Assembly (NCBI GenBank): GCA_014695255.1
Contig: JACJNX010000060.1
Coordinates: 62,001-126,000 of the forward strand
DNA: 64,000 nucleotides
Direction of reading: 5' to 3'
From: Cyanobacteria bacterium FACHB-63
GTDB lineage: Bacteria > Cyanobacteriota > Cyanobacteriia > Leptolyngbyales > Leptolyngbyaceae
Part shown: positions 1-64,000 of the stretch, in pieces
Layout of the letters: every line of letters begins with the position of its first letter
Position numbering within the stretch: position 1 is the first letter of the stretch
Notes under the pieces: generated by a model
The model's input: only the letters and a program-made list of their open reading frames with translations
What the model was told of the DNA's origin: nothing
The model's database searches: none
Made by a program: the position numbers and the translations under genes

Positions 1-141
1 CTCCTAGGCTTTCCTGTGAGCTTACCGCGTTTCGGAATCACAATCTATTGTCAAGAACCTATAACAAAGCAAGATTTTGTAGTATTAGATACAGAATTTA
101 TCTGTTATATTATTCATATAACCAAGAACGGAGAACAGAGT

Positions 142-327
142 ATGTCTATTCAAGATCAAGCACGAGCATTGATGGTACGTCACCGCCAAATGATGCGGAA
201 TCGCGAACAATCCATGTTGTCGCGTCAAGCGAATGAAATTGGAATGCCTTCAGAATCCGCGCAAGTGGTTCACAACAAAACAACGAACCTCGAAGGCTAC
301 GATCGCAGCAACGTTGGCTTAAGCTAA
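142..327 (+). CDS. Small unknown protein (61 aa)
   Basis: I do not recognise this family. The frame is open further upstream, but the ATG at 142 sits 5 to 10 bases after a purine-rich GGAGAACAGAG, a convincing ribosome binding site. The product is very polar, with Arg/Gln/Met-rich helical-looking sequence in the first 35 residues (ALMVRHRQMMRNREQSM) and a Ser/Asn/Gly-rich tail. There is no signal peptide or membrane segment. It is monocistronic, followed 28 bases later by a good intrinsic terminator. A soluble regulatory or stress peptide is possible, but no function can be assigned. Confidence 0.6.
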   Translation: MSIQDQARALMVRHRQMMRNREQSMLSRQANEIGMPSESAQVVHNKTTNLEGYDRSNVGLS

Positions 328-355
328 TTGAAAAATTTAGGACTAGAGTTAAGCA

Positions 356-383
356 GGCGTTCTTCAGGCGAAGAGCGCCTTTT
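356..383 (+). terminator. Intrinsic terminator of the small upstream gene
   Basis: A 10-bp stem (356-365 with 370-379, one G-U pair) has a 4-base AGGC loop and is followed directly by TTTT. It lies 28 bases after the stop at 327 and separates that gene from metH. Confidence 0.75.
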
Positions 384-570
384 AACGTGGAATTGAGTTT
401 TAAAGGGGCGAATCGATCGCTCTCTCCAAAAACGAAATAAATATGTCAAAGTTGAAATATGTCGCTATTGTGAAGTGTCACGATGGCGGCTTTTCGTTGC
501 CACCAAATTCAACTTAAAAAGAACTCAGGTTTTTTACTCAATCTGTCGTTTAGTTGCTGAAGTTTCTGTT

Positions 571-3500
571 ATGAATAGTGCCTTCCTAGCCCGCCTTCAC
601 AGTCCTGAGCGCCCTGTCATTGTGTTTGATGGCGCGATGGGGACAAATATTCAGTCTCAGAATTTAACAGCTGAAGACTTTGGAGGAGCCGAGTACGAGG
701 GCTGTAATGAATATCTAGTGCAGACGAAACCAGAAGCGATCTCTAAAGTTCACTGTGATTTTCTAGCAGCAGGCGCAGACGTAATTGAAACCGATACGTT
801 CGGTACCAGTCCATTTGTGTTGGCAGAATATGGATTACAGGATCAAGCGTATGACCTGAGCAAAAAAGCCGCAGAACTAGCGAAACATTGTGCAGCAGAG
901 TTTTCGACTCCGGAGAAACCGAGATTTGTTGCAGGTTCCATGGGTCCCGGAACAAAGCTGCCGACCTTGGGACACATTACTTACGACGAACTAAAGGAAG
1001 CCTTTACGGTTCAAGCAGAAGGCTTGTTTGATGGGGGTGTGGACTTATTCATCATCGAAACCTGTCAGGATGTGTTGCAGATTAAAGCGGCATTAAACGC
1101 AGTAGAAGCGGTGTTTGCCAAAAAAGGAGAGCGTCGCCCTTTGATGGTTTCGGTCACGATGGAAGTTCAGGGCACGATGCTTGTCGGAACCGATATCAGT
1201 GGCGTGTTAGCGATTTTAGAGCCGTATCCGATCGACATTCTCGGTTTGAACTGTGCGACCGGACCCGATCGCATGGCAGAACACATCAAATATCTAACTG
1301 AAAATGCGCCATTTGTGGTGTCTTGTATCCCCAACGCAGGCTTACCCGAAAATATCGGCGGTCATGCTCACTACAAATTAACGCCTGTTGAACTTCAGAT
1401 GGCGCTGCATAAATTCATTGAAGATTGGGGCGTTCAAGTCATTGGTGGCTGTTGTGGCACTCGTCCAGACCACATCAAAGCATTGGCAGAAGCAGCCGCC
1501 ACAATGACCCCGAAAGAACGTAAAGTTCGAGTGAATGAACGCGCCTGGATGAATGGTCAGGTATTTGAATCTGAAACACCCAGACCCACGCTCGGATACA
1601 CACCTTCAGCAGCATCAATTTACACCGCACAACCCTATGAGCAAGACAATTCTTTCTTGATCGTGGGTGAAAGATTGAACGCGAGCGGATCGAAGAAAGT
1701 CCGCGAATTGTTGAATGTGGATGATTGGGATGGATTAATTGCGATCGCAAAATCCCAAGTCAAAGAAGGCGCTCACGTTCTCGATGTCAACGTCGATTAT
1801 GTCGGACGCGATGGCGAACGTGACATGAAAGAATTGGTGTCGCGCTTAGTGACAAATGTCACGATCCCCCTGATGCTCGACTCGACCGAATGGCAAAAGA
1901 TGGAGGCAGGGCTAAAAGTTGCGGGTGGTAAGTGCATTCTTAACTCGACCAACTACGAAGATGGCGATGAGCGATTCTTCAAAGTGTTAGAGCTTGCCAA
2001 AGAATATGGCGCAGGTGTCGTGATTGGAACGATCGACGAAGAAGGCATGGCGAGAACGGCTGAGAAGAAATTCCAGATTGCCCAACGGGCTTATCGGGAT
2101 GCGCTAGAGTTTGGCATTCCGCCGCATGAAATCTTTTTCGATACCTTGGCGTTGCCGATTTCAACCGGGATCGAAGAAGACCGTGAGAATGCGAAAGCGA
2201 CGATCGAGTCAATCCGGATGATTCGCGAAAATCTGCCGGGTGTGCATTTCATGTTGGGTGTATCGAACGTTTCATTCGGTTTGAGTCCGGCAGCCCGAAT
2301 TACCCTGAATTCGATGTTCCTGCACGAAGCCACTAAAGTTGGAATGGATGGCGCGATCGTATCGGCTGCGAAGATTTTGCCGATCGCCAAAATCAATCCC
2401 GAACATCAAGAAGTCTGTTTAGATTTGATTTACGATCGTCGCCGCTTTGAAGGCGATATCTGCGTTTATGATCCGCTCACGAAGCTCACTCAACTATTTG
2501 AAGGTGTGAGCGCGAAAGATGCGCGATCGAACAATACCTTGGCGGATTTACCGATCGAAGAACGCTTGAAGCAGCACATTATCGATGGTGAACGCATTGG
2601 ATTAGAAGATGGGTTAAAGCTTGCATTAGAAACCTATGAGCCGTTGCATATCATTAACACTTTCTTACTGGATGGGATGAAAGTGGTCGGTGAATTGTTC
2701 GGCTCAGGTCAAATGCAGTTACCGTTCGTGTTGCAGTCTGCGGAGACAATGAAATCCGCTGTGGCGTTTCTTGAACCATTTATGGAGAAAAAGAGCGATG
2801 ACAGCGGTAAAGGTAAATTCTTGATCGCAACGGTTAAAGGTGATGTTCACGATATTGGTAAGAACCTTGTTGACATTATCTTGACCAACAACGGTTACAA
2901 AGTGATTAACTTAGGGATTAAACAGCCTGTTGACGCAATTATTGATGCTTACGTTCAGCATCAGCCCGATTGTATTGCGATGAGTGGTTTGCTCGTGAAA
3001 TCCACCGCATTCATGAAGGAAAATCTAGAAGTCTTCAACGAAAAAGGAATCAATGTTCCAGTGATTCTCGGTGGTGCGGCACTGACTCCGAAATTTGTCT
3101 ATGAAGATTGCCAGAATGTTTACAAAGGTCAAGTAATCTACGGGCGCGATGCGTTTGCAGACTTGACCTTTATGGATCGATTGATGCCTGCGAAGAAAGA
3201 AGGACTCTGGAGTGATCTCGAAGGCTTTCAAGGCGATTATGTTCAGTTTAATCAGAAAGGGCGTAAAGCGATCGACCAAGCCGAGCGCGAACTCAACGGC
3301 GAACCAGAGCCGAAGTCGAACGAACCGGAAGTGATCGATTTAGCGCGATCGGAGGCAGTCGCGATCGGTATTCCGCGTCCAACGCCGCCTTTCTGGGGAA
3401 CGAGGGTTCTCAATCCTGAAAACCTCTCGATCGATGAACTCTTTTGGTATTTGGATTTGCAAGCGCTGTTTGTCGGACAGTGGCAATTCCGCAAGCCAAA

Positions 3501-4203
3501 AGACCAATCGCGTGAAGAATACGATGCGTTTCTAGCTGAGAAAGTTTATCCGGTGCTCGATCGTTGGAAACAGCGTATCCGCACCGAAAATCTTTTGCAT
3601 CCTCACTTGATTTATGGCTATTTCCCTTGCGTTGCAGAAGGAAATTCCGTTCACGTTTACAATCCGGTTGTGATTGAGAAAGGCTTAACCCCTGAAACCG
3701 CTACTCCGATTGTTACCTGGACATTTCCGCGCCAGAAGTCACTCCGCCGTTTGTGCATTGCTGACTTCTTCCGACCGATCGCCGAAAATCAGTTCGATGT
3801 CCTACCGATGCAAGCCGTCACAATGGGACATATTGCAACCGAAGTGGCACAAGAACTTTTCAAAGCGAACAACTATACCGAGTATCTGTACTTCCACGGC
3901 ATGGCAGTACAGATGGCGGAAGCGCTGGCAGAGTGGGCACACGCTCGAATTCGTCGAGAGTTAGGTTACGGTGATTCCGAACCGGATAACATTCGCGATA
4001 TGTTAGCGCAGCGTTATCAAGGATCGCGCTATAGCTTCGGCTATCCGGCTTGTCCGAATGTGTCGGATCAGTTCAAACAGTTGGAGCTATTAGACACAGA
4101 GCGGGTTGGAATGTCGATGGATGAAAGTGAGCAGCTTTATCCAGAGCAATCGACGACTGCATTTGTGGTCTATCACCCGACTGCGAAATACTTCAGCGCG
4201 TAG
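571..4203 (+). CDS. metH: Cobalamin-dependent methionine synthase
   Basis: Cytosolic MetH transfers a methyl group from 5-methyltetrahydrofolate to homocysteine through methylcobalamin, giving methionine and tetrahydrofolate. All four modules are visible in the 1210 aa. The homocysteine domain has the zinc cysteines (LNCATG, Cys228; GGCCGT, Cys294-295). The pterin-binding domain lies around residues 355-620. The B12 domain has the DxHxxG motif (GDVHDIGKN, His760 as lower cobalt ligand). The C-terminal AdoMet reactivation domain has [11 protein letters not shown]. The ATG at 571 fits the family start ([10 protein letters not shown] at about residue 20); the frame is open back to 475 but those 32 residues are not family-like. 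Monocistronic. I saw no cobalamin riboswitch in the leader. Confidence 0.97.
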
Positions 4204-4298
4204 GGAGCGATCGATTTATGGGATTGGCGAGGTGCGATCGTCCTCTGAAGCGATCGCATCTCTCTTGCTATCGTATAAGCAGCACGTTTTGGGAAATT

Positions 4299-4883
4299 AT
4301 GATGCAAGCCACCGAAGTTGCAAAGTGCTACACGCCTGAAGAATACCTCGCACGAGAAGAGACAGCCGAATTCAAAAGCGAATATCACGATGGAGAAATC
4401 GTTCCCATGACGGGCGGATCGCTGAATCACAACAGAATTATTAATCGGCTCTGTGCTCACTTACTCTCAGCGCTACGCGGTAAAAATCACGAACCTTTCT
4501 CCAGTGATGTTCGATTGTGGCTTCCGCAGCATCGTAAGTTCGTTTACCCAGATGTAATGGTGATTGAGGGTGGACCTGTTCTCTATCAGAATCGAGTGGA
4601 TACAGTCGTAAATCCTAAAGTGATTATCGAAGTCCTGTCGAAGTCAACACAGGACTATGATATGAATGACAAATTTAGATACTACCGATCGATCCCCGAA
4701 CTCCAAGAATACATTCTGGTCAATCAGTATTTTGTCGATGTGCAGCAATACACCAAAACCGATCAAGACTTTTGGATTTATCGCAGCTATGAATCGATCG
4801 AAAACACTTTGAAATTTGGCACGATCGAGGCTGAAATCACACTCTCTGAAATTTACGAAGGCATTTCGTTTGATGCAGTTTAG
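4299..4883 (+). CDS. Uma2 family (DUF820) putative endonuclease
   Basis: This is a member of the Uma2/COG4636 family, a PD-(D/E)XK-fold group greatly expanded in cyanobacteria whose biological role is unclear. The protein has about 194 aa. The nuclease-like core shows a PDVMV strand with its Asp, then EVLSKST with the Glu, and a later Lys in NDKFRYYR, in the order expected for the fold. The N-terminal signature YTPEEYLAREETAEFKSEYHDGE is typical. The start is one of two adjacent ATGs (4299 or 4302). A hairpin follows the stop. The window also carries two decayed relatives (6849-7289 and 55854-55988). Confidence 0.88.
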   Translation: MMQATEVAKCYTPEEYLAREETAEFKSEYHDGEIVPMTGGSLNHNRIINRLCAHLLSALRGKNHEPFSSDVRLWLPQHRKFVYPDVMVIEGGPVLYQNRVDTVVNPKVIIEVLSKSTQDYDMNDKFRYYRSIPELQEYILVNQYFVDVQQYTKTDQDFWIYRSYESIENTLKFGTIEAEITLSEIYEGISFDAV

Positions 4884-4892
4884 AAACCAAAA

Positions 4893-4951
4893 GACGATCG
4901 CGCATTCTAATCTCGGTAAGGCGTTAGAAATAGCCGAGTAGCGCGATCGTC
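4893..4951 (+). terminator. Hairpin after the Uma2 gene, probable terminator
   Basis: A perfect 11-bp inverted repeat built on a HIP1 core (4893-4903 with 4941-4951) begins 10 bases after the Uma2 stop and is followed by GAAAAATAG. The loop contains smaller complementary segments. The T-tract is poor, so termination is inferred. Confidence 0.5.
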
Positions 4952-4979
4952 GAAAAATAGTTTTCTTATCACTCTAAAA

Positions 4980-5144
4980 TTAGTCTCGATGTTCTTGAGA
5001 CTCGCAGCCTTGCATTAAACAGCGCTCTAACAATGCAACGCGGTAATAATACGAATAACGGCGCGGATTTAGAATCAACGGACAGGCAATGTGAAAAAGT
5101 GGCTGATTAAGATATTGCCAAAGCGGGAATTGAAGTTTTAACAT
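4980..5144 (-). CDS. Possible small unknown protein (54 aa)
   Basis: This is a tentative call. An ATG at 5144 opens 54 codons ending in an Arg/Tyr-rich segment (LILNPRRYSYYYRVALLERC) that reads like folded-protein sequence. The frame continues upstream to a GTG at 5204. No family is recognised and no strong ribosome binding site is visible. It sits alone in a 424-base gap between the Uma2 gene and the aminotransferase, on the same strand as the latter, and would be read after it. It may equally be a chance frame. Confidence 0.35.
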   Translation of the reverse strand: MLKLQFPLWQYLNQPLFHIACPLILNPRRYSYYYRVALLERCLMQGCESQEHRD

Positions 5145-5307
5145 GAGCAGCCATGATGAAAGTACCAAGTGAAGGGCGACACTGAGGAAGTTCAAACTTC
5201 GCACCCTGAGTCGTCTACTGGTTCTAGAATGGCAAACTTTCCCCCTAATTTTCTTGGTAAAAATTACGGATTCTGCTTGAGTGATTCACGCCAAAAAATC
5301 AGTAATC

Positions 5308-6480
5308 TTAATGAGAGAATTTAGGGTGTAATAGGGACAGCAAAGATTTTCCTAAATACTCGTATTGCTCAGGTGTGTTGTAAAGCTGAGCAGAAATGCG
5401 AACCAATCGCCTCGGTGCTTGCGGAAACGGCACGATCGGTACCTCGATATCAAATTTCTCGTATAACGCATCTTGGAGTTCAAGATAAGAGCCATCAGGA
5501 AGCGGAATCGTCGCCAGTGAGCCGATCATTTCTTCCGGGCAAGGTGGTGCAACATTCAGCAGGTCACAAAGTCGAGTCCGAGCGGCGATCGCAGTCGATC
5601 GATTTCTGGCTCTTAGTTCTGCCCAACCGCCCGGAAGCAGCGAACCCATAAACTCGATCGCGCTCTTAACTGAAAGATAAGCCGTTGGATCATCGGTTCC
5701 CATCCAATCAAACTCAAGCTGAAATCGAGAACGATCGCGCCTCGGAGAATTCGCGCCATGACTAATCGTGAGCGGTCGAATCTCAGCTTGTCTCTCCTTT
5801 TTCACGTACAGAAAAGCTGCTCCTTTCGGCGCACACATCCACTTATGACAAGTCGAGGCGTAATACGTTGCACCCAATTCGCCTAAGTTCAAATCGACCA
5901 TGCCTGGAGCGTGAGCGCCATCGATTATCGTATCAATTCCGCGATCGGACAAAGCCCGAACAATCTGCGCGATCGGAAAAACCATTCCGGTTTGACTCAC
6001 CACATGATCAATTAAAGCAAGTCGCGTTCGATCGCTCACCTTAGAAAGCACTGCCTCAGTCACTTGCTCCGGGGACTCGATCGGATAGGGAACCTCTGCC
6101 ACAACAACCGATGCCCCCGACCTCGCCGCCACAAAATCGAGCGCGTTCCGGCAGGCGTTATATTCTTGACTTGTAGTGAGCAGTTCATCGTTTGAAGAGA
6201 AAGTGAGCGATCGTAACACCGCATTCACGCCTGTTGTGGCATTCGGCACAAACGCCAATTCCTCAACCTCTGCCCCAACAAACGTCGCCAGTGCTGCTCG
6301 CGCTTGATCTAATAGCCCTTCAAATTCGCGACCTAAAAACCGTAGCGGCTGCCGCTCTAGCCTTGCACGAAATTCTTGCTGCACTTCTAGAACCGTGATC
6401 GGACAGGCTCCGAACGATCCGTGATTCAAAAATGCGCAGGTTGGATCAAGTGACCAAAACTGCAAAAACTGATTATTCAT
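5308..6480 (-). CDS. PLP-dependent class V aminotransferase (isopenicillin-N-epimerase-like)
   Basis: A 390-aa fold-type I PLP enzyme of the class V group (IscS/epimerase/C-S lyase relatives). The N-terminal LNHGSFG motif is characteristic of the isopenicillin-N epimerase / hercynylcysteine sulfoxide lyase branch. The PLP Asp lies in IIDGAHAPG (Asp187) and the Schiff-base Lys in STCHKW (Lys213). It lacks the IscS catalytic Cys loop, so cysteine desulfuration is unlikely. The ATG is 5 bases from tRNA-Asn on the same strand, so the gene is read downstream of the tRNA. The substrate cannot be told from sequence. Confidence 0.85.
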   Translation of the reverse strand: MNNQFLQFWSLDPTCAFLNHGSFGACPITVLEVQQEFRARLERQPLRFLGREFEGLLDQARAALATFVGAEVEELAFVPNATTGVNAVLRSLTFSSNDELLTTSQEYNACRNALDFVAARSGASVVVAEVPYPIESPEQVTEAVLSKVSDRTRLALIDHVVSQTGMVFPIAQIVRALSDRGIDTIIDGAHAPGMVDLNLGELGATYYASTCHKWMCAPKGAAFLYVKKERQAEIRPLTISHGANSPRRDRSRFQLEFDWMGTDDPTAYLSVKSAIEFMGSLLPGGWAELRARNRSTAIAARTRLCDLLNVAPPCPEEMIGSLATIPLPDGSYLELQDALYEKFDIEVPIVPFPQAPRRLVRISAQLYNTPEQYEYLGKSLLSLLHPKFSH

Positions 6481-6485
6481 CTAAA

Positions 6486-6557
<72 letters not shown>

Positions 6558-6848
6558 TTGCGCTCTCTTGCGAAACCAATAATAACAACAAAGCACCGAT
6601 CTTTGCAAGATATTTCTCAAAATTGCTAAATCATCAATCAGACAGCGGAGTATGGTCAAATGAAAAAACCGCGATCGAGGCAAGCTTCATGGTATCAGAA
6701 CCCTCCATCCTGCACCGTTTACTCAAACTCTCCACCGAGATCGATCGATCGATTCAATGAAATTTTGGTGTTGGTGTTGATCATTGTATTTCCGGGAATT
6801 GTGGGATTCTTGCCGTCGATCGCGAAAACCTAAGCAAGAATTTCAGTT
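6558..6848. other. Gap without a gene
   Basis: This 291-base stretch between tRNA-Asn and the Uma2 pseudogene shows no convincing coding frame. The one plus-strand frame starts inside the tRNA. I see CGATCG-rich sequence and no clear terminator. Confidence 0.5.
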
Positions 6849-7289
6849 TTAGACTTCTTCTGGAGCAATGCCTAATTCTCTGAGTTTGGCAGCTAAACGA
6901 TCGGCGCGTTGTTTTTGTTGTTCGGCACGTTCGTCTCCGGTAGGTAAAAGATTGCCATCGAGATCCCACCAGCGCAACCAGGGTAAATCCTGATTCGCGT
7001 CCCTGCCAAATTCCGAGCTCAACGTTCATGGGTGGAATCGGGTAGTGTCCGCGCCAATTTGGATCAAACTTGGAATAGTGATCTCCGACCAGTTCGTAAA
7101 CTTCGACGGATGCCTTTTCGACTTCGTAAATCGCATAGGCGTTGGGCAAATGGAATTGGTCAGCAACAGGCTTTGCGGATGTTCCTGAAAGTTTTTCACA
7201 AAAGTACCATCCGACTCCGGTAACTGTGTATGATCTGGCAGAGTTAGACGGGAAGATTGCCCGGGCACGTCTGCCGAGGGCATCGTCAT
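6849..7289 (-). pseudogene. Decayed Uma2 (DUF820) gene: internal deletion plus frameshift
   Basis: Reading from an ATG at 7289, the family N-terminus is clear (LPDHTQLPESDGTFVKNFQE, HPQSLLLTNSI). The reading then jumps, in a different frame, to the late part of the family (YAIYEVEKASVEVYELVG, GHYPIPPMNVELGIWQG). Roughly 90 codons holding the nuclease core are missing. Near 7000 a one-base shift is needed to continue with LPWLRWWDLDGNLLP and the usual Arg/Glu coiled tail, RLAAKLRELGIAPEEV, stop at 6849. With the active-site region lost it cannot be a working nuclease. It faces away from the epimerase gene, and 42 bases separate them. Confidence 0.85.
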
Positions 7290-7331
7290 CAGTACATATC
7301 TCCGAAGAACAGTTGCTTTATTTTAATCGCG

Positions 7332-8411
7332 ATGCAAGTTCAGATTCAGACATTCACAGTTCATAAACGGTTCGCGCTTAAAATTAGTCGCGGCACAACG
7401 GCTCAAACCACGAATGTCTGGATCAAGATTGAGCAAGATGGGATCGAAGGATGGGGCGAAGCTTCTCCATTTTCGATCGGTGAACAACCGCAAACAACCG
7501 AAATCATTACCCGTTCTTTGCAAGCGATCGCGCCTCTGCTCAAAGCAATTCATCCGCTCGAACGTCAGCGAATTGGTCAGCTTTTAACTCAATCAAAATT
7601 GCCTTCTGCGGCGCGGGCTGCGATCGATCTTGCTTTACACGATTGGCTCGGAAAGTCCGCCAATTTACCGCTGTGGCAACTGTGGGGATTGGAGCGAGAT
7701 CGGATTGTTCCGACTTCGGTGACGATCGGAATTAATACGCCTGAAGGTGCAAAACAACGAGTCAAAGATTGGCTGGGTCAAGGAACGGTCGAATCTCCCT
7801 GGCAAGATATTCAAGCGCTGAAAGTAAAGCTCGGCAGTCCTGAAGGAATTGCAGCAGACCAAGCGATGTTTGAAGCGGTGCGAGAAGCGGCACCGAACAT
7901 TAATCAGATTAGTGTCGATGCAAATGGGGGATGGACAGTTGAAACGGCGTTAACAATGGCGCATTGGTTGAGCGATCGCAATGTCACTTACATCGAGCAA
8001 CCTTTAGCCAAAGGACAAGAAGCTGAATTACCTAAACTATTCAATCTTTCACCGTTGCCGATTTTTGTCGATGAGAGTTGTTTTGATAGTCGATCGATTC
8101 CGGCGTTAAGCGATCGCGTTCACGGTATCAACATTAAATTGATGAAATCGGGTGGATTAAGTGAAGCACTACGAATGATTGATGTTGCCAAAGCACACAA
8201 TCTCAAAGTTATGTTTGGCTGTTATTCAGATAGTTCATTGTTGAATAGCGCGATCGCACAGTTATCTCCTTTAGCAGATTATCTAGACCTCGATAGTCAT
8301 TTGAATTTAGTAGATGATCCATTTGTCGGTGCAAGCTTTCAAAACGGACGGGTGATTCCAAGCGATCGTCCGGGTTTGGGGGTTGTCTTGAGAGGAGAGA
8401 GATCATGCTGA
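7332..8411 (+). CDS. Enolase-superfamily dipeptide epimerase / DgcA-like racemase
   Basis: A 359-aa mandelate-racemase/muconate-lactonizing-type barrel enzyme. Catalytic landmarks are KVKLG (Lys pair), DANGGW, IEQP and DES (three metal acids), NIKLMKSGG (second general base) and a C-terminal GCYSDSSL segment. These place it near L-Ala-D/L-Glu epimerases. It overlaps the next gene (DUF1611) by 7 bases, so the two are translationally coupled. In marine bacteria a relative of this family (DgcA, N-acetyl-D-Glu racemase) works with a DUF1611 protein (DgcN, D-amino acid N-acetyltransferase). The same role here is inferred from pairing. Alternatives are muropeptide dipeptide recycling or o-succinylbenzoate synthase; no men genes are near. 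The ATG at 7332 aligns with the family start. Confidence 0.85.
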   Translation: MQVQIQTFTVHKRFALKISRGTTAQTTNVWIKIEQDGIEGWGEASPFSIGEQPQTTEIITRSLQAIAPLLKAIHPLERQRIGQLLTQSKLPSAARAAIDLALHDWLGKSANLPLWQLWGLERDRIVPTSVTIGINTPEGAKQRVKDWLGQGTVESPWQDIQALKVKLGSPEGIAADQAMFEAVREAAPNINQISVDANGGWTVETALTMAHWLSDRNVTYIEQPLAKGQEAELPKLFNLSPLPIFVDESCFDSRSIPALSDRVHGINIKLMKSGGLSEALRMIDVAKAHNLKVMFGCYSDSSLLNSAIAQLSPLADYLDLDSHLNLVDDPFVGASFQNGRVIPSDRPGLGVVLRGERSC

Positions 8412-9451
8412 GATCGAGCGATCGGGTTGCGGTGCTATTACACAATGGAATTCAGGGCACACAGGGAAAAACAGGATTAACATTCACTCGCTATCGATCT
8501 GATTCAGTGGTCGCAGTTCTTGATCAAGACTGCGCAGGACAATCCTTTCGGGCATTAACCTCGATCGCGTGTGAAGCCCCGATTGTAAGCTCGATAGTTG
8601 AAGCACTGAAGTATCAGCCTACTGTGTTGTTAATTGGAATTGCACCCTCCGGCGGAGTGTTACCAGATGCTTGGTTAACAGAAATTGAGCAAGCGGTTGA
8701 TGCGGGACTATCGATCGTAAATGGACTTCATACCAAACTTACGCCCAGACTAAAAGATCGCTTACAGCCTAGACAATGGATCTGGGATATTCGCCAAGAG
8801 CCGATCGGGTTAAAGGTCGGAAGTGGTGCAGCGCGATCGCTCCCCTGCTTGAGAGTGCTAACTGTGGGAACGGATATGAGCATCGGTAAGATGTCTACCA
8901 GTTTGGAACTCGATCGCGTGGCTCAAAAACGGGGGATACGATCGAAGTTTCTTGGCACAGGTCAAGCAGGCATGATGATTTGTGGTGATGGCATTCCGCT
9001 CGATGCGATTCGAGTAGACTTTGCCTCTGGAGCCGTTGAACAGTTAGTCATGCGCTCTGCGAACTTTGATCTGCTTCACATTGAAGGACAGGGTTCAATC
9101 TTTAATCCTGCTTCGACTGCAACTTTACCCTTGATTCGAGGTTCCCAGCCCACACATTTAATTCTGGTACACAGAGCCGGACAAACACACATCCGCAACG
9201 TTCCTCACGTCCCGATTCCACCCCTGAAAACTGTGGTTCAGGTTTACGAATCACTAGCAGCAGCGGGTGGAGCATTTGCTCCATGTAAAGTCGCAGCGAT
9301 CGCGCTCAATACCGCTCATCTGGATCAAGAGGCAGCAGAAACAGCGATCGCACAAATTCAGACAGAAACAAACTTACCCTGTACCGATCCAGTTCGATTT
9401 GGAGCAGATACCCTTTTAGATGCAATTCTGAATACTGAACCTGCAATCTAA
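8405..9451 (+). CDS. DUF1611 family protein (DgcN-like)
   Basis: A 348-aa member of the DUF1611 family. The N-terminal half is a Rossmann-like domain. The C-terminal half starts with a P-loop-like VGTDMSIGKMSTSLEL, followed by FLGTGQAGMMICGDG and IEGQGSIFNPAS, all typical of the family. A characterised relative (DgcN) N-acetylates D-glutamate, and its partner DgcA then racemises the product. The start overlaps the epimerase stop by 7 bases, with AGGAGAG of the upstream gene as ribosome binding site. It ends 7 bases from holB, which converges on it. The acetyltransferase activity is inference from family and context. Confidence 0.85.
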   Translation: MLRSSDRVAVLLHNGIQGTQGKTGLTFTRYRSDSVVAVLDQDCAGQSFRALTSIACEAPIVSSIVEALKYQPTVLLIGIAPSGGVLPDAWLTEIEQAVDAGLSIVNGLHTKLTPRLKDRLQPRQWIWDIRQEPIGLKVGSGAARSLPCLRVLTVGTDMSIGKMSTSLELDRVAQKRGIRSKFLGTGQAGMMICGDGIPLDAIRVDFASGAVEQLVMRSANFDLLHIEGQGSIFNPASTATLPLIRGSQPTHLILVHRAGQTHIRNVPHVPIPPLKTVVQVYESLAAAGGAFAPCKVAAIALNTAHLDQEAAETAIAQIQTETNLPCTDPVRFGADTLLDAILNTEPAI

Positions 9452-9458
9452 GTGCAGA

Positions 9459-10376
9459 CTAAGTACAAAGCTCCATCCACATCACTTCCCAAACTAATTG
9501 CGCTTGCACATAAGCTAGCAATTGTTCTTTTGCTTTCTCAAGCAATTGAATTGATCGAGAACTGCGACTCTGTGACCAATACACTTGCTGCAAATAATCA
9601 ATCAACCAAAGCTGGGTTTCACCATCGATCGTTTTCGCGATCGTTCTTCCGATCGTTAAAGCCTGTCTCAGTGATTTCGGTGGATTGATCACAGATTGAA
9701 TGATTTCCGGTGGAATCGATTCAAGTGTAGTTTGATGAACGATCGCAGCTCCCGGACTGCCTTGTGCTAACGCCAGCAATTGCGGTTTCGATAAAATCTC
9801 GGCGTGTCCCACTTGCTTCAACACTTGCGCCATTGAATCAGTATCGAGTCGCGCAAATGGAATTCGCTGACAGCGAGAGACGATCGTTGGTAAAACCGAA
9901 TCTACACTGGTGGCTAATAAAATAATCGTTGCTCTTCCCGGTTCTTCGAGCGTTTTGAGTAACGCATTTGCGGCGGCTTCGGGCATTGTCTCCGCTTGTT
10001 CGATCACGATCGCCGATCGTTGAGCTTCCAAGGGCGGACGACTGAGAAACTGACTAACTTCACGAATTTGCTCTAATCGAATCATCGGCGGCGTTTTGCG
10101 CTTGACTCCAGCCGCTTCAGCCTCGATCGCGCTCAGTCGCTTTCCTTGATGTAAGTAAGTTGGCTCAACCCAAAGTAAATCGGGATGATTACGACTGAGA
10201 ATTCGAGCGCGTGAAGACGACAACAGCGATTCGAGAAAGCATTCAGCCGCAAGACGCTTGCCGATGCCCGCAGTTCCGGTGAACAGATAAGCGGGCGCGA
10301 GACGATCGACAGCGATCGCCCGTTCTAAAAGTTCAACAGCTTGAGATTGACCAATCAGGGTTGCAAAGGCAGACAT
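9459..10376 (-). CDS. holB: DNA polymerase III subunit delta-prime
   Basis: A 305-aa clamp-loader subunit of the AAA+ fold, part of the complex that loads the beta sliding clamp. Visible are the N-terminal LIGQSQAVELLERAI, Walker A GTAGIGKRLAAE, the ALLKTLEEPG segment and the SRC motif (TIVSRCQRIPF) that acts on neighbouring ATP sites. No zinc-module cysteines are seen between Walker A and B, as is common in cyanobacterial delta-prime. It converges with the DUF1611 gene (7-base gap) and is preceded by a small gene 3 bases away. Confidence 0.9.
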   Translation of the reverse strand: MSAFATLIGQSQAVELLERAIAVDRLAPAYLFTGTAGIGKRLAAECFLESLLSSSRARILSRNHPDLLWVEPTYLHQGKRLSAIEAEAAGVKRKTPPMIRLEQIREVSQFLSRPPLEAQRSAIVIEQAETMPEAAANALLKTLEEPGRATIILLATSVDSVLPTIVSRCQRIPFARLDTDSMAQVLKQVGHAEILSKPQLLALAQGSPGAAIVHQTTLESIPPEIIQSVINPPKSLRQALTIGRTIAKTIDGETQLWLIDYLQQVYWSQSRSSRSIQLLEKAKEQLLAYVQAQLVWEVMWMELCT

Positions 10377-10379
10377 AAA

Positions 10380-10544
10380 TTAGTGGTCTTGATTCTCTTT
10401 CGTTTTGCAACGTTCTTCGATGAGTTGAGGCAGGAGATAAAGTTCATCGATCGGATGGGTCGAGAGGAATAGCCTAGTCAAATCAAAACAGACTTGCAAC
10501 GTGGCAGATTCCTGCGCTGGAGTTAGAGATAAAGGTGGACTCAT
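10380..10544 (-). CDS. Small unknown protein upstream of holB (54 aa)
   Basis: This small soluble acidic protein starts at an ATG at 10544 (the frame is open to 10568). Its stop is 3 bases from the holB start, so it is almost certainly cotranscribed and perhaps coupled with holB. The core sequence LQVCFDLTRLFLSTHPIDELYLLPQLIEE looks like two amphipathic helices. I do not recognise the family and assign no function. Confidence 0.6.
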   Translation of the reverse strand: MSPPLSLTPAQESATLQVCFDLTRLFLSTHPIDELYLLPQLIEERCKTKENQDH

Positions 10545-10730
10545 CCTAACGCAACGAGTTTTTAGCAATGGCGTTTCATCGTATCACGCTGACTCATTTC
10601 GTTCTCAAAATTCAGCTTGGCAAAACTTAATAAATTGACGATCCACTTTGAAAGACCGCCTTTTGGTAGGATTGATAACTGAGATTGCCCATGAAAACGG
10701 CGACAAATCAGCAGTTGGAGGACTTATTAC

Positions 10731-11771
10731 GTGGAAAACACGCTTGGTTTAGAAATCATTGAAGTCGTAGAACAGGCGGCGATCGCCTCGGCTCGTCTGA
10801 TGGGAAAAGGCGACAAGAATGAAGCCGATCGCGTGGCAGTCGAAGCGATGCGCGAACGTATGAACAAAATTTATATGCGCGGTCGGATTGTGATCGGAGA
10901 AGGAGAACGCGACGATGCCCCGATGCTCTTCATTGGTGAAGAAGTCGGGATTTGCTCTCGTCCGGATGCCGCAGAGTATTGCAACATCGAAGAACTGGTC
11001 GAAATCGATATCGCCGTTGACCCCTGCGAAGGAACAAACCTTTGTGCCTACGGTCAGCCCGGATCGATGGCAGTGCTGGCAATCTCCGAAAAAGGCGGCT
11101 TGTTTGCGGCTCCCGACTTCTACATGAAGAAACTGGCGGCTCCTCCTGCTGCAAAAGGCAAAGTCGATATCAACAAATCGGCAACCGAGAATTTGAAGAT
11201 TTTATCGGAATGCCTCGATCGCTCGATCGATGAACTCGTGGTCGTGGTGATGAAGCGCGAACGCCATGATGATTTGATTAAAGAAATTCGTGAAGCAGGG
11301 GCACGGGTACAACTCATCAGCGATGGAGATGTCGGCGCAGCGATTAACTGCGGGTTTGCGGGAACGAATATTCACGCGCTGATGGGCATCGGTGCGGCTC
11401 CTGAAGGTGTGATTTCGGCAGCGGCTCTACGCTGTCTTGGCGCACACTTCCAAGGTCAGTTGGTGTACGATCCTGCCGTCGTGAGAACCAAGGAATGGGC
11501 AAACATGACTAAGGAAGGCAACCTAGCCCGCCTCAAAGACATGAACATCACTGACCCCGACAAGGTTTACACGGCTGAGGAGCTTGCTTGCGGAGAAAAC
11601 GTTCTGTTTGCAGGAACAGGCATCACTCCGGGTAACATCATGAATGGTGTACGGTTCTTCAAGGGCGGCGCGAGAACTCAAACGCTGGTCATTTCTAGCC
11701 AATCGAAGACGGCTCGATTTGTAGACACGATCCATATGTTTGATCAACCGAAGATCGTTCAATTGCACTAA
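10731..11771 (+). CDS. glpX: Class II fructose-1,6-/sedoheptulose-1,7-bisphosphatase
   Basis: A 346-aa GlpX-type phosphatase. In cyanobacteria this enzyme hydrolyses both fructose-1,6- and sedoheptulose-1,7-bisphosphate in the Calvin cycle. Key motifs are [19 protein letters not shown] (metal/substrate), [20 protein letters not shown] (Li+-sensitive phosphatase core) and SDGDVGAAI. The start is a GTG at 10731 preceded by GGAGGAC 7 bases away, which is strong enough to decide it. Monocistronic, with a G-rich hairpin region after the stop. Confidence 0.95.
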
Positions 11772-11776
11772 TTGAG

Positions 11777-11857
11777 TGTGGGGAGTAGGGGGTAGGGAGT
11801 GGAGAGTCGAGCGATAATAGTAGAAGCATCTGACTCCCCACTCCCCACTTCCCCACC
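11777..11857. repeat. G-rich/C-rich inverted repeat after glpX
   Basis: The left arm (about 11777-11808) repeats GGGAGT/GGGTAG units. The right arm (about 11831-11857) carries the complementary ACTCCCC units, so the RNA can form a long imperfect hairpin. This kind of degenerate GGGAGTGGGGA repeat is common between cyanobacterial genes. Here it may also end glpX transcription, although no T-tract follows. Confidence 0.6.
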
Positions 11858-11904
11858 CATCTCTTCTCCTTCACCCTGATCGACTTATTAGAGCGTCTTT
11901 TAAT

Positions 11905-13191
11905 ATGAACATTGCTGTTGTTGGGCTGACTCACAAAACTGCACCCGTCGAAGTTCGTGAGAAGTTGAGCATTCCGGAACCTGTGTGCGATAAAGCGATC
12001 GCACAACTCTGTAGCTACCCGCATATTGAAGAAGTCGCCGTCTTGAGTACCTGCAATCGGCTGGAACTCTATCTGGTGACTTCTGACACTGAACAAGGAA
12101 TTCGCGAAGTTAATCAGTTTTTATCAGAACACAGTAAATTACCGAGTGCGCGGCTGCGTCCCTATTTATTTACCTTGCTACATCAGGATGCAGTGATGCA
12201 CTTGATGCGAGTGTCGGCAGGATTAGATAGCTTGGTGCTGGGAGAAGGTCAAATTCTCGCCCAGGTGAAACAGTGTCATAAGCTTGGACAACAGCATCGT
12301 GGTGTCGGACGCATTCTGAATCAATTGTTCAAACAGGGCATTAGCGCTGGGAAACGGGTGCGGACGGAAACGAGCATCGGAACGGGTGCCGTGTCGATCA
12401 GTTCGGCTGCGGTAGAACTGGCGCAGATGAAGGTCGATCAGCTTTCGGATCAGCGCGTGACGATCATTGGTGCCGGAAAAATGTCTCGATTGTTGGTGCA
12501 GCATTTGTTGTCAAAAGGTGCGACCAACATTGTGATTTTGAATCGATCGATGGAGCGAGCGCGGGAATTGGCGAATCTGTTCCCAGATGCTCATCTCAGA
12601 CTATTGCCGATTCACGACATGATGGACGCGATCGCGCAATCGGACATTGTGTTTACGAGTACGTCTTCGACCGAGCCGATTCTTGATCGTGCCAATCTTG
12701 AAGCCGTTCTCGATCCGAATCAGCCTTTGATGGTAATTGATATCGCTGTGCCCCGGAACGTTGCCGCCGATGTGAATGAATTACCGACGGTTCGAGCCTT
12801 TAACGTGGATGACCTCAAAGCGGTAGTGGCACAAAACCAGGAAAGTCGGCGGCAGATGGCAATGGAAGCAGAAGCGCTGCTAGAAGAAGAGGTCGAAACC
12901 TTTGAAGCTTGGTGGCGATCGCTTGAAACCGTTTCAACAATTAGCTGTCTGCGCGATAAAGTTGAAGCAATTCGAGCACAGGAATTGGAGAAAGCATTAT
13001 CGAGACTGGGAACGGAGTTTGGCGATCGACATCGCGAGGTAATTGAAGCGCTGACTAAAGGGATTGTGAATAAGATTCTGCACGATCCGATGGTTCAGTT
13101 GAGAGCGCAGCAGGATATTGAAGCGCGACGGCAGGCGATGGAAACGCTGGAACTGTTGTTTAACTTGGATCGACAACAGGCAGGCGTTTAG
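11905..13191 (+). CDS. hemA: Glutamyl-tRNA reductase
   Basis: HemA reduces glutamyl-tRNA to glutamate-1-semialdehyde with NADPH, the first committed step of tetrapyrrole (chlorophyll, haem, bilin) synthesis. The 428-aa protein has the N-terminal [17 protein letters not shown], the catalytic Cys50 in STCNRLE, the NADPH site [18 protein letters not shown], and a helical C-terminal dimerisation domain. The ATG at 11905 matches the family start exactly. It follows glpX with 133 bases between; shared transcription is possible but the G-rich hairpin intervenes. Confidence 0.96.
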
Positions 13192-13197
13192 AAGCGA

Positions 13198-13251
13198 CGA
13201 TCGTCGGAGTTCAATCGGCTATCACAATCCTAAATCGTGCTCCGACGATCG
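13198..13251 (+). terminator. Hairpin after hemA, probable terminator
   Basis: A 12-bp perfect inverted repeat (13198-13209 with 13240-13251) begins 6 bases after the hemA stop and is followed by ATTTCTTCTTG. The loop of about 30 bases is long, so efficiency is uncertain. Confidence 0.5.
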
Positions 13252-13274
13252 ATTTCTTCTTGCTTAAATAGTTC

Positions 13275-13339
13275 TAGTGTACTAAAATCACCAGCGAAAT
13301 CACTTTTTCGGTAGAGGAGTGATTTTCGGCAGTACACTA
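13275..13339. promoter_or_regulatory. Inverted repeat with two competing stems upstream of ligA
   Basis: TAGTGTACT (13275-13283) pairs with AGTACACTA (13331-13339), and the adjacent AAAATCAC (13284-13291) pairs with GTGATTTT (13319-13326). A second copy, CGAAATCACT (13295-13304), can instead pair with the same 3' arm (13318-13328). The structure ends 31 bases before the ligA ATG. It may be an operator pair or an RNA switch; which is unknown. Confidence 0.5.
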
Positions 13340-13340
13340 A

Positions 13341-15389
<2,049 letters not shown>

Positions 15390-15434
15390 TGATTCGTTAT
15401 GATAGCGGTATCCAAATCGGTCGATCGATGCGTT

Positions 15435-15956
15435 ATGAACAAGGTAGGTGTAGCTTACGTTCTCTGGCTGGGCGGTCTATTCGGCTTATCTGGGCTACAT
15501 CGTTTGTACAATGGTGAGAAAAAAACGGGCTTGCTCTGGTTGGGAACCTTTGGACTGTTTGGCTTTGGGCAATTGTTGGATCTGATTTTGATTCCAAAGA
15601 TGGTTCAGGTACATAACGAGCGATTGAGTGAGAAATACAAGCCCCTGTTAGAACAAAAACCGATCGCGCTAACCATTGAGCAAGTCACGCTTCAATCTTC
15701 AAGATTTACAGGGGTCAAATCCCCGAAACTGATTGATTCAACGCCGCCAATTTCTCACCAACAAGCCACGATCTCGCTTCTCAAAGCCGCAGAAGCAAGA
15801 GGCGGAAAACTTTCAGTGACTCAGGGAGTAATGGCAACGGGGTTGAGTTTTAAGCAAGTTGAAACGCTGCTGATAGAGATGCTGAAGAGTGGATATGTGG
15901 AGATTGGCAACGATCCAGAAACGGGGATTGTGCTGTACGAATTTCGAGAGCTTTAG
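15435..15956 (+). CDS. TM2-domain membrane protein
   Basis: A 173-aa protein with a TM2 domain at its N-terminus: two hydrophobic helices (AYVLWLGGLFGLSGLHRLY and LLWLGTFGLFGFGQLLDLI) joined by a short polar turn. The soluble C-terminal half ends in a winged-helix-like segment (LLKAAEARGGKLSVTQGVMATGL, VETLLIEMLKSGYVEI) similar to tails found in other cyanobacterial TM2 proteins. The ATG at 15435 begins right at the TM2 domain; 12 upstream codons look spurious. It starts 45 bases after ligA and may be cotranscribed. Function unknown. Confidence 0.8.
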   Translation: MNKVGVAYVLWLGGLFGLSGLHRLYNGEKKTGLLWLGTFGLFGFGQLLDLILIPKMVQVHNERLSEKYKPLLEQKPIALTIEQVTLQSSRFTGVKSPKLIDSTPPISHQQATISLLKAAEARGGKLSVTQGVMATGLSFKQVETLLIEMLKSGYVEIGNDPETGIVLYEFREL

Positions 15957-15979
15957 AGGAATGGCAATCGATCGCGTAA

Positions 15980-16462
15980 CTATTTTTCTTGGCGCTCTGC
16001 TGCGAAAATTGCGTCTGCTTGCTCTAAGCGAAGATTGCCCTTTAGAGTGGGCTGAGTCGTGGCTGTACTGCCTGCTGCGATCGCAGCTTGAATGGAGATC
16101 GTACTCTGTTCACAGCCTGCGATTTGCGTGGTTGTTCCCGATAGCTCTAGATTAGGCTGCTGGAAAACTCCAGTGAGCGAGGGTTTCTTTTTAGAAACCG
16201 TTTGCTCTTGTGTTGGCGCAGAGAATTCTAGAAGTGATCCGTTGAGATAAATTCCAGATTGCTCGATCGATAAAATTAGCGTTTTCGACTTCAAGCATCC
16301 TGGTAAATTCGTTGCGGTTACTTTGTATTGTCCTGAAATTCTCAACGGTGCTTTCAGTTTTGTTTCTCCATAGCGAGTGGTCAGACTAAAGAGTGCAATC
16401 ACAAACGCGATCGTTCCTCCATAGAACATGAACCATTTTGCGTTAAACAGGTTTTTCATCAA
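15980..16462 (-). CDS. Membrane-anchored or exported unknown protein
   Basis: A 160-aa protein. One hydrophobic N-terminal segment (WFMFYGGTIAFVIALFSL) acts as anchor or uncleaved signal. The rest is a Ser/Thr/Gln-rich, beta-looking extracytoplasmic domain with two cysteines in similar contexts (LPGCLKSKT and IAGCEQST) that could form a disulfide. The start overlaps the end of the antiporter gene by 20 bases, implying coupled translation and a link to the antiporter. No family recognised. Confidence 0.7.
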   Translation of the reverse strand: MMKNLFNAKWFMFYGGTIAFVIALFSLTTRYGETKLKAPLRISGQYKVTATNLPGCLKSKTLILSIEQSGIYLNGSLLEFSAPTQEQTVSKKKPSLTGVFQQPNLELSGTTTQIAGCEQSTISIQAAIAAGSTATTQPTLKGNLRLEQADAIFAAERQEK

Positions 16463-18602
16463 TCACCTCTAACATCGATGTGAGATGAGATGCAACGTGA
16501 CTATACCGCCTTGTGATTAACAATGACGATCGACATTCTGCTGCAAGTTCATCAGTGTAACGTCCGAGCGTTTGCCGTTCAATTCCCCACTCGCGGCTGG
16601 CTCCGGCGATCGTCAAGTCTGCTTGTTCTGATGCTGCTACAACCGCTCGAATCAAAGAACTCGTTTCGACAATCGGCAATTCAATCCGGCGACGAATGCG
16701 ATCGGGGAGTCGATCGAGTAGAGCATTGAATTCAAAGCTGAGATCGCTAACGGGCTGCTCGGCTGAAATCACTCTGAGAATCTTGAGATGGGTATGCTCT
16801 CGATTAATCAGAAGCCGTAACGCTAGTTCTAATCCCAAATCTGTGTGAATGTTTGGTGCATAAGGTAGGAGTAGATGTTCTAGCTTTGTGGCTTGTCGAT
16901 CGATAAACACCGCCACATCGACCGGAGCCGTTGTGAGAATTTGTCCGACTCGCCCGCCGAGTCGGTTGCTGTGAAACGCGGGACGATGCCAGCCCACAAG
17001 AATTAAATTGGCACGATCGCGCACAGCAATTTGCTTGGTCACTCGTGCCACATCGCGATCGATTTCCACAATGGGGCGCACCAGATGACGGTAATCCGCA
17101 GGCTCTAACGTTTCGATCAGCGCTTGAAGTTTTGCATTCGTTTGAGCGATTTGTCGATCTGCTTCACTCGGTAGACTTTCATAAACATAATCTTCGTCAA
17201 GCTGAATCAGGCTTAATGGAGTCACGATCGCCGGAGGATGCGTTGCCGAATTTCCAATCGCGATCGCCATTGCCAGTTCAATCAATCCGCGCTGAGTTGT
17301 CGGATTTGCGATCGGCACTAAAACTCGATAACTTGCAAATTCGGTATCGTGTTGCGGATCGATCGCTTGTGCTTGAATTTGTTGTTTTGGATAAATCCAG
17401 GTGAGGAGCGGCGATGTCATGAACGTCGTGACCAGCGCCATAATCACCAACATCGTAAACAATAGCGGTGAAATGACATTCAAACTCAAGCCAATGTTCA
17501 GAACAATTAATTCTGTCAAACCGCGAGTATTCATCAACCAGCCCAACGCCGAAGCTTCTCGTTTAGCAACACCTGAAACTCTTGCTGCAACGTAAGTTCC
17601 GACATACTTTCCCACGATCGCAACTGCAACTACGATCGCGCAAAGTCCCCACAATACAGGACGGTTTAGTAAGCCAATCTGAGTGCGTAATCCGCTATAA
17701 GCAAAGAACACAGGCAGCAGAAAAGTTAGGACAAAATCTTCGGTTTTCTGAGCGACTTCGCGTGTGAGTCCCGGATGTTTTGGCATCACCACACCGACGA
17801 GAAATGCCCCAAAAATTAAATGAATTCCAATGAGTTCTGTGATTAATGCAGAACTCACCACAACCATGTAGATGACCGCAAGCACAGCTTGACTGAGTTT
17901 CCCGGTACGATCGTACAGCACGGCAAACTGCCTGAACAGCAGTCGCCCAACGGTGAGCATAATGGCGATGTAGGCGATCGATTCTAAAATCGTGGGGATT
18001 GCTGCCGCCATATTGTTGTAGCGAGTCACCGCGATCGCCAGCGCCAACAGACACCAAGCCGTAACATCATCGACCGCAGCACAAGTCAACGCCAGGATGC
18101 CTAATCGAGTATTTTGTAGATTATTCTCTGTGATGATTCTTGCTAATACTGGAAATGCCGTAATCGACATCGCTGCGCCTAAAAACAACGCAAACGCTGT
18201 GAATGACACACCCTCATAAGAAACTAATGGATACAACAACAGTGATGCCAATGTTCCGAGTGAAAAAGGCACCAATATACTGACGTGCGAAACAAGAATC
18301 GCGACGTTTAATCCATTTTTGAGATATTTCGGATCAAGTTCTAATCCGATTAGAAACATGAAAAAGATCAGCCCAATCTGAGACAAAACGCCCAAGAATG
18401 GAACAGTTTCAGGCGGAAAAACCGATGCCGCGACCTCTGGCGCAATCATGCCAAACAGAGACGGACCCAGCATAATCCCCGCAACAATTTCGCCAATCAC
18501 TAGCGGCTGATTAATTCGCCGAAATCCGATTCCAACAAATCGCGATAATCCAATGACTAGAAGAATTTGAATTAGAACTTGAACAACAGTATCAAGGTGC
18601 AT
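16443..18602 (-). CDS. CPA2-family cation:proton antiporter with universal-stress C-terminus
   Basis: A 719-aa inner-membrane Na+/K+:H+ antiporter of the KefB/NapA type. About 12 hydrophobic helices fill residues 1-400, with the CPA2 hallmark TCAAVDDVTAW (paired aspartates of the ion site) and GLEL/GAFLVGVVMP motifs. The C-terminal ~300 residues are soluble and resemble two universal stress protein-like repeats (YRVLVPIANP; LEHLLLPYAPN; TIAGASREWG) and probably bind nucleotide. It overlaps the following membrane-anchored gene by 20 bases. Ion selectivity cannot be read from sequence. Confidence 0.88.
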   Translation of the reverse strand: MHLDTVVQVLIQILLVIGLSRFVGIGFRRINQPLVIGEIVAGIMLGPSLFGMIAPEVAASVFPPETVPFLGVLSQIGLIFFMFLIGLELDPKYLKNGLNVAILVSHVSILVPFSLGTLASLLLYPLVSYEGVSFTAFALFLGAAMSITAFPVLARIITENNLQNTRLGILALTCAAVDDVTAWCLLALAIAVTRYNNMAAAIPTILESIAYIAIMLTVGRLLFRQFAVLYDRTGKLSQAVLAVIYMVVVSSALITELIGIHLIFGAFLVGVVMPKHPGLTREVAQKTEDFVLTFLLPVFFAYSGLRTQIGLLNRPVLWGLCAIVVAVAIVGKYVGTYVAARVSGVAKREASALGWLMNTRGLTELIVLNIGLSLNVISPLLFTMLVIMALVTTFMTSPLLTWIYPKQQIQAQAIDPQHDTEFASYRVLVPIANPTTQRGLIELAMAIAIGNSATHPPAIVTPLSLIQLDEDYVYESLPSEADRQIAQTNAKLQALIETLEPADYRHLVRPIVEIDRDVARVTKQIAVRDRANLILVGWHRPAFHSNRLGGRVGQILTTAPVDVAVFIDRQATKLEHLLLPYAPNIHTDLGLELALRLLINREHTHLKILRVISAEQPVSDLSFEFNALLDRLPDRIRRRIELPIVETSSLIRAVVAASEQADLTIAGASREWGIERQTLGRYTDELAAECRSSLLITRRYSHVASHLTSMLEVIDEKPV

Positions 18603-18690
18603 AAAGTCCGGGTAGAGTACACCTCAAAAGTATTTCTGCTGATCTTGCAGTTGGTCGGATTTATCCGCGAATCTTTACAATCAGCCTGCT

Positions 18691-18891
18691 TTAATAACTA
18701 TCTCCTCCTGGAACGGCGGACGGGTCAGGATCTGCCAGCAATTGTGCGAGTGAAGCGTCGCGAATCGCTTGCCAGCGCAGAAGTAGTTCTTCGCCTTGCC
18801 AATCACCTGTAATGTAGTTTCTGACTGCCTCATCAAGTTCCTGCCTTGTCTGCAACACTTGACGAACGGGAGCAACGATCGCATCTGCCAT
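18691..18891 (-). CDS. Small unknown protein (66 aa)
   Basis: The ATG at 18891 is preceded by a strong GGAGG 5 bases away, so it is preferred over the upstream in-frame start at 18945. The product is acidic and helical (VRQVLQTRQELDEAVRNYIT, ELLLRWQAIRDASLAQLLA) with a short disordered tail. No family recognised. It lies between the creatininase-family gene and the antiporter on the same strand, 88 bases upstream of the antiporter. Confidence 0.65.
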   Translation of the reverse strand: MADAIVAPVRQVLQTRQELDEAVRNYITGDWQGEELLLRWQAIRDASLAQLLADPDPSAVPGGDSY

Positions 18892-18977
18892 ACAAACCTC
18901 CAGATAAGCTGTGCGATTTGTCTCAATTTTACTGATGTTCCGCAAAATACAGCGTCCAATGTGACAAACACGCCTAC

Positions 18978-19802
18978 TTATTCACACTTCCACGCAGTTG
19001 GTAACGAAAATTGATAAACATCTTCGAGGACTTGTACCCATCCCTCTACTAAAGCGGCGAGAATGCGATCGCCCTTTTCTTTCGTCGCAGTCGTGGGATC
19101 GCCCAACACACCGCTGCAACTTAGATCGCGAGTCATCCAGGCAAACGGCAGCGCTCCTTCCATGCTGAGAACGCCTGATTGCGGTTCACCGAGCGGATAT
19201 TCGGCTTTAGCGCGTTCCATTTTGACCTGATCCGGCAGGATTGAGAGTAACAAACTGGTTTCGACATCACCTGCATGAATTCCAAGTTCGAGTTCTTTTT
19301 TGCTGAAGAGTTCAGTGGCGATCGCTGCAACAGTTGGAACTTTCCAAGTAAATAGCGGAAACAATGCAAAGTCTTCGTATTGTTGGTGCAAATCACGGGC
19401 AGCGATTTCGAGAATCTGCGGCTGTCCTCCATGAGAATTGATGAATACTAGCTTACGAAATCCAGCTCGATAGATGCTTTCTGCAACTTCGATCAACATG
19501 GCTAACAAGGTTTGAGTGCTGAGTGTGATTGTTCCGGGAAAGTGCCAATGTTCGTTCGATTTGCCGTAGTACAAGGGCGGTAAAGCATAGGCGGGAATGT
19601 TGGGATCAAGTTGGGATAATGCTTTCCCCAAGACCGCGACACTAATCGCCGAATCCACCGCTAACGGTAAATGTGCGCCATGCTGCTCGATCGCGCCGAT
19701 CGGCTGCACAATTACAACATTTTCTTTGTTCGGCATTGATTCGATGTCTGTCCAACTGAGATAGGGAAAATAGCGATCGCTGGGAATAAAGCCGTGCATC
19801 AT
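18978..19802 (-). CDS. Creatininase family amidohydrolase
   Basis: A 274-aa metal-dependent hydrolase of the creatininase/MftE-like family, which acts on cyclic amides (creatinine, formylated riboflavin intermediates, peptide tails). Metal-ligand motifs are visible: PIGAIEQHGAHLPLAVD (Glu, His, Asp), INSHGGQ and HAGDVETSLLL. The start is one of two adjacent ATGs (19802 or 19799) beginning MMHGFIPSDRYFPYLSW. It is divergent from the CadD-type gene across only 53 bases, which must hold both promoters. Substrate unknown. Confidence 0.87.
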   Translation of the reverse strand: MMHGFIPSDRYFPYLSWTDIESMPNKENVVIVQPIGAIEQHGAHLPLAVDSAISVAVLGKALSQLDPNIPAYALPPLYYGKSNEHWHFPGTITLSTQTLLAMLIEVAESIYRAGFRKLVFINSHGGQPQILEIAARDLHQQYEDFALFPLFTWKVPTVAAIATELFSKKELELGIHAGDVETSLLLSILPDQVKMERAKAEYPLGEPQSGVLSMEGALPFAWMTRDLSCSGVLGDPTTATKEKGDRILAALVEGWVQVLEDVYQFSLPTAWKCE

Positions 19803-19855
19803 GGGGGTTCCTAAGTCTGATAGGGTTGATTTCAGATTGTAAGGTGTCTTGCTCG

Positions 19856-20485
19856 ATGCTCTGGTTTCTCTCGACCGTTTTAACAGGTGCGATCGCGTTT
19901 GCAGCAACGAATATCGATGATTTGTTTGTCTTGATGCTGTTCTTCTCGCAGGTCAATTCGTCTTTTACAAGAGCACACATCTATTTAGGGCAGTATCTAG
20001 GATTTGCCGGAATCGTTGGGTGTAGCTTGTTGGGATTTTTAGGTGGATTATTGGTTCCGCAGACTTGGATTGGTCTGCTGGGCGTTCTGCCAATTCTCTT
20101 GGGGATTCGGGCGATTTTAAGCCGAGAAGAAGAAGGTGAAATTCAAGGCGCAACGCTACCGGATCATCCAGTCACGAAAGTTTTATTGCGATTTTTTCAG
20201 CCACAGATTCTAAGTGTTGCGATCGTCACATTTGCAAACGGTGGAGACAACATTGCAACCTACATTCCCCTGTTTGCCAGCTTAGAGTTGCAGCGAATGA
20301 TGATTGTGTTGACCGTATTTCTTAGCTTGATTGCAGTGTGGTGTAGAGTTGCCGACTGGCTATCGAGTCATCCAGCGATCGCACCTGTGCTGGAGCAATA
20401 CAACCGGATTTTGGTGCCGATCGTGCTGATTGGGTTAGGGGTTTATATTCTGATCGAGAACGAAACCTGGAAGATTCTTGATTAG
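19856..20485 (+). CDS. CadD-type (cadmium resistance) membrane transporter family
   Basis: A 209-aa membrane protein with about five or six helices. The N-terminal signature TGAIAFAATNIDDLFVLMLFF and the central FANGGDNIATYIPLF are the paired Asn-Asp-Asp motifs of the CadD family (PF03596, LysE-like fold). Relatives export cadmium or other small ions. Specificity here is unproven and no metal regulator is adjacent. ATG at 19856 begins at the first helix. The gene is divergent from the creatininase-family gene. Confidence 0.82.
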   Translation: MLWFLSTVLTGAIAFAATNIDDLFVLMLFFSQVNSSFTRAHIYLGQYLGFAGIVGCSLLGFLGGLLVPQTWIGLLGVLPILLGIRAILSREEEGEIQGATLPDHPVTKVLLRFFQPQILSVAIVTFANGGDNIATYIPLFASLELQRMMIVLTVFLSLIAVWCRVADWLSSHPAIAPVLEQYNRILVPIVLIGLGVYILIENETWKILD

Positions 20486-20530
20486 AGAATGTTCAAACAG
20501 TATATAGAGTCTCTTCGCTCTCGTTGCACT

Positions 20531-20661
20531 CCCGCCCTGAAATAGAATTTCGGGCTAACTGTGGAAAGTCTACTTCCAGTAGACTAAGCGCGAGTTTCAA
20601 GCTCTGAGTCCATTTCTAATGGACTTTCGCCAATTAGCCCGAAATTCTATTTCAGGGCGGG
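20531..20661. repeat. 131-bp palindromic element with 28-bp terminal inverted repeats
   Basis: Perfect 28-bp inverted repeats (20531-20558 and 20634-20661, beginning CCCGCCCTGAAATAGAATTT) enclose 75 bases. The interior holds two further perfect 8-bp hairpins with 3-base loops: AGTCTACT/AGTAGACT and AGTCCATT/AATGGACT. It sits between two convergent genes. It may be a MITE or REP-like element moved by a transposase elsewhere, and may also terminate both transcripts. Confidence 0.85.
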
Positions 20662-20689
20662 CTGTAGCAACGAACGAAGGCTTCTCAAA

Positions 20690-20977
20690 TTAGCTCCAAT
20701 CGTCGCGTTTTGCGCCGCGTCCTTTATAGGGTTGAGATTCCACATGAATTTTTCGAGTTTTTTCAAACAAGACATCCTCGGTTAGGTTCCATTGTTTGAG
20801 AACTTTATCTAAATCCGCTTGAATGTCTCGCGCTCCAGGAAAGCCATTGTAGCGAATGCGAAGCCGCGCTAGTTCAGCAAGATTCAAATCAGTCGCTTCA
20901 CCGCTCAGTAAACCATTCACAATCTCGCGATCGGTCTTCCACAACGGATGTTCTTGGTCTTTTTGCTCTTGCGCCAT
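20690..20977 (-). CDS. DUF3288 family protein
   Basis: A 95-aa soluble protein. The opening QEHPLWKTDREIVNGLLSGE is the signature of DUF3288, a small family restricted to cyanobacteria. The rest is helical with a basic C-terminus. No catalytic motif is visible and the role of the family is unknown. It starts 57 bases from the divergent aminotransferase gene and converges on the palindromic element. Confidence 0.8.
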   Translation of the reverse strand: MAQEQKDQEHPLWKTDREIVNGLLSGEATDLNLAELARLRIRYNGFPGARDIQADLDKVLKQWNLTEDVLFEKTRKIHVESQPYKGRGAKRDDWS

Positions 20978-21034
20978 AGCTCATTGCCGAAGGAATGTTC
21001 GATACCATGATAAGGCTTAGCGTTGTCAATCCTC

Positions 21035-22207
21035 ATGAATTTCAATCGTCTTCCCTCTCGGATGCAAGCGGTTCAATCTCCGATTATTCCGATCGTCGGT
21101 GAACTAATCCGGCAGCATCCTGGAACGATTTCACTGGGTCAAGGTGTGGTGAACTATCCGCCGCCTCAGAGTGCGATCGATCAAATCACCGTGTTTCTCA
21201 GCAGCCCAGTGAACCATAAATATCAAGCGGTTGAGGGAATTCCAGCATTGAAAGCGGCGATCGCACAGAAATTAATCACTGAAAACAAGATTGATTTGAC
21301 GAATCGAGAAATCGTTGTCACCGCAGGCAGCAATATGGCATTTCTAAATGTGGTTTTAGCCATTACTGATCCCGGTGATGAGATTATTCTGCAAACTCCC
21401 TTTTATTTCAATCACGAAATGGCGATCGAGATTGCGAGTTGTCGAGCCGTGTTAGTTCCAACAGATGAAAACTACCAGCTTCAACCCCATTTAATTCGAG
21501 CTGCAATCACCGATCGAACTCGTGCGATCGTCACTATTTCTCCGAATAATCCCACAGGTGCAGTCTATTCCGAATTTGCATTGCGAGAAGTGAATCAATT
21601 GTGTCGTGAATCGAATTGCTTTCACATTACCGATGAAGCTTACGAATATTTCACTTATGGCGTTGATCATTTCTCTGCTGCCAGCATTGACGATAGCGCT
21701 AACCATACAATCTCAATCTTTAGTTTGTCTAAAGCGTATGGCTTTGCCAGTTGGCGCATCGGATACATGGTGATTCCGGCTTACTTGCTCGAATCGATGC
21801 AGAAAATTCAGGATACGAATGTGATTTGTCCTGCTGTGGTTTCTCAATATGCAGCACTAGGAGCATTGCAGGCGGGACGATCGTACTGCGAAGAAAAACT
21901 GGTATCGATCTCTCAAGTCCGTGAAATTGTTTTAGCTGAACTCGAATCGATTCGCCATTTCTGCACTGTTCCAAAAGCAGATGGCGCATTCTATTTTCTG
22001 CTCAAAGTTCAAACCGAACTAGACACAATGGAACTCGTAAAACGACTGATTCAAGATCACCGAGTTGCTGTACTGCCAGGGTTTACCTTCGGGCTAGAAG
22101 ATGGCTGTTATCTACGGGTGGGATATGGCGCACTCGAAAAAGAAACCGCGATCGAGGGCATTCAACGACTTGTCACCGGATTGAAAACGATCGTCGAGAC
22201 ACGCTAG
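21035..22207 (+). CDS. Class I/II pyridoxal-phosphate aminotransferase
   Basis: A 390-aa fold-type I aminotransferase of the aspartate-aminotransferase group. Features are GQGVVNYPPP near the N-terminus, SPNNPTGAVYS, DEAYEYFTYG (PLP Asp/Tyr), Schiff-base Lys233 in SLSKAYGFASWRIGY, and a C-terminal Arg in YLRVGYG. The amino donor and acceptor pair cannot be deduced. The ATG at 21035 is preferred over a TTG 12 bases upstream. The VOC gene follows after 25 bases and is probably cotranscribed. Confidence 0.87.
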   Translation: MNFNRLPSRMQAVQSPIIPIVGELIRQHPGTISLGQGVVNYPPPQSAIDQITVFLSSPVNHKYQAVEGIPALKAAIAQKLITENKIDLTNREIVVTAGSNMAFLNVVLAITDPGDEIILQTPFYFNHEMAIEIASCRAVLVPTDENYQLQPHLIRAAITDRTRAIVTISPNNPTGAVYSEFALREVNQLCRESNCFHITDEAYEYFTYGVDHFSAASIDDSANHTISIFSLSKAYGFASWRIGYMVIPAYLLESMQKIQDTNVICPAVVSQYAALGALQAGRSYCEEKLVSISQVREIVLAELESIRHFCTVPKADGAFYFLLKVQTELDTMELVKRLIQDHRVAVLPGFTFGLEDGCYLRVGYGALEKETAIEGIQRLVTGLKTIVETR

Positions 22208-22232
22208 AACATTAAAAAATGCGGTGTTAATT

Positions 22233-22691
22233 ATGCTTTCTACTTCCGAACCGATCGTTTCCTTAACAGGCTGTTTACGTCAGGTGCATCACCTTGCCCT
22301 GAATGTTAAAGATATGCAGGCATCTCGCTATTTTTACGGCACAATTTTAGGCTTACATGAGTTAACCGGATCAGAAGTCCCCGAAACGCTAAAAAACGAA
22401 GTTGCTTCTGGTAAAGTTGCCAACTTCAAAACACCAGACGGCACCATTATTGATTTGTTTTGGGAACCCGATTTAACTCCGCCTGATCCCGATCCCAAAA
22501 AAGGCTTTACTCGGATGAATCATTTTGCGTTTGACATCGCGTCGGAGTTGTTCGATCGTGCTGTTGAAGTGCTGCATCACTATAACGTGACGATCGATCA
22601 CGGTCCTGTATCTCGCCCAACCGGACGCGGAATTTATTTCTACGATCCGGACGGCTTTATGTTAGAAATTCGTTGTAATCCTTCATCTTAA
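22233..22691 (+). CDS. VOC (glyoxalase/bleomycin-resistance/dioxygenase) superfamily protein
   Basis: A 152-aa single VOC module of paired beta-alpha-beta-beta-beta units. Likely metal ligands are the His in VHHLALNVKDM, the His in NHFAFDI and the Glu in FMLEIRCN. That composition fits a metal-dependent lyase or dioxygenase fold, but the reaction is unknown. ATG at 22233. The gene follows the aminotransferase closely. Confidence 0.82.
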   Translation: MLSTSEPIVSLTGCLRQVHHLALNVKDMQASRYFYGTILGLHELTGSEVPETLKNEVASGKVANFKTPDGTIIDLFWEPDLTPPDPDPKKGFTRMNHFAFDIASELFDRAVEVLHHYNVTIDHGPVSRPTGRGIYFYDPDGFMLEIRCNPSS

Positions 22692-22894
22692 GTTACAGTT
22701 TTGTCCTCACTCATTCCTTCTGCTCTCAGTTTGTTGACCGGGATCATTTTCTCCAGCCCAAAGTGAGTCAAATCACCCCATTTTCTGCAAACTTATAAGA
22801 CTCTAAAGGATGTGCGATGTGCATCAAATTTGAGTAGAATCATTCAAAAGGTAGATGCACGATTTGCCTTCCTGAAAATTGAGTGAGGTTCGAG

Positions 22895-23041
22895 ATGCTA
22901 GAAAAACTCCTACAAGCGATCGTCATTACTGCGCTTCTGACATTGTTCGCAGGCATTAGCGCGCCCAAACCGAAAGAAGCTCCGACCTCATTTTTCAACA
23001 CCTTTTCCCTCTCGCTTCTCACTCTGGGATCAGTAAACTAA
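22895..23041 (+). CDS. 48-aa membrane peptide coupled to DUF952 gene
   Basis: A short ORF with an ATG at 22895. Residues 5-22 (LLQAIVITALLTLFAGIS) form one membrane segment; a charged PKPKEAP linker and a second, weaker hydrophobic stretch follow. Its stop TAA shares one base with the ATG of the DUF952 gene (TAATG), a classic coupling arrangement, which supports real translation. A GTGAGG lies upstream. No family recognised. Confidence 0.55.
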   Translation: MLEKLLQAIVITALLTLFAGISAPKPKEAPTSFFNTFSLSLLTLGSVN

Positions 23042-23379
23042 TGCTCCTGCACATCACAGAGCGCGATGCAGCAATTGCGGCTCAACAATCTGGGGCTTAT
23101 CGGGCTGATTCGCTTGAGACAGAAGGATTTATTCACTGCTCTACATTGGATCAAGTGATTTGGGTTGCGAATCAATTTTATCGAGGAAAAACTTCGCTCG
23201 TTTTGCTCGTAATTGATCCCGATCACGTTCGCGCAGAAATCAAATATGAAACCGTGGAAGGAGTCGGAGAGTTTCCGCATCTCTACGGCGAACTGAATGC
23301 AGACGCGATCGTGCAGATTGTTGATTTTCCGCCGAATCCAGACGGATCATTCACCCTACCGAAACAGTTCGCAACTTAA
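23041..23379 (+). CDS. DUF952 family protein
   Basis: A 112-aa soluble protein of the DUF952 family. The family signatures are present: LLHITERDAAIAAQQSGAYRA, EGFIHCST, LLVIDPDHVRAEIKYE and FPHLYGELNADAIV. The fold is thought to resemble ADP-ribosyltransferases, but no activity is established. The ATG is coupled (TAATG) to the preceding small membrane peptide. It is 69 bases upstream of the ABC-F gene on the same strand. Confidence 0.85.
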   Translation: MLLHITERDAAIAAQQSGAYRADSLETEGFIHCSTLDQVIWVANQFYRGKTSLVLLVIDPDHVRAEIKYETVEGVGEFPHLYGELNADAIVQIVDFPPNPDGSFTLPKQFAT

Positions 23380-23448
23380 AGATCGAATTGGGTTATGGTT
23401 TGTTAAGATTTTAGAACTTGCCTGCATTCCTAACCCTTGGAGTTTCTT

Positions 23449-25167
23449 ATGTTGCGACTAGAGCACGTCAGCAAAATTTATTCGACTGGCGAAGTTCTGA
23501 AAGATGTGAATTGGGAGGTTAAACCGGGCGATCGCATCGGTCTAGTCGGCGTGAACGGGGCAGGCAAATCTACTCAGCTGAAAATTATTGCAGGCGAGAT
23601 CGAACCGACCGACGGAGAAGTGATCCGCCCTGCCAGCTTGCATATTGCTTATCTCACACAAGAATTTGAAGTCGATCCGACTCGAACGGTGCGCGAGGAA
23701 TTTTGGCGGGCGTTCAAGGAAGCCAACGAGGTGCATGAAGCCCTGACCCAAGTTCATCATGCGATGGAAACCGCAACCCCGGAAGAATTGGACAAGCTGC
23801 TGAACAAAATGGATCGCTTGCAGCGTCAATTCGAGGCGATGGACGGGTACGGATTAGAGACTCGAATCGAGAAGATTTTGCCAGAAATGGGATTTGATCC
23901 CGATGACGGCGATCGCTTAGTCAGTGCGTTTAGTGGCGGTTGGCAAATGCGAATGAGCTTAGGAAAGATCCTGCTGCAATCCCCGGATCTGCTGCTGCTC
24001 GACGAGCCGACCAACCATTTGGATTTAGAGACGATCGAATGGTTGGAAAACTACCTCAAGGAATTATCGACTCCAATGGTGATTGTGTCGCACGATCGGG
24101 AGTTTCTCGACCGCCTCTGCACTCAGATTGTAGAAACCGAGCGCGGCATATCCACGACGTACCTTGGTAATTACTCCGCTTATCTGCAACAAAAACAAGA
24201 ACAACGAGACGCGCAACTGAGTGCCTTTGAGCGGCAGCAAAAGGAATTAGAAAAGCAGCAAGCGTTTGTCGATCGCTTCCGTGCCAGTGCCACCCGTAGT
24301 ACCCAGGCAAAAAGCCGAGAAAAGCAACTTGACAAGATCGATCGGATTGAAGCTCCCGATTCTGACGTTAGAACCCTACATTTTCGTTTTCCGCCTGCGT
24401 CTCGAAGCGGTCGCGAAGTCGTGATTATCGAAGATCTCACTCATATGTATGGCGATAAAATCCTATTTTTAGGAGCAGAATTGCTCATCGAACGCGGGGA
24501 TCACGTCGCGATTTTAGGACCCAATGGAGCCGGAAAATCAACGCTGCTGCATTTGATGACCGGAAGCGAGCAACCCGTCGAGGGCACCGTTAAGTTAGGG
24601 GATCATAACGTAGTTCCCAGCTACTTTGAGCAAAACCAAGCCGAAGCGCTAGATCTAAACAAAACCGTAATCGACACGATTCATGATGAAGTTCCAGACT
24701 GGAAAAACGAGGAAGTTCGCACACATTTAGGGCGATTTTTGTTTAGCGGTGATACCGTTTTTAAGAAAGTGGAAGCGCTCAGCGGTGGTGAAAAAGCGAG
24801 GCTGGCACTGGCAAAAATGCTGCTTCAACCCGCAAATTTACTCATTCTGGATGAGCCGACCAACCACTTAGATATTCCAGCCAAAGAAATGCTGGAAGAA
24901 GCGGTTCAAAACTACGAGGGTAGCGTCGTGATTGTGTCGCACGATCGTTATTTCATCTCGAAAACCGCAAATAAAATCGTCGAGATTCGAGACGGCGAAC
25001 TCCGCTTGTATCGGGGCGATTACCACTATTATCTAGACAAAATCGCTGAGGAAAAAGAGAAAGCAAAACTCGCTGCGATCGAGGCTGAAAAAGCCGCAAA
25101 AGTTGCTGAAAAACGTACCAGACAGAAAACCAAAGAAAAGGAAAAAAAAGCCCAAAAAAGCGCGTAA
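23449..25167 (+). CDS. ABC-F family ATPase
   Basis: A 572-aa cytosolic ABC-F protein: two ATP-binding cassettes without membrane helices, a family that acts on ribosomes (translation relief or antibiotic protection). Walker A is GVNGAGKST and GPNGAGKST. The ABC signatures are FSGGWQMRMSLG and LSGGEKARLALA, and both Walker B are followed by DEPTNHLD. The charged inter-domain linker (about residues 225-300) contacts tRNA in characterised members. The Lys/Glu-rich C-terminal coiled coil is Uup-like. ATG at 23449, 7 bases after TTGGAG. The closest EttA/Uup assignment is not certain. Confidence 0.9.
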   Translation: MLRLEHVSKIYSTGEVLKDVNWEVKPGDRIGLVGVNGAGKSTQLKIIAGEIEPTDGEVIRPASLHIAYLTQEFEVDPTRTVREEFWRAFKEANEVHEALTQVHHAMETATPEELDKLLNKMDRLQRQFEAMDGYGLETRIEKILPEMGFDPDDGDRLVSAFSGGWQMRMSLGKILLQSPDLLLLDEPTNHLDLETIEWLENYLKELSTPMVIVSHDREFLDRLCTQIVETERGISTTYLGNYSAYLQQKQEQRDAQLSAFERQQKELEKQQAFVDRFRASATRSTQAKSREKQLDKIDRIEAPDSDVRTLHFRFPPASRSGREVVIIEDLTHMYGDKILFLGAELLIERGDHVAILGPNGAGKSTLLHLMTGSEQPVEGTVKLGDHNVVPSYFEQNQAEALDLNKTVIDTIHDEVPDWKNEEVRTHLGRFLFSGDTVFKKVEALSGGEKARLALAKMLLQPANLLILDEPTNHLDIPAKEMLEEAVQNYEGSVVIVSHDRYFISKTANKIVEIRDGELRLYRGDYHYYLDKIAEEKEKAKLAAIEAEKAAKVAEKRTRQKTKEKEKKAQKSA

Positions 25168-25214
25168 TTTTTGGTGAAAACCGCTAATATTCAAAAAATA
25201 AGAACTCGCGATGA

Positions 25215-25284
25215 ATGGTTTGCTATGAGAATGTTGACTGATAGCAGACCATTTATTGTTGAGAGGACTTATTGTTGAAAGGAC
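25215..25284 (+). other. Hairpin and tandem 16-bp duplication between ABC-F and gpmI
   Basis: A 12-bp stem with one G-U pair (25215-25226 with 25241-25252) is followed by two 16-bp copies in tandem (25253-25268 and 25269-25284, TTATTGTTGARAGGAC, one mismatch). The hairpin may end the ABC-F transcript. The rest of the 267-base gap (25168-25434) shows no gene. Confidence 0.45.
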
Positions 25285-25434
25285 TCCCTGCTGTGATTTG
25301 TTGGACTAATAAGATTCTTAAGAAATCATTAATAAAACATCTGCTTAAGAATCTTCAGGGGCATGGAAAAGGGAATGGTCACGATAGCAATGGTATGATT
25401 TGCGGAGAATATTTCAGTGAAAGGGCAGAACAAT

Positions 25435-27033
25435 ATGGGGCAACCGCCTGTTTCTCCTGTGGTACTTGTTATTCTGGATGGCTGGGGCTACCGCGAGAGC
25501 CGCGACGGAAACGCGATCGCGCAAGCTAATACGCCAGTCATGAATAGCTTGTGGGCAGCGTATCCTCACACGCTAATTCGCACATCTGGAAAAGATGTCG
25601 GATTGCCAGACGGTCAGATGGGCAATTCAGAAGTCGGACACCTCAATTTAGGCGCAGGGCGCGTCGTTCCTCAAGAATTGGTCAGAATTTCCGATGCGGT
25701 CGAGGATAAAAGCCTGCTGCAAAATCCAAAATTAGTTGAAATTTGCCAAGATGTGCGAACCCGTCAAACAAAGTTACATCTCGTGGGCTTGTGTTCAGAG
25801 GGCGGGGTTCATTCTCACATTTCGCACTTGGTCGGATTGCTAGAACTTGCAAAAGCACAAGGGATCGAAGAAGTCTGCATTCACGCGATTACCGACGGGC
25901 GCGACACTACGCCGATGTCAGCGTTATCAGAGATTCAAAAGTTTCAGCTAGAAATCGATCGTCTCGGTGTCGGTCAGATTGTGACAGTTAGCGGTCGATA
26001 TCATGCAATGGATCGAGATCATCGCTGGGATCGAGTTGAAAAAGCCTACAAAGTCATGACCGAGATCGGCGAGGGCACTGGGCAAAGCGCGATCGAGGTG
26101 TTGAAGGCTTCCTATGCAGCTGGTGTAACCGACGAGTTTGTCGAACCTGTGCGGATTGCACAGGGAGCTGTGGAACCAGGAGACGGGGTAATCTTCTTCA
26201 ATTTCCGCCCCGATCGGGCGCGTCAACTGACTCAAGCATTTGTTGATCCCAAGTTTAGTGGATTTGAGCGATCGCAGATTTCGCCGCTCTCGTTTGTCAC
26301 CTTTACGCAATACGATCCTTCGCTTTCTGTCAAAGTCGCGTTTGAGCCACAAAACTTTAACAACATTTTGGGCGAGGTTGTTGCACGGCATGGATTACGT
26401 CAACTCCGCACCGCTGAAACGGAAAAGTATGCGCATGTGACGTATTTCTTCAACGGTGGGCTAGAAGAGCCTTTCCCCGGAGAAGATCGAGAATTGGTGC
26501 CAAGTCCGATGGTGCTGACCTACGACAAAAAACCTGCGATGTCAGCCGAAAAAGTCACCGAAGGCGCGATCGCAGCCATTGAGAAACGCATCTATTCAAT
26601 GATTATTCTCAATTACGCCAATCCTGATATGGTCGGACATACAGGACAGATCGAAGCGACGATTACGGCGCTTGAAACGGTCGATCGATGTCTGGGTCGC
26701 TTGCTTGAAGCGATTAATCGCGCTGGCGGAACCGCATTGATCACAGCCGACCACGGGAACGCTGAACAGATGTACGACGAAAATCACAATCCCTGGACGG
26801 CTCACACGACAAACCCTGTTCCGTTCATCCTGGTTGAAGGCGAAGGCTTAAAGATTCCGGGACATGGAACTGAAGTGTCACTGCGAGATGATGGACGATT
26901 AGCGGATGTCGCACCGACCATTCTCGACATTCTGAGACTGCCGATTCCTGAAGAGATGACGGGTCGATCTCTGATTCAAAAAGCTGAGTTTGATGTCAGA
27001 GCAAACCGGACTCCGGTGAAAATTGCCCGATAA
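25435..27033 (+). CDS. gpmI: 2,3-bisphosphoglycerate-independent phosphoglycerate mutase
   Basis: GpmI interconverts 3- and 2-phosphoglycerate, in cyanobacteria the step that draws newly fixed carbon out of the Calvin cycle toward pyruvate. The 532-aa protein has the alkaline-phosphatase-like metal motif VILDGWGYRE, the phosphorylated Ser65 in GQMGNSEVGHLNLGAGR, SEGGVHSH, and the late metal site LITADHGNAEQM and TAHTTNPVP. ATG at 25435 with AAGGGC ahead. In many cyanobacteria secG follows this gene; it does not here. Confidence 0.96.
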   Translation: MGQPPVSPVVLVILDGWGYRESRDGNAIAQANTPVMNSLWAAYPHTLIRTSGKDVGLPDGQMGNSEVGHLNLGAGRVVPQELVRISDAVEDKSLLQNPKLVEICQDVRTRQTKLHLVGLCSEGGVHSHISHLVGLLELAKAQGIEEVCIHAITDGRDTTPMSALSEIQKFQLEIDRLGVGQIVTVSGRYHAMDRDHRWDRVEKAYKVMTEIGEGTGQSAIEVLKASYAAGVTDEFVEPVRIAQGAVEPGDGVIFFNFRPDRARQLTQAFVDPKFSGFERSQISPLSFVTFTQYDPSLSVKVAFEPQNFNNILGEVVARHGLRQLRTAETEKYAHVTYFFNGGLEEPFPGEDRELVPSPMVLTYDKKPAMSAEKVTEGAIAAIEKRIYSMIILNYANPDMVGHTGQIEATITALETVDRCLGRLLEAINRAGGTALITADHGNAEQMYDENHNPWTAHTTNPVPFILVEGEGLKIPGHGTEVSLRDDGRLADVAPTILDILRLPIPEEMTGRSLIQKAEFDVRANRTPVKIAR

Positions 27034-27112
27034 TCGGCTCTCGCACTAATCTGTCCCCTTTGTTGGATTGGGTTCTGTAAATTGGAGTCAGTCCTACAGA
27101 GGGGATCGGTTT

Positions 27113-27223
27113 TTATTGCGAAAAGAAGCCTGCGAGCAATAGCGGGATCAGTAGAACCGCGATCGCCACAACCAATAAAGTTCCGGCATCGACATCAATT
27201 ACATTTTTCGGCTTATTATCCAT
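27113..27223 (-). CDS. 36-aa single-pass membrane peptide
   Basis: This ORF is below normal length cut-offs. A polar N-terminus (MDNKPKNVIDVDAG) is followed by one clean membrane helix of about 20 residues (LLVVAIAVLLIPLLLAGFF) and a two-residue tail. The shape is that of small cyanobacterial thylakoid or inner-membrane peptides. It lies opposite gpmI and the GST gene in a 219-base gap. No homologue is recognised, so it is offered as a candidate. Confidence 0.5.
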   Translation of the reverse strand: MDNKPKNVIDVDAGTLLVVAIAVLLIPLLLAGFFSQ

Positions 27224-27252
27224 AATTTGAATTATTGCGCTGGTCTCATCCT

Positions 27253-28227
27253 ATGCCTCCAAAGCTGATCATTCAACTAGGACGTTTTGTTTGGACGACG
27301 ATGTGGCGGATTATGATGTCCAAACTTGCGCCGCGTGATGCGTCTGGTGCTTACATTCGTCCTGAAAGTCAGTTTCGAGATCGCATTGGATCAGAGAGTT
27401 ATCCCGCCGCTTCAGGGCGCTACAAGCTATTTGTGGGAATGAGCTGTCCTTGGGCGCATCGCACATTAATCACACGATCGCTGAAAGGATTGGAAGCCGC
27501 GATCGCGGTCTCAATCGTCTCTCCTTCTCCGGAGAATGGTGGCTGGATTTTAGAGAAACCTGAGTTTGGTTGCTCTACTTTAGCGGAACTCTATAAGCTA
27601 GCAAAACCAGGATATACAGGACGATCGACCGTTCCAGTGCTGTGGGATTGTGAAACAAATACGATCGTTAATAATGAAAGCTCTGAAATTATTGTGATGC
27701 TCAATGCTGAGTTGAACGAATTTGCAGCGCATCCAGAAATTGATTTATATCCAGAAGCATTACGGGATCAGATCGATCGCTGGAATCTTAAAACTTATAA
27801 TCCAGTCAACAATGGCGTGTATCGGTGTGGATTTGCTCAAACACAAGCTGCTTATGAATCTGCTTGCAATGAGTTATTTACAACGTTGGATGCGATCGAC
27901 AACACCTTAGAAAAAAACCGTTACCTCTGTGGTGATACTCTAACGCTCGCAGATATTCGCCTCTTTACAACGCTAGTTCGGTTTGATGCGGCTTACTACG
28001 GCATCTTTAAATGTAGCCGCCGCCGTATTCAAGACTATGCAAATTTAGGTGCCTATGTTCGAGATATTTATCAGCTCCCTGGCGTTGCGGAAACTTGTGA
28101 TTTACAAGCAATAAAACGAGATTATTACGGTAATCTATTTCCGCTTAATCCAGGTGGGATCATTCCGATCGATAGCGATTCCCAAAACTTACTCGCACCC
28201 CACAACCGGAATCGAATTTACGCCTGA
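27253..28227 (+). CDS. Glutathione S-transferase, glutathionyl-hydroquinone reductase type
   Basis: A 324-aa Xi-class GST (YqjG/ECM4/PcpF-like), a cytosolic enzyme that uses glutathione to reduce glutathionyl-hydroquinones. The catalytic Cys motif MSCPWAHRTLI is characteristic. Further signs are NNESSEII (glutathione site) and the alpha-helical domain with LTLADIRLFTTLVRFD. ATG at 27253. The stop overlaps the end of the convergent DUF99 gene by 10 bases. Confidence 0.9.
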   Translation: MPPKLIIQLGRFVWTTMWRIMMSKLAPRDASGAYIRPESQFRDRIGSESYPAASGRYKLFVGMSCPWAHRTLITRSLKGLEAAIAVSIVSPSPENGGWILEKPEFGCSTLAELYKLAKPGYTGRSTVPVLWDCETNTIVNNESSEIIVMLNAELNEFAAHPEIDLYPEALRDQIDRWNLKTYNPVNNGVYRCGFAQTQAAYESACNELFTTLDAIDNTLEKNRYLCGDTLTLADIRLFTTLVRFDAAYYGIFKCSRRRIQDYANLGAYVRDIYQLPGVAETCDLQAIKRDYYGNLFPLNPGGIIPIDSDSQNLLAPHNRNRIYA

Positions 28228-28802
28228 CGACCACTTTCGCCGTTAATGACAGCCGAAGCAATTAGATGCGCTAATCTCAGGGCTTCGGGGACATGACCTC
28301 GATCGGTTAATCTCGCCAACACTCGCGCTGTCGTGTCCGGTGCTGCACCCTGAACTTGAAACACAAACGGCGGCGATTGATAGATTTCCCCCGCTCGCGC
28401 AATCAGTTCTAAGCGACGCTCTGGCTCTGGCAATCGTCTCAGCGCGTATTCAACCTTCTCTAACTTTGGATAGCGACGCATTACGCTCACACACGGACGA
28501 TCGATCTCACCAGATAATGCAGGCAAATCCACCACATTAAAGCCACCCAGCGAAATCCCGTCGAGCAGCACAATATGCGCTTGGGGTAAAAACTTACTGT
28601 TTAACAGAATGTTTGCGATCGTCTCGGTAGCATTCCAGCCGTCTGGCTCAATCTGCCCCCACAACATCCCCTCGAATCGCGTTCCGGCACAAACCACGCC
28701 CGCGATCGACACAGGCTCTCCGGACTTGCGGATAAACGGGGCGTCATCAAATCCGATCGCCCGAATCAATCGACGCTGTTCTAGTAGTGCTTCTAGCTCC
28801 AT
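28218..28802 (-). CDS. DUF99 family protein
   Basis: A 194-aa member of DUF99, a family with an RNase-H-like fold related to endonuclease V. Signatures are IRAIGFDDAPF, IAGVVCAGTRFEGM, ILLNSKFLPQAHIVLLDGISLGGFNVVD and PCVSVMRRYP. The acidic residues expected of the fold (DDAPF, LLDGI) are present, but activity in the family is not established. ATG at 28802. It converges on the GST gene with a 10-base overlap. Confidence 0.85.
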   Translation of the reverse strand: MELEALLEQRRLIRAIGFDDAPFIRKSGEPVSIAGVVCAGTRFEGMLWGQIEPDGWNATETIANILLNSKFLPQAHIVLLDGISLGGFNVVDLPALSGEIDRPCVSVMRRYPKLEKVEYALRRLPEPERRLELIARAGEIYQSPPFVFQVQGAAPDTTARVLARLTDRGHVPEALRLAHLIASAVINGESGRQA

Positions 28803-28843
28803 TACGATCTTTTCAGTCTTTCCAACAGAATAGACCAATGCAA

Positions 28844-28879
28844 AAAGCCCTGGATCGTGAGTTTACGATCCAGGGCTTT
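28844..28879 (-). terminator. Strong intrinsic terminator of the DUF2996 gene
   Basis: A perfect 15-bp stem (28844-28858 with 28865-28879) has a 6-base loop. Read on the minus strand, the stem ends in GGGCTTTTTGC, giving a T-run. It begins 14 bases after the DUF2996 stop and separates it from DUF99. Confidence 0.85.
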
Positions 28880-28892
28880 GCAAGTTTTCAAG

Positions 28893-29531
28893 TTAGTTTC
28901 GAGCTAACCACTTCTGACCGTTCAGGCGTTGTACCGTACCAAACACCAGCAGATCTAACGTGACTTTGCGCTCGTCAATCAAAAAAGATTCCAGGGTGCT
29001 AAGACGATCGCCTTCCGCACAAGCAAATCCTTTCAAACCATTGATGTTCTCATCGAAGAAATAGATATTGAATTCCCGCAACTGCTTATAACTCGGTTGC
29101 CATTTACCAATCACCTGCCAACACTCCGGCGATTGGTCGTAACCCTTAATCGGAATCTTGCGCTTCTCGAAATGCAGTTCCAGCGATCGCGTTCCCAGGT
29201 TCTCTAATCCTTGCTTCAGGGCAGGCAAGTAATCTTGTTGAATAAAGTCACCGAAAGGCTTATCCTCAACGCCTGGAGCTTTTTCCTTTTTCGCCTTCGC
29301 AGGCTTGATTCCCGCATCTTCTTTTGGAGCCTTTCCGGTTGCGGGATTCGTTGCGTTAGGATTATCTCCAGCATTTACGGCAGTGGGATCAGGCGCGTTT
29401 GCCGTCGGAATCTCCGTGGTGGTGGGTACATCTTCCCCATGCAGGTTTTCTTTGACGACATCGGGTACATTCTCACCCACTGTCGGGGGGAGTTCCGATT
29501 CGCCTTGAGGCTTGGTTTCTTCCGTTGCCAT
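28893..29531 (-). CDS. DUF2996 family protein
   Basis: A 212-aa cyanobacterial protein. Residues 1-90 are low complexity (Glu/Pro/Thr/Asn/Lys rich) and surely disordered. The C-terminal ~120 residues form the conserved DUF2996 domain (FGDFIQQDYLPALKQGL, SLELHFEKRKIPI, ECWQVIGKWQ, FNIYFFDEDxNG-like FNIYFFDENINGLKGF). Function unknown. It has its own strong terminator and reads divergently from the alpha/beta hydrolase 78 bases away. Confidence 0.82.
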   Translation of the reverse strand: MATEETKPQGESELPPTVGENVPDVVKENLHGEDVPTTTEIPTANAPDPTAVNAGDNPNATNPATGKAPKEDAGIKPAKAKKEKAPGVEDKPFGDFIQQDYLPALKQGLENLGTRSLELHFEKRKIPIKGYDQSPECWQVIGKWQPSYKQLREFNIYFFDENINGLKGFACAEGDRLSTLESFLIDERKVTLDLLVFGTVQRLNGQKWLARN

Positions 29532-29609
29532 AACACCAGTTTGTTTGCGAGTATTCGTCTCTCATGATATCGGAGAGCGGGAAGCGAACGTTGAGAATTA
29601 GGGGTAGAA

Positions 29610-30434
29610 ATGAATCGATTTTCTTTAAAGGTATGGATTGATGGAGCGGGCTATCCGATCGTTTGTCTACATGGACATCCGGGATCGGGTCGCAGTATGA
29701 GCGTATTTACTCAACATTTATCAAAACGGTTTCAAACGATCGCGCCTGACCTACGCGGTTATGGTCAGTCAAAAACTCGCGCCAATTTTGTCATGCTCGA
29801 TCACTTAGATGATCTGCAAGGAGTGCTGGAGCAGTACGGCATTGATTGTGCCTTAATCCTCGGCTGGTCGCTCGGTGGAATTGTTGCGCTAGAACTTGCC
29901 GCCCGATTCCCAGAAAAAGTGAGCGGCTTGATTCTCGTTGCTACTTCTGCGCGACCCTGGGGAAATCATCCTCGAATTAGCTTACAGGACAATCTCTATA
30001 CTGGGATCGCTGCCTTGTTAAATGTGATTAAACCTGGATGGCGCTGGAATATTGACACTTTTGCAAAGCGATCACTCTTTCGTCACCTGATTCAGCAACA
30101 CACCCCTGCAACCTACCAGTACATCGCGAGTGATGCGGTCTACGCTTTTCTAAATACCTCAGTCGCAGCAAATCGAGCGCTGAATGCAGCACTAAGCGAA
30201 GGATATTATCGAGTGCAAAACTTTGAAAAGATTACCTGTCCGGTGCTGATGCTAGCTGGAGAGCACGATCGCCACATTACCGCAGCATCAAGTCTTGAAA
30301 CCGCAAAACATTTGGCGAACTGTGAATGTAAAGTCTATTCCGACACAGCGCATCTGCTGCCGTGGGAAATTCCAAATCAGATTCTAACGGATATTGATCA
30401 ATGGCTTGATCGACATCCCGAAGTGTGTCAGTAA
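29610..30434 (+). CDS. Alpha/beta hydrolase
   Basis: A 274-aa soluble alpha/beta-fold hydrolase. The oxyanion motif is LHGHPGSG. The nucleophile Ser lies in GWSLGG, the acid probably in GEHDRHI, and the catalytic His in DTAHLLPWE. The cap region is about residues 120-195. The substrate (ester, lactone or other) is not predictable. ATG at 29610, 8 bases after TTAGGGG. A 36-bp palindrome begins right at the stop codon and ends the transcript. Confidence 0.85.
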   Translation: MNRFSLKVWIDGAGYPIVCLHGHPGSGRSMSVFTQHLSKRFQTIAPDLRGYGQSKTRANFVMLDHLDDLQGVLEQYGIDCALILGWSLGGIVALELAARFPEKVSGLILVATSARPWGNHPRISLQDNLYTGIAALLNVIKPGWRWNIDTFAKRSLFRHLIQQHTPATYQYIASDAVYAFLNTSVAANRALNAALSEGYYRVQNFEKITCPVLMLAGEHDRHITAASSLETAKHLANCECKVYSDTAHLLPWEIPNQILTDIDQWLDRHPEVCQ

Positions 30435-30470
30435 TGGGAGAGACGCGATAGTACTATCGCGTCTCTCCCA
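30435..30470. terminator. 36-bp perfect palindrome between convergent genes
   Basis: A perfect palindrome, TGGGAGAGACGCGATAGT and its complement, starts at the base after the hydrolase stop. It lies 14 bases from the end of the DUF1816 gene, so it can terminate both. A shorter palindrome with the same AGAGACGCGAT core lies at 35860-35887. Confidence 0.8.
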
Positions 30471-30484
30471 AGCACTTTGCAAGC

Positions 30485-30766
30485 TTAATACTGGCCGCTC
30501 AAAACACCGGACATCTTGTCAAACCCCACATCCGCCTTCTCATCATAAATTGTGAGATTCGAGGGCTTACAGCGTTTGATCGTGATTTTGATGTTGGTAG
30601 CGCCTTCACGCTCCAAATCTTCGAGATAGCCCGATTGGTGACTTTGAGCCATTTTCTTGTTGGGAAAAGGGCCAAAATAGTAGACGCATCGGGGGCTATC
30701 AGTCGTGACCTCAACCCACCAAGCAAGACCGATCGAGCTAAGAAAACTTGTCAAGAGTTCATTCAT
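30485..30766 (-). CDS. DUF1816 family protein
   Basis: A 93-aa soluble protein. The family core WWVEVTTDSPRCVYYFGPF, SGYLEDLEREGATNIKITIKRCKP and LTIYDE matches DUF1816, a cyanobacteria-specific family related to the CpcD linker-type fold of phycobilisomes. A phycobilisome role is suggested by that relation only. It ends at the shared palindrome with the hydrolase gene. Confidence 0.85.
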   Translation of the reverse strand: MNELLTSFLSSIGLAWWVEVTTDSPRCVYYFGPFPNKKMAQSHQSGYLEDLEREGATNIKITIKRCKPSNLTIYDEKADVGFDKMSGVLSGQY

Positions 30767-30922
30767 AAGCTAGCTAATTCAATCAAAGAACGACCTGCGA
30801 ATCGCAGCGAACATCGTCAGAGGGGAAAGCTACCAGTGCATCAGATTCAATCTTGCAACAGAATGCTGGGAGATTGTTGTGCTTGATGCTCCAAATCGGA
30901 GTTCAAGTCCCTTTATACTCCG

Positions 30923-32629
30923 TCACACTTGATTTTTCAATCCGATCGATGTCTTAAATCCATCGAGATGAATGGTGTTCTCCCAGCGTTGACGGTAGAT
31001 CTCATAGAGTGCCATTCCTGCTGCAACTGAGGCATTGAGGCTAGGCGTAGTGCCCTGTAGTGGAATTGAAACCAGTACATCACACCCGCGCTGCGTCATC
31101 AATCCTAAACCTTCCCCTTCTGCGCCAACAACCAACACCGAGGCTTTAGCAAATTTGACGGTATGAACCGGCTGGCTTGATTCGGAAGCTGTGCCATAAA
31201 TCCAGAATCCAGCCGCCTTGAGTTCTTCCAACGCACGAGCCAGGTTGACTACTCTAGCTACGGGAAGCTTTTCGATCGCGCCTGCTGCCACTTTCATCAC
31301 CGTTGAAGTTACGCCCACCGCACGACGCTGCGGAATCACGATTCCCTGTGCTCCCAACGCTTCAGCCGTTCGGATAATTGCACCTAAGTTGTGGGGGTCA
31401 GTAATGCTATCTGCAACTACGATCACAGGCTGATCGGTTGCAGCTTTCGCACGAACAATCAAGTCACCAAGATCAGTGTACTCATAAGCTGCGATTTGTG
31501 CTGCGATCCCCTGATGATTTGCACCATAGGTTAGCTGATCTAGTCGTTTTGGTGTCACTTCATCGATGACTGTTCCGTTTGCTTTCGCTTGATTCAGCAA
31601 TGAAAGATAGCGGGGATCGTAGTGAAGCTTTTCTGTGATCCAGATGCGATTGAGCGATCGTTCTCCTTGCAGCGCACTTAACACCGGATGACGACCATAG
31701 ATCAGATCGGGAGCTTCATTGCTTTCAAACGGCTCATCATGCGATACAAAATGCTGCGGGATGTCATCACGGGCTTGATCGGCTAAATAGTCAGGCTTGC
31801 TGGGAGCAAAGCTATCGCGCTTCTCAAATCTCGCATTGCCGCCATTCCGAGGACGATCGAACTTCCGCTCTCCATTAAATTCGCCTTTCGGACGATCGAA
31901 ACTGCGTCTTTCACCGTTTGGACGATCGAAATTCCGCTCTCTTCGTTCTCCGTTGAATTCGCCTTTTGGACGATCGAAACTGCGTCTTTCACCGTTTGGA
32001 CGATCAAAGCTCCGTTCTCTTCCAGTGAATTCGCCTTTTGGACGATCGAAACTGCGTTTTTCACCGTTTGGACGATCGAAGTTCCGCTCTCTTCGTTCTC
32101 CGTTGAATTCACCTCTCGGACGATCAAAGCTACGTTTCTCACCGTTCGGACGATCAAAGTTCCGCTCTCTTCCAGTGAATTCGCCTTTTGGACGATCGAA
32201 ACTGCGTCTTTCACCGCTGGGGCGATCGAAGTTCCGCTCTCTTCGTTCTCCGTTGAATTCGCCTCTCGGACGCTCAGAATCCCGTCCACGTTGCTCTCCA
32301 CTGAAATCAGGATGATCGCGCTTCTCAAATCGTCGATCGTCGTTTCTGGGGCGATCAAAACTTCTTTCTTTGCGTTCGTAGCGTTTTTCACCGCTTGAGT
32401 CTGAGCGACCCCGATTGGAGCCGTCAGCACTCGAATTGCGCTGATCTCGATCCCCGTCGAAATTGCGGTCGCGCTTTTCAAATCGTCGATCGTCGTTTCT
32501 AGGGCGATCAAAGCTTCCCTCGCTGTTGCGTTTGGGAGCGCCTGGTTTTTTGAAATTGGGTTTTTTACCGCCAAAGTCACGATTTGACCGACCCTGTGAG
32601 CCAGCGTTGCGTTTATTCGGAGTAGCCAT
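30923..32629 (-). CDS. rlmB: 23S rRNA 2'-O-methyltransferase RlmB with long repetitive N-terminal tail
   Basis: A SPOUT-class enzyme that 2'-O-methylates a guanosine in the 23S rRNA peptidyl-transferase region. The catalytic part starts at about residue 308 ([13 protein letters not shown]). It has the L30e-like substrate domain and the three knot motifs: [26 protein letters not shown] and [22 protein letters not shown]. Residues 1-307 are disordered, rich in Arg, Asp, Gly, Asn, Phe and Glu. Between about 110 and 265 they are built from repeated [13 protein letters not shown] and RNFDRPNGE units. It follows mrnC (91 bases). The family is normally about 240-280 aa; long tails occur in cyanobacteria, but this one is extreme. 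Confidence 0.93.
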
Positions 32630-32720
32630 AGTAATTTAATCCTGGTTGAAGAGGCAGAAGGAACAGGCAAAGAGACAACAAAGAAAAGCGATCGTGTCAG
32701 ATCTCGCTTTTTCTAATTTT

Positions 32721-33143
32721 TTACTTAAGGTTGAGAAACCCTAACAATTCAAACAAGCGGGCTGGGTCAGTCAAGTACAGATAGCCAATCAGGGCTTCTA
32801 GGCTGGTGGCGTTTTGGTAAATTTCTGGGTCAAGTCGTTTTGGGCGATTTACAGCAGCATTGCGTCCCCGCTTGAGAAACTCATGTTCAGACTCGCTTAA
32901 ATGGGGCATGAGCGATCGCAGGTGCAAGGCTTGGGTTTCTGCCCTCACGTTCGACACAACTTGTTGATGATAGACTTCAGAACGCTTCGGTGGCAACAGA
33001 CAACGCCTCCGAATATACAGTTCGTAAACTGCGTCGCCTAAATACGCATACGCAGCCGGAGATAGTCGCTGGATCTCAGACACCGATGGCGTAGGCAAGC
33101 CCGTAGATAATTCTAGAAACCCTAACTCATTCGGTGAGATCAC
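32721..33143 (-). CDS. mrnC: Mini-ribonuclease III
   Basis: A 140-aa RNase III-like protein without the double-stranded-RNA-binding domain. In Bacillus this enzyme trims 23S rRNA ends. RNase III signature residues are visible: AYLGDAVYELYIRRR (Asp/Glu of the metal site) and ATSLEALIGYLYL (downstream Glu). The start is a GTG at 33143 preceded by GGAAAAG. It lies just upstream of rlmB, an arrangement also known in Firmicutes, consistent with a 23S rRNA maturation operon. Confidence 0.9.
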   Translation of the reverse strand: MISPNELGFLELSTGLPTPSVSEIQRLSPAAYAYLGDAVYELYIRRRCLLPPKRSEVYHQQVVSNVRAETQALHLRSLMPHLSESEHEFLKRGRNAAVNRPKRLDPEIYQNATSLEALIGYLYLTDPARLFELLGFLNLK

Positions 33144-33245
33144 ATCTTTTCCGACTCCGTAAGACGCTTTTTTATCGTAACAGACGACGAAAAAAACCGA
33201 CTATCCAACCATTTGGACAGCGGTTCTTTTCTGAAATGGGGCGAC

Positions 33246-33617
33246 TTAGGCAGATTGCACGTTCTCGATCGCGGTTTCCACGGACGGTTGCAGCGCCAAA
33301 AATTGCTCTAAGCGAACAAGCTTGACCGTCTGTGTGACTCGCGCATTGGTCACAATCTGTAAGGTTCCCGATGCCTGCTGCGCTTTTTTGGCGACTTGCA
33401 CCAAAGCACCCAGACCGGAACTATCAACAAAGTCGATTTTAGACAAATCTAAAATGACATTTTTAGGACCATCTTCGACGCATTTTGTCAGCACCTTCCG
33501 GAAGGTTGGTTCAGAAAAAGCATCAAGTTGCCCTACGAGGCGAAAGAGTTGGTATGTATTGTCCCTAACTTCGCGTGTGCCTCGAAGACTGACTGTCAGG
33601 GTTAGTTGCTCAGGAAT
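33246..33617 (-). CDS. STAS-domain anti-sigma-factor-antagonist-like protein, apparent ATT start
   Basis: A 123-aa single STAS domain. LDLSKIDFVDSSGLGALVQV holds the phosphorylatable Ser region, and ARVTQTVKLVRLEQFL is the C-terminal helix. Such proteins are switched by Ser kinases/phosphatases in partner-switch signalling. The first ATG/GTG/TTG in frame is a GTG at 33494, which would cut off 41 residues that clearly belong to the fold (LTLTVSLRGTREVRDN, LFRLVGQLDAFSEPTFRKV). A stop closes the frame just upstream, and the only place left is an ATT at 33617, 5 bases after GGAGG. It lies 71 bases downstream of carA on the same strand. Confidence 0.82.
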   Translation of the reverse strand: MPEQLTLTVSLRGTREVRDNTYQLFRLVGQLDAFSEPTFRKVLTKCVEDGPKNVILDLSKIDFVDSSGLGALVQVAKKAQQASGTLQIVTNARVTQTVKLVRLEQFLALQPSVETAIENVQSA

Positions 33618-33622
33618 AGCCC

Positions 33623-33627
33623 CCTCC
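33623..33627 (-). promoter_or_regulatory. Shine-Dalgarno that fixes the ATT start of the STAS gene
   Basis: GGAGG, in a longer GGAGGGGG run, lies 5 bases before the ATT at 33617-33615. The in-frame TAG immediately upstream rules out any earlier start. Ideal spacing and strength are consistent with an AUU initiation codon. Confidence 0.65.
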
Positions 33628-33688
33628 TACCGCGTTTAAACTTTAATTTAATTCGACGCTCCAGTATACACCGTTGCAGCAATATTTT

Positions 33689-34840
33689 CTATTGCCTGAT
33701 TTCCGATTGCTTATGTTCGCGCATCGATCGCACAAAATTTTCAAATAGGTAATCCGCATCGTGTGGTCCAGGACTCGCCTCCGGATGATACTGCACTGAG
33801 AACATCGGCAGCGTTTTATGCCGTAATCCGGCGACGGTGCGATCGTTGAGATTCAGGTGGGTGATTTCGATCAAGGCATCCGGGAGCGAATCGGCAGCGA
33901 GCGCAAAACCGTGATTCTGGCTGGTGATTTCGATTTGCTGAGTGAGACCGCAGGGTTGATTCAAGCCGCGATGCCCAAACTTGAGCTTAAAGGTTTCGGC
34001 ACCCAGCGATAATCCAAGAATCTGATGTCCCATACAAATCCCGAAAACGGGCTTCTCAGCCTTCAAAAGCGCTTTTGTGGTTTCGATGCCCTCGGTGACA
34101 GCAGCCGGGTCGCCCGGTCCATTCGAGAGAAAGATTCCGTCTGGATTATGTTTAAGAATTTCTTCAGGCGGAGTGTTGACCGGAACAACGATCACGCGAC
34201 AGCCATAACTCGCAAGCCGACGCAGGATATTGCGCTTGATGCCGAAATCGATCGCAACCACAGTCATTGGGTCTTCAAGGTTCGGAGCAGTGGGGCTAAA
34301 TTCCCAAATCGTTTCTGTTTTTTCTGACCATTCATAAACTTTGGTTGTACTCACTTCTTTGACGAGGTTTAATCCTGCCATGCTCGGTGCGTTCTGCACT
34401 TGTTCGAGCAGTTCACTCGGATCGAGCACTTCGGTTGAGATTGCGCCATTCATCGCACCCGCCGATCGTAGCTTTCGCGTTAGGGCACGAGTATCGATCC
34501 CGTAGATCCCTAGTAAATGATGCTGTTTGAGATAGTCGGGCAGAGATTGCGTCGATCGCCAGTTGCTCGGACGTTCGCAAATATTTCGGGCAATCACGCC
34601 CCGGACGTGCGGCACGTCGGACTCTTCATCTTCGGGATTTACGCCCGTATTACCAAGTTCTGGATAAGTAAATGTCACAATCTGACCCCGATAGCTTGGA
34701 TCAGTCATGACTTCTTGATAACCCGTCATCCCGGTATTGAATACGACTTCTCCGATCGTGGTTCCCGTTGCACCGAACGAGTAACCCTGATAAGTTGTGC
34801 CATCAGCTAGCACAAGTAGCGCAGGTTGAGCAGAGGACAT
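33689..34840 (-). CDS. carA: Carbamoyl-phosphate synthase small subunit
   Basis: The glutaminase subunit of carbamoyl-phosphate synthetase, which feeds ammonia to CarB for arginine and pyrimidine synthesis. In the 383-aa protein the N-terminal domain has [15 protein letters not shown]. The class I amidotransferase domain has the catalytic Cys in [11 protein letters not shown], the oxyanion SNGPGDP and the His/Glu of [12 protein letters not shown]. The ATG at 34840 is preferred over the upstream TTG. carB is not in the window. The STAS gene follows on the same strand. Confidence 0.96.
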
Positions 34841-34971
34841 AAACACAGTCAATTACAAAGATCTCATCATTATTATCACGTCTGTTGCAGGTTGCAAGAG
34901 GTCTCTAAGCTTTTGCACAGAATTCTAGGGAACTCTAAGACGGTCAGGATTGAGTCCTTGGAATTCTCAGT

Positions 34972-35808
34972 ATGCTCAGAGTTAGCGTTTGGGTTGGGTC
35001 GGCGATCGTGTTCGTGGCGATTGCAGCAGGGTGTAGTCAGGAGCGATCGACACAGCTAGTTTCTCCACAGGTTTCGTCTTCTCCGGTTCCAGCGGTCGCG
35101 ACTCCCGTGGCAAAGCCGACTGAAGATTTTTATCAAACGGCGATTGATCGAGCGGCGAGTGCCCGCACGATTAGTCAATCGGCGCAGTCTTCAGAGGATT
35201 GGCAACTGGTTGCGAGTCAGTGGAAGAGTGCGATCGCAGCGCTTAAACAAGTGCCGAAATCTGATCCAAACCGCAAGCGAGCCAATCAAAAACGATCTGA
35301 ATTTCAGCAAGCCCTTTCAAGAGCGGAAGATCGAGCGGCACGCACCGGAGAAGAAAAAATCGTCGCGCAAGATCCTGGCATTCGGATCGATCGCGCAATT
35401 TCAGCCGAGGAATTAAGCGCGATCGCGGCTCAAAAAGAACAAGGGATTCGAGTTCCAATTAAGTATCGCAAGAATCGTATTCCTGTAATTGATGTGATTT
35501 TTAACGGCAATCAACCCTATGAAATGATGGTTGATACGGGGGCATCCGCGACGATGATCACGGCGGAAATGGCGCGGCGATTGGGAGTTAGAGTTGTGGG
35601 TGACGCTCAGGCGATGACCGCAGCAGGGGTGACGACGGTAAAAGTTGCGGTGGTGCAGTCGATGACCGTTGCAGGGAGTACGATTCGCGAGGTTCCGGTG
35701 TCGATCGGCCCTTTGGATGTGGGGTTATTGGGGCATGATTTTTTTGGCAATTGCGATATTTCGATTAGCCGGGATCACGTCGAATTTCGGCAATGTAATG
35801 TGTTGTGA
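34972..35808 (+). CDS. Lipoprotein with retropepsin-like aspartic protease domain
   Basis: A 278-aa envelope protein. The N-terminal signal has a lipobox (AIAAGC, Cys at about residue 21), so it is lipid-anchored. A Ser/Pro/Ala-rich linker and a helical region (about residues 50-145, TPR-like charge pattern) follow. From about residue 155 comes a single-lobe aspartic protease domain with the catalytic VDTGASATMI and the later LLGHDFFGNCDI. Single lobes must dimerise to work. Similar clan AA proteins occur across cyanobacteria; substrates are unknown. ATG at 34972. Confidence 0.85.
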   Translation: MLRVSVWVGSAIVFVAIAAGCSQERSTQLVSPQVSSSPVPAVATPVAKPTEDFYQTAIDRAASARTISQSAQSSEDWQLVASQWKSAIAALKQVPKSDPNRKRANQKRSEFQQALSRAEDRAARTGEEKIVAQDPGIRIDRAISAEELSAIAAQKEQGIRVPIKYRKNRIPVIDVIFNGNQPYEMMVDTGASATMITAEMARRLGVRVVGDAQAMTAAGVTTVKVAVVQSMTVAGSTIREVPVSIGPLDVGLLGHDFFGNCDISISRDHVEFRQCNVL

Positions 35809-35859
35809 TGCCGATTGGGGTGGGTGTTTCACCTTGATCGATCGTCGTCGGGATTGTGG

Positions 35860-35887
35860 GTAGAGACGCGATTAATCGCGTCTCTAC
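35860..35887. terminator. 28-bp perfect palindrome between convergent genes
   Basis: A perfect palindrome with the half-site GTAGAGACGCGATT lies 51 bases after the protease stop and 15 bases from the manC end. It shares the AGAGACGCGAT core and position type (convergent gap) with the 36-bp palindrome at 30435-30470. It is probably a bidirectional terminator and a dispersed repeat. Confidence 0.75.
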
Positions 35888-35902
35888 ATTTATTTGGATT
35901 TT

Positions 35903-36964
35903 TTACAATAAATCCTGAAATTCCGATCGCGCCTGAATCGTTTTCAACACCGACTTAATTTCTTGCGTTCGGTCTTTCTTCACAATCAATGTCACCTTGC
36001 CATCGCGAACGATTACCGTATCTTCTAAACCGATCGTCACGACCACTTCATCATCATCTGAGGTATAAATGATCGCGCCACTGGTATCCAGCCCGACGTG
36101 CTGCCCTAATTCCACATTTGGATTGTCAGACTTCATTAAACGCTCGATCGCTCCCCAGTCGCCCAAATCATCCCAGCTAAAGCGCACCGGCAGCACACAA
36201 GCACGATCGGTCTTTTCCATCACCGCGTAATCGATGCTGAGTTTAGGAACAGTTGAATACGCTTCGATGCCTTTCTCTTCTAATAATTGAATGATTTCTG
36301 GAGCGTGTTTGTGCAGTTGGTCAAGCATCACTTTTGCTTGGAACACAAACATCCCGCCATTCCAGCTAAACCGTCCGCTGCTGACGAATTCTTCTGCGGT
36401 TTCGCGATCGGGCTTTTCTGTGAAGCGATCGACTCGATAAGCGGGATAGTCGTCGTACACCCCAGTCTTTTCACCCTGCTCGATGTAGCCATATCCCGTT
36501 GCTGCATGAGTTGGCGCAATTCCTAAAGTAACGATCGCCGCATTTTGTACCGCCGCATCTGTCGCAGCTTTTAGCGTCGCTTCAAAAATGTCTTGTTCTG
36601 CAATCCAGTGATCGGCTGGAAAAAATCCAGTTACGACATCTTCACCGTAGCGCTTTGCAACCTTGATCGTGCTCCAGGCAACTGCCGGAGCTGTATCACG
36701 TCCCTCTGGCTCTACCAAAATGTTTTCGATCGGCAAATCGGGAAGCTGTTCACGCACCCCATCGGCTAAATGTGAAGCTGTCACGACCCAAAGATTGCCC
36801 CAACCGCCTGCGGTCGAGAGTAAGCGATCGGCGGTGGTTTGTAGAAGGCTGCGTCCGCTGCCATCTAGACAGAGAAACTGTTTCGGACGGCTTTTGCGGC
36901 TGAGAGGCCAAAAGCGCTCACCTTTTCCGCCAGCAAGAATAATCGGAACAAGAGATGGGGTCAT
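35903..36964 (-). CDS. manC: Mannose-1-phosphate guanylyltransferase
   Basis: A 353-aa nucleotidyltransferase making GDP-mannose for polysaccharides and glycoconjugates. The N-terminal IILAGGKGERFWPLSRKSRPKQF is the pyrophosphorylase signature with catalytic Lys. FFPADHWI, GYGYIEQGE, RFTEKPD and WNGGMFVF follow in family order. The isomerase domain of bifunctional ManC/AlgA proteins is absent, so it is the single-function short form. Monocistronic, ATG at 36964. Confidence 0.93.
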   Translation of the reverse strand: MTPSLVPIILAGGKGERFWPLSRKSRPKQFLCLDGSGRSLLQTTADRLLSTAGGWGNLWVVTASHLADGVREQLPDLPIENILVEPEGRDTAPAVAWSTIKVAKRYGEDVVTGFFPADHWIAEQDIFEATLKAATDAAVQNAAIVTLGIAPTHAATGYGYIEQGEKTGVYDDYPAYRVDRFTEKPDRETAEEFVSSGRFSWNGGMFVFQAKVMLDQLHKHAPEIIQLLEEKGIEAYSTVPKLSIDYAVMEKTDRACVLPVRFSWDDLGDWGAIERLMKSDNPNVELGQHVGLDTSGAIIYTSDDDEVVVTIGLEDTVIVRDGKVTLIVKKDRTQEIKSVLKTIQARSEFQDLL

Positions 36965-37437
36965 AGCGGGTCACACAATTGGGGTTAGAACAACGCTCAG
37001 ATTTTAATCAATTCACGACTATTCGTATATTGCTGATTGCTATCTTTGCGGACTCTTCTCATTCTTCCCCGATCGATTTAGCTGGATCAGCAACATTTGA
37101 AATTTATCGGGTGAATCGGGCAGCTTGACTAACTCTGAGAACGATCCTTCGGTGAGCAGATGCGAAGGATGCGGTTTTCTCTAACACCAAATCGTGCAAT
37201 TTTGATAGACAACACTAGCCGAATGTCGAAAGGGGAGTGTAGAATTCCCTGGAATGACCCAAGCCTGGTTGCTCAGGATTTCATCTACCGAGTGATAATT
37301 CAAGTGGGAATTAATTTACTTAGTTTGGCAGGAGAGAATATCTCCAAAAGCTGAAGGAAATTAGAAACTTTCTGGCTACGATAACGACAGGCAGCTTGGT
37401 AGAGCATTTGAGCGAAGTTTTTTGAGGTGTGAACGGA
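36965..37437. other. Gene-free gap between manC and the LCP gene
   Basis: This is a divergent gap of 473 bases. No convincing coding frame is seen; a 64-codon plus-strand frame from 37160 has no family-like sequence. A terminator-shaped hairpin at 37144-37177 is described separately. Both promoters must lie here, but no consensus element stands out. Confidence 0.5.
37144..37177 (+). terminator. Orphan terminator-like hairpin
   Basis: ATCCTTCG (37144-37151) pairs with CGAAGGAT (37163-37170) over an 11-base loop and is followed by GCGGTTTTCT. No plus-strand gene lies upstream, so it would end either a small RNA or an LCP-gene leader. Confidence 0.4.
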
Positions 37438-38817
37438 GTGAAAGAGTCTAAGCGACCATCTACGCTAGATCCGTCTAGCGCGACTGAGAAATTGACCGCT
37501 CAATCTCGCCCTGCCGTCCCGATCGCGCCTGTGAACCCTCGTAAGCAGCCTGCGGTCGCACGATCGCTATTCTGGATTGCTGGATTTTTGGGAGCCGCGA
37601 CAATTTCAGCATCACTTGGAACAACCTTGGCGCTAATCGCCCCGCTTCCCGGTGTCGCTCCAGATCAGGGGCGAAGATTGCTCGGAGATTTTTGGAGCAG
37701 TGGGTTTGGGTACAAAGTATCTCGTCCGGTGAATGTGTTGGTGATGGGGATCGATCGAGTGCTAGATGCTCCTGCGGGTTCAACCGAAATCTTCTCCGGT
37801 CGAAGTGATACGATGCTGCTGCTCCGGGTTGATCCAGCCGATAATTCGGTGAGTTTGCTGTCGATCCCGCGTGATACTCAAGTTGAAATCCCCGGTGTGG
37901 GAGTCACAAAGATCAATCAGGCAAATGCCAGTGGTGGGCCGCTTTTAGCGCGAGAAACCGTGAGTCAAGCGTTAAACGGAGTGCAGATCGATCGCTATGT
38001 CCGCGTCAGTACCGATGCGTTTCGCGAACTGGTTGATCTGCTCGGTGGAGTTGACGTGTATGTACCTGAAGCGATGCAGTACACCGACAACACTCAAAAG
38101 CTCAAAATTGATCTCAAGCCCGGCTGGCAGACGTTAGACGGAGATAAAGCAGAGCAATTTGCTCGATTTCGGCATGATTCGATCGGCGATATTGGGCGGG
38201 TACAGCGGCAGCAGGCATTGATCAAAGCTCTGCGATCAAAGCTGATGAATCCAATGATTTTGCCGCGCATTCCCAGTTTGGTCAGCTTGATGCAGAAGTA
38301 CATCGACACGAATCTGACGATGGAAGAGATGCTGGCGCTGGTGAATTTTGGGCAGAAGCTCGACAAAGATGATTTCAAGATGGTGCTGTTGCCGGGTCGA
38401 TTTAGCGCCCCGAATGAATTTCGTGCCAGCTACTGGATTATGGATACGCAGGGGCGCGATCGCGTGATGCAGGAGTATTTCAAATCTGCCGCAACGGATG
38501 CCGGACTGGAAGCTCCCTTGGCGAACCTCAAAATTGCTATTCAGAATGCGTCTGGTGATCCAAAAGCTGGAACTCAGTTTGCTCAATATCTCGAAACGCT
38601 CGGATATACGAATGTGTATCAGGCTCAGAATTGGCAAGACCCCCAGCAGAAAACACAAATCATTGTGCAGCGCGGCGATCTTCAGGGTGCGAAAGTGCTG
38701 CAAAGTGCGCTGGGATTTGGCAACGTTGAAGCTAATTCGACTGGGGAACTCGATTCAGATTTGACGATTCGGATCGGGGATGATTGGCAAGCTCAGCGAT
38801 CGAAACTTCCGCAGTAA
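37438..38817 (+). CDS. LCP (LytR-CpsA-Psr) family protein
   Basis: A protein of about 459 aa that attaches glycopolymers to the cell wall in characterised members. Residues 1-40 are cytoplasmic and basic. One membrane helix follows (LFWIAGFLGAATISASLGTTLALIA), then the LCP domain with conserved Arg/Asp motifs (GRSDTMLLLRVDP, LSIPRDTQVEIPGVG, KINQANASGG, ARFRHDSIGDIGRVQRQQ). A C-terminal LytR_C domain comes last (from about residue 365, IAIQNASGDPKAGTQFAQYL). Start codons are GTGs at 37429 or 37438; GAGG at 37424-37427 is too close to the first, favouring 37438. Confidence 0.9.
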   Translation: MKESKRPSTLDPSSATEKLTAQSRPAVPIAPVNPRKQPAVARSLFWIAGFLGAATISASLGTTLALIAPLPGVAPDQGRRLLGDFWSSGFGYKVSRPVNVLVMGIDRVLDAPAGSTEIFSGRSDTMLLLRVDPADNSVSLLSIPRDTQVEIPGVGVTKINQANASGGPLLARETVSQALNGVQIDRYVRVSTDAFRELVDLLGGVDVYVPEAMQYTDNTQKLKIDLKPGWQTLDGDKAEQFARFRHDSIGDIGRVQRQQALIKALRSKLMNPMILPRIPSLVSLMQKYIDTNLTMEEMLALVNFGQKLDKDDFKMVLLPGRFSAPNEFRASYWIMDTQGRDRVMQEYFKSAATDAGLEAPLANLKIAIQNASGDPKAGTQFAQYLETLGYTNVYQAQNWQDPQQKTQIIVQRGDLQGAKVLQSALGFGNVEANSTGELDSDLTIRIGDDWQAQRSKLPQ

Positions 38818-38837
38818 GCGTTAGGCTTGAGGTAGCA

Positions 38838-39380
38838 ATGTTCGTTCACGCTGGTCTGATGTTTCTTGTTCCCATTCCCCGCGCGGTAAAGCGTATCGTT
38901 TACGCTCTGTTGATTGTTGCACTGGCTTGGTTTTGGATTTTGCTAGCGGCAAATCCGGCATTTGCTGAGACGAAATTTCTCAATTATGCCAATGCTCAAC
39001 TCACTGGACAGGATTTTTCCAATCAAAACCTTGAGGGCGGAGTGTTTGTCGCTGCCGAGATGCGAGAGGCAAATTTTCAGGGAGCAAACCTGAAAAATTC
39101 AATGCTGACCAAGGGGAATTTACTGGGTGCAAATCTGAGCGGCGTAAATTTAGAAGGATCGCTGATCGATCGCGTTACGCTTTACAAAGCTAATCTGACG
39201 AATGCGATTTTAGTCGGTGCAACGTTAACAAATACCATCCTGGATGAGGCGGACATTACAGGGGTTGACTTTACCGATGCCATCATCGATCGCTACACAA
39301 CCACGCAATTGTGTAAACGTGCGGCTGGAACAAATCCCGCAACCGGAGTAGACAGCCGCGAAAGTTTAGGCTGTCGCTAA
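38838..39380 (+). CDS. Exported pentapeptide-repeat protein (probably thylakoid lumen)
   Basis: A 180-aa protein. A long hydrophobic signal with an AxA-type site (ANPAFAE) sends it across a membrane. The mature part is a right-handed quadrilateral beta-helix of about 14 A(D/N)LXX-type pentapeptides (LTGQDFSNQNLEGGVF, ANLSGVNLEGSLIDRV). A C-terminal tail holds two Cys (QLCKRAAG, SLGCR) that could form a disulfide, as in lumenal pentapeptide proteins. ATG at 38838 follows GAGGTAGCA. It starts 20 bases after the LCP gene and may share its transcript. Confidence 0.85.
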   Translation: MFVHAGLMFLVPIPRAVKRIVYALLIVALAWFWILLAANPAFAETKFLNYANAQLTGQDFSNQNLEGGVFVAAEMREANFQGANLKNSMLTKGNLLGANLSGVNLEGSLIDRVTLYKANLTNAILVGATLTNTILDEADITGVDFTDAIIDRYTTTQLCKRAAGTNPATGVDSRESLGCR

Positions 39381-39850
39381 GGCTTGATTAGTTGCAGCGT
39401 AATTTTTCCAACTAAGGTGATCGTTGCGATTAACGCCGTCAAGATGATCCAAAGATAGCCGGGGCGATGCGTTCGCACCTCGATCGTGGTTGCCTTTGGG
39501 TCAGCGAAAAAGCGATCGAGGGATTCTCGTTGCTGCAAGAGCTGCTGATTGTTGCTGATTGACCAATTGCGAGTGAGGGGGATTTGTTCGCCGGACTGGG
39601 TGACTAAAGCAAGTCGAATTTGATTGGATTTGCGCTGGATTGTGGTCGATCGCAATCGGGATTTATCAAACTGCTGCGTTTCTGGCTTGCCAATCAGCGG
39701 TTCGTGCGTGAGTTCACAAATGACTTGATCGGCTTGAGGACGAGCGTTGAAATGAACCAGTTCGCCCATTGAGTCGATGAATTGCGCTCCAGCCCACACC
39801 AGCCCCAAGATCAAACCTACAGAAATGCCTAGAATCAAACCCTTGCTCAT
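39377..39850 (-). CDS. Unknown two-helix membrane protein
   Basis: A 157-aa protein with a helix at each end (GLILGISVGLILGLVWAGAQF and YLWIILTALIATITLVGKITL) around a 100-residue polar domain, and a short C-terminal Lys-Pro tail. No family recognised. It starts 5 bases after the receiver-kinase gene stop and is surely cotranscribed with it. It may be a membrane partner or output of that kinase. It overlaps the end of the convergent pentapeptide gene by 4 bases. Confidence 0.7.
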   Translation of the reverse strand: MSKGLILGISVGLILGLVWAGAQFIDSMGELVHFNARPQADQVICELTHEPLIGKPETQQFDKSRLRSTTIQRKSNQIRLALVTQSGEQIPLTRNWSISNNQQLLQQRESLDRFFADPKATTIEVRTHRPGYLWIILTALIATITLVGKITLQLIKP

Positions 39851-39855
39851 TGCAC

Positions 39856-40953
39856 CTAAAGCGCCTCGAAAGGAAGCTCAACCACAAAAGTTGTCCAACC
39901 CGCTTCGCTTTTGACCGAGATCGTACCTTGGAGTTGGTCAACAAGTTTTTTTACCACCGCCAGCCCTAACCCTGTTCCACCTTTGAGCGCTCGATCGCGA
40001 CCCGGCACCCGGTAAAACTTGTTGAAAATCTGGGGTAAGCTCTGCAGCGGAATTTCGGCTTGATTAGTGATCGTAAATCTCAGCACAGTTCTCCAAGTTG
40101 AGCGGGCAATTTCATCAACTCGAAAGCAAATTTCGCCGCCGATGTCGGTGTATTTACAAGCGTTGTTAAGCAGTTCCACCAAAATGCGTCGTAGGCTGAT
40201 GCTATCGGCGACGATCGTTGGCAGCGTTTCTGGCAAATTGACTTTGAAGCGTTGCTGACCCTCGCGGCTTCGCACTCGAAACCCCTCTGTCGTTAAGCGC
40301 ATCAGCTCTTTTAAGTTGAGCGGTTCTGCGGGGGCTAATGCCTCACCCGCCTCCAACCGATATAAGTCAAGCAGATTTTGAATTAACTCCTCGCCTTGCT
40401 CACAGGCAGTCAGCGCAATTTCGGTATATTGCCCTCGATTTTCGGGCACGGCTTCCATGAGTTGCAGCGCCACTTTAATCGTGGTGAGCGGAGCGCGGAG
40501 ATCGTGCGTAATCGTGTTGAGCAGATCGTTTTTTTGACTGTTGAGTTGTTGAAGCTGCTCAACTTTCTTCTGAATTTCGACTTGGGCGCGATGGCGTTTG
40601 AGACGAGCCGCGATCGTATCCAGCAGTTCGACGCGCCGAAATGGTTTGACAAGATAGTCGTCGGCTCCCAAATTCATGCCGTGCCGAATTTCGGCTTTGT
40701 CCGCTTTTGCAGTCAGGAAGATGAACGGGATCATGGCAGTTTGGGGATCTTGCCGCAGGGCTTCTAGGACGTGGTAGCCGTCAAAATCGGGCATTTTAAT
40801 GTCACATAGAATTAAGTCGGGCGATCGTTCTTTTGCCAGTTCTACCCCCATTCGCCCGTTGTCTGCATTCAACGAGTCGAATCCTCCAGAAGCCAAAATT
40901 TCAACAATGTTGAGGCGCACGTCCCTTTCGTCTTCGATGACTAAAATCTGCAT
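39856..40953 (-). CDS. Hybrid protein: receiver domain followed by histidine kinase
   Basis: A 365-aa cytosolic two-component protein. Residues 1-120 form a CheY-like receiver (acidic pocket EDERD, phospho-Asp in LILCDIKMPD, Lys in YLVKPF). A coiled-coil linker follows, then the HisKA H-box with phospho-His in TITHDLRAPLTTI, and an HATPase domain with N-box LLNNACKY and G-box GGTGLGLAVVKKL. There is no input domain, so it is probably driven by another kinase acting on the receiver. ATG at 40953 rather than the TTG before it. The two-helix membrane protein follows 5 bases on. Confidence 0.92.
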   Translation of the reverse strand: MQILVIEDERDVRLNIVEILASGGFDSLNADNGRMGVELAKERSPDLILCDIKMPDFDGYHVLEALRQDPQTAMIPFIFLTAKADKAEIRHGMNLGADDYLVKPFRRVELLDTIAARLKRHRAQVEIQKKVEQLQQLNSQKNDLLNTITHDLRAPLTTIKVALQLMEAVPENRGQYTEIALTACEQGEELIQNLLDLYRLEAGEALAPAEPLNLKELMRLTTEGFRVRSREGQQRFKVNLPETLPTIVADSISLRRILVELLNNACKYTDIGGEICFRVDEIARSTWRTVLRFTITNQAEIPLQSLPQIFNKFYRVPGRDRALKGGTGLGLAVVKKLVDQLQGTISVKSEAGWTTFVVELPFEAL

Positions 40954-41636
40954 CAAATCTTCCCCTAGCGTCGGTTGCAGCGATTGAGGGTTATTTTATT
41001 CTTTCGAGTCATTACACGGCTGACTAAATCTGAAGATAGATTTGCCAGACAGTTAGTGGTATTACGCTAATTCGATCGATTTTCTGGCAGCTACGGGTTG
41101 TGCTGCTCATCACAGCAGACCACTTTTTAGCTAAAACATTTTGTACAAGTTCAATGTCATCTTAAAACTGCTGTATCAGTTTCAAATACTCATGATCTTT
41201 CTAGCCAGAAACCTAGAATCCTGAAATCTTCTACTGTTTTTTCATAAAAATATCGCTAAATTTACATCAATTTATTTGTACAAATTCAATACTTTCACTT
41301 CTGTGTAGAAAGCTCGTCCCTGAGATAAATTCGATTCTATCTCTAAATCGGTTGCTTAATATAGCTTCAAGATTCTTATGCTGAGCGCTGCAAAGTTAAA
41401 TCATGATTGGTCTCCGCATTAATTTGCTGTTCAGAGCACTATTACTGGTTAGAAATCAAACACTGGAATTACTGGAAGGTGATTGAGCAAGCTGAACAGC
41501 GATCGTGTTTGAGATGTGAACGCTAAAACGACACTCCACAACTGATTTAAGAGCGTCAGGGGTTGTTTGCACGACATTGGCTATTGTAGAAAGCGATTTT
41601 CGATTAGGCTAGAAAGCGAAATTTTACCGATCGCTC
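40954..41636. other. 683-base divergent gap with a duplicated TTTGTACAARTTCAAT motif
   Basis: No coding frame or RNA gene is recognised. The AT-rich gap separates the kinase hybrid and the reductase genes, so it holds both promoters. A 16-bp motif containing the palindrome TTGTACAA occurs twice (41140-41155 and 41275-41290, one mismatch), 135 bases apart. Short repeats of TAGAAAGCGA occur just before the reductase start. Confidence 0.5.
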
Positions 41637-42854
41637 ATGCAGAATTACGATGTTATTGTTTGCGGTGCGGGTCCGTCTGGAACGATCGCAGCTGCAAAAT
41701 TGGCTCAAGCAGGATTGAAAGTAGCGCTGCTGGAAAAGCAGTTTTTACCACGTCATAAGACTTGCGGTGGCGGGATGCCAATGGTGATGCAAGATCAACT
41801 GCAAGATTTGGCTCCGGAGGCGTTTGTGGAGTCGGATGTGACGATGATGCGGCACACCTGGAAGTTTGAGGATGCGTATTTAGGGTTGATGAATCCTCGA
41901 TCGACCGATGAGCGGTTGTCGTTGTGGATGGTACAGCGCCCGATTTTTGATCACGTCTTGGCTCAAAGAGCGCTGAAGTTTGGAGCTGAGTTAAGAGATG
42001 GGATTGCGGTGCGATCGGTAGAGCCAGAAGCGGATGGCGTGATTGTGAGAGCGCAAGGCTTTAAGACCGGTAGTGAATTTACGGCAAAGGCGCGATATGT
42101 GATCGGTGCAGATGGCGCAAACGGAGTCGTGGTGAAGGCGACGCAGCTAAGGAAGAAGCCGACGATCGCGCTGGCGATGGAGCTTGAGCATCCGCATCAA
42201 TGGGGCGAGGGTCATGTGGATTTGCGCCCAGAGATTGCTCATTTAGAATACGGGGCAGTTAAACGCGGCTATGGTTGGATCTTTCCGAAAGGTGATCATT
42301 TAAATATTGGGGCAGGTGCGTTTCGCCCGAATTCGCTGGATGCTAGGAGCGATCGAGCTTTACCCACGCAGTTAAAGCAGACGATTTTTGAATATATGGA
42401 TGCGCTGGGGGTAAAGTATGACCCGGATGCGCTGAAGTTTCACGCTCATCCGTTGCCGATTTGGGGTGGAAAAGAGCGGCTGCATGAAGGACGGATTTTA
42501 CTCGTTGGCGACGCAGCGGGGTTGATTAATCCCCTGTTTGGCGACGGAATTTTACACGCAGTGAAGAGTGGTGCGATCGCGGCAGAGTCGATTATTGATG
42601 AAGCGGCAGACGAGTACACGAATCGAATTCATGCTGAGTTTGCGGCGAATTTTGATGCGGCGTTGAACTTAGCGCGGATTTTCTATCAATGGACGGGGGT
42701 TTGCTACAAGTACGGCGTGAAGTATGAGAAGGGGACGCGGTATGCGACTCAGCTTTTGTGCGGGGAGTTGTTGTTTACCGAGATGGCGGGTCGGGCGATG
42801 CGGCGACTGAAGCGATCGGTGGGGGGAAATTTCTTTCCGGCGTTTAATGGGTAA
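41637..42854 (+). CDS. Geranylgeranyl-reductase family FAD-dependent oxidoreductase
   Basis: A 405-aa flavoprotein of the ChlP/geranylgeranyl reductase family, which reduces isoprenoid double bonds or related substrates. Motifs are the N-terminal FAD site DVIVCGAGPSGTIAAAKLAQAG, KTCGGGMP (family hallmark), YVIGADGANGVV, and the second FAD motif LVGDAAGLINPLFGDGI. It may be ChlP itself, but cyanobacteria hold several paralogues and this sequence alone does not decide. ATG at 41637. Two hairpins follow the stop. Confidence 0.88.
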   Translation: MQNYDVIVCGAGPSGTIAAAKLAQAGLKVALLEKQFLPRHKTCGGGMPMVMQDQLQDLAPEAFVESDVTMMRHTWKFEDAYLGLMNPRSTDERLSLWMVQRPIFDHVLAQRALKFGAELRDGIAVRSVEPEADGVIVRAQGFKTGSEFTAKARYVIGADGANGVVVKATQLRKKPTIALAMELEHPHQWGEGHVDLRPEIAHLEYGAVKRGYGWIFPKGDHLNIGAGAFRPNSLDARSDRALPTQLKQTIFEYMDALGVKYDPDALKFHAHPLPIWGGKERLHEGRILLVGDAAGLINPLFGDGILHAVKSGAIAAESIIDEAADEYTNRIHAEFAANFDAALNLARIFYQWTGVCYKYGVKYEKGTRYATQLLCGELLFTEMAGRAMRRLKRSVGGNFFPAFNG

Positions 42855-42865
42855 AGACTGAATGA

Positions 42866-42942
42866 TTGCACTGTTCTACTAAAACAGTGCAACGGATCAC
42901 TGAAATAGCCCAACGATCGACTAAAACAGTCGATCGTTGGGC
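42866..42942. repeat. Three degenerate 21-bp repeats forming two hairpins
   Basis: Units starting ACTRAAAYAG recur at 42878, 42899 and 42920 (ACTAAAACAG, ACTGAAATAG, ACTAAAACAG). Around them are two hairpins: 10 bp (42866-42875 with 42883-42892) and a perfect 15 bp (42908-42922 with 42928-42942). Each has a loop drawn from the same ACTAAAAC sequence. They lie in the convergent gap after the reductase gene and probably end transcription in both directions. Confidence 0.7.
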
Positions 42943-42965
42943 AAACCATATTCACCTGTTGATCG

Positions 42966-44765
42966 CTAAATTCCCTCGATCGCTGCCTGCAATCCCTGGC
43001 TCATCAGCGCTTGCAGCAATTCATCCGCCTCAGTGCGATCGCGAAACGCGCCCGCCTGCATCACATTGCGTCCCCGCAGCGAAAACGCACCTGGAACCAC
43101 CGAGCGCAATTGCGACTGTTCCATATCCGTATTCGCCCTCACAATCACCCGAAACCGAAATCCTAAACTCGCCGCTTGACTCACCACCGCTGCGCTCCGC
43201 GCTCCCCCTCCTCGCCAAACCCGCACCGTCGTTCCGCTTGTATTTCCGATCGGTGGCACAGCACGAGGCACAGGTAAGAGTCCTGACGGAACAGTGCGCC
43301 GAGCCTGAAACGCAGAAGGCTGCGAGACTGGCGATCGCGAGATGCTATTAATCTGAATTGGGGTCGCTGATCGAGGAAACACCGATGCTGGCAGTAGAAT
43401 GCTCTGTCCAACAGGGAGCGATGCACTTTGTCTCGGTTCAGTCGGGCGCGGAAACGCCGATCTCGCGATCGGTAATGATGCAGATTGCTCAGAATTCATT
43501 GGACGTGGAAACGTCGATCGCGCGATCGGCAATGATGCAGATTGTGCAGAATCCATGGGACGTGGGAACGCCGGTCGTGCAATCCGGCGCTGCACTACAG
43601 GAGTCGGATTGCTCATCGGAGCTGGAACCGGAATCTCAATCGCGCCCGAAGCCGAGGCGGAACGAGTACGATCGACTGGAGATCTGGCATTAATTGTGAT
43701 CGGAGTCAGTCTAGTCAAAGGTCGCGCTTGTCCGAACCCAGTCGAAGACGCAATATTCGTCGTCGATGATGGAGTGCTATCAATTCCAGATAAATCCAAC
43801 CGTCCGATCGTCCGGGCAGAGAGTTGATTTCCAAAGGCTGGAACCGTTTGCGTTGTTCTTTGAGCGTTCACATCAAACTGACGATTACTCGCAAACGTAT
43901 TGTTACCCGGATCAGCCGAAGTGCCCAAATCCGGGCGAGACTGCGCGATCGAAACAATGCCATCGCGATCGTTGCTGTCGATCACATTGTTTCGCAAAAT
44001 CGGCTGAGCGTTCCCCTGAATCACAATGCCGTCTTTATTCTGAGTAATCCGATTGCCGATCAGCCTCGGAGCCGCATTTTGAGAAATGTTTACGCCAAAT
44101 CCAGTCCGTTCAAAAATGTTCTCTTGAAGCTCAGGGCGTGAAGTGCCAAAAATTGTGATGCCGTTTGCCCCATTTTGGTAGAAATAATTGTTTTTCAGAA
44201 TTGGAGCACTATTGCCTACGATCGAAGCGCCGTCATGACTGTTTCCGGCGAACGTATTCGCCACAATCACCGGACTACTCGATTCTGTCCAAAGCCCGTA
44301 TCCTTGCGGATTCGGATTCGTCACCGTCACTCCGGTTAAAGTCGCCCCATTCGCCCCCAAAATCGTGACATTCTGCCGCGCAAACGATCGACTCAAAAAC
44401 ATATCGCCGCCGCGAATTACCACATTCTGCCCACGATCGCGGGGATCGCCCTGAATCGTGATGCTGGGTTTAAGCTGGATTGGGAAAACCTCCCCAGTTT
44501 CGACACTGTAAACTCCGGGCAAGAGAACGATCGTCGAATTTGGAGTCGCACGATCGAGCGCCACCGTAATCGTTTTAAGCGGAGAATTCGATTGACCCAA
44601 CGCACTATCACTACCGATTGCGGGATTCACATAAATTACAGAGCCAGTCGATCGAATCATCTGATCAGGAATCGGATTTGCACTAGCAAGCGGCGCAGCG
44701 AGTCCCGATACACTAAAGACAGCAAACACGGAGAAAGAAAAATGAGATGCAAAAGGGCGATTCAC
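42966..44765 (-). CDS. Exported beta-helix protein with SPOR-like C-terminus
   Basis: A 599-aa exported protein. The best start is a GTG at 44765, 8 bases after GGAG; it gives a clean signal peptide (FSFSVFAVFSVSGLAAPLASA). Starts upstream at 44807 would spoil it. Residues about 30-300 are a DUF1565/right-handed parallel beta-helix (IYVNPAIGSDSALGQSNSPLKTI, then coils such as VIVANTFAGNSHDGASI). A Ser/Pro/Arg-rich middle contains three tandem units (ARPAFPRPMDSAQSASLP and variants). The last 85 residues resemble a SPOR peptidoglycan-binding fold (MQAGAFRDRTEADELLQALM). It is probably envelope-associated. Confidence 0.82.
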   Translation of the reverse strand: MNRPFASHFSFSVFAVFSVSGLAAPLASANPIPDQMIRSTGSVIYVNPAIGSDSALGQSNSPLKTITVALDRATPNSTIVLLPGVYSVETGEVFPIQLKPSITIQGDPRDRGQNVVIRGGDMFLSRSFARQNVTILGANGATLTGVTVTNPNPQGYGLWTESSSPVIVANTFAGNSHDGASIVGNSAPILKNNYFYQNGANGITIFGTSRPELQENIFERTGFGVNISQNAAPRLIGNRITQNKDGIVIQGNAQPILRNNVIDSNDRDGIVSIAQSRPDLGTSADPGNNTFASNRQFDVNAQRTTQTVPAFGNQLSARTIGRLDLSGIDSTPSSTTNIASSTGFGQARPLTRLTPITINARSPVDRTRSASASGAIEIPVPAPMSNPTPVVQRRIARPAFPRPMDSAQSASLPIARSTFPRPMNSEQSASLPIARSAFPRPTEPRQSASLPVGQSILLPASVFPRSATPIQINSISRSPVSQPSAFQARRTVPSGLLPVPRAVPPIGNTSGTTVRVWRGGGARSAAVVSQAASLGFRFRVIVRANTDMEQSQLRSVVPGAFSLRGRNVMQAGAFRDRTEADELLQALMSQGLQAAIEGI

Positions 44766-45024
44766 GGTTGTTCTCCTACAGGCGGCTTGTTCGGATAACA
44801 TGACCACGCAAATGGATCGGTTACAGATAGTTCAGTCTACATAGGAAATTTAGAATGCCCTCTGTAGAACCACTGGAACCTTGATCAAGAGGCGATTTCT
44901 ACGTAAATTACCACGTTGAAATGAAATTCTCTCAGTTAATTCACTGATAGATGGTTAAAGATTCTTTATAAAAGCGTTAGGTCTCGCACCCCTGATACGA
45001 TAAACAATCAATAGGACGGATCGA

Positions 45025-46113
45025 ATGGGCAATTCAGCGCAGTTTCAACCCCTTATGCAGCCAGCACTATACCGAATTTTAGATGCGAACCTCGATCGTG
45101 CCCGCGAAGGCTTGCGGGTCATCGAGGAATGGTGTCGCTTTGGCTTAGAGGATGTCACGTTAACCGAACAGTGCAAACACTGGCGGCAAGAACTCGCCCA
45201 CTGGCATCAGTCAGAACTGCGTGCGGCTCGAAATACCCCAGACGACCCCGGCACTGCCTTAACCCATCCCCAAGAAGCAGTCCGCACCAGCGTCGAACAA
45301 GTGCTACAGGTAAATTTTGCCCGCGTAGAAGAGGCACTCCGGGTACTGGAAGAATACGGTAAAGTCTATCGATCGGAGATGGCAAGCGCAGTCAAACAAA
45401 TGCGCTACCAAGTCTACACGCTCGAAAGCCAATTACCCTTGATCCAGCGCCGTCAGCACTTAGAATCCGCACGGCTGTATCTCATCACCTCACCGACCGA
45501 TGACCTAATCAGCACTGTAGAAGCCGCTCTACAAGGTGGACTATCCCTAGTGCAGTATCGCGATAAAGAAGTAGACGATTCTGTCCGGCTCAAGAATGCT
45601 CAGAAGTTGCGCCAGTTGTGCCGGGAATACAACGCGCTATTTATCGTCAACGATCGCGTCGATTTGGCATTAGCCGTAGATGCCGACGGCGTTCACCTCG
45701 GACAAGACGACCTGCCGCTAGAATGGGCACGTCAAATGCTTGGTCAACACAAAATTATTGGTCGATCGACCCATAGCCCAGAGCAATTAGAGCAAGCGAT
45801 CGCCCAGGGAGCCGACTATGTTGGAGTCGGGCCTGTGTACGAAACGCCGACAAAAGCAGGCAGACCCGCAGCAGGCTTAGACTATGTGCGATATGCAGCC
45901 GCACACTGCTCGATTCCCTGGTACGCGATCGGGGGCATTGATACGCAAAACGTCTATGAAGTGTTGGCAGCCGGAGCCGATCGCATTTCTGTCGTGCGAG
46001 CGATTATGCAAGCCGACCAGCCCACCTTTGCCACCCAGTTTTTTGTCGCCCAATTAGAGCAAAAACGCCGATTTCGGGCGCACACTCCGCCTGATCCGTG
46101 GGGGGAGACATGA
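45025..46113 (+). CDS. thiE: Thiamine-phosphate synthase with cyanobacterial N-terminal domain
   Basis: ThiE joins the pyrimidine and thiazole halves into thiamine phosphate. The C-terminal 215 residues hold the TIM barrel: LYLITSPTDDLIS, SLVQYRDKE, LFIVNDRVDLALAVDADGVH, VGVGPVYETPTKAG, WYAIGGID. The N-terminal ~140 residues (ALYRILDANLDRAREGLRVI, QVNFARVEEALRVLEEYGK) form a helical domain found fused to ThiE in cyanobacteria. Total 362 aa. The stop overlaps the thiS ATG (ATGA). I saw no TPP riboswitch in the 200-base leader. Confidence 0.95.
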   Translation: MGNSAQFQPLMQPALYRILDANLDRAREGLRVIEEWCRFGLEDVTLTEQCKHWRQELAHWHQSELRAARNTPDDPGTALTHPQEAVRTSVEQVLQVNFARVEEALRVLEEYGKVYRSEMASAVKQMRYQVYTLESQLPLIQRRQHLESARLYLITSPTDDLISTVEAALQGGLSLVQYRDKEVDDSVRLKNAQKLRQLCREYNALFIVNDRVDLALAVDADGVHLGQDDLPLEWARQMLGQHKIIGRSTHSPEQLEQAIAQGADYVGVGPVYETPTKAGRPAAGLDYVRYAAAHCSIPWYAIGGIDTQNVYEVLAAGADRISVVRAIMQADQPTFATQFFVAQLEQKRRFRAHTPPDPWGET

Positions 46114-46313
46114 TCACGCTACAAGTAAATGGAGAAACTCAAACCTGTGAGGCATCCTTAACGCTGCCGAAATTCCTCGAATCGCTCGGACTAAATCCGC
46201 GCTTGGTTGCTGTCGAGTACAACGGCGAAATCCTGCATCGCCAGTTTTGGAACGAAACCGAAGTGAAAAACGGCGATCGGCTAGAGATTGTGACGATCGT
46301 TGGTGGCGGCTGA
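46110..46313 (+). CDS. thiS: Sulfur carrier protein ThiS
   Basis: A 67-aa ubiquitin-fold carrier whose C-terminal Gly-Gly is thiocarboxylated to donate sulfur for the thiazole ring. It ends IVTIVGGG as required, and has VNGETQTCEASLTLPKFLESLG and VAVEYNGEILHRQFW. The ATG at 46110 overlaps the thiE stop by 4 bases (ATGA) with GGGGGAGA as ribosome binding site, so translation is coupled. An upstream in-frame GTG at 46098 is disfavoured. Confidence 0.94.
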   Translation: MITLQVNGETQTCEASLTLPKFLESLGLNPRLVAVEYNGEILHRQFWNETEVKNGDRLEIVTIVGGG

Positions 46314-46481
46314 CTTCTAGTACGGAAATCTCTCCTAAAACGTATCGCTTAGGACATTTGCAACCTCTATTGAAAGCGATACAGTAGATCTGTGAGCTTA
46401 AAACTCTGTAACAAGGAGTTAAGACAAACCGGACGGCTGAACCTAACTTCTCTCCGTCTGGAAGCGATAGGGGAAAGATTT

Positions 46482-47432
46482 ATGAAGATTTCAAAACGAT
46501 TTAAAGCTTTGCTCCGTCCGGTGATCGCACTGGCGCTAGTGATTACACTGGCGTTTGGTCATGCGGATGGTGCGCTAGCAGCAAGCGGTGGGCGGATTGG
46601 TGGCGGTTCATTTAGAGCGCCGGCTCGGAGCTATTCGCCTCCTAGCCGGACTTATTCTCCACCTGGAGGCGGTTACGGTGGTGGCTATTACCCCGGTGGC
46701 GGTGGTTTCTTCCCATTTGTCTACTTCCCGTTCTTTGGCACTGGAGGCGGACTGGGCGGAGTATTCTCGCTGTTCATTCTGATTTCGGTTGCAGGCTTCT
46801 TGGTCAACAGCTTCCGCCGCGCTAGCAGCGATGGTGAGTTGGATTACGGCTCTCCAGCGGTTTCGGTGGCGAAAGTCCAAGTTGGGCTGCTGGCTCAAGC
46901 ACGGGAACTGAAAGCCGATCTCGATCGCATCGGTGAACGCGCTGATACCGAGACTTCTGAAGGCTTAGCTCAAGTGCTACAAGAAGTGACTCTTGCTCTG
47001 TTACGGAATCCTCAGTATTGGGTGTACGGCATTGCCGAATCGAGCCAAGCTCGACTTGAAGCCGCAGGTGCAGAGTTCAACCGTCTGGCATTATCTGAGC
47101 GCAGCAAGTTTAATGCAGAAACCTTCTCGAACGTAAACAATCAATTGAAGCCAGCTTCATCGAGTGCGTTGACCGTTGCAGAAAAAGGTGGCGCATTATC
47201 AGAGACTTCTGGCGAGTACATTGTTGTAACACTGCTGGTGGGAACTCAAGGTAAGTTGCAGCTTCCGCAGATCAATAGTGCTGAAGACCTGCGACGATCG
47301 CTCGGCCAGTTGGGTAGTGTTTCAAGCGATCAGCTTCTAGCTTTGGAAGTGCTATGGACTCCGCAAGCTGAAGGTGATGTTCTGACTCGCGATGATCTGT
47401 TGGCAGAGTATCCGAACTTAAAGATGGTCTAA
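46482..47432 (+). CDS. DUF1517 family membrane protein
   Basis: A 316-aa protein. A signal-like helix (ALVITLAFGHADGALAASG) is followed by a Gly/Tyr/Ser/Pro-rich segment (RIGGGSFRAPARSYSPP, GGGYGGGYYPGGGGFFPF), a second membrane helix (GVFSLFILISVAGFLVNSF) and a conserved soluble DUF1517 domain (VAKVQVGLLAQARELKADLD, YIVVTLLVGTQGKL, VLWTPQAEGDVLTRDDLLAEYP). Homologues occur in cyanobacterial and plastid membranes; function unknown. ATG at 46482, after AGGGGAAAG. A strong terminator follows. Confidence 0.87.
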   Translation: MKISKRFKALLRPVIALALVITLAFGHADGALAASGGRIGGGSFRAPARSYSPPSRTYSPPGGGYGGGYYPGGGGFFPFVYFPFFGTGGGLGGVFSLFILISVAGFLVNSFRRASSDGELDYGSPAVSVAKVQVGLLAQARELKADLDRIGERADTETSEGLAQVLQEVTLALLRNPQYWVYGIAESSQARLEAAGAEFNRLALSERSKFNAETFSNVNNQLKPASSSALTVAEKGGALSETSGEYIVVTLLVGTQGKLQLPQINSAEDLRRSLGQLGSVSSDQLLALEVLWTPQAEGDVLTRDDLLAEYPNLKMV

Positions 47433-47441
47433 GCCATTGAG

Positions 47442-47470
47442 AAAAGGGGCGAATGATTCGCCCCTTTTTT
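47442..47470 (+). terminator. Intrinsic terminator of the DUF1517 gene
   Basis: AAAAGGGGCGAAT (47442-47454) pairs perfectly with ATTCGCCCCTTTT (47456-47468) and runs into a TTTTTT tract, 10 bases after the stop codon. Confidence 0.9.
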
Positions 47471-47759
47471 GTGTCAAAAATTTCGCCATGTTTTGATACC
47501 GATTTAGAAAGTGTGACAGATTACCAATTCGTTAATCGCGGTGATCGATCAAGTACAACCTTCGTAAATCAAATTGGTATTACGATCCATTTAGAATTAC
47601 AGACAGAGTAATCAACACATTAAGGCAACCTTCACAAAGTCCAGGTCGCCTGAGATCAGACTGATAATAAAAGAACACTTCCGACGGACGATGCTCGACA
47701 CCCCGCAGTGTAATAGAGTCAATCGCTTCCTCTAAAACCTGCCGCTTGCTCCTCCGGAT
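47471..47759. other. Gap upstream of the sensor kinase
   Basis: This 289-base stretch shows no gene. It must hold the promoter of the GAF histidine kinase. A minus-strand frame here runs into the kinase gene and is not protein-like. Confidence 0.45.
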
Positions 47760-49550
47760 ATGCCTAGCTTCCAGAACCTGAGTCAAACTTCTTCCTGGAC
47801 TGTGTTTAACCAAGTCGGAAGCTTGCTCCAACAGATGGTTGAATCAAACGCGATCGTATTGACAGAAGCTGAGTTTCCTCAGATCACCTATCGCTTTGTC
47901 GTTGTAGCCTCGCCCGACTTTAGCGCCTTGCTGCTAGGAACACCCTTAGATTTAGAGCACTGTTGTCTAGAGCTATCGTTTTCGCCTGCTGCGATCGCCG
48001 ACTTTCTTGGCACTTTAAGCAATCCGTCTACCTTTTCATTTGAACTACAGGAAAATAAAAGCGATCGCCAAAGTGAATTTACACTAAAACTGATCGAACT
48101 GTTGTCCTATCCTGCGCTAGACGCTGCAATGTTCCATCAAGTCGAGCAGGAACGCTTACTCAGTCAGATCACAACTTTAATTCGGCACAGCTTAAACCTG
48201 CCTGTGATTCTCGAAATCGCAGTTCACCGAGTGCGCGATTTTCTGCAAGCCGATCGTTTAATCATTTATCAATTCAACTTTCCGGCTCCTTCTTGTGAGA
48301 TCGATCCGATGACCAGCTCGATCGCTGACGGTATGATTCCGAAGTTAGATGGGATTACCTATGAGTCACGCAGTAGCGATGCGATCGCCTCAATTCTGAA
48401 TGTGATGAGTGAATATAGTGCTGCCAGTTTACAGCGGCTTCAGAAAACTCAGTACGAATCGATTACCTGGACAGTGAACGGACATAAATCTTCAACGGTT
48501 GCCTCGTTGTTAAATCAGTTCTCACTCGATATGCAAGCGGAACTGGTCACTCCGATCGTCGTACAAGATGAGCTTTGGGGATTACTGATTGTGCATCAAT
48601 GCCAACAGCCCCGGCAGTGGAACGATCGCGAAAAAGTCTTGCTTCAGCGCATCGCCGAGCATCTCGCGATCGCTATTTATCAGGCAAAACTTTACAGCGA
48701 ACTAGAAGAGCAGAAAGACACGCTAGAACAGCAAATTATCGATCGCACTCAAGAACTGAGAGATACTTTGATCGCCGCTCAATCGGCAAACCGTGCTAAA
48801 TCAGAATTTCTCGCTACGATGAGTCACGAACTTCGATCACCGCTAACAACGATTATCGGCATGGCTTCAACGCTATTACGCTCATATAACCAGGATGTGA
48901 GCTACACGCTGGCTCCTCGAAAGCAGCGGGAATATCTCCAAACGATTCAAGATCGGGGCGAACACTTGCTGACACTCATCAACGATATTCTCGATTTGTC
49001 AGAAGTAGAGGCGGGGAGAATGTTTCTGCAAATTCAGCGATTTTCCCTCGCTGACCTGGCTCAGCAAACCATTCAACTACTACAGGATAAAGCCGACGCA
49101 AAACAGGTAGAACTATCGCTAGAGCTGCTGCCACAACGATCGCAAAGTGTCATAGAGCGATCGCAAGACTTTCTGTTTCAAGCTGATCCCCAACGAGTCC
49201 AGCAAATTTGCCTCAATTTGCTCAGCAATGCGATTAAGTTCACTCCAGCACAAGGTCGCGTTACGATGCGTATCAGAATTAGTCGAGAAGCCGCAGTCTT
49301 ACAAGTCGAAGATACGGGAATTGGCATTCCTAGCCATCAGCGATCGTTTCTGTTTCAGAAGTTTCAGCAGCTAGATGCGTCGTACGATCGCAAGTATGAA
49401 GGAACAGGGTTAGGACTCGCGCTCACCAAGCAATTAGTCGAGCTACACGGAGGCTCGATCGAGGTGGAATCAACGGTTGGTGTTGGCTCAAAGTTTACTG
49501 TGTACTTACCGATACAGGTACTTTCGGCGATCGAGCATAGCCGAAAATGA
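47760..49550 (+). CDS. GAF-domain sensor histidine kinase
   Basis: A 596-aa cytosolic kinase. Residues about 1-125 form an uncharacterised N-terminal domain. A phytochrome-type GAF domain lies at about 135-315 (LNLPVILEIAVHRVRDFLQADRLIIYQF, PIVVQDELWGLLIVHQC). I see no obvious chromophore-binding Cys in the usual spot, so it may not be photoactive. A coiled coil (about 318-350) leads to the H-box with His in LATMSHELRSPLTTI and an HATPase domain with NLLSNAIKFT and GTGLGLALTKQL. No receiver domain. Partner regulators are not adjacent. Confidence 0.9.
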   Translation: MPSFQNLSQTSSWTVFNQVGSLLQQMVESNAIVLTEAEFPQITYRFVVVASPDFSALLLGTPLDLEHCCLELSFSPAAIADFLGTLSNPSTFSFELQENKSDRQSEFTLKLIELLSYPALDAAMFHQVEQERLLSQITTLIRHSLNLPVILEIAVHRVRDFLQADRLIIYQFNFPAPSCEIDPMTSSIADGMIPKLDGITYESRSSDAIASILNVMSEYSAASLQRLQKTQYESITWTVNGHKSSTVASLLNQFSLDMQAELVTPIVVQDELWGLLIVHQCQQPRQWNDREKVLLQRIAEHLAIAIYQAKLYSELEEQKDTLEQQIIDRTQELRDTLIAAQSANRAKSEFLATMSHELRSPLTTIIGMASTLLRSYNQDVSYTLAPRKQREYLQTIQDRGEHLLTLINDILDLSEVEAGRMFLQIQRFSLADLAQQTIQLLQDKADAKQVELSLELLPQRSQSVIERSQDFLFQADPQRVQQICLNLLSNAIKFTPAQGRVTMRIRISREAAVLQVEDTGIGIPSHQRSFLFQKFQQLDASYDRKYEGTGLGLALTKQLVELHGGSIEVESTVGVGSKFTVYLPIQVLSAIEHSRK

Positions 49551-49801
49551 TGTGCTATTGGGGAAGCAATCTGACTGTTATTGAATCGAGGTCGATGGCT
49601 TCAGTTGAACTTGAGATCATTTTCCATCATCCCGAAGAAGTTAAATCGAGACTACATCTGTTAATCTACTAATGCTGCTCAAGCAACGAAATGCGTCAGA
49701 ATTCGAGCATCGGTGTCTCAAACATGGGCAGCGTCTCTCAAGCGTTCTACACGGCTCTTAGCCTACGCCGCTTTTTTCCTACGTTTGCCCCACCTGAAAA
49801 A

Positions 49802-50479
49802 TCAGCAAGCGCCCTCCCGTCTAAGAACAACTTGAATTGTTCGGCAAAGCAGGGTTAAGTCGTGTAAGACGGACCATTGTTGCTGATAGCGTAAATCTAA
49901 TTCAACAATCTGTTCAAAATTGGAGATGCTAGAGCGACCGTTGACTTGCCATTCGCCTGTTATTCCAGGTTTGACCTCTAATCTTAACCAATGATGAGCA
50001 GCATAACTTCTCACTTCATCTGGTGTAGGAGGGCGCGTACCAACCAAGCTCATCTGACCCAGCAAAACATTCCAGAATTGGGGAAACTCATCTAGGCTAG
50101 TGCGGCGCAGAAATCGCCCAACCCGTGTGATACGGGGGTCTTCGCTATTTTTGAAGACGTGCCCTTCGATCTGATTCTTAATTTTGTGCTTCAGTGCATC
50201 TGCATCCATAACCATAGAGCGGAACTTCCAAATTCGGAATTCCTGCCCGCGGTAACCGCAGCGAGTTTGGCTATAAAAGATAGGTCCAGGAGTATCTATC
50301 CGAATTGCAATTGCAATTGGAAGTAGAAGAATACTAGTAATTGCTAATCCGATTAAAGCCCCAACAATATCAAGACACCGCTTGATTCGACTGCTATAGG
50401 AAGGATGCGCACTGGAATGCGAGGAAGCGAGAGCAGAAACTTCAGTAAATTGAGAAAATTGGAATTCAGGGACACTCAT
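49802..50479 (-). CDS. Undecaprenyl-phosphate sugar phosphotransferase (exopolysaccharide priming)
   Basis: A 225-aa bacterial sugar transferase (WbaP/EpsL type), which loads the first sugar phosphate on the lipid carrier for polysaccharide synthesis. One N-terminal membrane helix (DIVGALIGLAITSILLLPIAIAI) precedes the catalytic region: DTPGPIFYSQTRCGYRGQEF, WKFRSMVMDAD, RRTSLDEFPQFWNVLLGQMS and VKPGITGEWQVNGRS. Full length for the short form. It may be a remnant of a larger polysaccharide locus, since what follows upstream is decayed. Confidence 0.92.
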   Translation of the reverse strand: MSVPEFQFSQFTEVSALASSHSSAHPSYSSRIKRCLDIVGALIGLAITSILLLPIAIAIRIDTPGPIFYSQTRCGYRGQEFRIWKFRSMVMDADALKHKIKNQIEGHVFKNSEDPRITRVGRFLRRTSLDEFPQFWNVLLGQMSLVGTRPPTPDEVRSYAAHHWLRLEVKPGITGEWQVNGRSSISNFEQIVELDLRYQQQWSVLHDLTLLCRTIQVVLRREGAC

Positions 50480-51079
50480 AGTCTTGTTAGATTGAAGGTA
50501 AGACGGTATGCACTCCTGACTGTAGATCAGCTTGAAGGAACCTACAGAACAGTTAATTCTTGCACAGGAACCATTTAAAATCTTTTCCTGGTATGTAAGG
50601 CAAACAGAAAAGCCGTCTTGAGCAACTCACAGAATTGGAGAAAGGGCCGTAATGTAAAAACTGCAAGGAGTGTGATGCCCGGAGATATTAGCTTTGAGAA
50701 CACTCTAACGATAGCTATGATTGCATAACATTTAAGATAAAAACTGGATTTAACCTAGCTATCCAAGTTACTCAAATGATCAACTTGGTCAAGTTATGCA
50801 ATCTATCATGTAGCTATGATGCGTGCACTACCGAACTCTAACACAGGCTTTAAGCAGTAGGGGAACAAGAAAGTAATAGTCATCAATCTGAGTTACTGCA
50901 TTGCAGTATAAGATAGCGTAGAAGACAATCAAAGCCGATAGATGCGATTTTCCTGATGCACAAAACCTTTGCAAGTATAATATTAGGAACGCAACGTTTT
51001 TATTACCCGATACACGGTAAATTAACAGGAAAAATACAATCCTTTGATTTTGCGTAAAGATTAGTAGACCTCTTGCAGA
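50480..51079. other. Gene-free gap upstream of the sugar transferase
   Basis: These 600 bases are AT-rich with fewer HIP1 sites than neighbours. No complete gene is seen. A minus-strand frame with no usable start (about 50575-50755) encodes a hydrophobic stretch and might be a fragment of a lost membrane protein. The interval borders a transposase remnant, so it is probably decayed sequence. Confidence 0.45.
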
Positions 51080-51372
51080 TTAACTCTGTGTTGTGAATTG
51101 TGTTTGATCATAGTTGTACAACGCTGCAATTTGATTGCAGCGTAAGCAGCGACGACGATCGCGTCACCAGTCTGCTTAAATGCGGAAAATTTTGAACAAT
51201 GATGCACCTGCTCAATTCGCACTCGACAACAGGTTAATGAAGGATTTTGGGCTTTTTGAGCAACGCTGATTTGACCGTCTCTGAGCTTTTTATGTAACGG
51301 TTCATGTTTCTCGATGCACCTCCTAGCGGAATAGCTGCACCGAGAAACGTGAACAATGCAACTCTTCCTCAT
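51080..51372 (-). pseudogene. Remnant of an IS5-type transposase (C-terminal end)
   Basis: The minus strand carries the end of a DDE transposase of the IS5 group. One frame gives PLHKKLRDGQISVAQKAQN followed by RVRIEQVHHCSKF, matching the late region with its KRIxVEH motif (KIFR-like next). After a frameshift near 51175 another frame reads RRRCLRCNQIAALYNYDQ and stops at 51080, which matches the usual RRRRFGLRCNLIAALYNYE end. The N-terminal and catalytic parts are missing. No intact inverted repeats are seen. Confidence 0.75.
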
Positions 51373-51716
51373 TGAAGTCTTTGCGACGGAACCTGATCCC
51401 TAACCAAAATCATGCCTCTTTGAGACCATTTGTCACAATGCCAAGTGGAGTAACAGAAGATAGCTTGGCGATCTGGGGAGATTTGGGAATTCTGGGCTTA
51501 GCCGCTTGTGGGTATCTTTGCTGGCTCAGTTGGCGCTATCTGTGCCTTGACGATGTCTCGAAGTGGCAAATGCTCACTGTGTTTGTGCATGGATTGATTT
51601 TTACACAGATACAAGAACCCGGCTATATGTTGTTTATCACTGCACTGATCGGACTAGGCTGGCAAGAAGCTCGAAGTAAAGCCCGGTTGCACAATCAGAG
51701 CAAAGCGTCCAATTAG
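51372..51716 (+). pseudogene. Truncated polysaccharide-polymerase/O-antigen-ligase-like fragment
   Basis: A 114-codon frame whose last ~90 residues look like the end of a multi-helix polysaccharide polymerase: GVTEDSLAIWGDLGILGLAA followed by three hydrophobic segments (GYLCWLSWRY, LTVFVHGLIFTQI, LFITALIGLGW). Full proteins have about 400 aa and ten helices, so most of the N-terminal part is gone. The break is next to the transposase remnant, which suggests insertion and deletion. Identification as polymerase is by pattern only. Confidence 0.55.
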
Positions 51717-51890
51717 GGCACAACCAGCAGTTGAGAGATTAGGGATTGAGGGTTTAATGAGCGTTTGGAAAATCAGAACCAAAACACTTATTGACCCAAG
51801 TATTGCGGGACTCAGCGTGACGATTGATTGTGATTTTATTTGTTTATTTGAGTTCAGACTTAATCAAAAACATTCAAGGATCAAGAACAT

Positions 51891-53642
51891 TCAAGGTTTG
51901 ATGAGTAACCGTTCAGAATGATGATGAGCAAAGCCAGCTTTTGCGCGTCGAAGTTGCTGATGCAATATCAACACAATGAGCACAAAGCTAGTAATGCAGA
52001 AAAGCCAGAGTGTACTCAAGTTTGCTAACTTGAAGCCCAAACTTAACCCTAAACTAATTCCTAGCACTGCGGTTAGCAAAGCGATCGAGACCACAATCCA
52101 CTTCTGTCCTCCCTGAAAGAGCAAGCGCTCAATCGTCATCCCGATTGACAATGCACTCAATGCACCGCTTCCCACCCCTACCCCTGCACCCAACATCACT
52201 GCTGAGCTAGTCACTGAGGTAATCGCACCCGATAATCCCTGTAGCAGCATTGTTCCTCCAAGTGCTACCGCAGCAAACGTGCTAGCGCTAGCTCCAGTTC
52301 GCCACCCGGACGATCGCATTAACCAAGCCCCTCCTTCTAGCCCGATCGCACCGCCTAAAATCGCACCAAAACTAGTTGACTCGGCTGCCATTGACCCTGC
52401 TTCTAAGGTTTGAACACCCCAACTGGTGAGCCATCCTACGGCTGAGCATACTAGCCCTAGTGCTCCCAGTACACTGTAGAACAGTAGCGAAGATGTAGCT
52501 GGCCGGCGAGCCGTTTGAACTTGTAAATTGAGAGCAGTGGTCTGAGCTAACGCATTTGTGTGCAGTAGGAGTTTGCGCGAGTAAGTCTTGCCCGCCATTA
52601 ACTTGTTAGTCGCGATCGTAACCTCAAACTGCTGACAATTTCCCGCAAACGTTGCAGGTTCAACCGTAATCCAGCGGTAAAGTTCTGGATGGGGATCATT
52701 CGGATGTGGTGCAACTTCCCAACGTCCTTCTAGCATCGTGTCCGGAATCGGATTTGCGATCGTAATTGTTTCTGTTAGAAAGTCTCCAAGACGCTTAGCT
52801 TCTATCACCAAGGTCGATCGACTCAGTTGTGCTTCGGGGGGACGCAGCGGAGACTGAGGAATCGCAGCAAGGGCAGTAACAGCATTTGGAAAGCGGTCTT
52901 TGACCTTTGGCTCAACCATCTTTTCGAGCCATTGCACCCATTGCGAATTTATTTTAGTAACAAGATGCGCAAAGCTGATGCGATAACTAATATCGACCAG
53001 TTCTCCGATGCGATCAGATTTCGTTCCGGTCAGCAAGCAAATCAGCGTCATTCCTAACCCATAGAGATCTGAGGCTTCGCTTAACTGTCGATTAAACAGT
53101 TGTTCAGGCGGCATAAAACCAAGCGTTCCTTTCACTACGCTACTGATGCCAACTTCTCCTTCTCCCACACGCGCAAAGCCAAAATCCACGAGATAGACCT
53201 GTCCTGATTCATCGACTAGCAGATTCTCTGGCTTGATATCGCGGTGAATTACAGGTGGGATTCGGGTTTGCAGATAGACGAGCACTTCGAGCGCAGCGAT
53301 TGCGATCTGCCGCACTTCGTCGGGGGCGAAACTACGAGATACCGATAGTGGAGTTGCATTCTTGTATTCCTGAATCATGCAAAAACCATCGTCGGTTTGA
53401 AAAGAATCCAGGTAGTGGGGAATCCCGGAATGATTTAGTTCTTTTAGAACTTGAATCTCGCGTTCGTAGACATCATAGTCCGACCAACGATTTGTTTTAG
53501 CAAACTGGAACTGTTTAACAACAACTGATTGCCCAGTGAGCAGATGAGTTGCTAAATAGGTGACACGACCGCCCGCACGGTTATGACCTAGTTCTTTCTC
53601 GACTCGATAATGGTACTGTGCAAAGTTGGGAAAGGCATTCAT
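51891..53642 (-). CDS. Serine/threonine protein kinase with glycine-rich membrane C-terminus
   Basis: A 583-aa Hanks-type kinase. The kinase domain spans about residues 10-275: glycine loop LGHNRAGGRV, ATP Lys in VVVKQF, catalytic HRDIKPENLL, DFGFARVG, and GFMPPEQLF in the activation segment. A beta-rich domain of about 110 residues follows. The last ~200 residues hold about five Gly/Ala/Ser-rich hydrophobic segments (AILGGAIGLEGGAW, AVMLGAGVGVGSGALSALSIG) like DUF456 or glycine-zipper channels. Kinase outputs and targets are unknown. ATG at 53642. Confidence 0.9.
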   Translation of the reverse strand: MNAFPNFAQYHYRVEKELGHNRAGGRVTYLATHLLTGQSVVVKQFQFAKTNRWSDYDVYEREIQVLKELNHSGIPHYLDSFQTDDGFCMIQEYKNATPLSVSRSFAPDEVRQIAIAALEVLVYLQTRIPPVIHRDIKPENLLVDESGQVYLVDFGFARVGEGEVGISSVVKGTLGFMPPEQLFNRQLSEASDLYGLGMTLICLLTGTKSDRIGELVDISYRISFAHLVTKINSQWVQWLEKMVEPKVKDRFPNAVTALAAIPQSPLRPPEAQLSRSTLVIEAKRLGDFLTETITIANPIPDTMLEGRWEVAPHPNDPHPELYRWITVEPATFAGNCQQFEVTIATNKLMAGKTYSRKLLLHTNALAQTTALNLQVQTARRPATSSLLFYSVLGALGLVCSAVGWLTSWGVQTLEAGSMAAESTSFGAILGGAIGLEGGAWLMRSSGWRTGASASTFAAVALGGTMLLQGLSGAITSVTSSAVMLGAGVGVGSGALSALSIGMTIERLLFQGGQKWIVVSIALLTAVLGISLGLSLGFKLANLSTLWLFCITSFVLIVLILHQQLRRAKAGFAHHHSERLLIKP

Positions 53643-54222
53643 GTTGGTTTCATTTCTCTAACACTGTTACGCAAACAGTCTTCACGCTGGAAAAGCACTC
53701 ACTTGGGGGATTGGTGAATAACCCAAACTTTGAAAGCCCAGAAGCGATCGCACCACAAGGCGCAGTAATCAGGAACACCCTTGGATGCGTTTGAGGAGGT
53801 AGAGTCGCGGCGGTAGATTAAGCGTTTTCTGCTGGCCCGATCATGATCGGAGGAGCAATTAGAGCACAAAGTGTTGCGACGATCGCAAGGGGTGAAATCA
53901 ATTGGTGTCGCTAACGACGGAGGGCAATCAGTCAGGCATTGCCAATCAATGTCGGAACAATTAAGACCTCCACTTTCATTTTAGGTATGGCACAACAAGC
54001 CATCAACCTTTTACTGTATCCCACACAAATTCTCAAGCACGTAGGTTCCAGTCTATACATTAGCTAAATTACTGAAGTTGATTTGTGTAGTTTCTGTGAA
54101 GTCTCAGAACTTCTACTGGAATATTTATTTGTCGCATGTTTATGCTTAGGAACCCGAAGAGCAGAATGGTCTGTATTGGAACAAGTCAAACGTCTCTACT
54201 GCAGGTCATCACTAAGTTTTGC
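53643..54222. other. Gene-free gap upstream of the Ser/Thr kinase
   Basis: A gap of 580 bases. A minus-strand frame without any start codon stays open for about 95 codons up to the kinase gene and encodes a Cys-rich sequence. A second frame encodes LAIVATLCALIAPP. Neither has a start or a recognisable family. I make no gene call; a decayed upstream gene or a long leader is possible. Confidence 0.45.
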
Positions 54223-54543
54223 TCAACTCGCTGATTGAACTTTCATTAATGAAGCAGTCCACATATCAGATGGATTTGAGTAGTAATTAATATCTTCAAC
54301 CTGATACACTACGCTGACCCCTTCAAAACGCAGGAGCAAAAAATCTTCCTTTCTGATGCCCTTGCCCTGCCCAGTCATGTAGCCTTTAGAACCATAACTA
54401 ATTGATTCAAAAAAATAGTCGATACCCATTTCGTAGCAAGTGTAATCGTGAGTCTTTCGCCGTCTCGGAAAGACATAACTCAGCAGATTCAGAATTTTTA
54501 AGAGGGTTTCAGGCTTTGTGATTTGTCCTCTTCCAGATTCCAT
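54223..54543 (-). CDS. Unknown soluble protein (106 aa)
   Basis: A mixed alpha/beta-looking protein with a helix (KPETLLKILNLLSYVFPRRR) and beta strands (YTCYEMGIDYFFESISYG, LLLRFEGVSVVYQVEDIN). No family is recognised and no membrane segment is present. ATG at 54543. It stands alone with gaps of about 300-600 bases on each side, in the least dense part of the window, and may be recently acquired. Confidence 0.6.
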   Translation of the reverse strand: MESGRGQITKPETLLKILNLLSYVFPRRRKTHDYTCYEMGIDYFFESISYGSKGYMTGQGKGIRKEDFLLLRFEGVSVVYQVEDINYYSNPSDMWTASLMKVQSAS

Positions 54544-54847
54544 AATTTTCGTTTATCCATCTCTATATAGGCAAGCCAAATTCAAGAAGGAGCAGTGCAT
54601 TCAAACTGATAGTTAGAGCAAGCATTAAGGCATACAATTAGCTCCGCTCAGTTTAGCAATGCCTTATAGCAATTTGCTAGTAATCAAAGCATTGTTTATA
54701 GGGTAAAAGCAGAATGATGTGACAGTTTTTGCCAATTGTCACATTTTTAGAATCGTCTGTCTCAATTTGCTGTAATAGTAGAAAAACCGAACAAAAATAT
54801 CGAGCTTGTACTAGATAATTCTGCAAGTTTCTGATAGCAGTTGATTG
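54544..54847. other. Gap without recognised features
   Basis: This 304-base stretch between the XdhC-family gene and the 106-aa unknown gene is AT-rich. I see no coding frame, no clear hairpin terminator and no RNA gene. Confidence 0.45.
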
Positions 54848-55789
54848 CTAATCAAGCATCAGTTTCGCTTCTCTTAAAGTTTGCGCTTTGCCACTTCGCC
54901 TAATTTGGATGAGTTCTGCACAGATACTCACAGCGATTTCTGCGGGAGTTTGTGCACCAATTTCAATCCCGATCGGCGTGTGAATTGTTGCCAACTGATT
55001 CATGTTATGCCCATGTTGCATTAGCGCTTGAAAGACTTGCTGACTGCGGTTTCGACTGCCAATCATTCCAATGTACTGCATGGAATAAGTGAGGAGAGAT
55101 CGAAGTGTTGCAACATCTTGTTCGATCCCACGAGTGATAAGTGCGGCGTATCGCGATCTTGCTTGAGGTAGAGCTTGTAGCGCCGACTCGATCGAGGTCG
55201 TTAAGCAGATCGCATGAGGAAATCGCGCTGGAAGGGTCAACTCAGGGCGATCGTCCAGAACCATGACCTGAAATTCAGCTAAATGCGCCATTTGCGCCAA
55301 AAGTACTCCAATTTGTCCAGCTCCCACAATTAATAAGCTGGGCATTGATTCAAGCGGCTCGATGAAACATCCTAGAGTCGTTAGTTGTGGAGTATTAACT
55401 GACTCTGGAATCAGATAGGGCACTTGGTCAAATGGAGTGACGATCGTGGCTGGATTTCCGGTTTCTAGAGCCATCAGGATTTGCTGAACCAGGGGTAATA
55501 ATTTCTTGTCCCAGCGTTCGAGCCAAATTCGCATCTGACCACCGCACGTTTCCGAGAGATTAATGTCAACAAACGAATTTATCCCAGATGTTAAAGTCTG
55601 AAGGGCTTTGGCATAAATCTGTGCTTCTCCAATCCCGCCTCCAATCGTTCCCACGCTCTGTTTGTTTGTACAAACAAACATCTTTGATCCAACTCTTCCA
55701 GGTACAGAACCAGAAGTCTGAATAACGGTGGCAAGAACAATAGGCTGCTTCGTCAATTCAGAGGCAATTTGTCGATAAAAATTACTCAC
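54848..55789 (-). CDS. XdhC/CoxI family protein
   Basis: A protein of about 313 aa. The family inserts or matures the molybdenum cofactor for xanthine dehydrogenase and CO dehydrogenase. The N-terminal part has PIVLATVIQTSGSVPG and GTIGGGIGEAQI. The C-terminal part has the Rossmann motif LLIVGAGQIGVLLAQMAH, the ITRGIEQD segment, and IGSRNRSQQVF and IGAQTPAEIAVSICAE. The GTG at 55789 gives the usual N-terminus; a TTG at 55810 would add 7 residues. No molybdoenzyme is nearby, so the client is unknown. Confidence 0.87.
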   Translation of the reverse strand: MSNFYRQIASELTKQPIVLATVIQTSGSVPGRVGSKMFVCTNKQSVGTIGGGIGEAQIYAKALQTLTSGINSFVDINLSETCGGQMRIWLERWDKKLLPLVQQILMALETGNPATIVTPFDQVPYLIPESVNTPQLTTLGCFIEPLESMPSLLIVGAGQIGVLLAQMAHLAEFQVMVLDDRPELTLPARFPHAICLTTSIESALQALPQARSRYAALITRGIEQDVATLRSLLTYSMQYIGMIGSRNRSQQVFQALMQHGHNMNQLATIHTPIGIEIGAQTPAEIAVSICAELIQIRRSGKAQTLREAKLMLD

Positions 55790-55853
55790 AATTCTAGAGA
55801 TCAGACTCAAAAAGCCATAGGAAGAACATGCTTGAGAACAGAAACATTGAATC

Positions 55854-55988
55854 TTAGCTACAGGTTTGGGAACTGCGGCAAAAAGATGCGATCGTTAATT
55901 CTACTAGCTCCCCAGCGACCAGTTCATAACGAGCATTGATGCCAGCGTCATCATCAAGATACTTCTCGATCGCTTTGAAGCGTAGCAT
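55854..55988 (-). pseudogene. Uma2 (DUF820) N-terminal remnant
   Basis: An ATG at 55988 opens 44 codons: FKAIEKYLDDDAGINARYEL followed by VAGELVEL, the standard Uma2 N-terminal strand-helix, and then unrelated codons to a stop at 55854. The nuclease core is absent. It is the third Uma2-derived sequence in this window. The surrounding gap (55811-56140) has nothing else recognisable. Confidence 0.65.
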
Positions 55989-56140
55989 AAAGGATTGGAT
56001 AAAACTACTTTAATCCCAAAGGCGATTAGCTTAATGATTTGATTCTTTAATTCAATGTTGATCGAGAAACTACAAGAGAGGAATTTCGATCAACCTGGAT
56101 TTCGTTCAGAACTTGATTGTAGAGAGCGTCTGGCACTTTT

Positions 56141-56830
56141 CTATCCTTCGTTTGAAGGAGCATTTCCATTTAGATTTTGCTGATGTGGAAACATTCTGCC
56201 CAACAATCGATTTACATAAGCCTGTCCATACACCTGTCCATTCTGTGAACCTGGAGACTCAATCTCATCCGACTCTTGCATCTCTCCGGTCGGCTTCGCT
56301 CCATTCACCTCAGCAGGACTAGGTTTTGATCCGTTTGTTTGTGCAATTTCTTCAATTCGTGGCGCTGGATCTTGCCAAACATCTTCAGGCTCTTCAACTT
56401 TCTGCTTAGGGGATGGCGGGCAAAAACCAGGTTCGTAAACTTCTTCAGTTGGTGCTTCTACCACAGCCGATCGCGCTTCCTCACACAACAACGACCCTGG
56501 AGGCACGATCGATAAACTCGCAATCGATCGATTCATCACCGTTGTCCCCGCACCCACACACGCACGATCGCCAACCATCAACCCACCGATCAGCAACACT
56601 CCAGCACCGATGATCACGCCCTCACCGAGTTCGATCGTGCCCTCATGCGCCTGAATCACCGATCCAAGCCCCACACAAACGCTTTGATGAATCACAATCC
56701 GACTTCCCGGATTAGCTTGCAGCAAAACGCCTGGTGCGATCGCTGCCCCTGGGTGAACCGTGACATCCCCACTCACATAATAGTGAGTCGTACTCACGGG
56801 CATTAACTGTAGAGGCGGCGATTGCATCAC
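56141..56830 (-). CDS. ccmN: Carboxysome assembly protein CcmN
   Basis: CcmN links the CcmM-RuBisCO core to the shell. The 229-aa protein has a left-handed beta-helix of hexapeptide repeats over residues about 15-110 (VTVHPGAAIAPGVLLQAN, GEGVIIGAGVLLIGGLMV). A disordered Pro/Glu-rich linker (about 115-195) follows, then the C-terminal amphipathic encapsulation helix at about 200-216 (VYGQAYVNRLLGRMFPH) that binds CcmK shell hexamers. It starts 7 bases after ccmM and is the last gene of the operon seen here; ccmO does not follow. Confidence 0.95.
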   Translation of the reverse strand: MMQSPPLQLMPVSTTHYYVSGDVTVHPGAAIAPGVLLQANPGSRIVIHQSVCVGLGSVIQAHEGTIELGEGVIIGAGVLLIGGLMVGDRACVGAGTTVMNRSIASLSIVPPGSLLCEEARSAVVEAPTEEVYEPGFCPPSPKQKVEEPEDVWQDPAPRIEEIAQTNGSKPSPAEVNGAKPTGEMQESDEIESPGSQNGQVYGQAYVNRLLGRMFPHQQNLNGNAPSNEG

Positions 56831-56837
56831 AGGAGAA

Positions 56838-58886
56838 CTACTTACCGGGTTGTTGAATCACCATCTCAGCTACACGCCGCTTTGCTTTCGGATCAATGCC
56901 GATTAAGCGCACATATAGACCGGAATAGTTCGCGATCACTGCTTCAACCTCTAGGATTGCCTCAGCATCGCGGGTCGTCTGAATCGAAGTTGCAGTCTGC
57001 CAAGAACTGGTTTTATAGCGTCGCTGATCCGCGAACTCAACCCCAATCTTGTAGCCTTGGCGCACAAGCTGACGAATCTGCTCCACAGTGTCCGGACTTA
57101 GACGGCCGTTACTATTGCTAGAAGGTGTGTAAAGCGGAGGCTGAGATTTGTAGCTCGAAGGCTCGTTATACATCGACGGCTCAGAAACGGCTGAACTGCT
57201 GTAACCACTACTGGTACCGTTAGAAGCATGAGCTTTTCCGGGACGATGAATCACACTTTCTGCAATTCGCTTTTTCTGTTTTGGATCAACGCCAACCAAC
57301 CGGATGTAGTGATCGCGATGCTCGTTAATAAACGAATTGAGAGCCGCAATCGCTTGAGATGCAGAACTCGCTTGAATCGGTGGGGCACTGTTCCAAGAGC
57401 CATACTTAAATCGACGTTCATCGGCAAATTCCAACCCTACCACTGCGCCTTGCGCTAATAGTTGTTGAATCTGCTCTGCTGCACCGCCCGCAAGCGCTCC
57501 ATCAACTGTGTGATGAACAGCAGGTTGACGATGAGAGGCAACGTGCGAGGTCGGTTGAGCGACAGACTTTCCATCTGGACGCTGAATAATTGCTTCCAGC
57601 ATCCGGCGCTTGTTCTGAGTGTCAATCCCGATCAAGCGAACATATTCACCGCTATGTTCTGCTAAGCATCGCTGTAGCTCCGTCATCACCGCAGACTCAT
57701 TTGTCGTCTGAATCGGGGCGCAACTTTTCCAAGAGCTAGTCTGGAATTGGCGCTTATCTGCGTGTTCGGTTCCAATCCGACCGCCTTTCGATAGAATCTG
57801 CCGAATCTGAGCCACCACAGCCGGATCAAGTCCGCCGCTACTGTGACCATTTCCATTCGATGCAGAACTATAGCTCGGAGCAGAACTGTAGCTCGAACTT
57901 GCCGAACTGTAAGACGGAGCCGAATAGCTCGATCCGCCTGAGAAACTTGCAGGCTTATCACCCGGACGCTGAATAATTGCTTCCAGCACCCGCTTTTTAT
58001 TCTTCGTATCAATCCCAATCAAGCGAACATACTCACCGCTGTGTTCCGCAAGACAGGATTGTAATTCTGCCAACACAGCCGACTCGTTCGTCGCTTGAAT
58101 GGGTGCACAACTCTTCCAAGAACTGGTCTGAAACTGCCGCTTATCCGCGTGTTCCATGCCGATTCGGTAGCCTTGCGCTAATAATTGCCGAACGTGGTTA
58201 ACAACTTCGCCGTTCATAATTGACCCATTTTCTGTAGCGCTACTGCCAGCTTTAACATCTGTCGTGGACTTCGCGGCACTCCGACTTGGGACCACCGCAT
58301 GAGAACTAATCGTCTGAGAACTTGCCTTCGATGCAGTGCCGACAATATAGGAAGCAAAAGCACGATCGCGCTCACTCACTTCCGGTAATCGATCGGCTTG
58401 CTGCTGAGTCGTAATCACTGCACCCGACGGCACATACTTCCCAGGCGGCACTTCCACATCTTGAACCAGTGTGTGCATCATGACAATGCACCCGTTTCCG
58501 ATTCGGGCGTTAAACACCGTCGATCGAAAACCAATAAAACAATCGTCACCCACATAAGCAGGTCCGTGAATGATCGCCATGTGGGTGATCGCGGTATTGT
58601 TTCCAATCCAGACCGAATAGGAATCGCCATCATCCCCAACGACCCGCCCTTGCTCCAAGCCGTGAATCATCACCCCGTCTTGAACCGTCGATCGCGATCC
58701 AATAAAAAACGGACTGCCTTCATCCGCCCGAATTGAGGTTCCCGGTGCAATCATCACGTTTGCTCCGATCCGCACATCGCCAATCAAATTAGAAAACGAA
58801 TGTACAGAAGCCGATTGATCGATCTTCGGCTCGGTCAGATTCCGCGACCACGGTGTAGGCGGAGCCGCATCACTACGGACTGCCAT
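56838..58886 (-). CDS. ccmM: Carboxysome scaffold CcmM with four SSUL modules
   Basis: CcmM condenses RuBisCO in the beta-carboxysome. Residues about 1-200 form a gamma-carbonic-anhydrase trimer domain (hexapeptide helix; zinc His in MIHGLEQG and [12 protein letters not shown]). Four RbcS-like SSUL modules follow at about 225-308, 354-438, 464-549 and 596-682, joined by Ser/Tyr-rich linkers. SSUL1 and SSUL2 each hold a Cys pair (Cys260/Cys278; Cys389/Cys407) while SSUL3 and SSUL4 have none. An internal ATG at 58217, just before SSUL1, could give the short M35-type form. ATG at 58886 follows AGGAG. 682 aa. Confidence 0.97.
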
Positions 58887-58967
58887 AACATTTCTCCTAA
58901 CAAAACCGCACAAGCAAGCTAACTGTGCAGGGAGAAGGATGGAAGGTTCGACTCTAACGATCGAACC

Positions 58968-59267
58968 CTAGTATTGAGTTCCTTTGTTGTACAGCGGACG
59001 ATTATCCACGCTCACCGTATCAATAATGGCAATCACAGCAGCATCAACCGGGCGATTCTCACTGCCGGGAACCTGCCTCGCTGCACTGCCGCGACTCACT
59101 AATACCCATTCATCAACCCCTGCGCCCACGTTGTCAGCAGCCACCTCATACAGCGGAAGTGGCTGCCCTTCTTCATCCAGAACCTGCACCAAAAGGAATT
59201 TCACCCCCATGAGACTTGGTTCCTTTTGCGTACTGACAACGGTTCCCCGAACTTTTGCAATCTGCAT
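58968..59267 (-). CDS. ccmL: Carboxysome vertex protein CcmL
   Basis: A 99-aa pentameric shell-vertex protein of the EutN/CcmL family that closes the icosahedral carboxysome corners. Family features are MQIAKVRGTVVSTQKEPSL, GVKFLLVQVLDEEG, VAADNVGAGVDEWVLVSRGS and DAAVIAIIDTV. ATG at 59267, 6 bases after ccmK1. ccmM begins 81 bases on. Confidence 0.97.
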   Translation of the reverse strand: MQIAKVRGTVVSTQKEPSLMGVKFLLVQVLDEEGQPLPLYEVAADNVGAGVDEWVLVSRGSAARQVPGSENRPVDAAVIAIIDTVSVDNRPLYNKGTQY

Positions 59268-59273
59268 CGGGGA

Positions 59274-59615
59274 TTATGGACGGTTCAGCGGACGAATTCC
59301 GCTCACGCTTTCACGGAACGGTTCAACTGCCTCGGTGTAACGAATCGGCAGCACGTACTCCAGGTTTTCGTGCGGACGCGCAATAATGTGAGTAGACAGC
59401 ACTTGTCCACCGTTGACGCGCTTCACATTCTCAATTCCAGCCGCGACCGAAGCTTGCACTTCTGAAACGTCGCCCCGCACGATCACAGTCACGCGACCGC
59501 TACCGATTTTCTCGTAACCGACCAAGGTCACACGAGCCGCTTTGACCATTGCGTCTGCGGCTTCCACAACTGCGGGAAACCCTAACGTCTCGATCATGCC
59601 AACTGCAATAGCCAT
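59274..59615 (-). CDS. ccmK1: Carboxysome shell hexamer CcmK1
   Basis: A 113-aa BMC-domain shell protein forming the hexameric tiles of the carboxysome facets, with the conserved pore/loop region [20 protein letters not shown] and the edge Lys-Ala-Ala-Arg. It is nearly identical to the preceding CcmK but has a longer C-terminal tail ([14 protein letters not shown]), the feature that distinguishes CcmK1 from CcmK2. ATG at 59615; the in-frame start at 59633 would add six non-family residues. Confidence 0.95.
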
Positions 59616-59675
59616 TGTAATTCTCCCTTCCAATCAAAAAACGATGTCAATTCAAACTCAAACGATCGCGCACAT

Positions 59676-59984
59676 TTAACTTCGGAATTGTTCCACCGCT
59701 TCGGTATATCGAATCGGTAAGACATATTCTAGGTTCTCATGCGGACGCGCAATAATGTGACTTGATGCAGTTTCGCCTCCGTTCACGCGCTTGACTGATT
59801 CCAGTCCTGCCGCTATGGAAGCTTGCACCTCGGACACATCGCCCCGAACGATAACAGTCACGCGACCGCTACCAATCTTTTCATAGCCAACCAGGGTGAC
59901 ACGAGCGGCTTTCACCATTGCGTCTGCGGCTTCCACCACAGCCGGAAATCCCCGCGTTTCAATCATTCCCACAGCGATCGGCAT
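59676..59984 (-). CDS. ccmK2: Carboxysome shell hexamer CcmK2
   Basis: A 102-aa BMC-domain shell protein, first gene of the carboxysome operon. It shares [18 protein letters not shown] and [20 protein letters not shown] with CcmK1 but ends shortly after [10 protein letters not shown], as CcmK2 does. ATG at 59984 follows GGAGAGACGA; the in-frame start at 60041 adds 19 codons that are not family-like. The two ccmK genes are evidently a tandem duplication, 60 bases apart. Confidence 0.95.
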
Positions 59985-60478
59985 TTCGTCTCTCCATAGA
60001 TTCCATAGATGAAGTGGAACTAATTCAACATCGTAAACCAAAAGAGCGACGGGGATCGCCCATTATTCTTACTGTTGTCGAGTTTTCCACTGTTGCTACT
60101 CCTTCAGAATAGAGTTGCGTCTGTCACTTGACAATATAAAGCTCTATGATACTTGCAAATTCATGACATAAGTCAAGCTAATGACTCTGATTGAAGTCGC
60201 TGGAACACCTAAGTCAACTTCTAACCATAGATCGATTTCAATCCAAAAACCGAATTGTTAATAAATCATTAAAAGTCTATATAAATCCAAGCTAATCTCA
60301 ATGATTGGATTTGTCTATCGATTGCATTTTACTTTTAAAGGGTTGAAGCGCTAAGCTGAATCCTAAGACTTTAGAGCGATTATTTCCGGATTCAAAGCCG
60401 GAAAATTATGTGAGGCTCCCCCAGATTCGATCGAATTTGGTTCGGGGAGCATTTTTAGCAAATTTCTGGGCGAAGAGT
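59985..60478. promoter_or_regulatory. Shared divergent control region of carboxysome and CO2-uptake operons
   Basis: 494 bases separate the ccmK2 and ndhF3 starts. Both operons are CO2-responsive in cyanobacteria through LysR-type regulators (CcmR/NdhR, CmpR). Candidate sites are the inverted repeat TTAATAAATCATTAA (60258-60272, containing a T-N11-A core) and TGACATAAGTCA near 60163-60174. Two hairpins occur at the ndhF3 end (60383-60404 and 60415-60450). No coding frame is seen. Confidence 0.6.
60415..60455 (+). terminator. Terminator-shaped hairpin in the ndhF3 leader
   Basis: GCTCCCC (60415-60421) pairs with GGGGAGC (60444-60450). Inside, CCAGATTCGA folds back on TCGAATTTGG. The stem is followed at once by ATTTTTAG. 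It ends 24 bases before the ndhF3 ATG, so if transcription starts upstream it could cause premature termination. A second hairpin, TTTCCGG/CCGGAAA, precedes it at 60383-60404. Confidence 0.6.
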
Positions 60479-62314
60479 ATGCAGCAGTCCCTGATCGAAA
60501 CAAGCTGGTGGATTCCTTGCTACGGACTTCTAGGTGCATTTGTGACGCTGCCTTGGTCTGTGGGATTGATTCGGAAGACAGGTCCTCGTCCTGCGGCTTA
60601 TCTTAATGTTTTAACAACCGTGCTGGCGTTTGTGCATGGAATCGTACTGTTTAGTGCGGTCTGGGGACAGGAACCGCAGCATTTCGCCTTTCACTGGCTG
60701 CAGGCAGCAGACTTAGATTTAACGTTTTCGCTGGAGCTTTCTCCAATTAGTGTCGGTGCAATGGAATTGGTGACGGGCTTGAGTTTGTTTGCTCAGGTGT
60801 TTGCGCTGGGGTACATGGAGAAAGACTGGGCGCTGGCGCGATTTTTTGGATTGATGGGATTTTTTGAAGGGGCAATGAGCGGATTGGCAGTGAGTGATTC
60901 GCTCTTTCTGACTTATGCACTTCTCGAAATGTTGACGCTCTCAACTTATTTGCTCGTGGGATTTTGGTATGCTCAGCCGCTTGTTGTGACTGCGGCGCGA
61001 GATGCGTTTCTGACTAAGCGGGTTGGGGATGTGTTGCTGCTGATGGGTGTTGTGGCACTGTCCGCGCTTTCTGGAAGTTTAGATTTTCCGGGGCTTTATG
61101 ATTGGGCAGAAACGGCGGAACTGTCGCCTGTGGTGTCGGCATTACTGGGACTAGCGTTGATTGCAGGTCCAGTTGGGAAGTGTGCCCAGTTTCCGCTCCA
61201 TCTCTGGCTGGATGAAGCAATGGAAGGTCCGAACCCTGCATCGATTTTACGGAACTCAGTGGTCGTCGGATGTGGTGCTTATGTGTTGATTCGGCTTCAG
61301 CCGATCGTGACGTTATCGCCTGTCGGCTCCATTGCACTGATGGCTTTAGGAACGATGACTGCGATCGGAGCTTCTCTGGTTTCTCTCGCTCAAATTGACA
61401 TGAAGCGGGCGCTGTCTCATTCCACCAGTGCCTATCTCGGATTAGTCTTCATTGCCGTCGGCATTGGCTGGACGGATTTCGCCTTTATTCTGTTGTTTGC
61501 TCATGCGATCGCAAAAGCGCTTCTGTTTATGAGTACCGGATCAATCATCATGACCACAAGTTCTCAAGACATCACCGAAATGGGCGGCTTGTGGTCAAAG
61601 ATGCCAGCGACAACCACTGCGTTTCTAACAGGTTCAGCCGGATTAGTCGGGCTGTTTCCGCTGGGCGGGTTTTGGGCATTGCAGCGCGGAATTGATGATT
61701 TTTGGTACGACAAGCCCTGGCTAGTCGTGGTTGTGCTGACGGTGAATGCGCTGACCGCTTTAAACCTGACGAGAGTTTATCGATTAGTGTTCATGGGTAA
61801 GGTGCAGCCAAAAACTCGACGCGCTCCAGAGGTTCCCTGGCTGATGGCTGTGCCAATGGTGTCACTCAGTGTTTTAACCTTGATGGTTCCGTTCGTGCTT
61901 AACACTCTGAACCTATTGCCTCATTGGGAGGTTATGAATTGGTCAGCAGCAGGACTGTTGATCCTGTCTGGAATCGCGGGTACAGCGTTGGGATTTGCAA
62001 TCACGTTGAATTATGCCTGGATTCGTCCTGTCCAAGCTCCGCTCCGATTTTTCCAAGATTTGCTGGCGTATGACTTTTACGTGGATCGTTTATATCGCGT
62101 CAGTGTGGTTCTGATTGTGAACGCGATCGCTCAATTTAGCGCCTGGTGCGATCGTTACATCGTTGATGGAGTGGTCAATTTCGTCGGATTAGCTTCACTC
62201 TTTAGCGGTGAGACTTTGAAATATAGCGCTTCGGGACGATCGCAAGCTTATATGTTGACCATTTCGCTTGTGGTTGGCTTGTTAGGCGCATTTCTAACTT
62301 GGTCGATGTGGTAA
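60479..62314 (+). CDS. ndhF3: NDH-1MS subunit NdhF3 (inducible CO2 uptake)
   Basis: A 611-aa multi-helix membrane subunit, the antiporter-like NdhF of the thylakoid NDH-1 complex that drives CO2 hydration. The N-terminus MQQSLIETSWWIPCYGLLGA is the NdhF3-type opening. Conserved parts follow: ALLEMLTLSTYLLVGFWYAQ, GKCAQFPLHLWLDEAMEGPNP, LAQIDMKRALSHSTSAYLG and LFAHAIAKALLFM (ion-channel Lys/His). The ATG at 60479 is chosen by family alignment, though the frame is open to 60410. ndhD3 follows after 20 bases. Confidence 0.94.
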   Translation: MQQSLIETSWWIPCYGLLGAFVTLPWSVGLIRKTGPRPAAYLNVLTTVLAFVHGIVLFSAVWGQEPQHFAFHWLQAADLDLTFSLELSPISVGAMELVTGLSLFAQVFALGYMEKDWALARFFGLMGFFEGAMSGLAVSDSLFLTYALLEMLTLSTYLLVGFWYAQPLVVTAARDAFLTKRVGDVLLLMGVVALSALSGSLDFPGLYDWAETAELSPVVSALLGLALIAGPVGKCAQFPLHLWLDEAMEGPNPASILRNSVVVGCGAYVLIRLQPIVTLSPVGSIALMALGTMTAIGASLVSLAQIDMKRALSHSTSAYLGLVFIAVGIGWTDFAFILLFAHAIAKALLFMSTGSIIMTTSSQDITEMGGLWSKMPATTTAFLTGSAGLVGLFPLGGFWALQRGIDDFWYDKPWLVVVVLTVNALTALNLTRVYRLVFMGKVQPKTRRAPEVPWLMAVPMVSLSVLTLMVPFVLNTLNLLPHWEVMNWSAAGLLILSGIAGTALGFAITLNYAWIRPVQAPLRFFQDLLAYDFYVDRLYRVSVVLIVNAIAQFSAWCDRYIVDGVVNFVGLASLFSGETLKYSASGRSQAYMLTISLVVGLLGAFLTWSMW

Positions 62315-62334
62315 CTCTTTCTGAAGAATGACTT

Positions 62335-63855
62335 ATGTTGAGTGCGTTGATTTGGATACCGATTTTGGGTGCGATCGTGGTTGGACTGTTGCCGGGTTCG
62401 ATCTCCGATCAATCTGTGAGAAGGACAGCGATTGCAACCGTTAGCATTGCCTTGGCTGTGTCGCTTTGGATTGCGACTCAGTTTGATGTGATTAATATCG
62501 GACTTCAGTTTCAAGAAGATTTGCCCTGGCTAGAACCGCTGGGACTGACTTACCGATTAGGGTTAGACGGTTTATCGCTGCCGCTGATTGTTCTGAATTG
62601 CTTTTTAACCCTGATTGCGCTGTTTTCCACGCCTCCAGCCGTTCAACGTCCTCGGCTTTATTACTCGCTGATTCTAGTGATTAATGCTGCCGTTGCTGGA
62701 GCATTTCTCGCTCATAACTTATTGTTGTTCTTCTTGTTTTATGAGTTAGAACTTATTCCGCTTTATTTACTGATTGGAATTTGGGGAGGAGCAAAGCGGG
62801 GGTATGCTTCGACAAAGTTTCTGATCTACACGGCGGTTTCAGGAATATTAATTCTAATTGCATTTCTAGGTTTAACTTGGTTGAGCGGCGCGACATCCTT
62901 TGAATACAACCCAGCATTAACCGAAGCGTTGCCGTTAACATCGCAAATAGTATTGCTGGGCGCAATTCTAATCGGATTTGGCATCAAGATTCCGTTGTTT
63001 CCGCTACACACCTGGTTGCCCGATGCTCACGTTGAAGCTTCCACGCCAATCTCGGTGCTACTTGCAGGGGTATTGTTGAAGCTTGGAACCTATGGACTGT
63101 TGCGGTTTGGATTGCAATTGTTTCCGCAAGCGTGGGCGGTATTGGCTCCTTATCTAGCGATTTGGGCAGTCGTCAGTGTGTTGTTCGGGGCATTTACCGC
63201 GATCGCTCAAACCGATATGAAAAAGATGGTGGCTTACAGTTCAGTCGGGCATATGGGATTTATCCTTCTCGCAGCCGCTGCCGCAACACCGTTAAGTCTA
63301 TTGGGCTGTGTGTTTCAGATGGTGAGCCACGGTTTGATCTCTGCGCTGCTATTTGCCTTGGTCGGTGTGGTCTATACCAAAACAGGAACCCGCGACATTA
63401 CCGTTTTGAAAGGGTTGTTAACCCCGGAGCGGGGCTTGCCGATCGTCGGTAGTTTGATGATTTTGGGTGTGATGGCGAGTGCTGGAATTCCAGGAATGGT
63501 TGGGTTTATTTCGGAGTTTCTGATATTCCGGGGGAGTTTCATCGCATTTCCAGTGCAAACCCTGCTCAGTATGATTGGCACAGGGTTAACTGCGGTTTAC
63601 TTTCTGCTGTTGGTGAATCGCACCTTCTTTGGTCGGCTGCCGGATCAGTTTGCAAATCTGCCACCAGTGTATTGGTCAGAGCGAATTCCTTCTATCATGG
63701 TAGCGGTTTTGATTGTGCTGTTAGGCTTGCAACCCAGTTGGCTGGTGCATTGGACTGAGACGACAACGACTGCAATGTTGAGCGAATATCCAACGATCGC
63801 AGTTCATTCCGCCCCAACTCAATCTCATCCCGTCTCAGTCTTACCGTTGGAGTAA
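62335..63855 (+). CDS. ndhD3: NDH-1MS subunit NdhD3
   Basis: A 506-aa NdhD-type (NuoM-like) antiporter subunit with about 14 helices. Conserved features are YRLGLDGLSLPLIVLNCFLT, FFLFYELELIPLYLLIGIWGG (functional Glu), GFGIKIPLFPLHTWLPDAHVEA (Lys and His of the ion path) and AQTDMKKMVAYSSVGHMGF. Position between ndhF3 and cupA identifies it as the D3 paralogue rather than the respiratory NdhD1. ATG at 62335; cupA follows 2 bases after the stop. Confidence 0.95.
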   Translation: MLSALIWIPILGAIVVGLLPGSISDQSVRRTAIATVSIALAVSLWIATQFDVINIGLQFQEDLPWLEPLGLTYRLGLDGLSLPLIVLNCFLTLIALFSTPPAVQRPRLYYSLILVINAAVAGAFLAHNLLLFFLFYELELIPLYLLIGIWGGAKRGYASTKFLIYTAVSGILILIAFLGLTWLSGATSFEYNPALTEALPLTSQIVLLGAILIGFGIKIPLFPLHTWLPDAHVEASTPISVLLAGVLLKLGTYGLLRFGLQLFPQAWAVLAPYLAIWAVVSVLFGAFTAIAQTDMKKMVAYSSVGHMGFILLAAAAATPLSLLGCVFQMVSHGLISALLFALVGVVYTKTGTRDITVLKGLLTPERGLPIVGSLMILGVMASAGIPGMVGFISEFLIFRGSFIAFPVQTLLSMIGTGLTAVYFLLLVNRTFFGRLPDQFANLPPVYWSERIPSIMVAVLIVLLGLQPSWLVHWTETTTTAMLSEYPTIAVHSAPTQSHPVSVLPLE

Positions 63856-63857
63856 CT

Positions 63858-64000
63858 ATGGTTGTCGCACGTTCAAAATCCTCGCATTTGTTAGCCGATA
63901 TTATTGAGCGCGTCGAGTCAGGCGGCGCACTTTTGCCGGAATCCCCCACGAACTTGCTTGAAGTCGTTGGCGTTCTCAAAAGCTATGGCGTTGTTTTAGG
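63858..64000 (+). CDS. cupA: CO2 hydration protein CupA (start only, cut by window edge)
   Basis: Only the first 47 codons lie in the window. LLADIIERVESGGALLPESP followed by NLLEVVGVLKSYGVVL matches the N-terminus of the ChpY/CupA family, the thylakoid-side subunit thought to carry the zinc carbonic-anhydrase-like site that turns CO2 into bicarbonate in NDH-1MS. The ATG at 63858 follows TTGGAG and is 2 bases from the ndhD3 stop. Identity rests on this short match plus gene order. Confidence 0.88.
   Translation, partial: MVVARSKSSHLLADIIERVESGGALLPESPTNLLEVVGVLKSYGVVL

Follow-up and report, generated by a model that had tools for sequence, protein, structure and literature searches.

The window, i.e., the whole stretch of DNA analyzed here (64,000 nucleotides), contains an ndhF gene preceded by a hairpin, with a divergent gene for a shell protein on the minus strand, as listed in Table 1. 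The window is part of contig C137 of the genome (7.23 Mb), which has two NdhF3/NdhF4-type genes, 5.3 kb apart from start to start. The gene order is window ndhF, ndhD, a gene for a 379-aa CO2 hydration protein and a small ORF, then ndhF, ndhD and a gene for a 434-aa CO2 hydration protein. All eight genomes examined in the genus carry both ndhF genes on one contig, 5.30–5.34 kb apart from start to start. The two copies were compared with 6TJV, which we take to be the NDH-1MS complex containing NdhF3 and CupA; the 6TJV matches carry the descriptions 'NADH dehydrogenase subunit 5' and 'Tlr0906 protein'. With chain F, the window NdhF scored 576 bits and its paralogue 5.3 kb downstream 764 bits. 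With chain P, the Cup protein of the window operon scored 339 bits and that of the downstream operon 727 bits. NCBIfam assigned both NdhF copies to the same families, and the two NdhD copies passed the cut-offs of different models. The window gene thus belongs to the NdhF3/F4 family, is accompanied by an ndhD and a CO2 hydration protein gene of its own, and is the less 6TJV-like of the two copies. Since both its NdhF and its Cup protein resemble 6TJV less than the downstream paralogues do, the window operon is, by these comparisons, ndhF4-ndhD4-cupB, and the true ndhF3 operon begins 5.3 kb downstream.

Table 1. Features of the ndhF4 leader and neighboring genes (positions within the window)
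Feature	Position	Strand	Basis or remark
Divergent ccmK-type shell gene	59676..60041	-	Limits are those of the ORF; the gene may start further in (scan covered 113 aa from 60017)
Conserved presumptive ndhF4 promoter block (112 nt)	60251..60362	+	74/112 positions invariant
TAAGCT, possible -10	60352-60357	+	Within the conserved block
Upstream hairpin, not conserved	60383..60404	+	Fold; gapped in 5/8 alignment rows
ATG-TGA pair just 5' of the stem	60408..60413	+	ATG plus stop here in 5/8 genomes
5' arm of putative terminator stem, GCTCCCC	60415..60421	+	7/7 pairs form in 8/8 genus genomes
Inner stem and loop, variable	60422..60443	+	5/22 positions invariant
3' arm of putative terminator stem, GGGGAGC	60444..60450	+	Pairs with GCTCCCC
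U-tract, ATTTTTA	60451..60457	+	7/7 positions invariant, 8 genomes
ndhF4 (611 aa)	60479..62314	+	ORF, protein comparison
ndhD4 (506 aa)	62335..63855	+	ORF, family search

The first-pass annotation had named the gene ndhF3 and placed the hairpin in front of an inducible CO2-uptake operon. The name does not agree with the bit scores above. The inducible setting was also not borne out, since ndhF4-ndhD4-cupB is of the kind described as constitutive in the accessible part of a 2026 review, according to which NDH-1MS' is constitutive with low affinity and NDH-1MS is induced (PMC13249358). The annotation was right that no plus-strand gene lies directly upstream of the hairpin, as the neighbor is the minus-strand ORF 59676-60041. 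This ORF matched BMC shell families, all below the curated cut-offs, and the name ccmK for it is our own reading. Other features of the surroundings were seen in passing. A CcmM-like ORF with four RbcS-like repeats, recognized by eye, lies on the minus strand at 56838-58913 of the window. Just 3' of the cupA operon, this cluster also carries a gene for a LysR-type regulator (L040:13987-15003), whose best NCBIfam relative is CbbR, below the cut-off. The ndhF3 matches of 4 of 40 genomes have one in-frame stop in the aligned range (G009:C97, G015:C366, G040:C32 and G013:C40), which could reflect alignment past the gene end or a broken gene.

In RNA form, the hairpin consists of a GCUCCCC/GGGGAGC stem with a nested inner stem, followed by AUUUUUA. 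Its folding energy over 60415-60450 is -18.5 kcal/mol, and 21 nt lie between the end of the U-tract (60457) and the ATG (60479). The long G/C stem, the nested inner stem and the T-tail before the ATG had all been described from the first inspection and were confirmed at 60415-60457. The spacing was corrected, as 24 bases had been claimed from the T-tail to the ATG, whereas the last T (60456) and the ATG (60479) are separated by 22 nt. The leader therefore has the G/C-rich stem and the immediate U-tract of an intrinsic terminator. Against a terminator, the tail has only five U and is preceded by an A.

The plain folding energy of a 71-nt stretch was ordinary (z -0.92; 41 of 200 shuffles as good), and a 111-nt stretch gave z -1.44, with 15 of 200 shuffles as good. 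A simple terminator scan did not include the hairpin in its list. When the leader was scored for a T-tailed hairpin, none of 60 dinucleotide shuffles was as good. Among the divergent leaders in 400 kb of this genome, 1 of 84 had a T-tailed hairpin that reached -15 kcal/mol (best -15.9), and 5 of 84 had one that reached -10 kcal/mol. Of 65 tandem leaders in the same 400 kb, 11 reached -10 kcal/mol and 4 reached -15 kcal/mol; both counts are based on crude ORF calls, and tandem leaders may hold the terminators of upstream genes. The possibility that the hairpin is a dispersed repeat was rejected. The segment 60300-60700 is single copy in the genome, and a loose stem pattern occurred at 9 places in 7.23 Mb and the backwards pattern at 4. 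The loops at these 9 places were unrelated by eye.

Conservation was followed in the eight genomes of the genus, namely this one and seven relatives, of which G006 is the closest. A strict rule was applied, which required a hairpin of -10 kcal/mol or below, TTTT no more than 6 nt from the stem and a stem end 25–60 nt before the start codon. All eight ndhF4 leaders passed, compared with 7 of 320 shuffled leaders and none of the eight ndhF3 leaders from the same genomes. The stem ended 28–41 nt before the ATG in every genome. In the lower stem, all 56 cells (seven pairs in eight genomes) were paired, and sliding the partner lowered this to 39–67%. One of these pairs is C-G in five genomes and U-A in the other three (G007, G003 and G005), which gives both-sided changes in three stem cells, and two other pairs have one G-U each. 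The genomes with U-A are not sisters in the ndhF4 tree, where G003 groups with G004 (C-G) and G005 with G002 (C-G), each at 100/99 support, and where the order of the deeper forks is partly open. Two of five covariation measures did not exceed the shuffles (403/500 and 500/500) and the other three were reached by 12/500; these counts are not probabilities. Invariant positions made up 10/14 of the stem and 7/7 of the tail versus 5/52 of the leader, 5/22 of the loop and 3/21 of the spacer between tail and ATG. The weakest member was G005, with -10.1 kcal/mol and 6 of 60 shuffles as good, and the inner stem is gone or almost gone in G005 and G002 (L126 and L127). In the comparison of related strains that the first-pass annotation had proposed, the pairs were kept in 8/8 genomes through mutations that preserve base pairing. 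By these counts, the stem and U-tract are maintained in the genus while their surroundings drift, and the terminator-shaped element in the ndhF4 leader is real and conserved in the lineage.

The family and the wider phylum were surveyed with the ndhF3 leaders as a control. NdhF4 (E <= 1e-240) was present in 38 of 42 family genomes and NdhF3 in 40 of 42, and leaders were scored at the 30 listed loci for each; among the ndhF3 loci, the L178 leader was 180 nt and the L170 start was extrapolated. Outside the genus, the strict rule was satisfied by 7/22 ndhF4 leaders (shuffles 12/880) versus 4/22 ndhF3 leaders (shuffles 8/880), an excess that is weak and suggestive only. The closest shapes were found in G047, G008 and G019, with other stem sequences and ends 37–46 nt before the start. 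G044 keeps the stem with no T-tract directly behind it, and G012 has just three T in a row after the stem. Under a looser rule (a T-tailed hairpin of -10 kcal/mol or below), 10 of 30 ndhF3 leaders were positive, including 2 of 8 in the genus (71 and 39 nt). Among named loci across the cyanobacteria, the best 80 of 561 places were taken and 79 were scored, as L068 had too little upstream DNA. The looser rule was satisfied by 13 of these 79. Five of the 13 (L041, L042, L043, L048 and L055) had already been included among the family loci, and the remaining eight are scattered (27–80 nt).

The motif TAAGCTGA within the conserved upstream block was present in 8/8 genomes of the genus. From the TAAGCT in this block, we infer that ndhF4 transcription starts near 60365, 7 nt past the hexamer. 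In the interval between tail and ATG, TANNNT was found in three of eight genomes (at -6, -6 and -14) and none of these is conserved. Only 21 nt are available there, and together with the lack of a conserved TANNNT this places the ndhF4 promoter most likely upstream of the hairpin. Further sequence features were seen in this intergenic region. Upstream of ndhF4, a conserved stretch rich in A/T contains a palindrome-like TTAAT-N5-ATTAA (60258-60272), which by eye has the shape of a LysR-type site. The segment 60125-60161, which lies in the interval separating the shell gene from ndhF4, has matches close to ndhF4 in other genera, at 95% over 37 nt in G009 and more weakly in G012, G008, G023 and G011; it probably represents the shell gene's promoter region. 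A search of 15.5 kb with the RbcR consensus (PMC13249358) gave one match with one mismatch, at 60168-60182. Because 1.43 such matches are expected by chance, no claim is made for this site.

The stem and U-tract, in a phylum without Rho, point to an intrinsic terminator. In the accessible part of a study on Synechococcus elongatus, cyanobacteria are described as lacking Rho, and ends with a hairpin and U-tract behave as intrinsic terminators, with just 22% of transcription units fitting intrinsic termination (PMC13289151). With moderate confidence, we regard the element as an intrinsic (Rho-independent) terminator in the ndhF4-ndhD4-cupB 5' leader that aborts part of transcription and lets the rest read through. 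RNA polymerase would start at the conserved promoter block, at the site proposed above, and transcribe a short leader. The stem would form as the U-tract is reached, and part of the complexes would terminate near 60456. Given the proposed start, the terminated leader RNA would be about 74–93 nt long, depending on the species. The remaining complexes would continue into the operon mRNA, in a proportion set by the presumed termination efficiency. The element thus probably causes partial early termination. If this termination is real, a supposedly constitutive operon has a control point at the RNA level.

A stronger form of this explanation is a regulated attenuator, in which the choice between termination and read-through is made by a signal, for example the carbon or redox state, a small RNA, a protein or a ribosome that occupies the leader. 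The position and conservation of the putative terminator are consistent with it, as is the ATG-stop pair that 5/8 genomes have just 5' of the stem. This pair is missing in G007, G002 and G005 and is possibly due to chance. The first-pass annotation had proposed an attenuator with the hairpin at 60383-60404 as its second structure. A hairpin does form there (-9.3 kcal/mol, z -2.7), but only G000 and G006 show it in a G/C-rich form, and five of the other six genomes have gaps in this region. The only structures that RNAalifold gave for the eight leaders were the putative terminator and, within the presumed promoter, a small stem; no conserved alternative structure competes for the terminator arms, and the hairpin at 60383-60404 was therefore dropped as a switch partner. 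Of the proposed attenuator, the conserved terminator shape held, and the switch partner and the inducible-operon setting did not. Rfam gave no match up to E = 1 in 59000-61500, so that neither Rfam nor RNAalifold of the eight leaders supplied the sensing or antiterminator structure of a riboswitch-type attenuator. A leader peptide was also rejected, as no leader ORF, judged by position and length, is common to the eight genomes, and hence none that is conserved and overlaps a switch. The leader has also diverged, with its 5/52 invariant positions, and the operon is of the kind described as constitutive in the available portion of the review cited above (PMC13249358). Regulated attenuation at the ndhF4 leader is unproven, and we consider it rather unlikely. 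Even less probable is a version in which ndhF4-ndhD4-cupB, reputed to be constitutive, is gated by regulated leader termination that releases the 74–93-nt RNA, and in which, in most members of the genus (5/8), the hairpin could be kept open by a ribosome located at the AUG-stop pair, coupling output to translation capacity.

The remaining explanations do not involve a terminator that acts on ndhF4 transcripts. The hairpin could end a stand-alone small RNA, or read-through or antisense transcription from the ccm side, and insulate an ndhF4 gene that starts downstream of it. The intergenic region is long and divergent, and a second conserved block lies nearer ccmK (60111-60180; 46/70 positions invariant) with one weak plus-strand promoter match, within the number expected by chance. 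However, the short interval between tail and ATG, with its lack of a conserved TANNNT hexamer, makes a promoter 3' of the hairpin unlikely, and we find this explanation improbable. We give a similarly low probability to a hairpin that stabilizes or processes the mRNA and does not terminate. The G044 stem described above would fit such a role, but the T-tract is the most conserved part of the element in the genus and would be needless for pure stability. Lastly, the hairpin could be coding DNA if NdhF had a longer N-terminus, beginning at the GTG at 60410. The frame is indeed open from this GTG in this genome, as the first-pass annotation had pointed out, and it is also open past the hairpin in two relatives, in G003 without a start codon and in G002 with a TTG. 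In the other five of seven relatives, in-frame stops occur within 12 nt of the ATG, including the closest one, G006 (stop 12 nt before the ATG), and the aligned first residue is ATG or TTG in 109/110 loci. These stops rule out the longer N-terminus for the genus, and its overall probability is close to nil.

A partially acting intrinsic terminator in the leader, the explanation we prefer, can be compared with known systems. Among the matches listed for the open-licence literature (titles and the starts of abstracts), none described attenuation for ndhF4 or ndhF3, or termination in the leaders of these genes. For dRNA-seq in Leptolyngbya, the matches consisted of a single paper, which is a review. 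The ndhF4 leader is similar to the S. elongatus intrinsic terminators in its hairpin and U-tract and in belonging to a phylum without Rho, but those terminators, in the portion of the study available, end transcription units, whereas the ndhF4 hairpin precedes the first gene (PMC13289151). As in premature-terminator attenuators generally, a putative intrinsic terminator lies in the 5' leader; in contrast to them, no sensing part or antiterminator was found in the ndhF4 leader (PMC2965389). None of four cyanobacterial terms looked for occurs in the text of that paper on premature-terminator attenuators.

The closest parallel is the cmpA leader of Synechocystis 6803 and 6714. The Synechocystis cmpA 5' UTR accumulates as a short transcript, for which premature termination was given as the cause, and it is counted among the actuatons (PMC5386190). 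Compared with the features of actuatons, the ndhF4 leader has the terminator shape, and the position of its promoter is deduced from conservation only. As for a separate downstream start, which actuatons lack, no conserved TANNNT lies between tail and ATG, and the start was placed from the sequence. Both leaders precede a carbon-uptake gene, and in both the stretch from the promoter (presumed in ndhF4) to the ATG contains potential terminator hairpins (-39 to -114 in cmpA). The cmpA downstream gene is expressed by read-through (PMC5386190), as we propose for ndhF4. In contrast, the short cmpA transcript was seen on Northern blots (PMC5386190), and the ndhF4 leader is known from sequence alone. 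The operon (ndhF4-ndhD4-cupB) and the lineage also differ, and the likeness described here is one of anatomy. If our explanation is true, ndhF4 would be the second carbon-uptake leader of this kind after cmpA, hinting that leader termination is habitual in cyanobacterial carbon-uptake operons.
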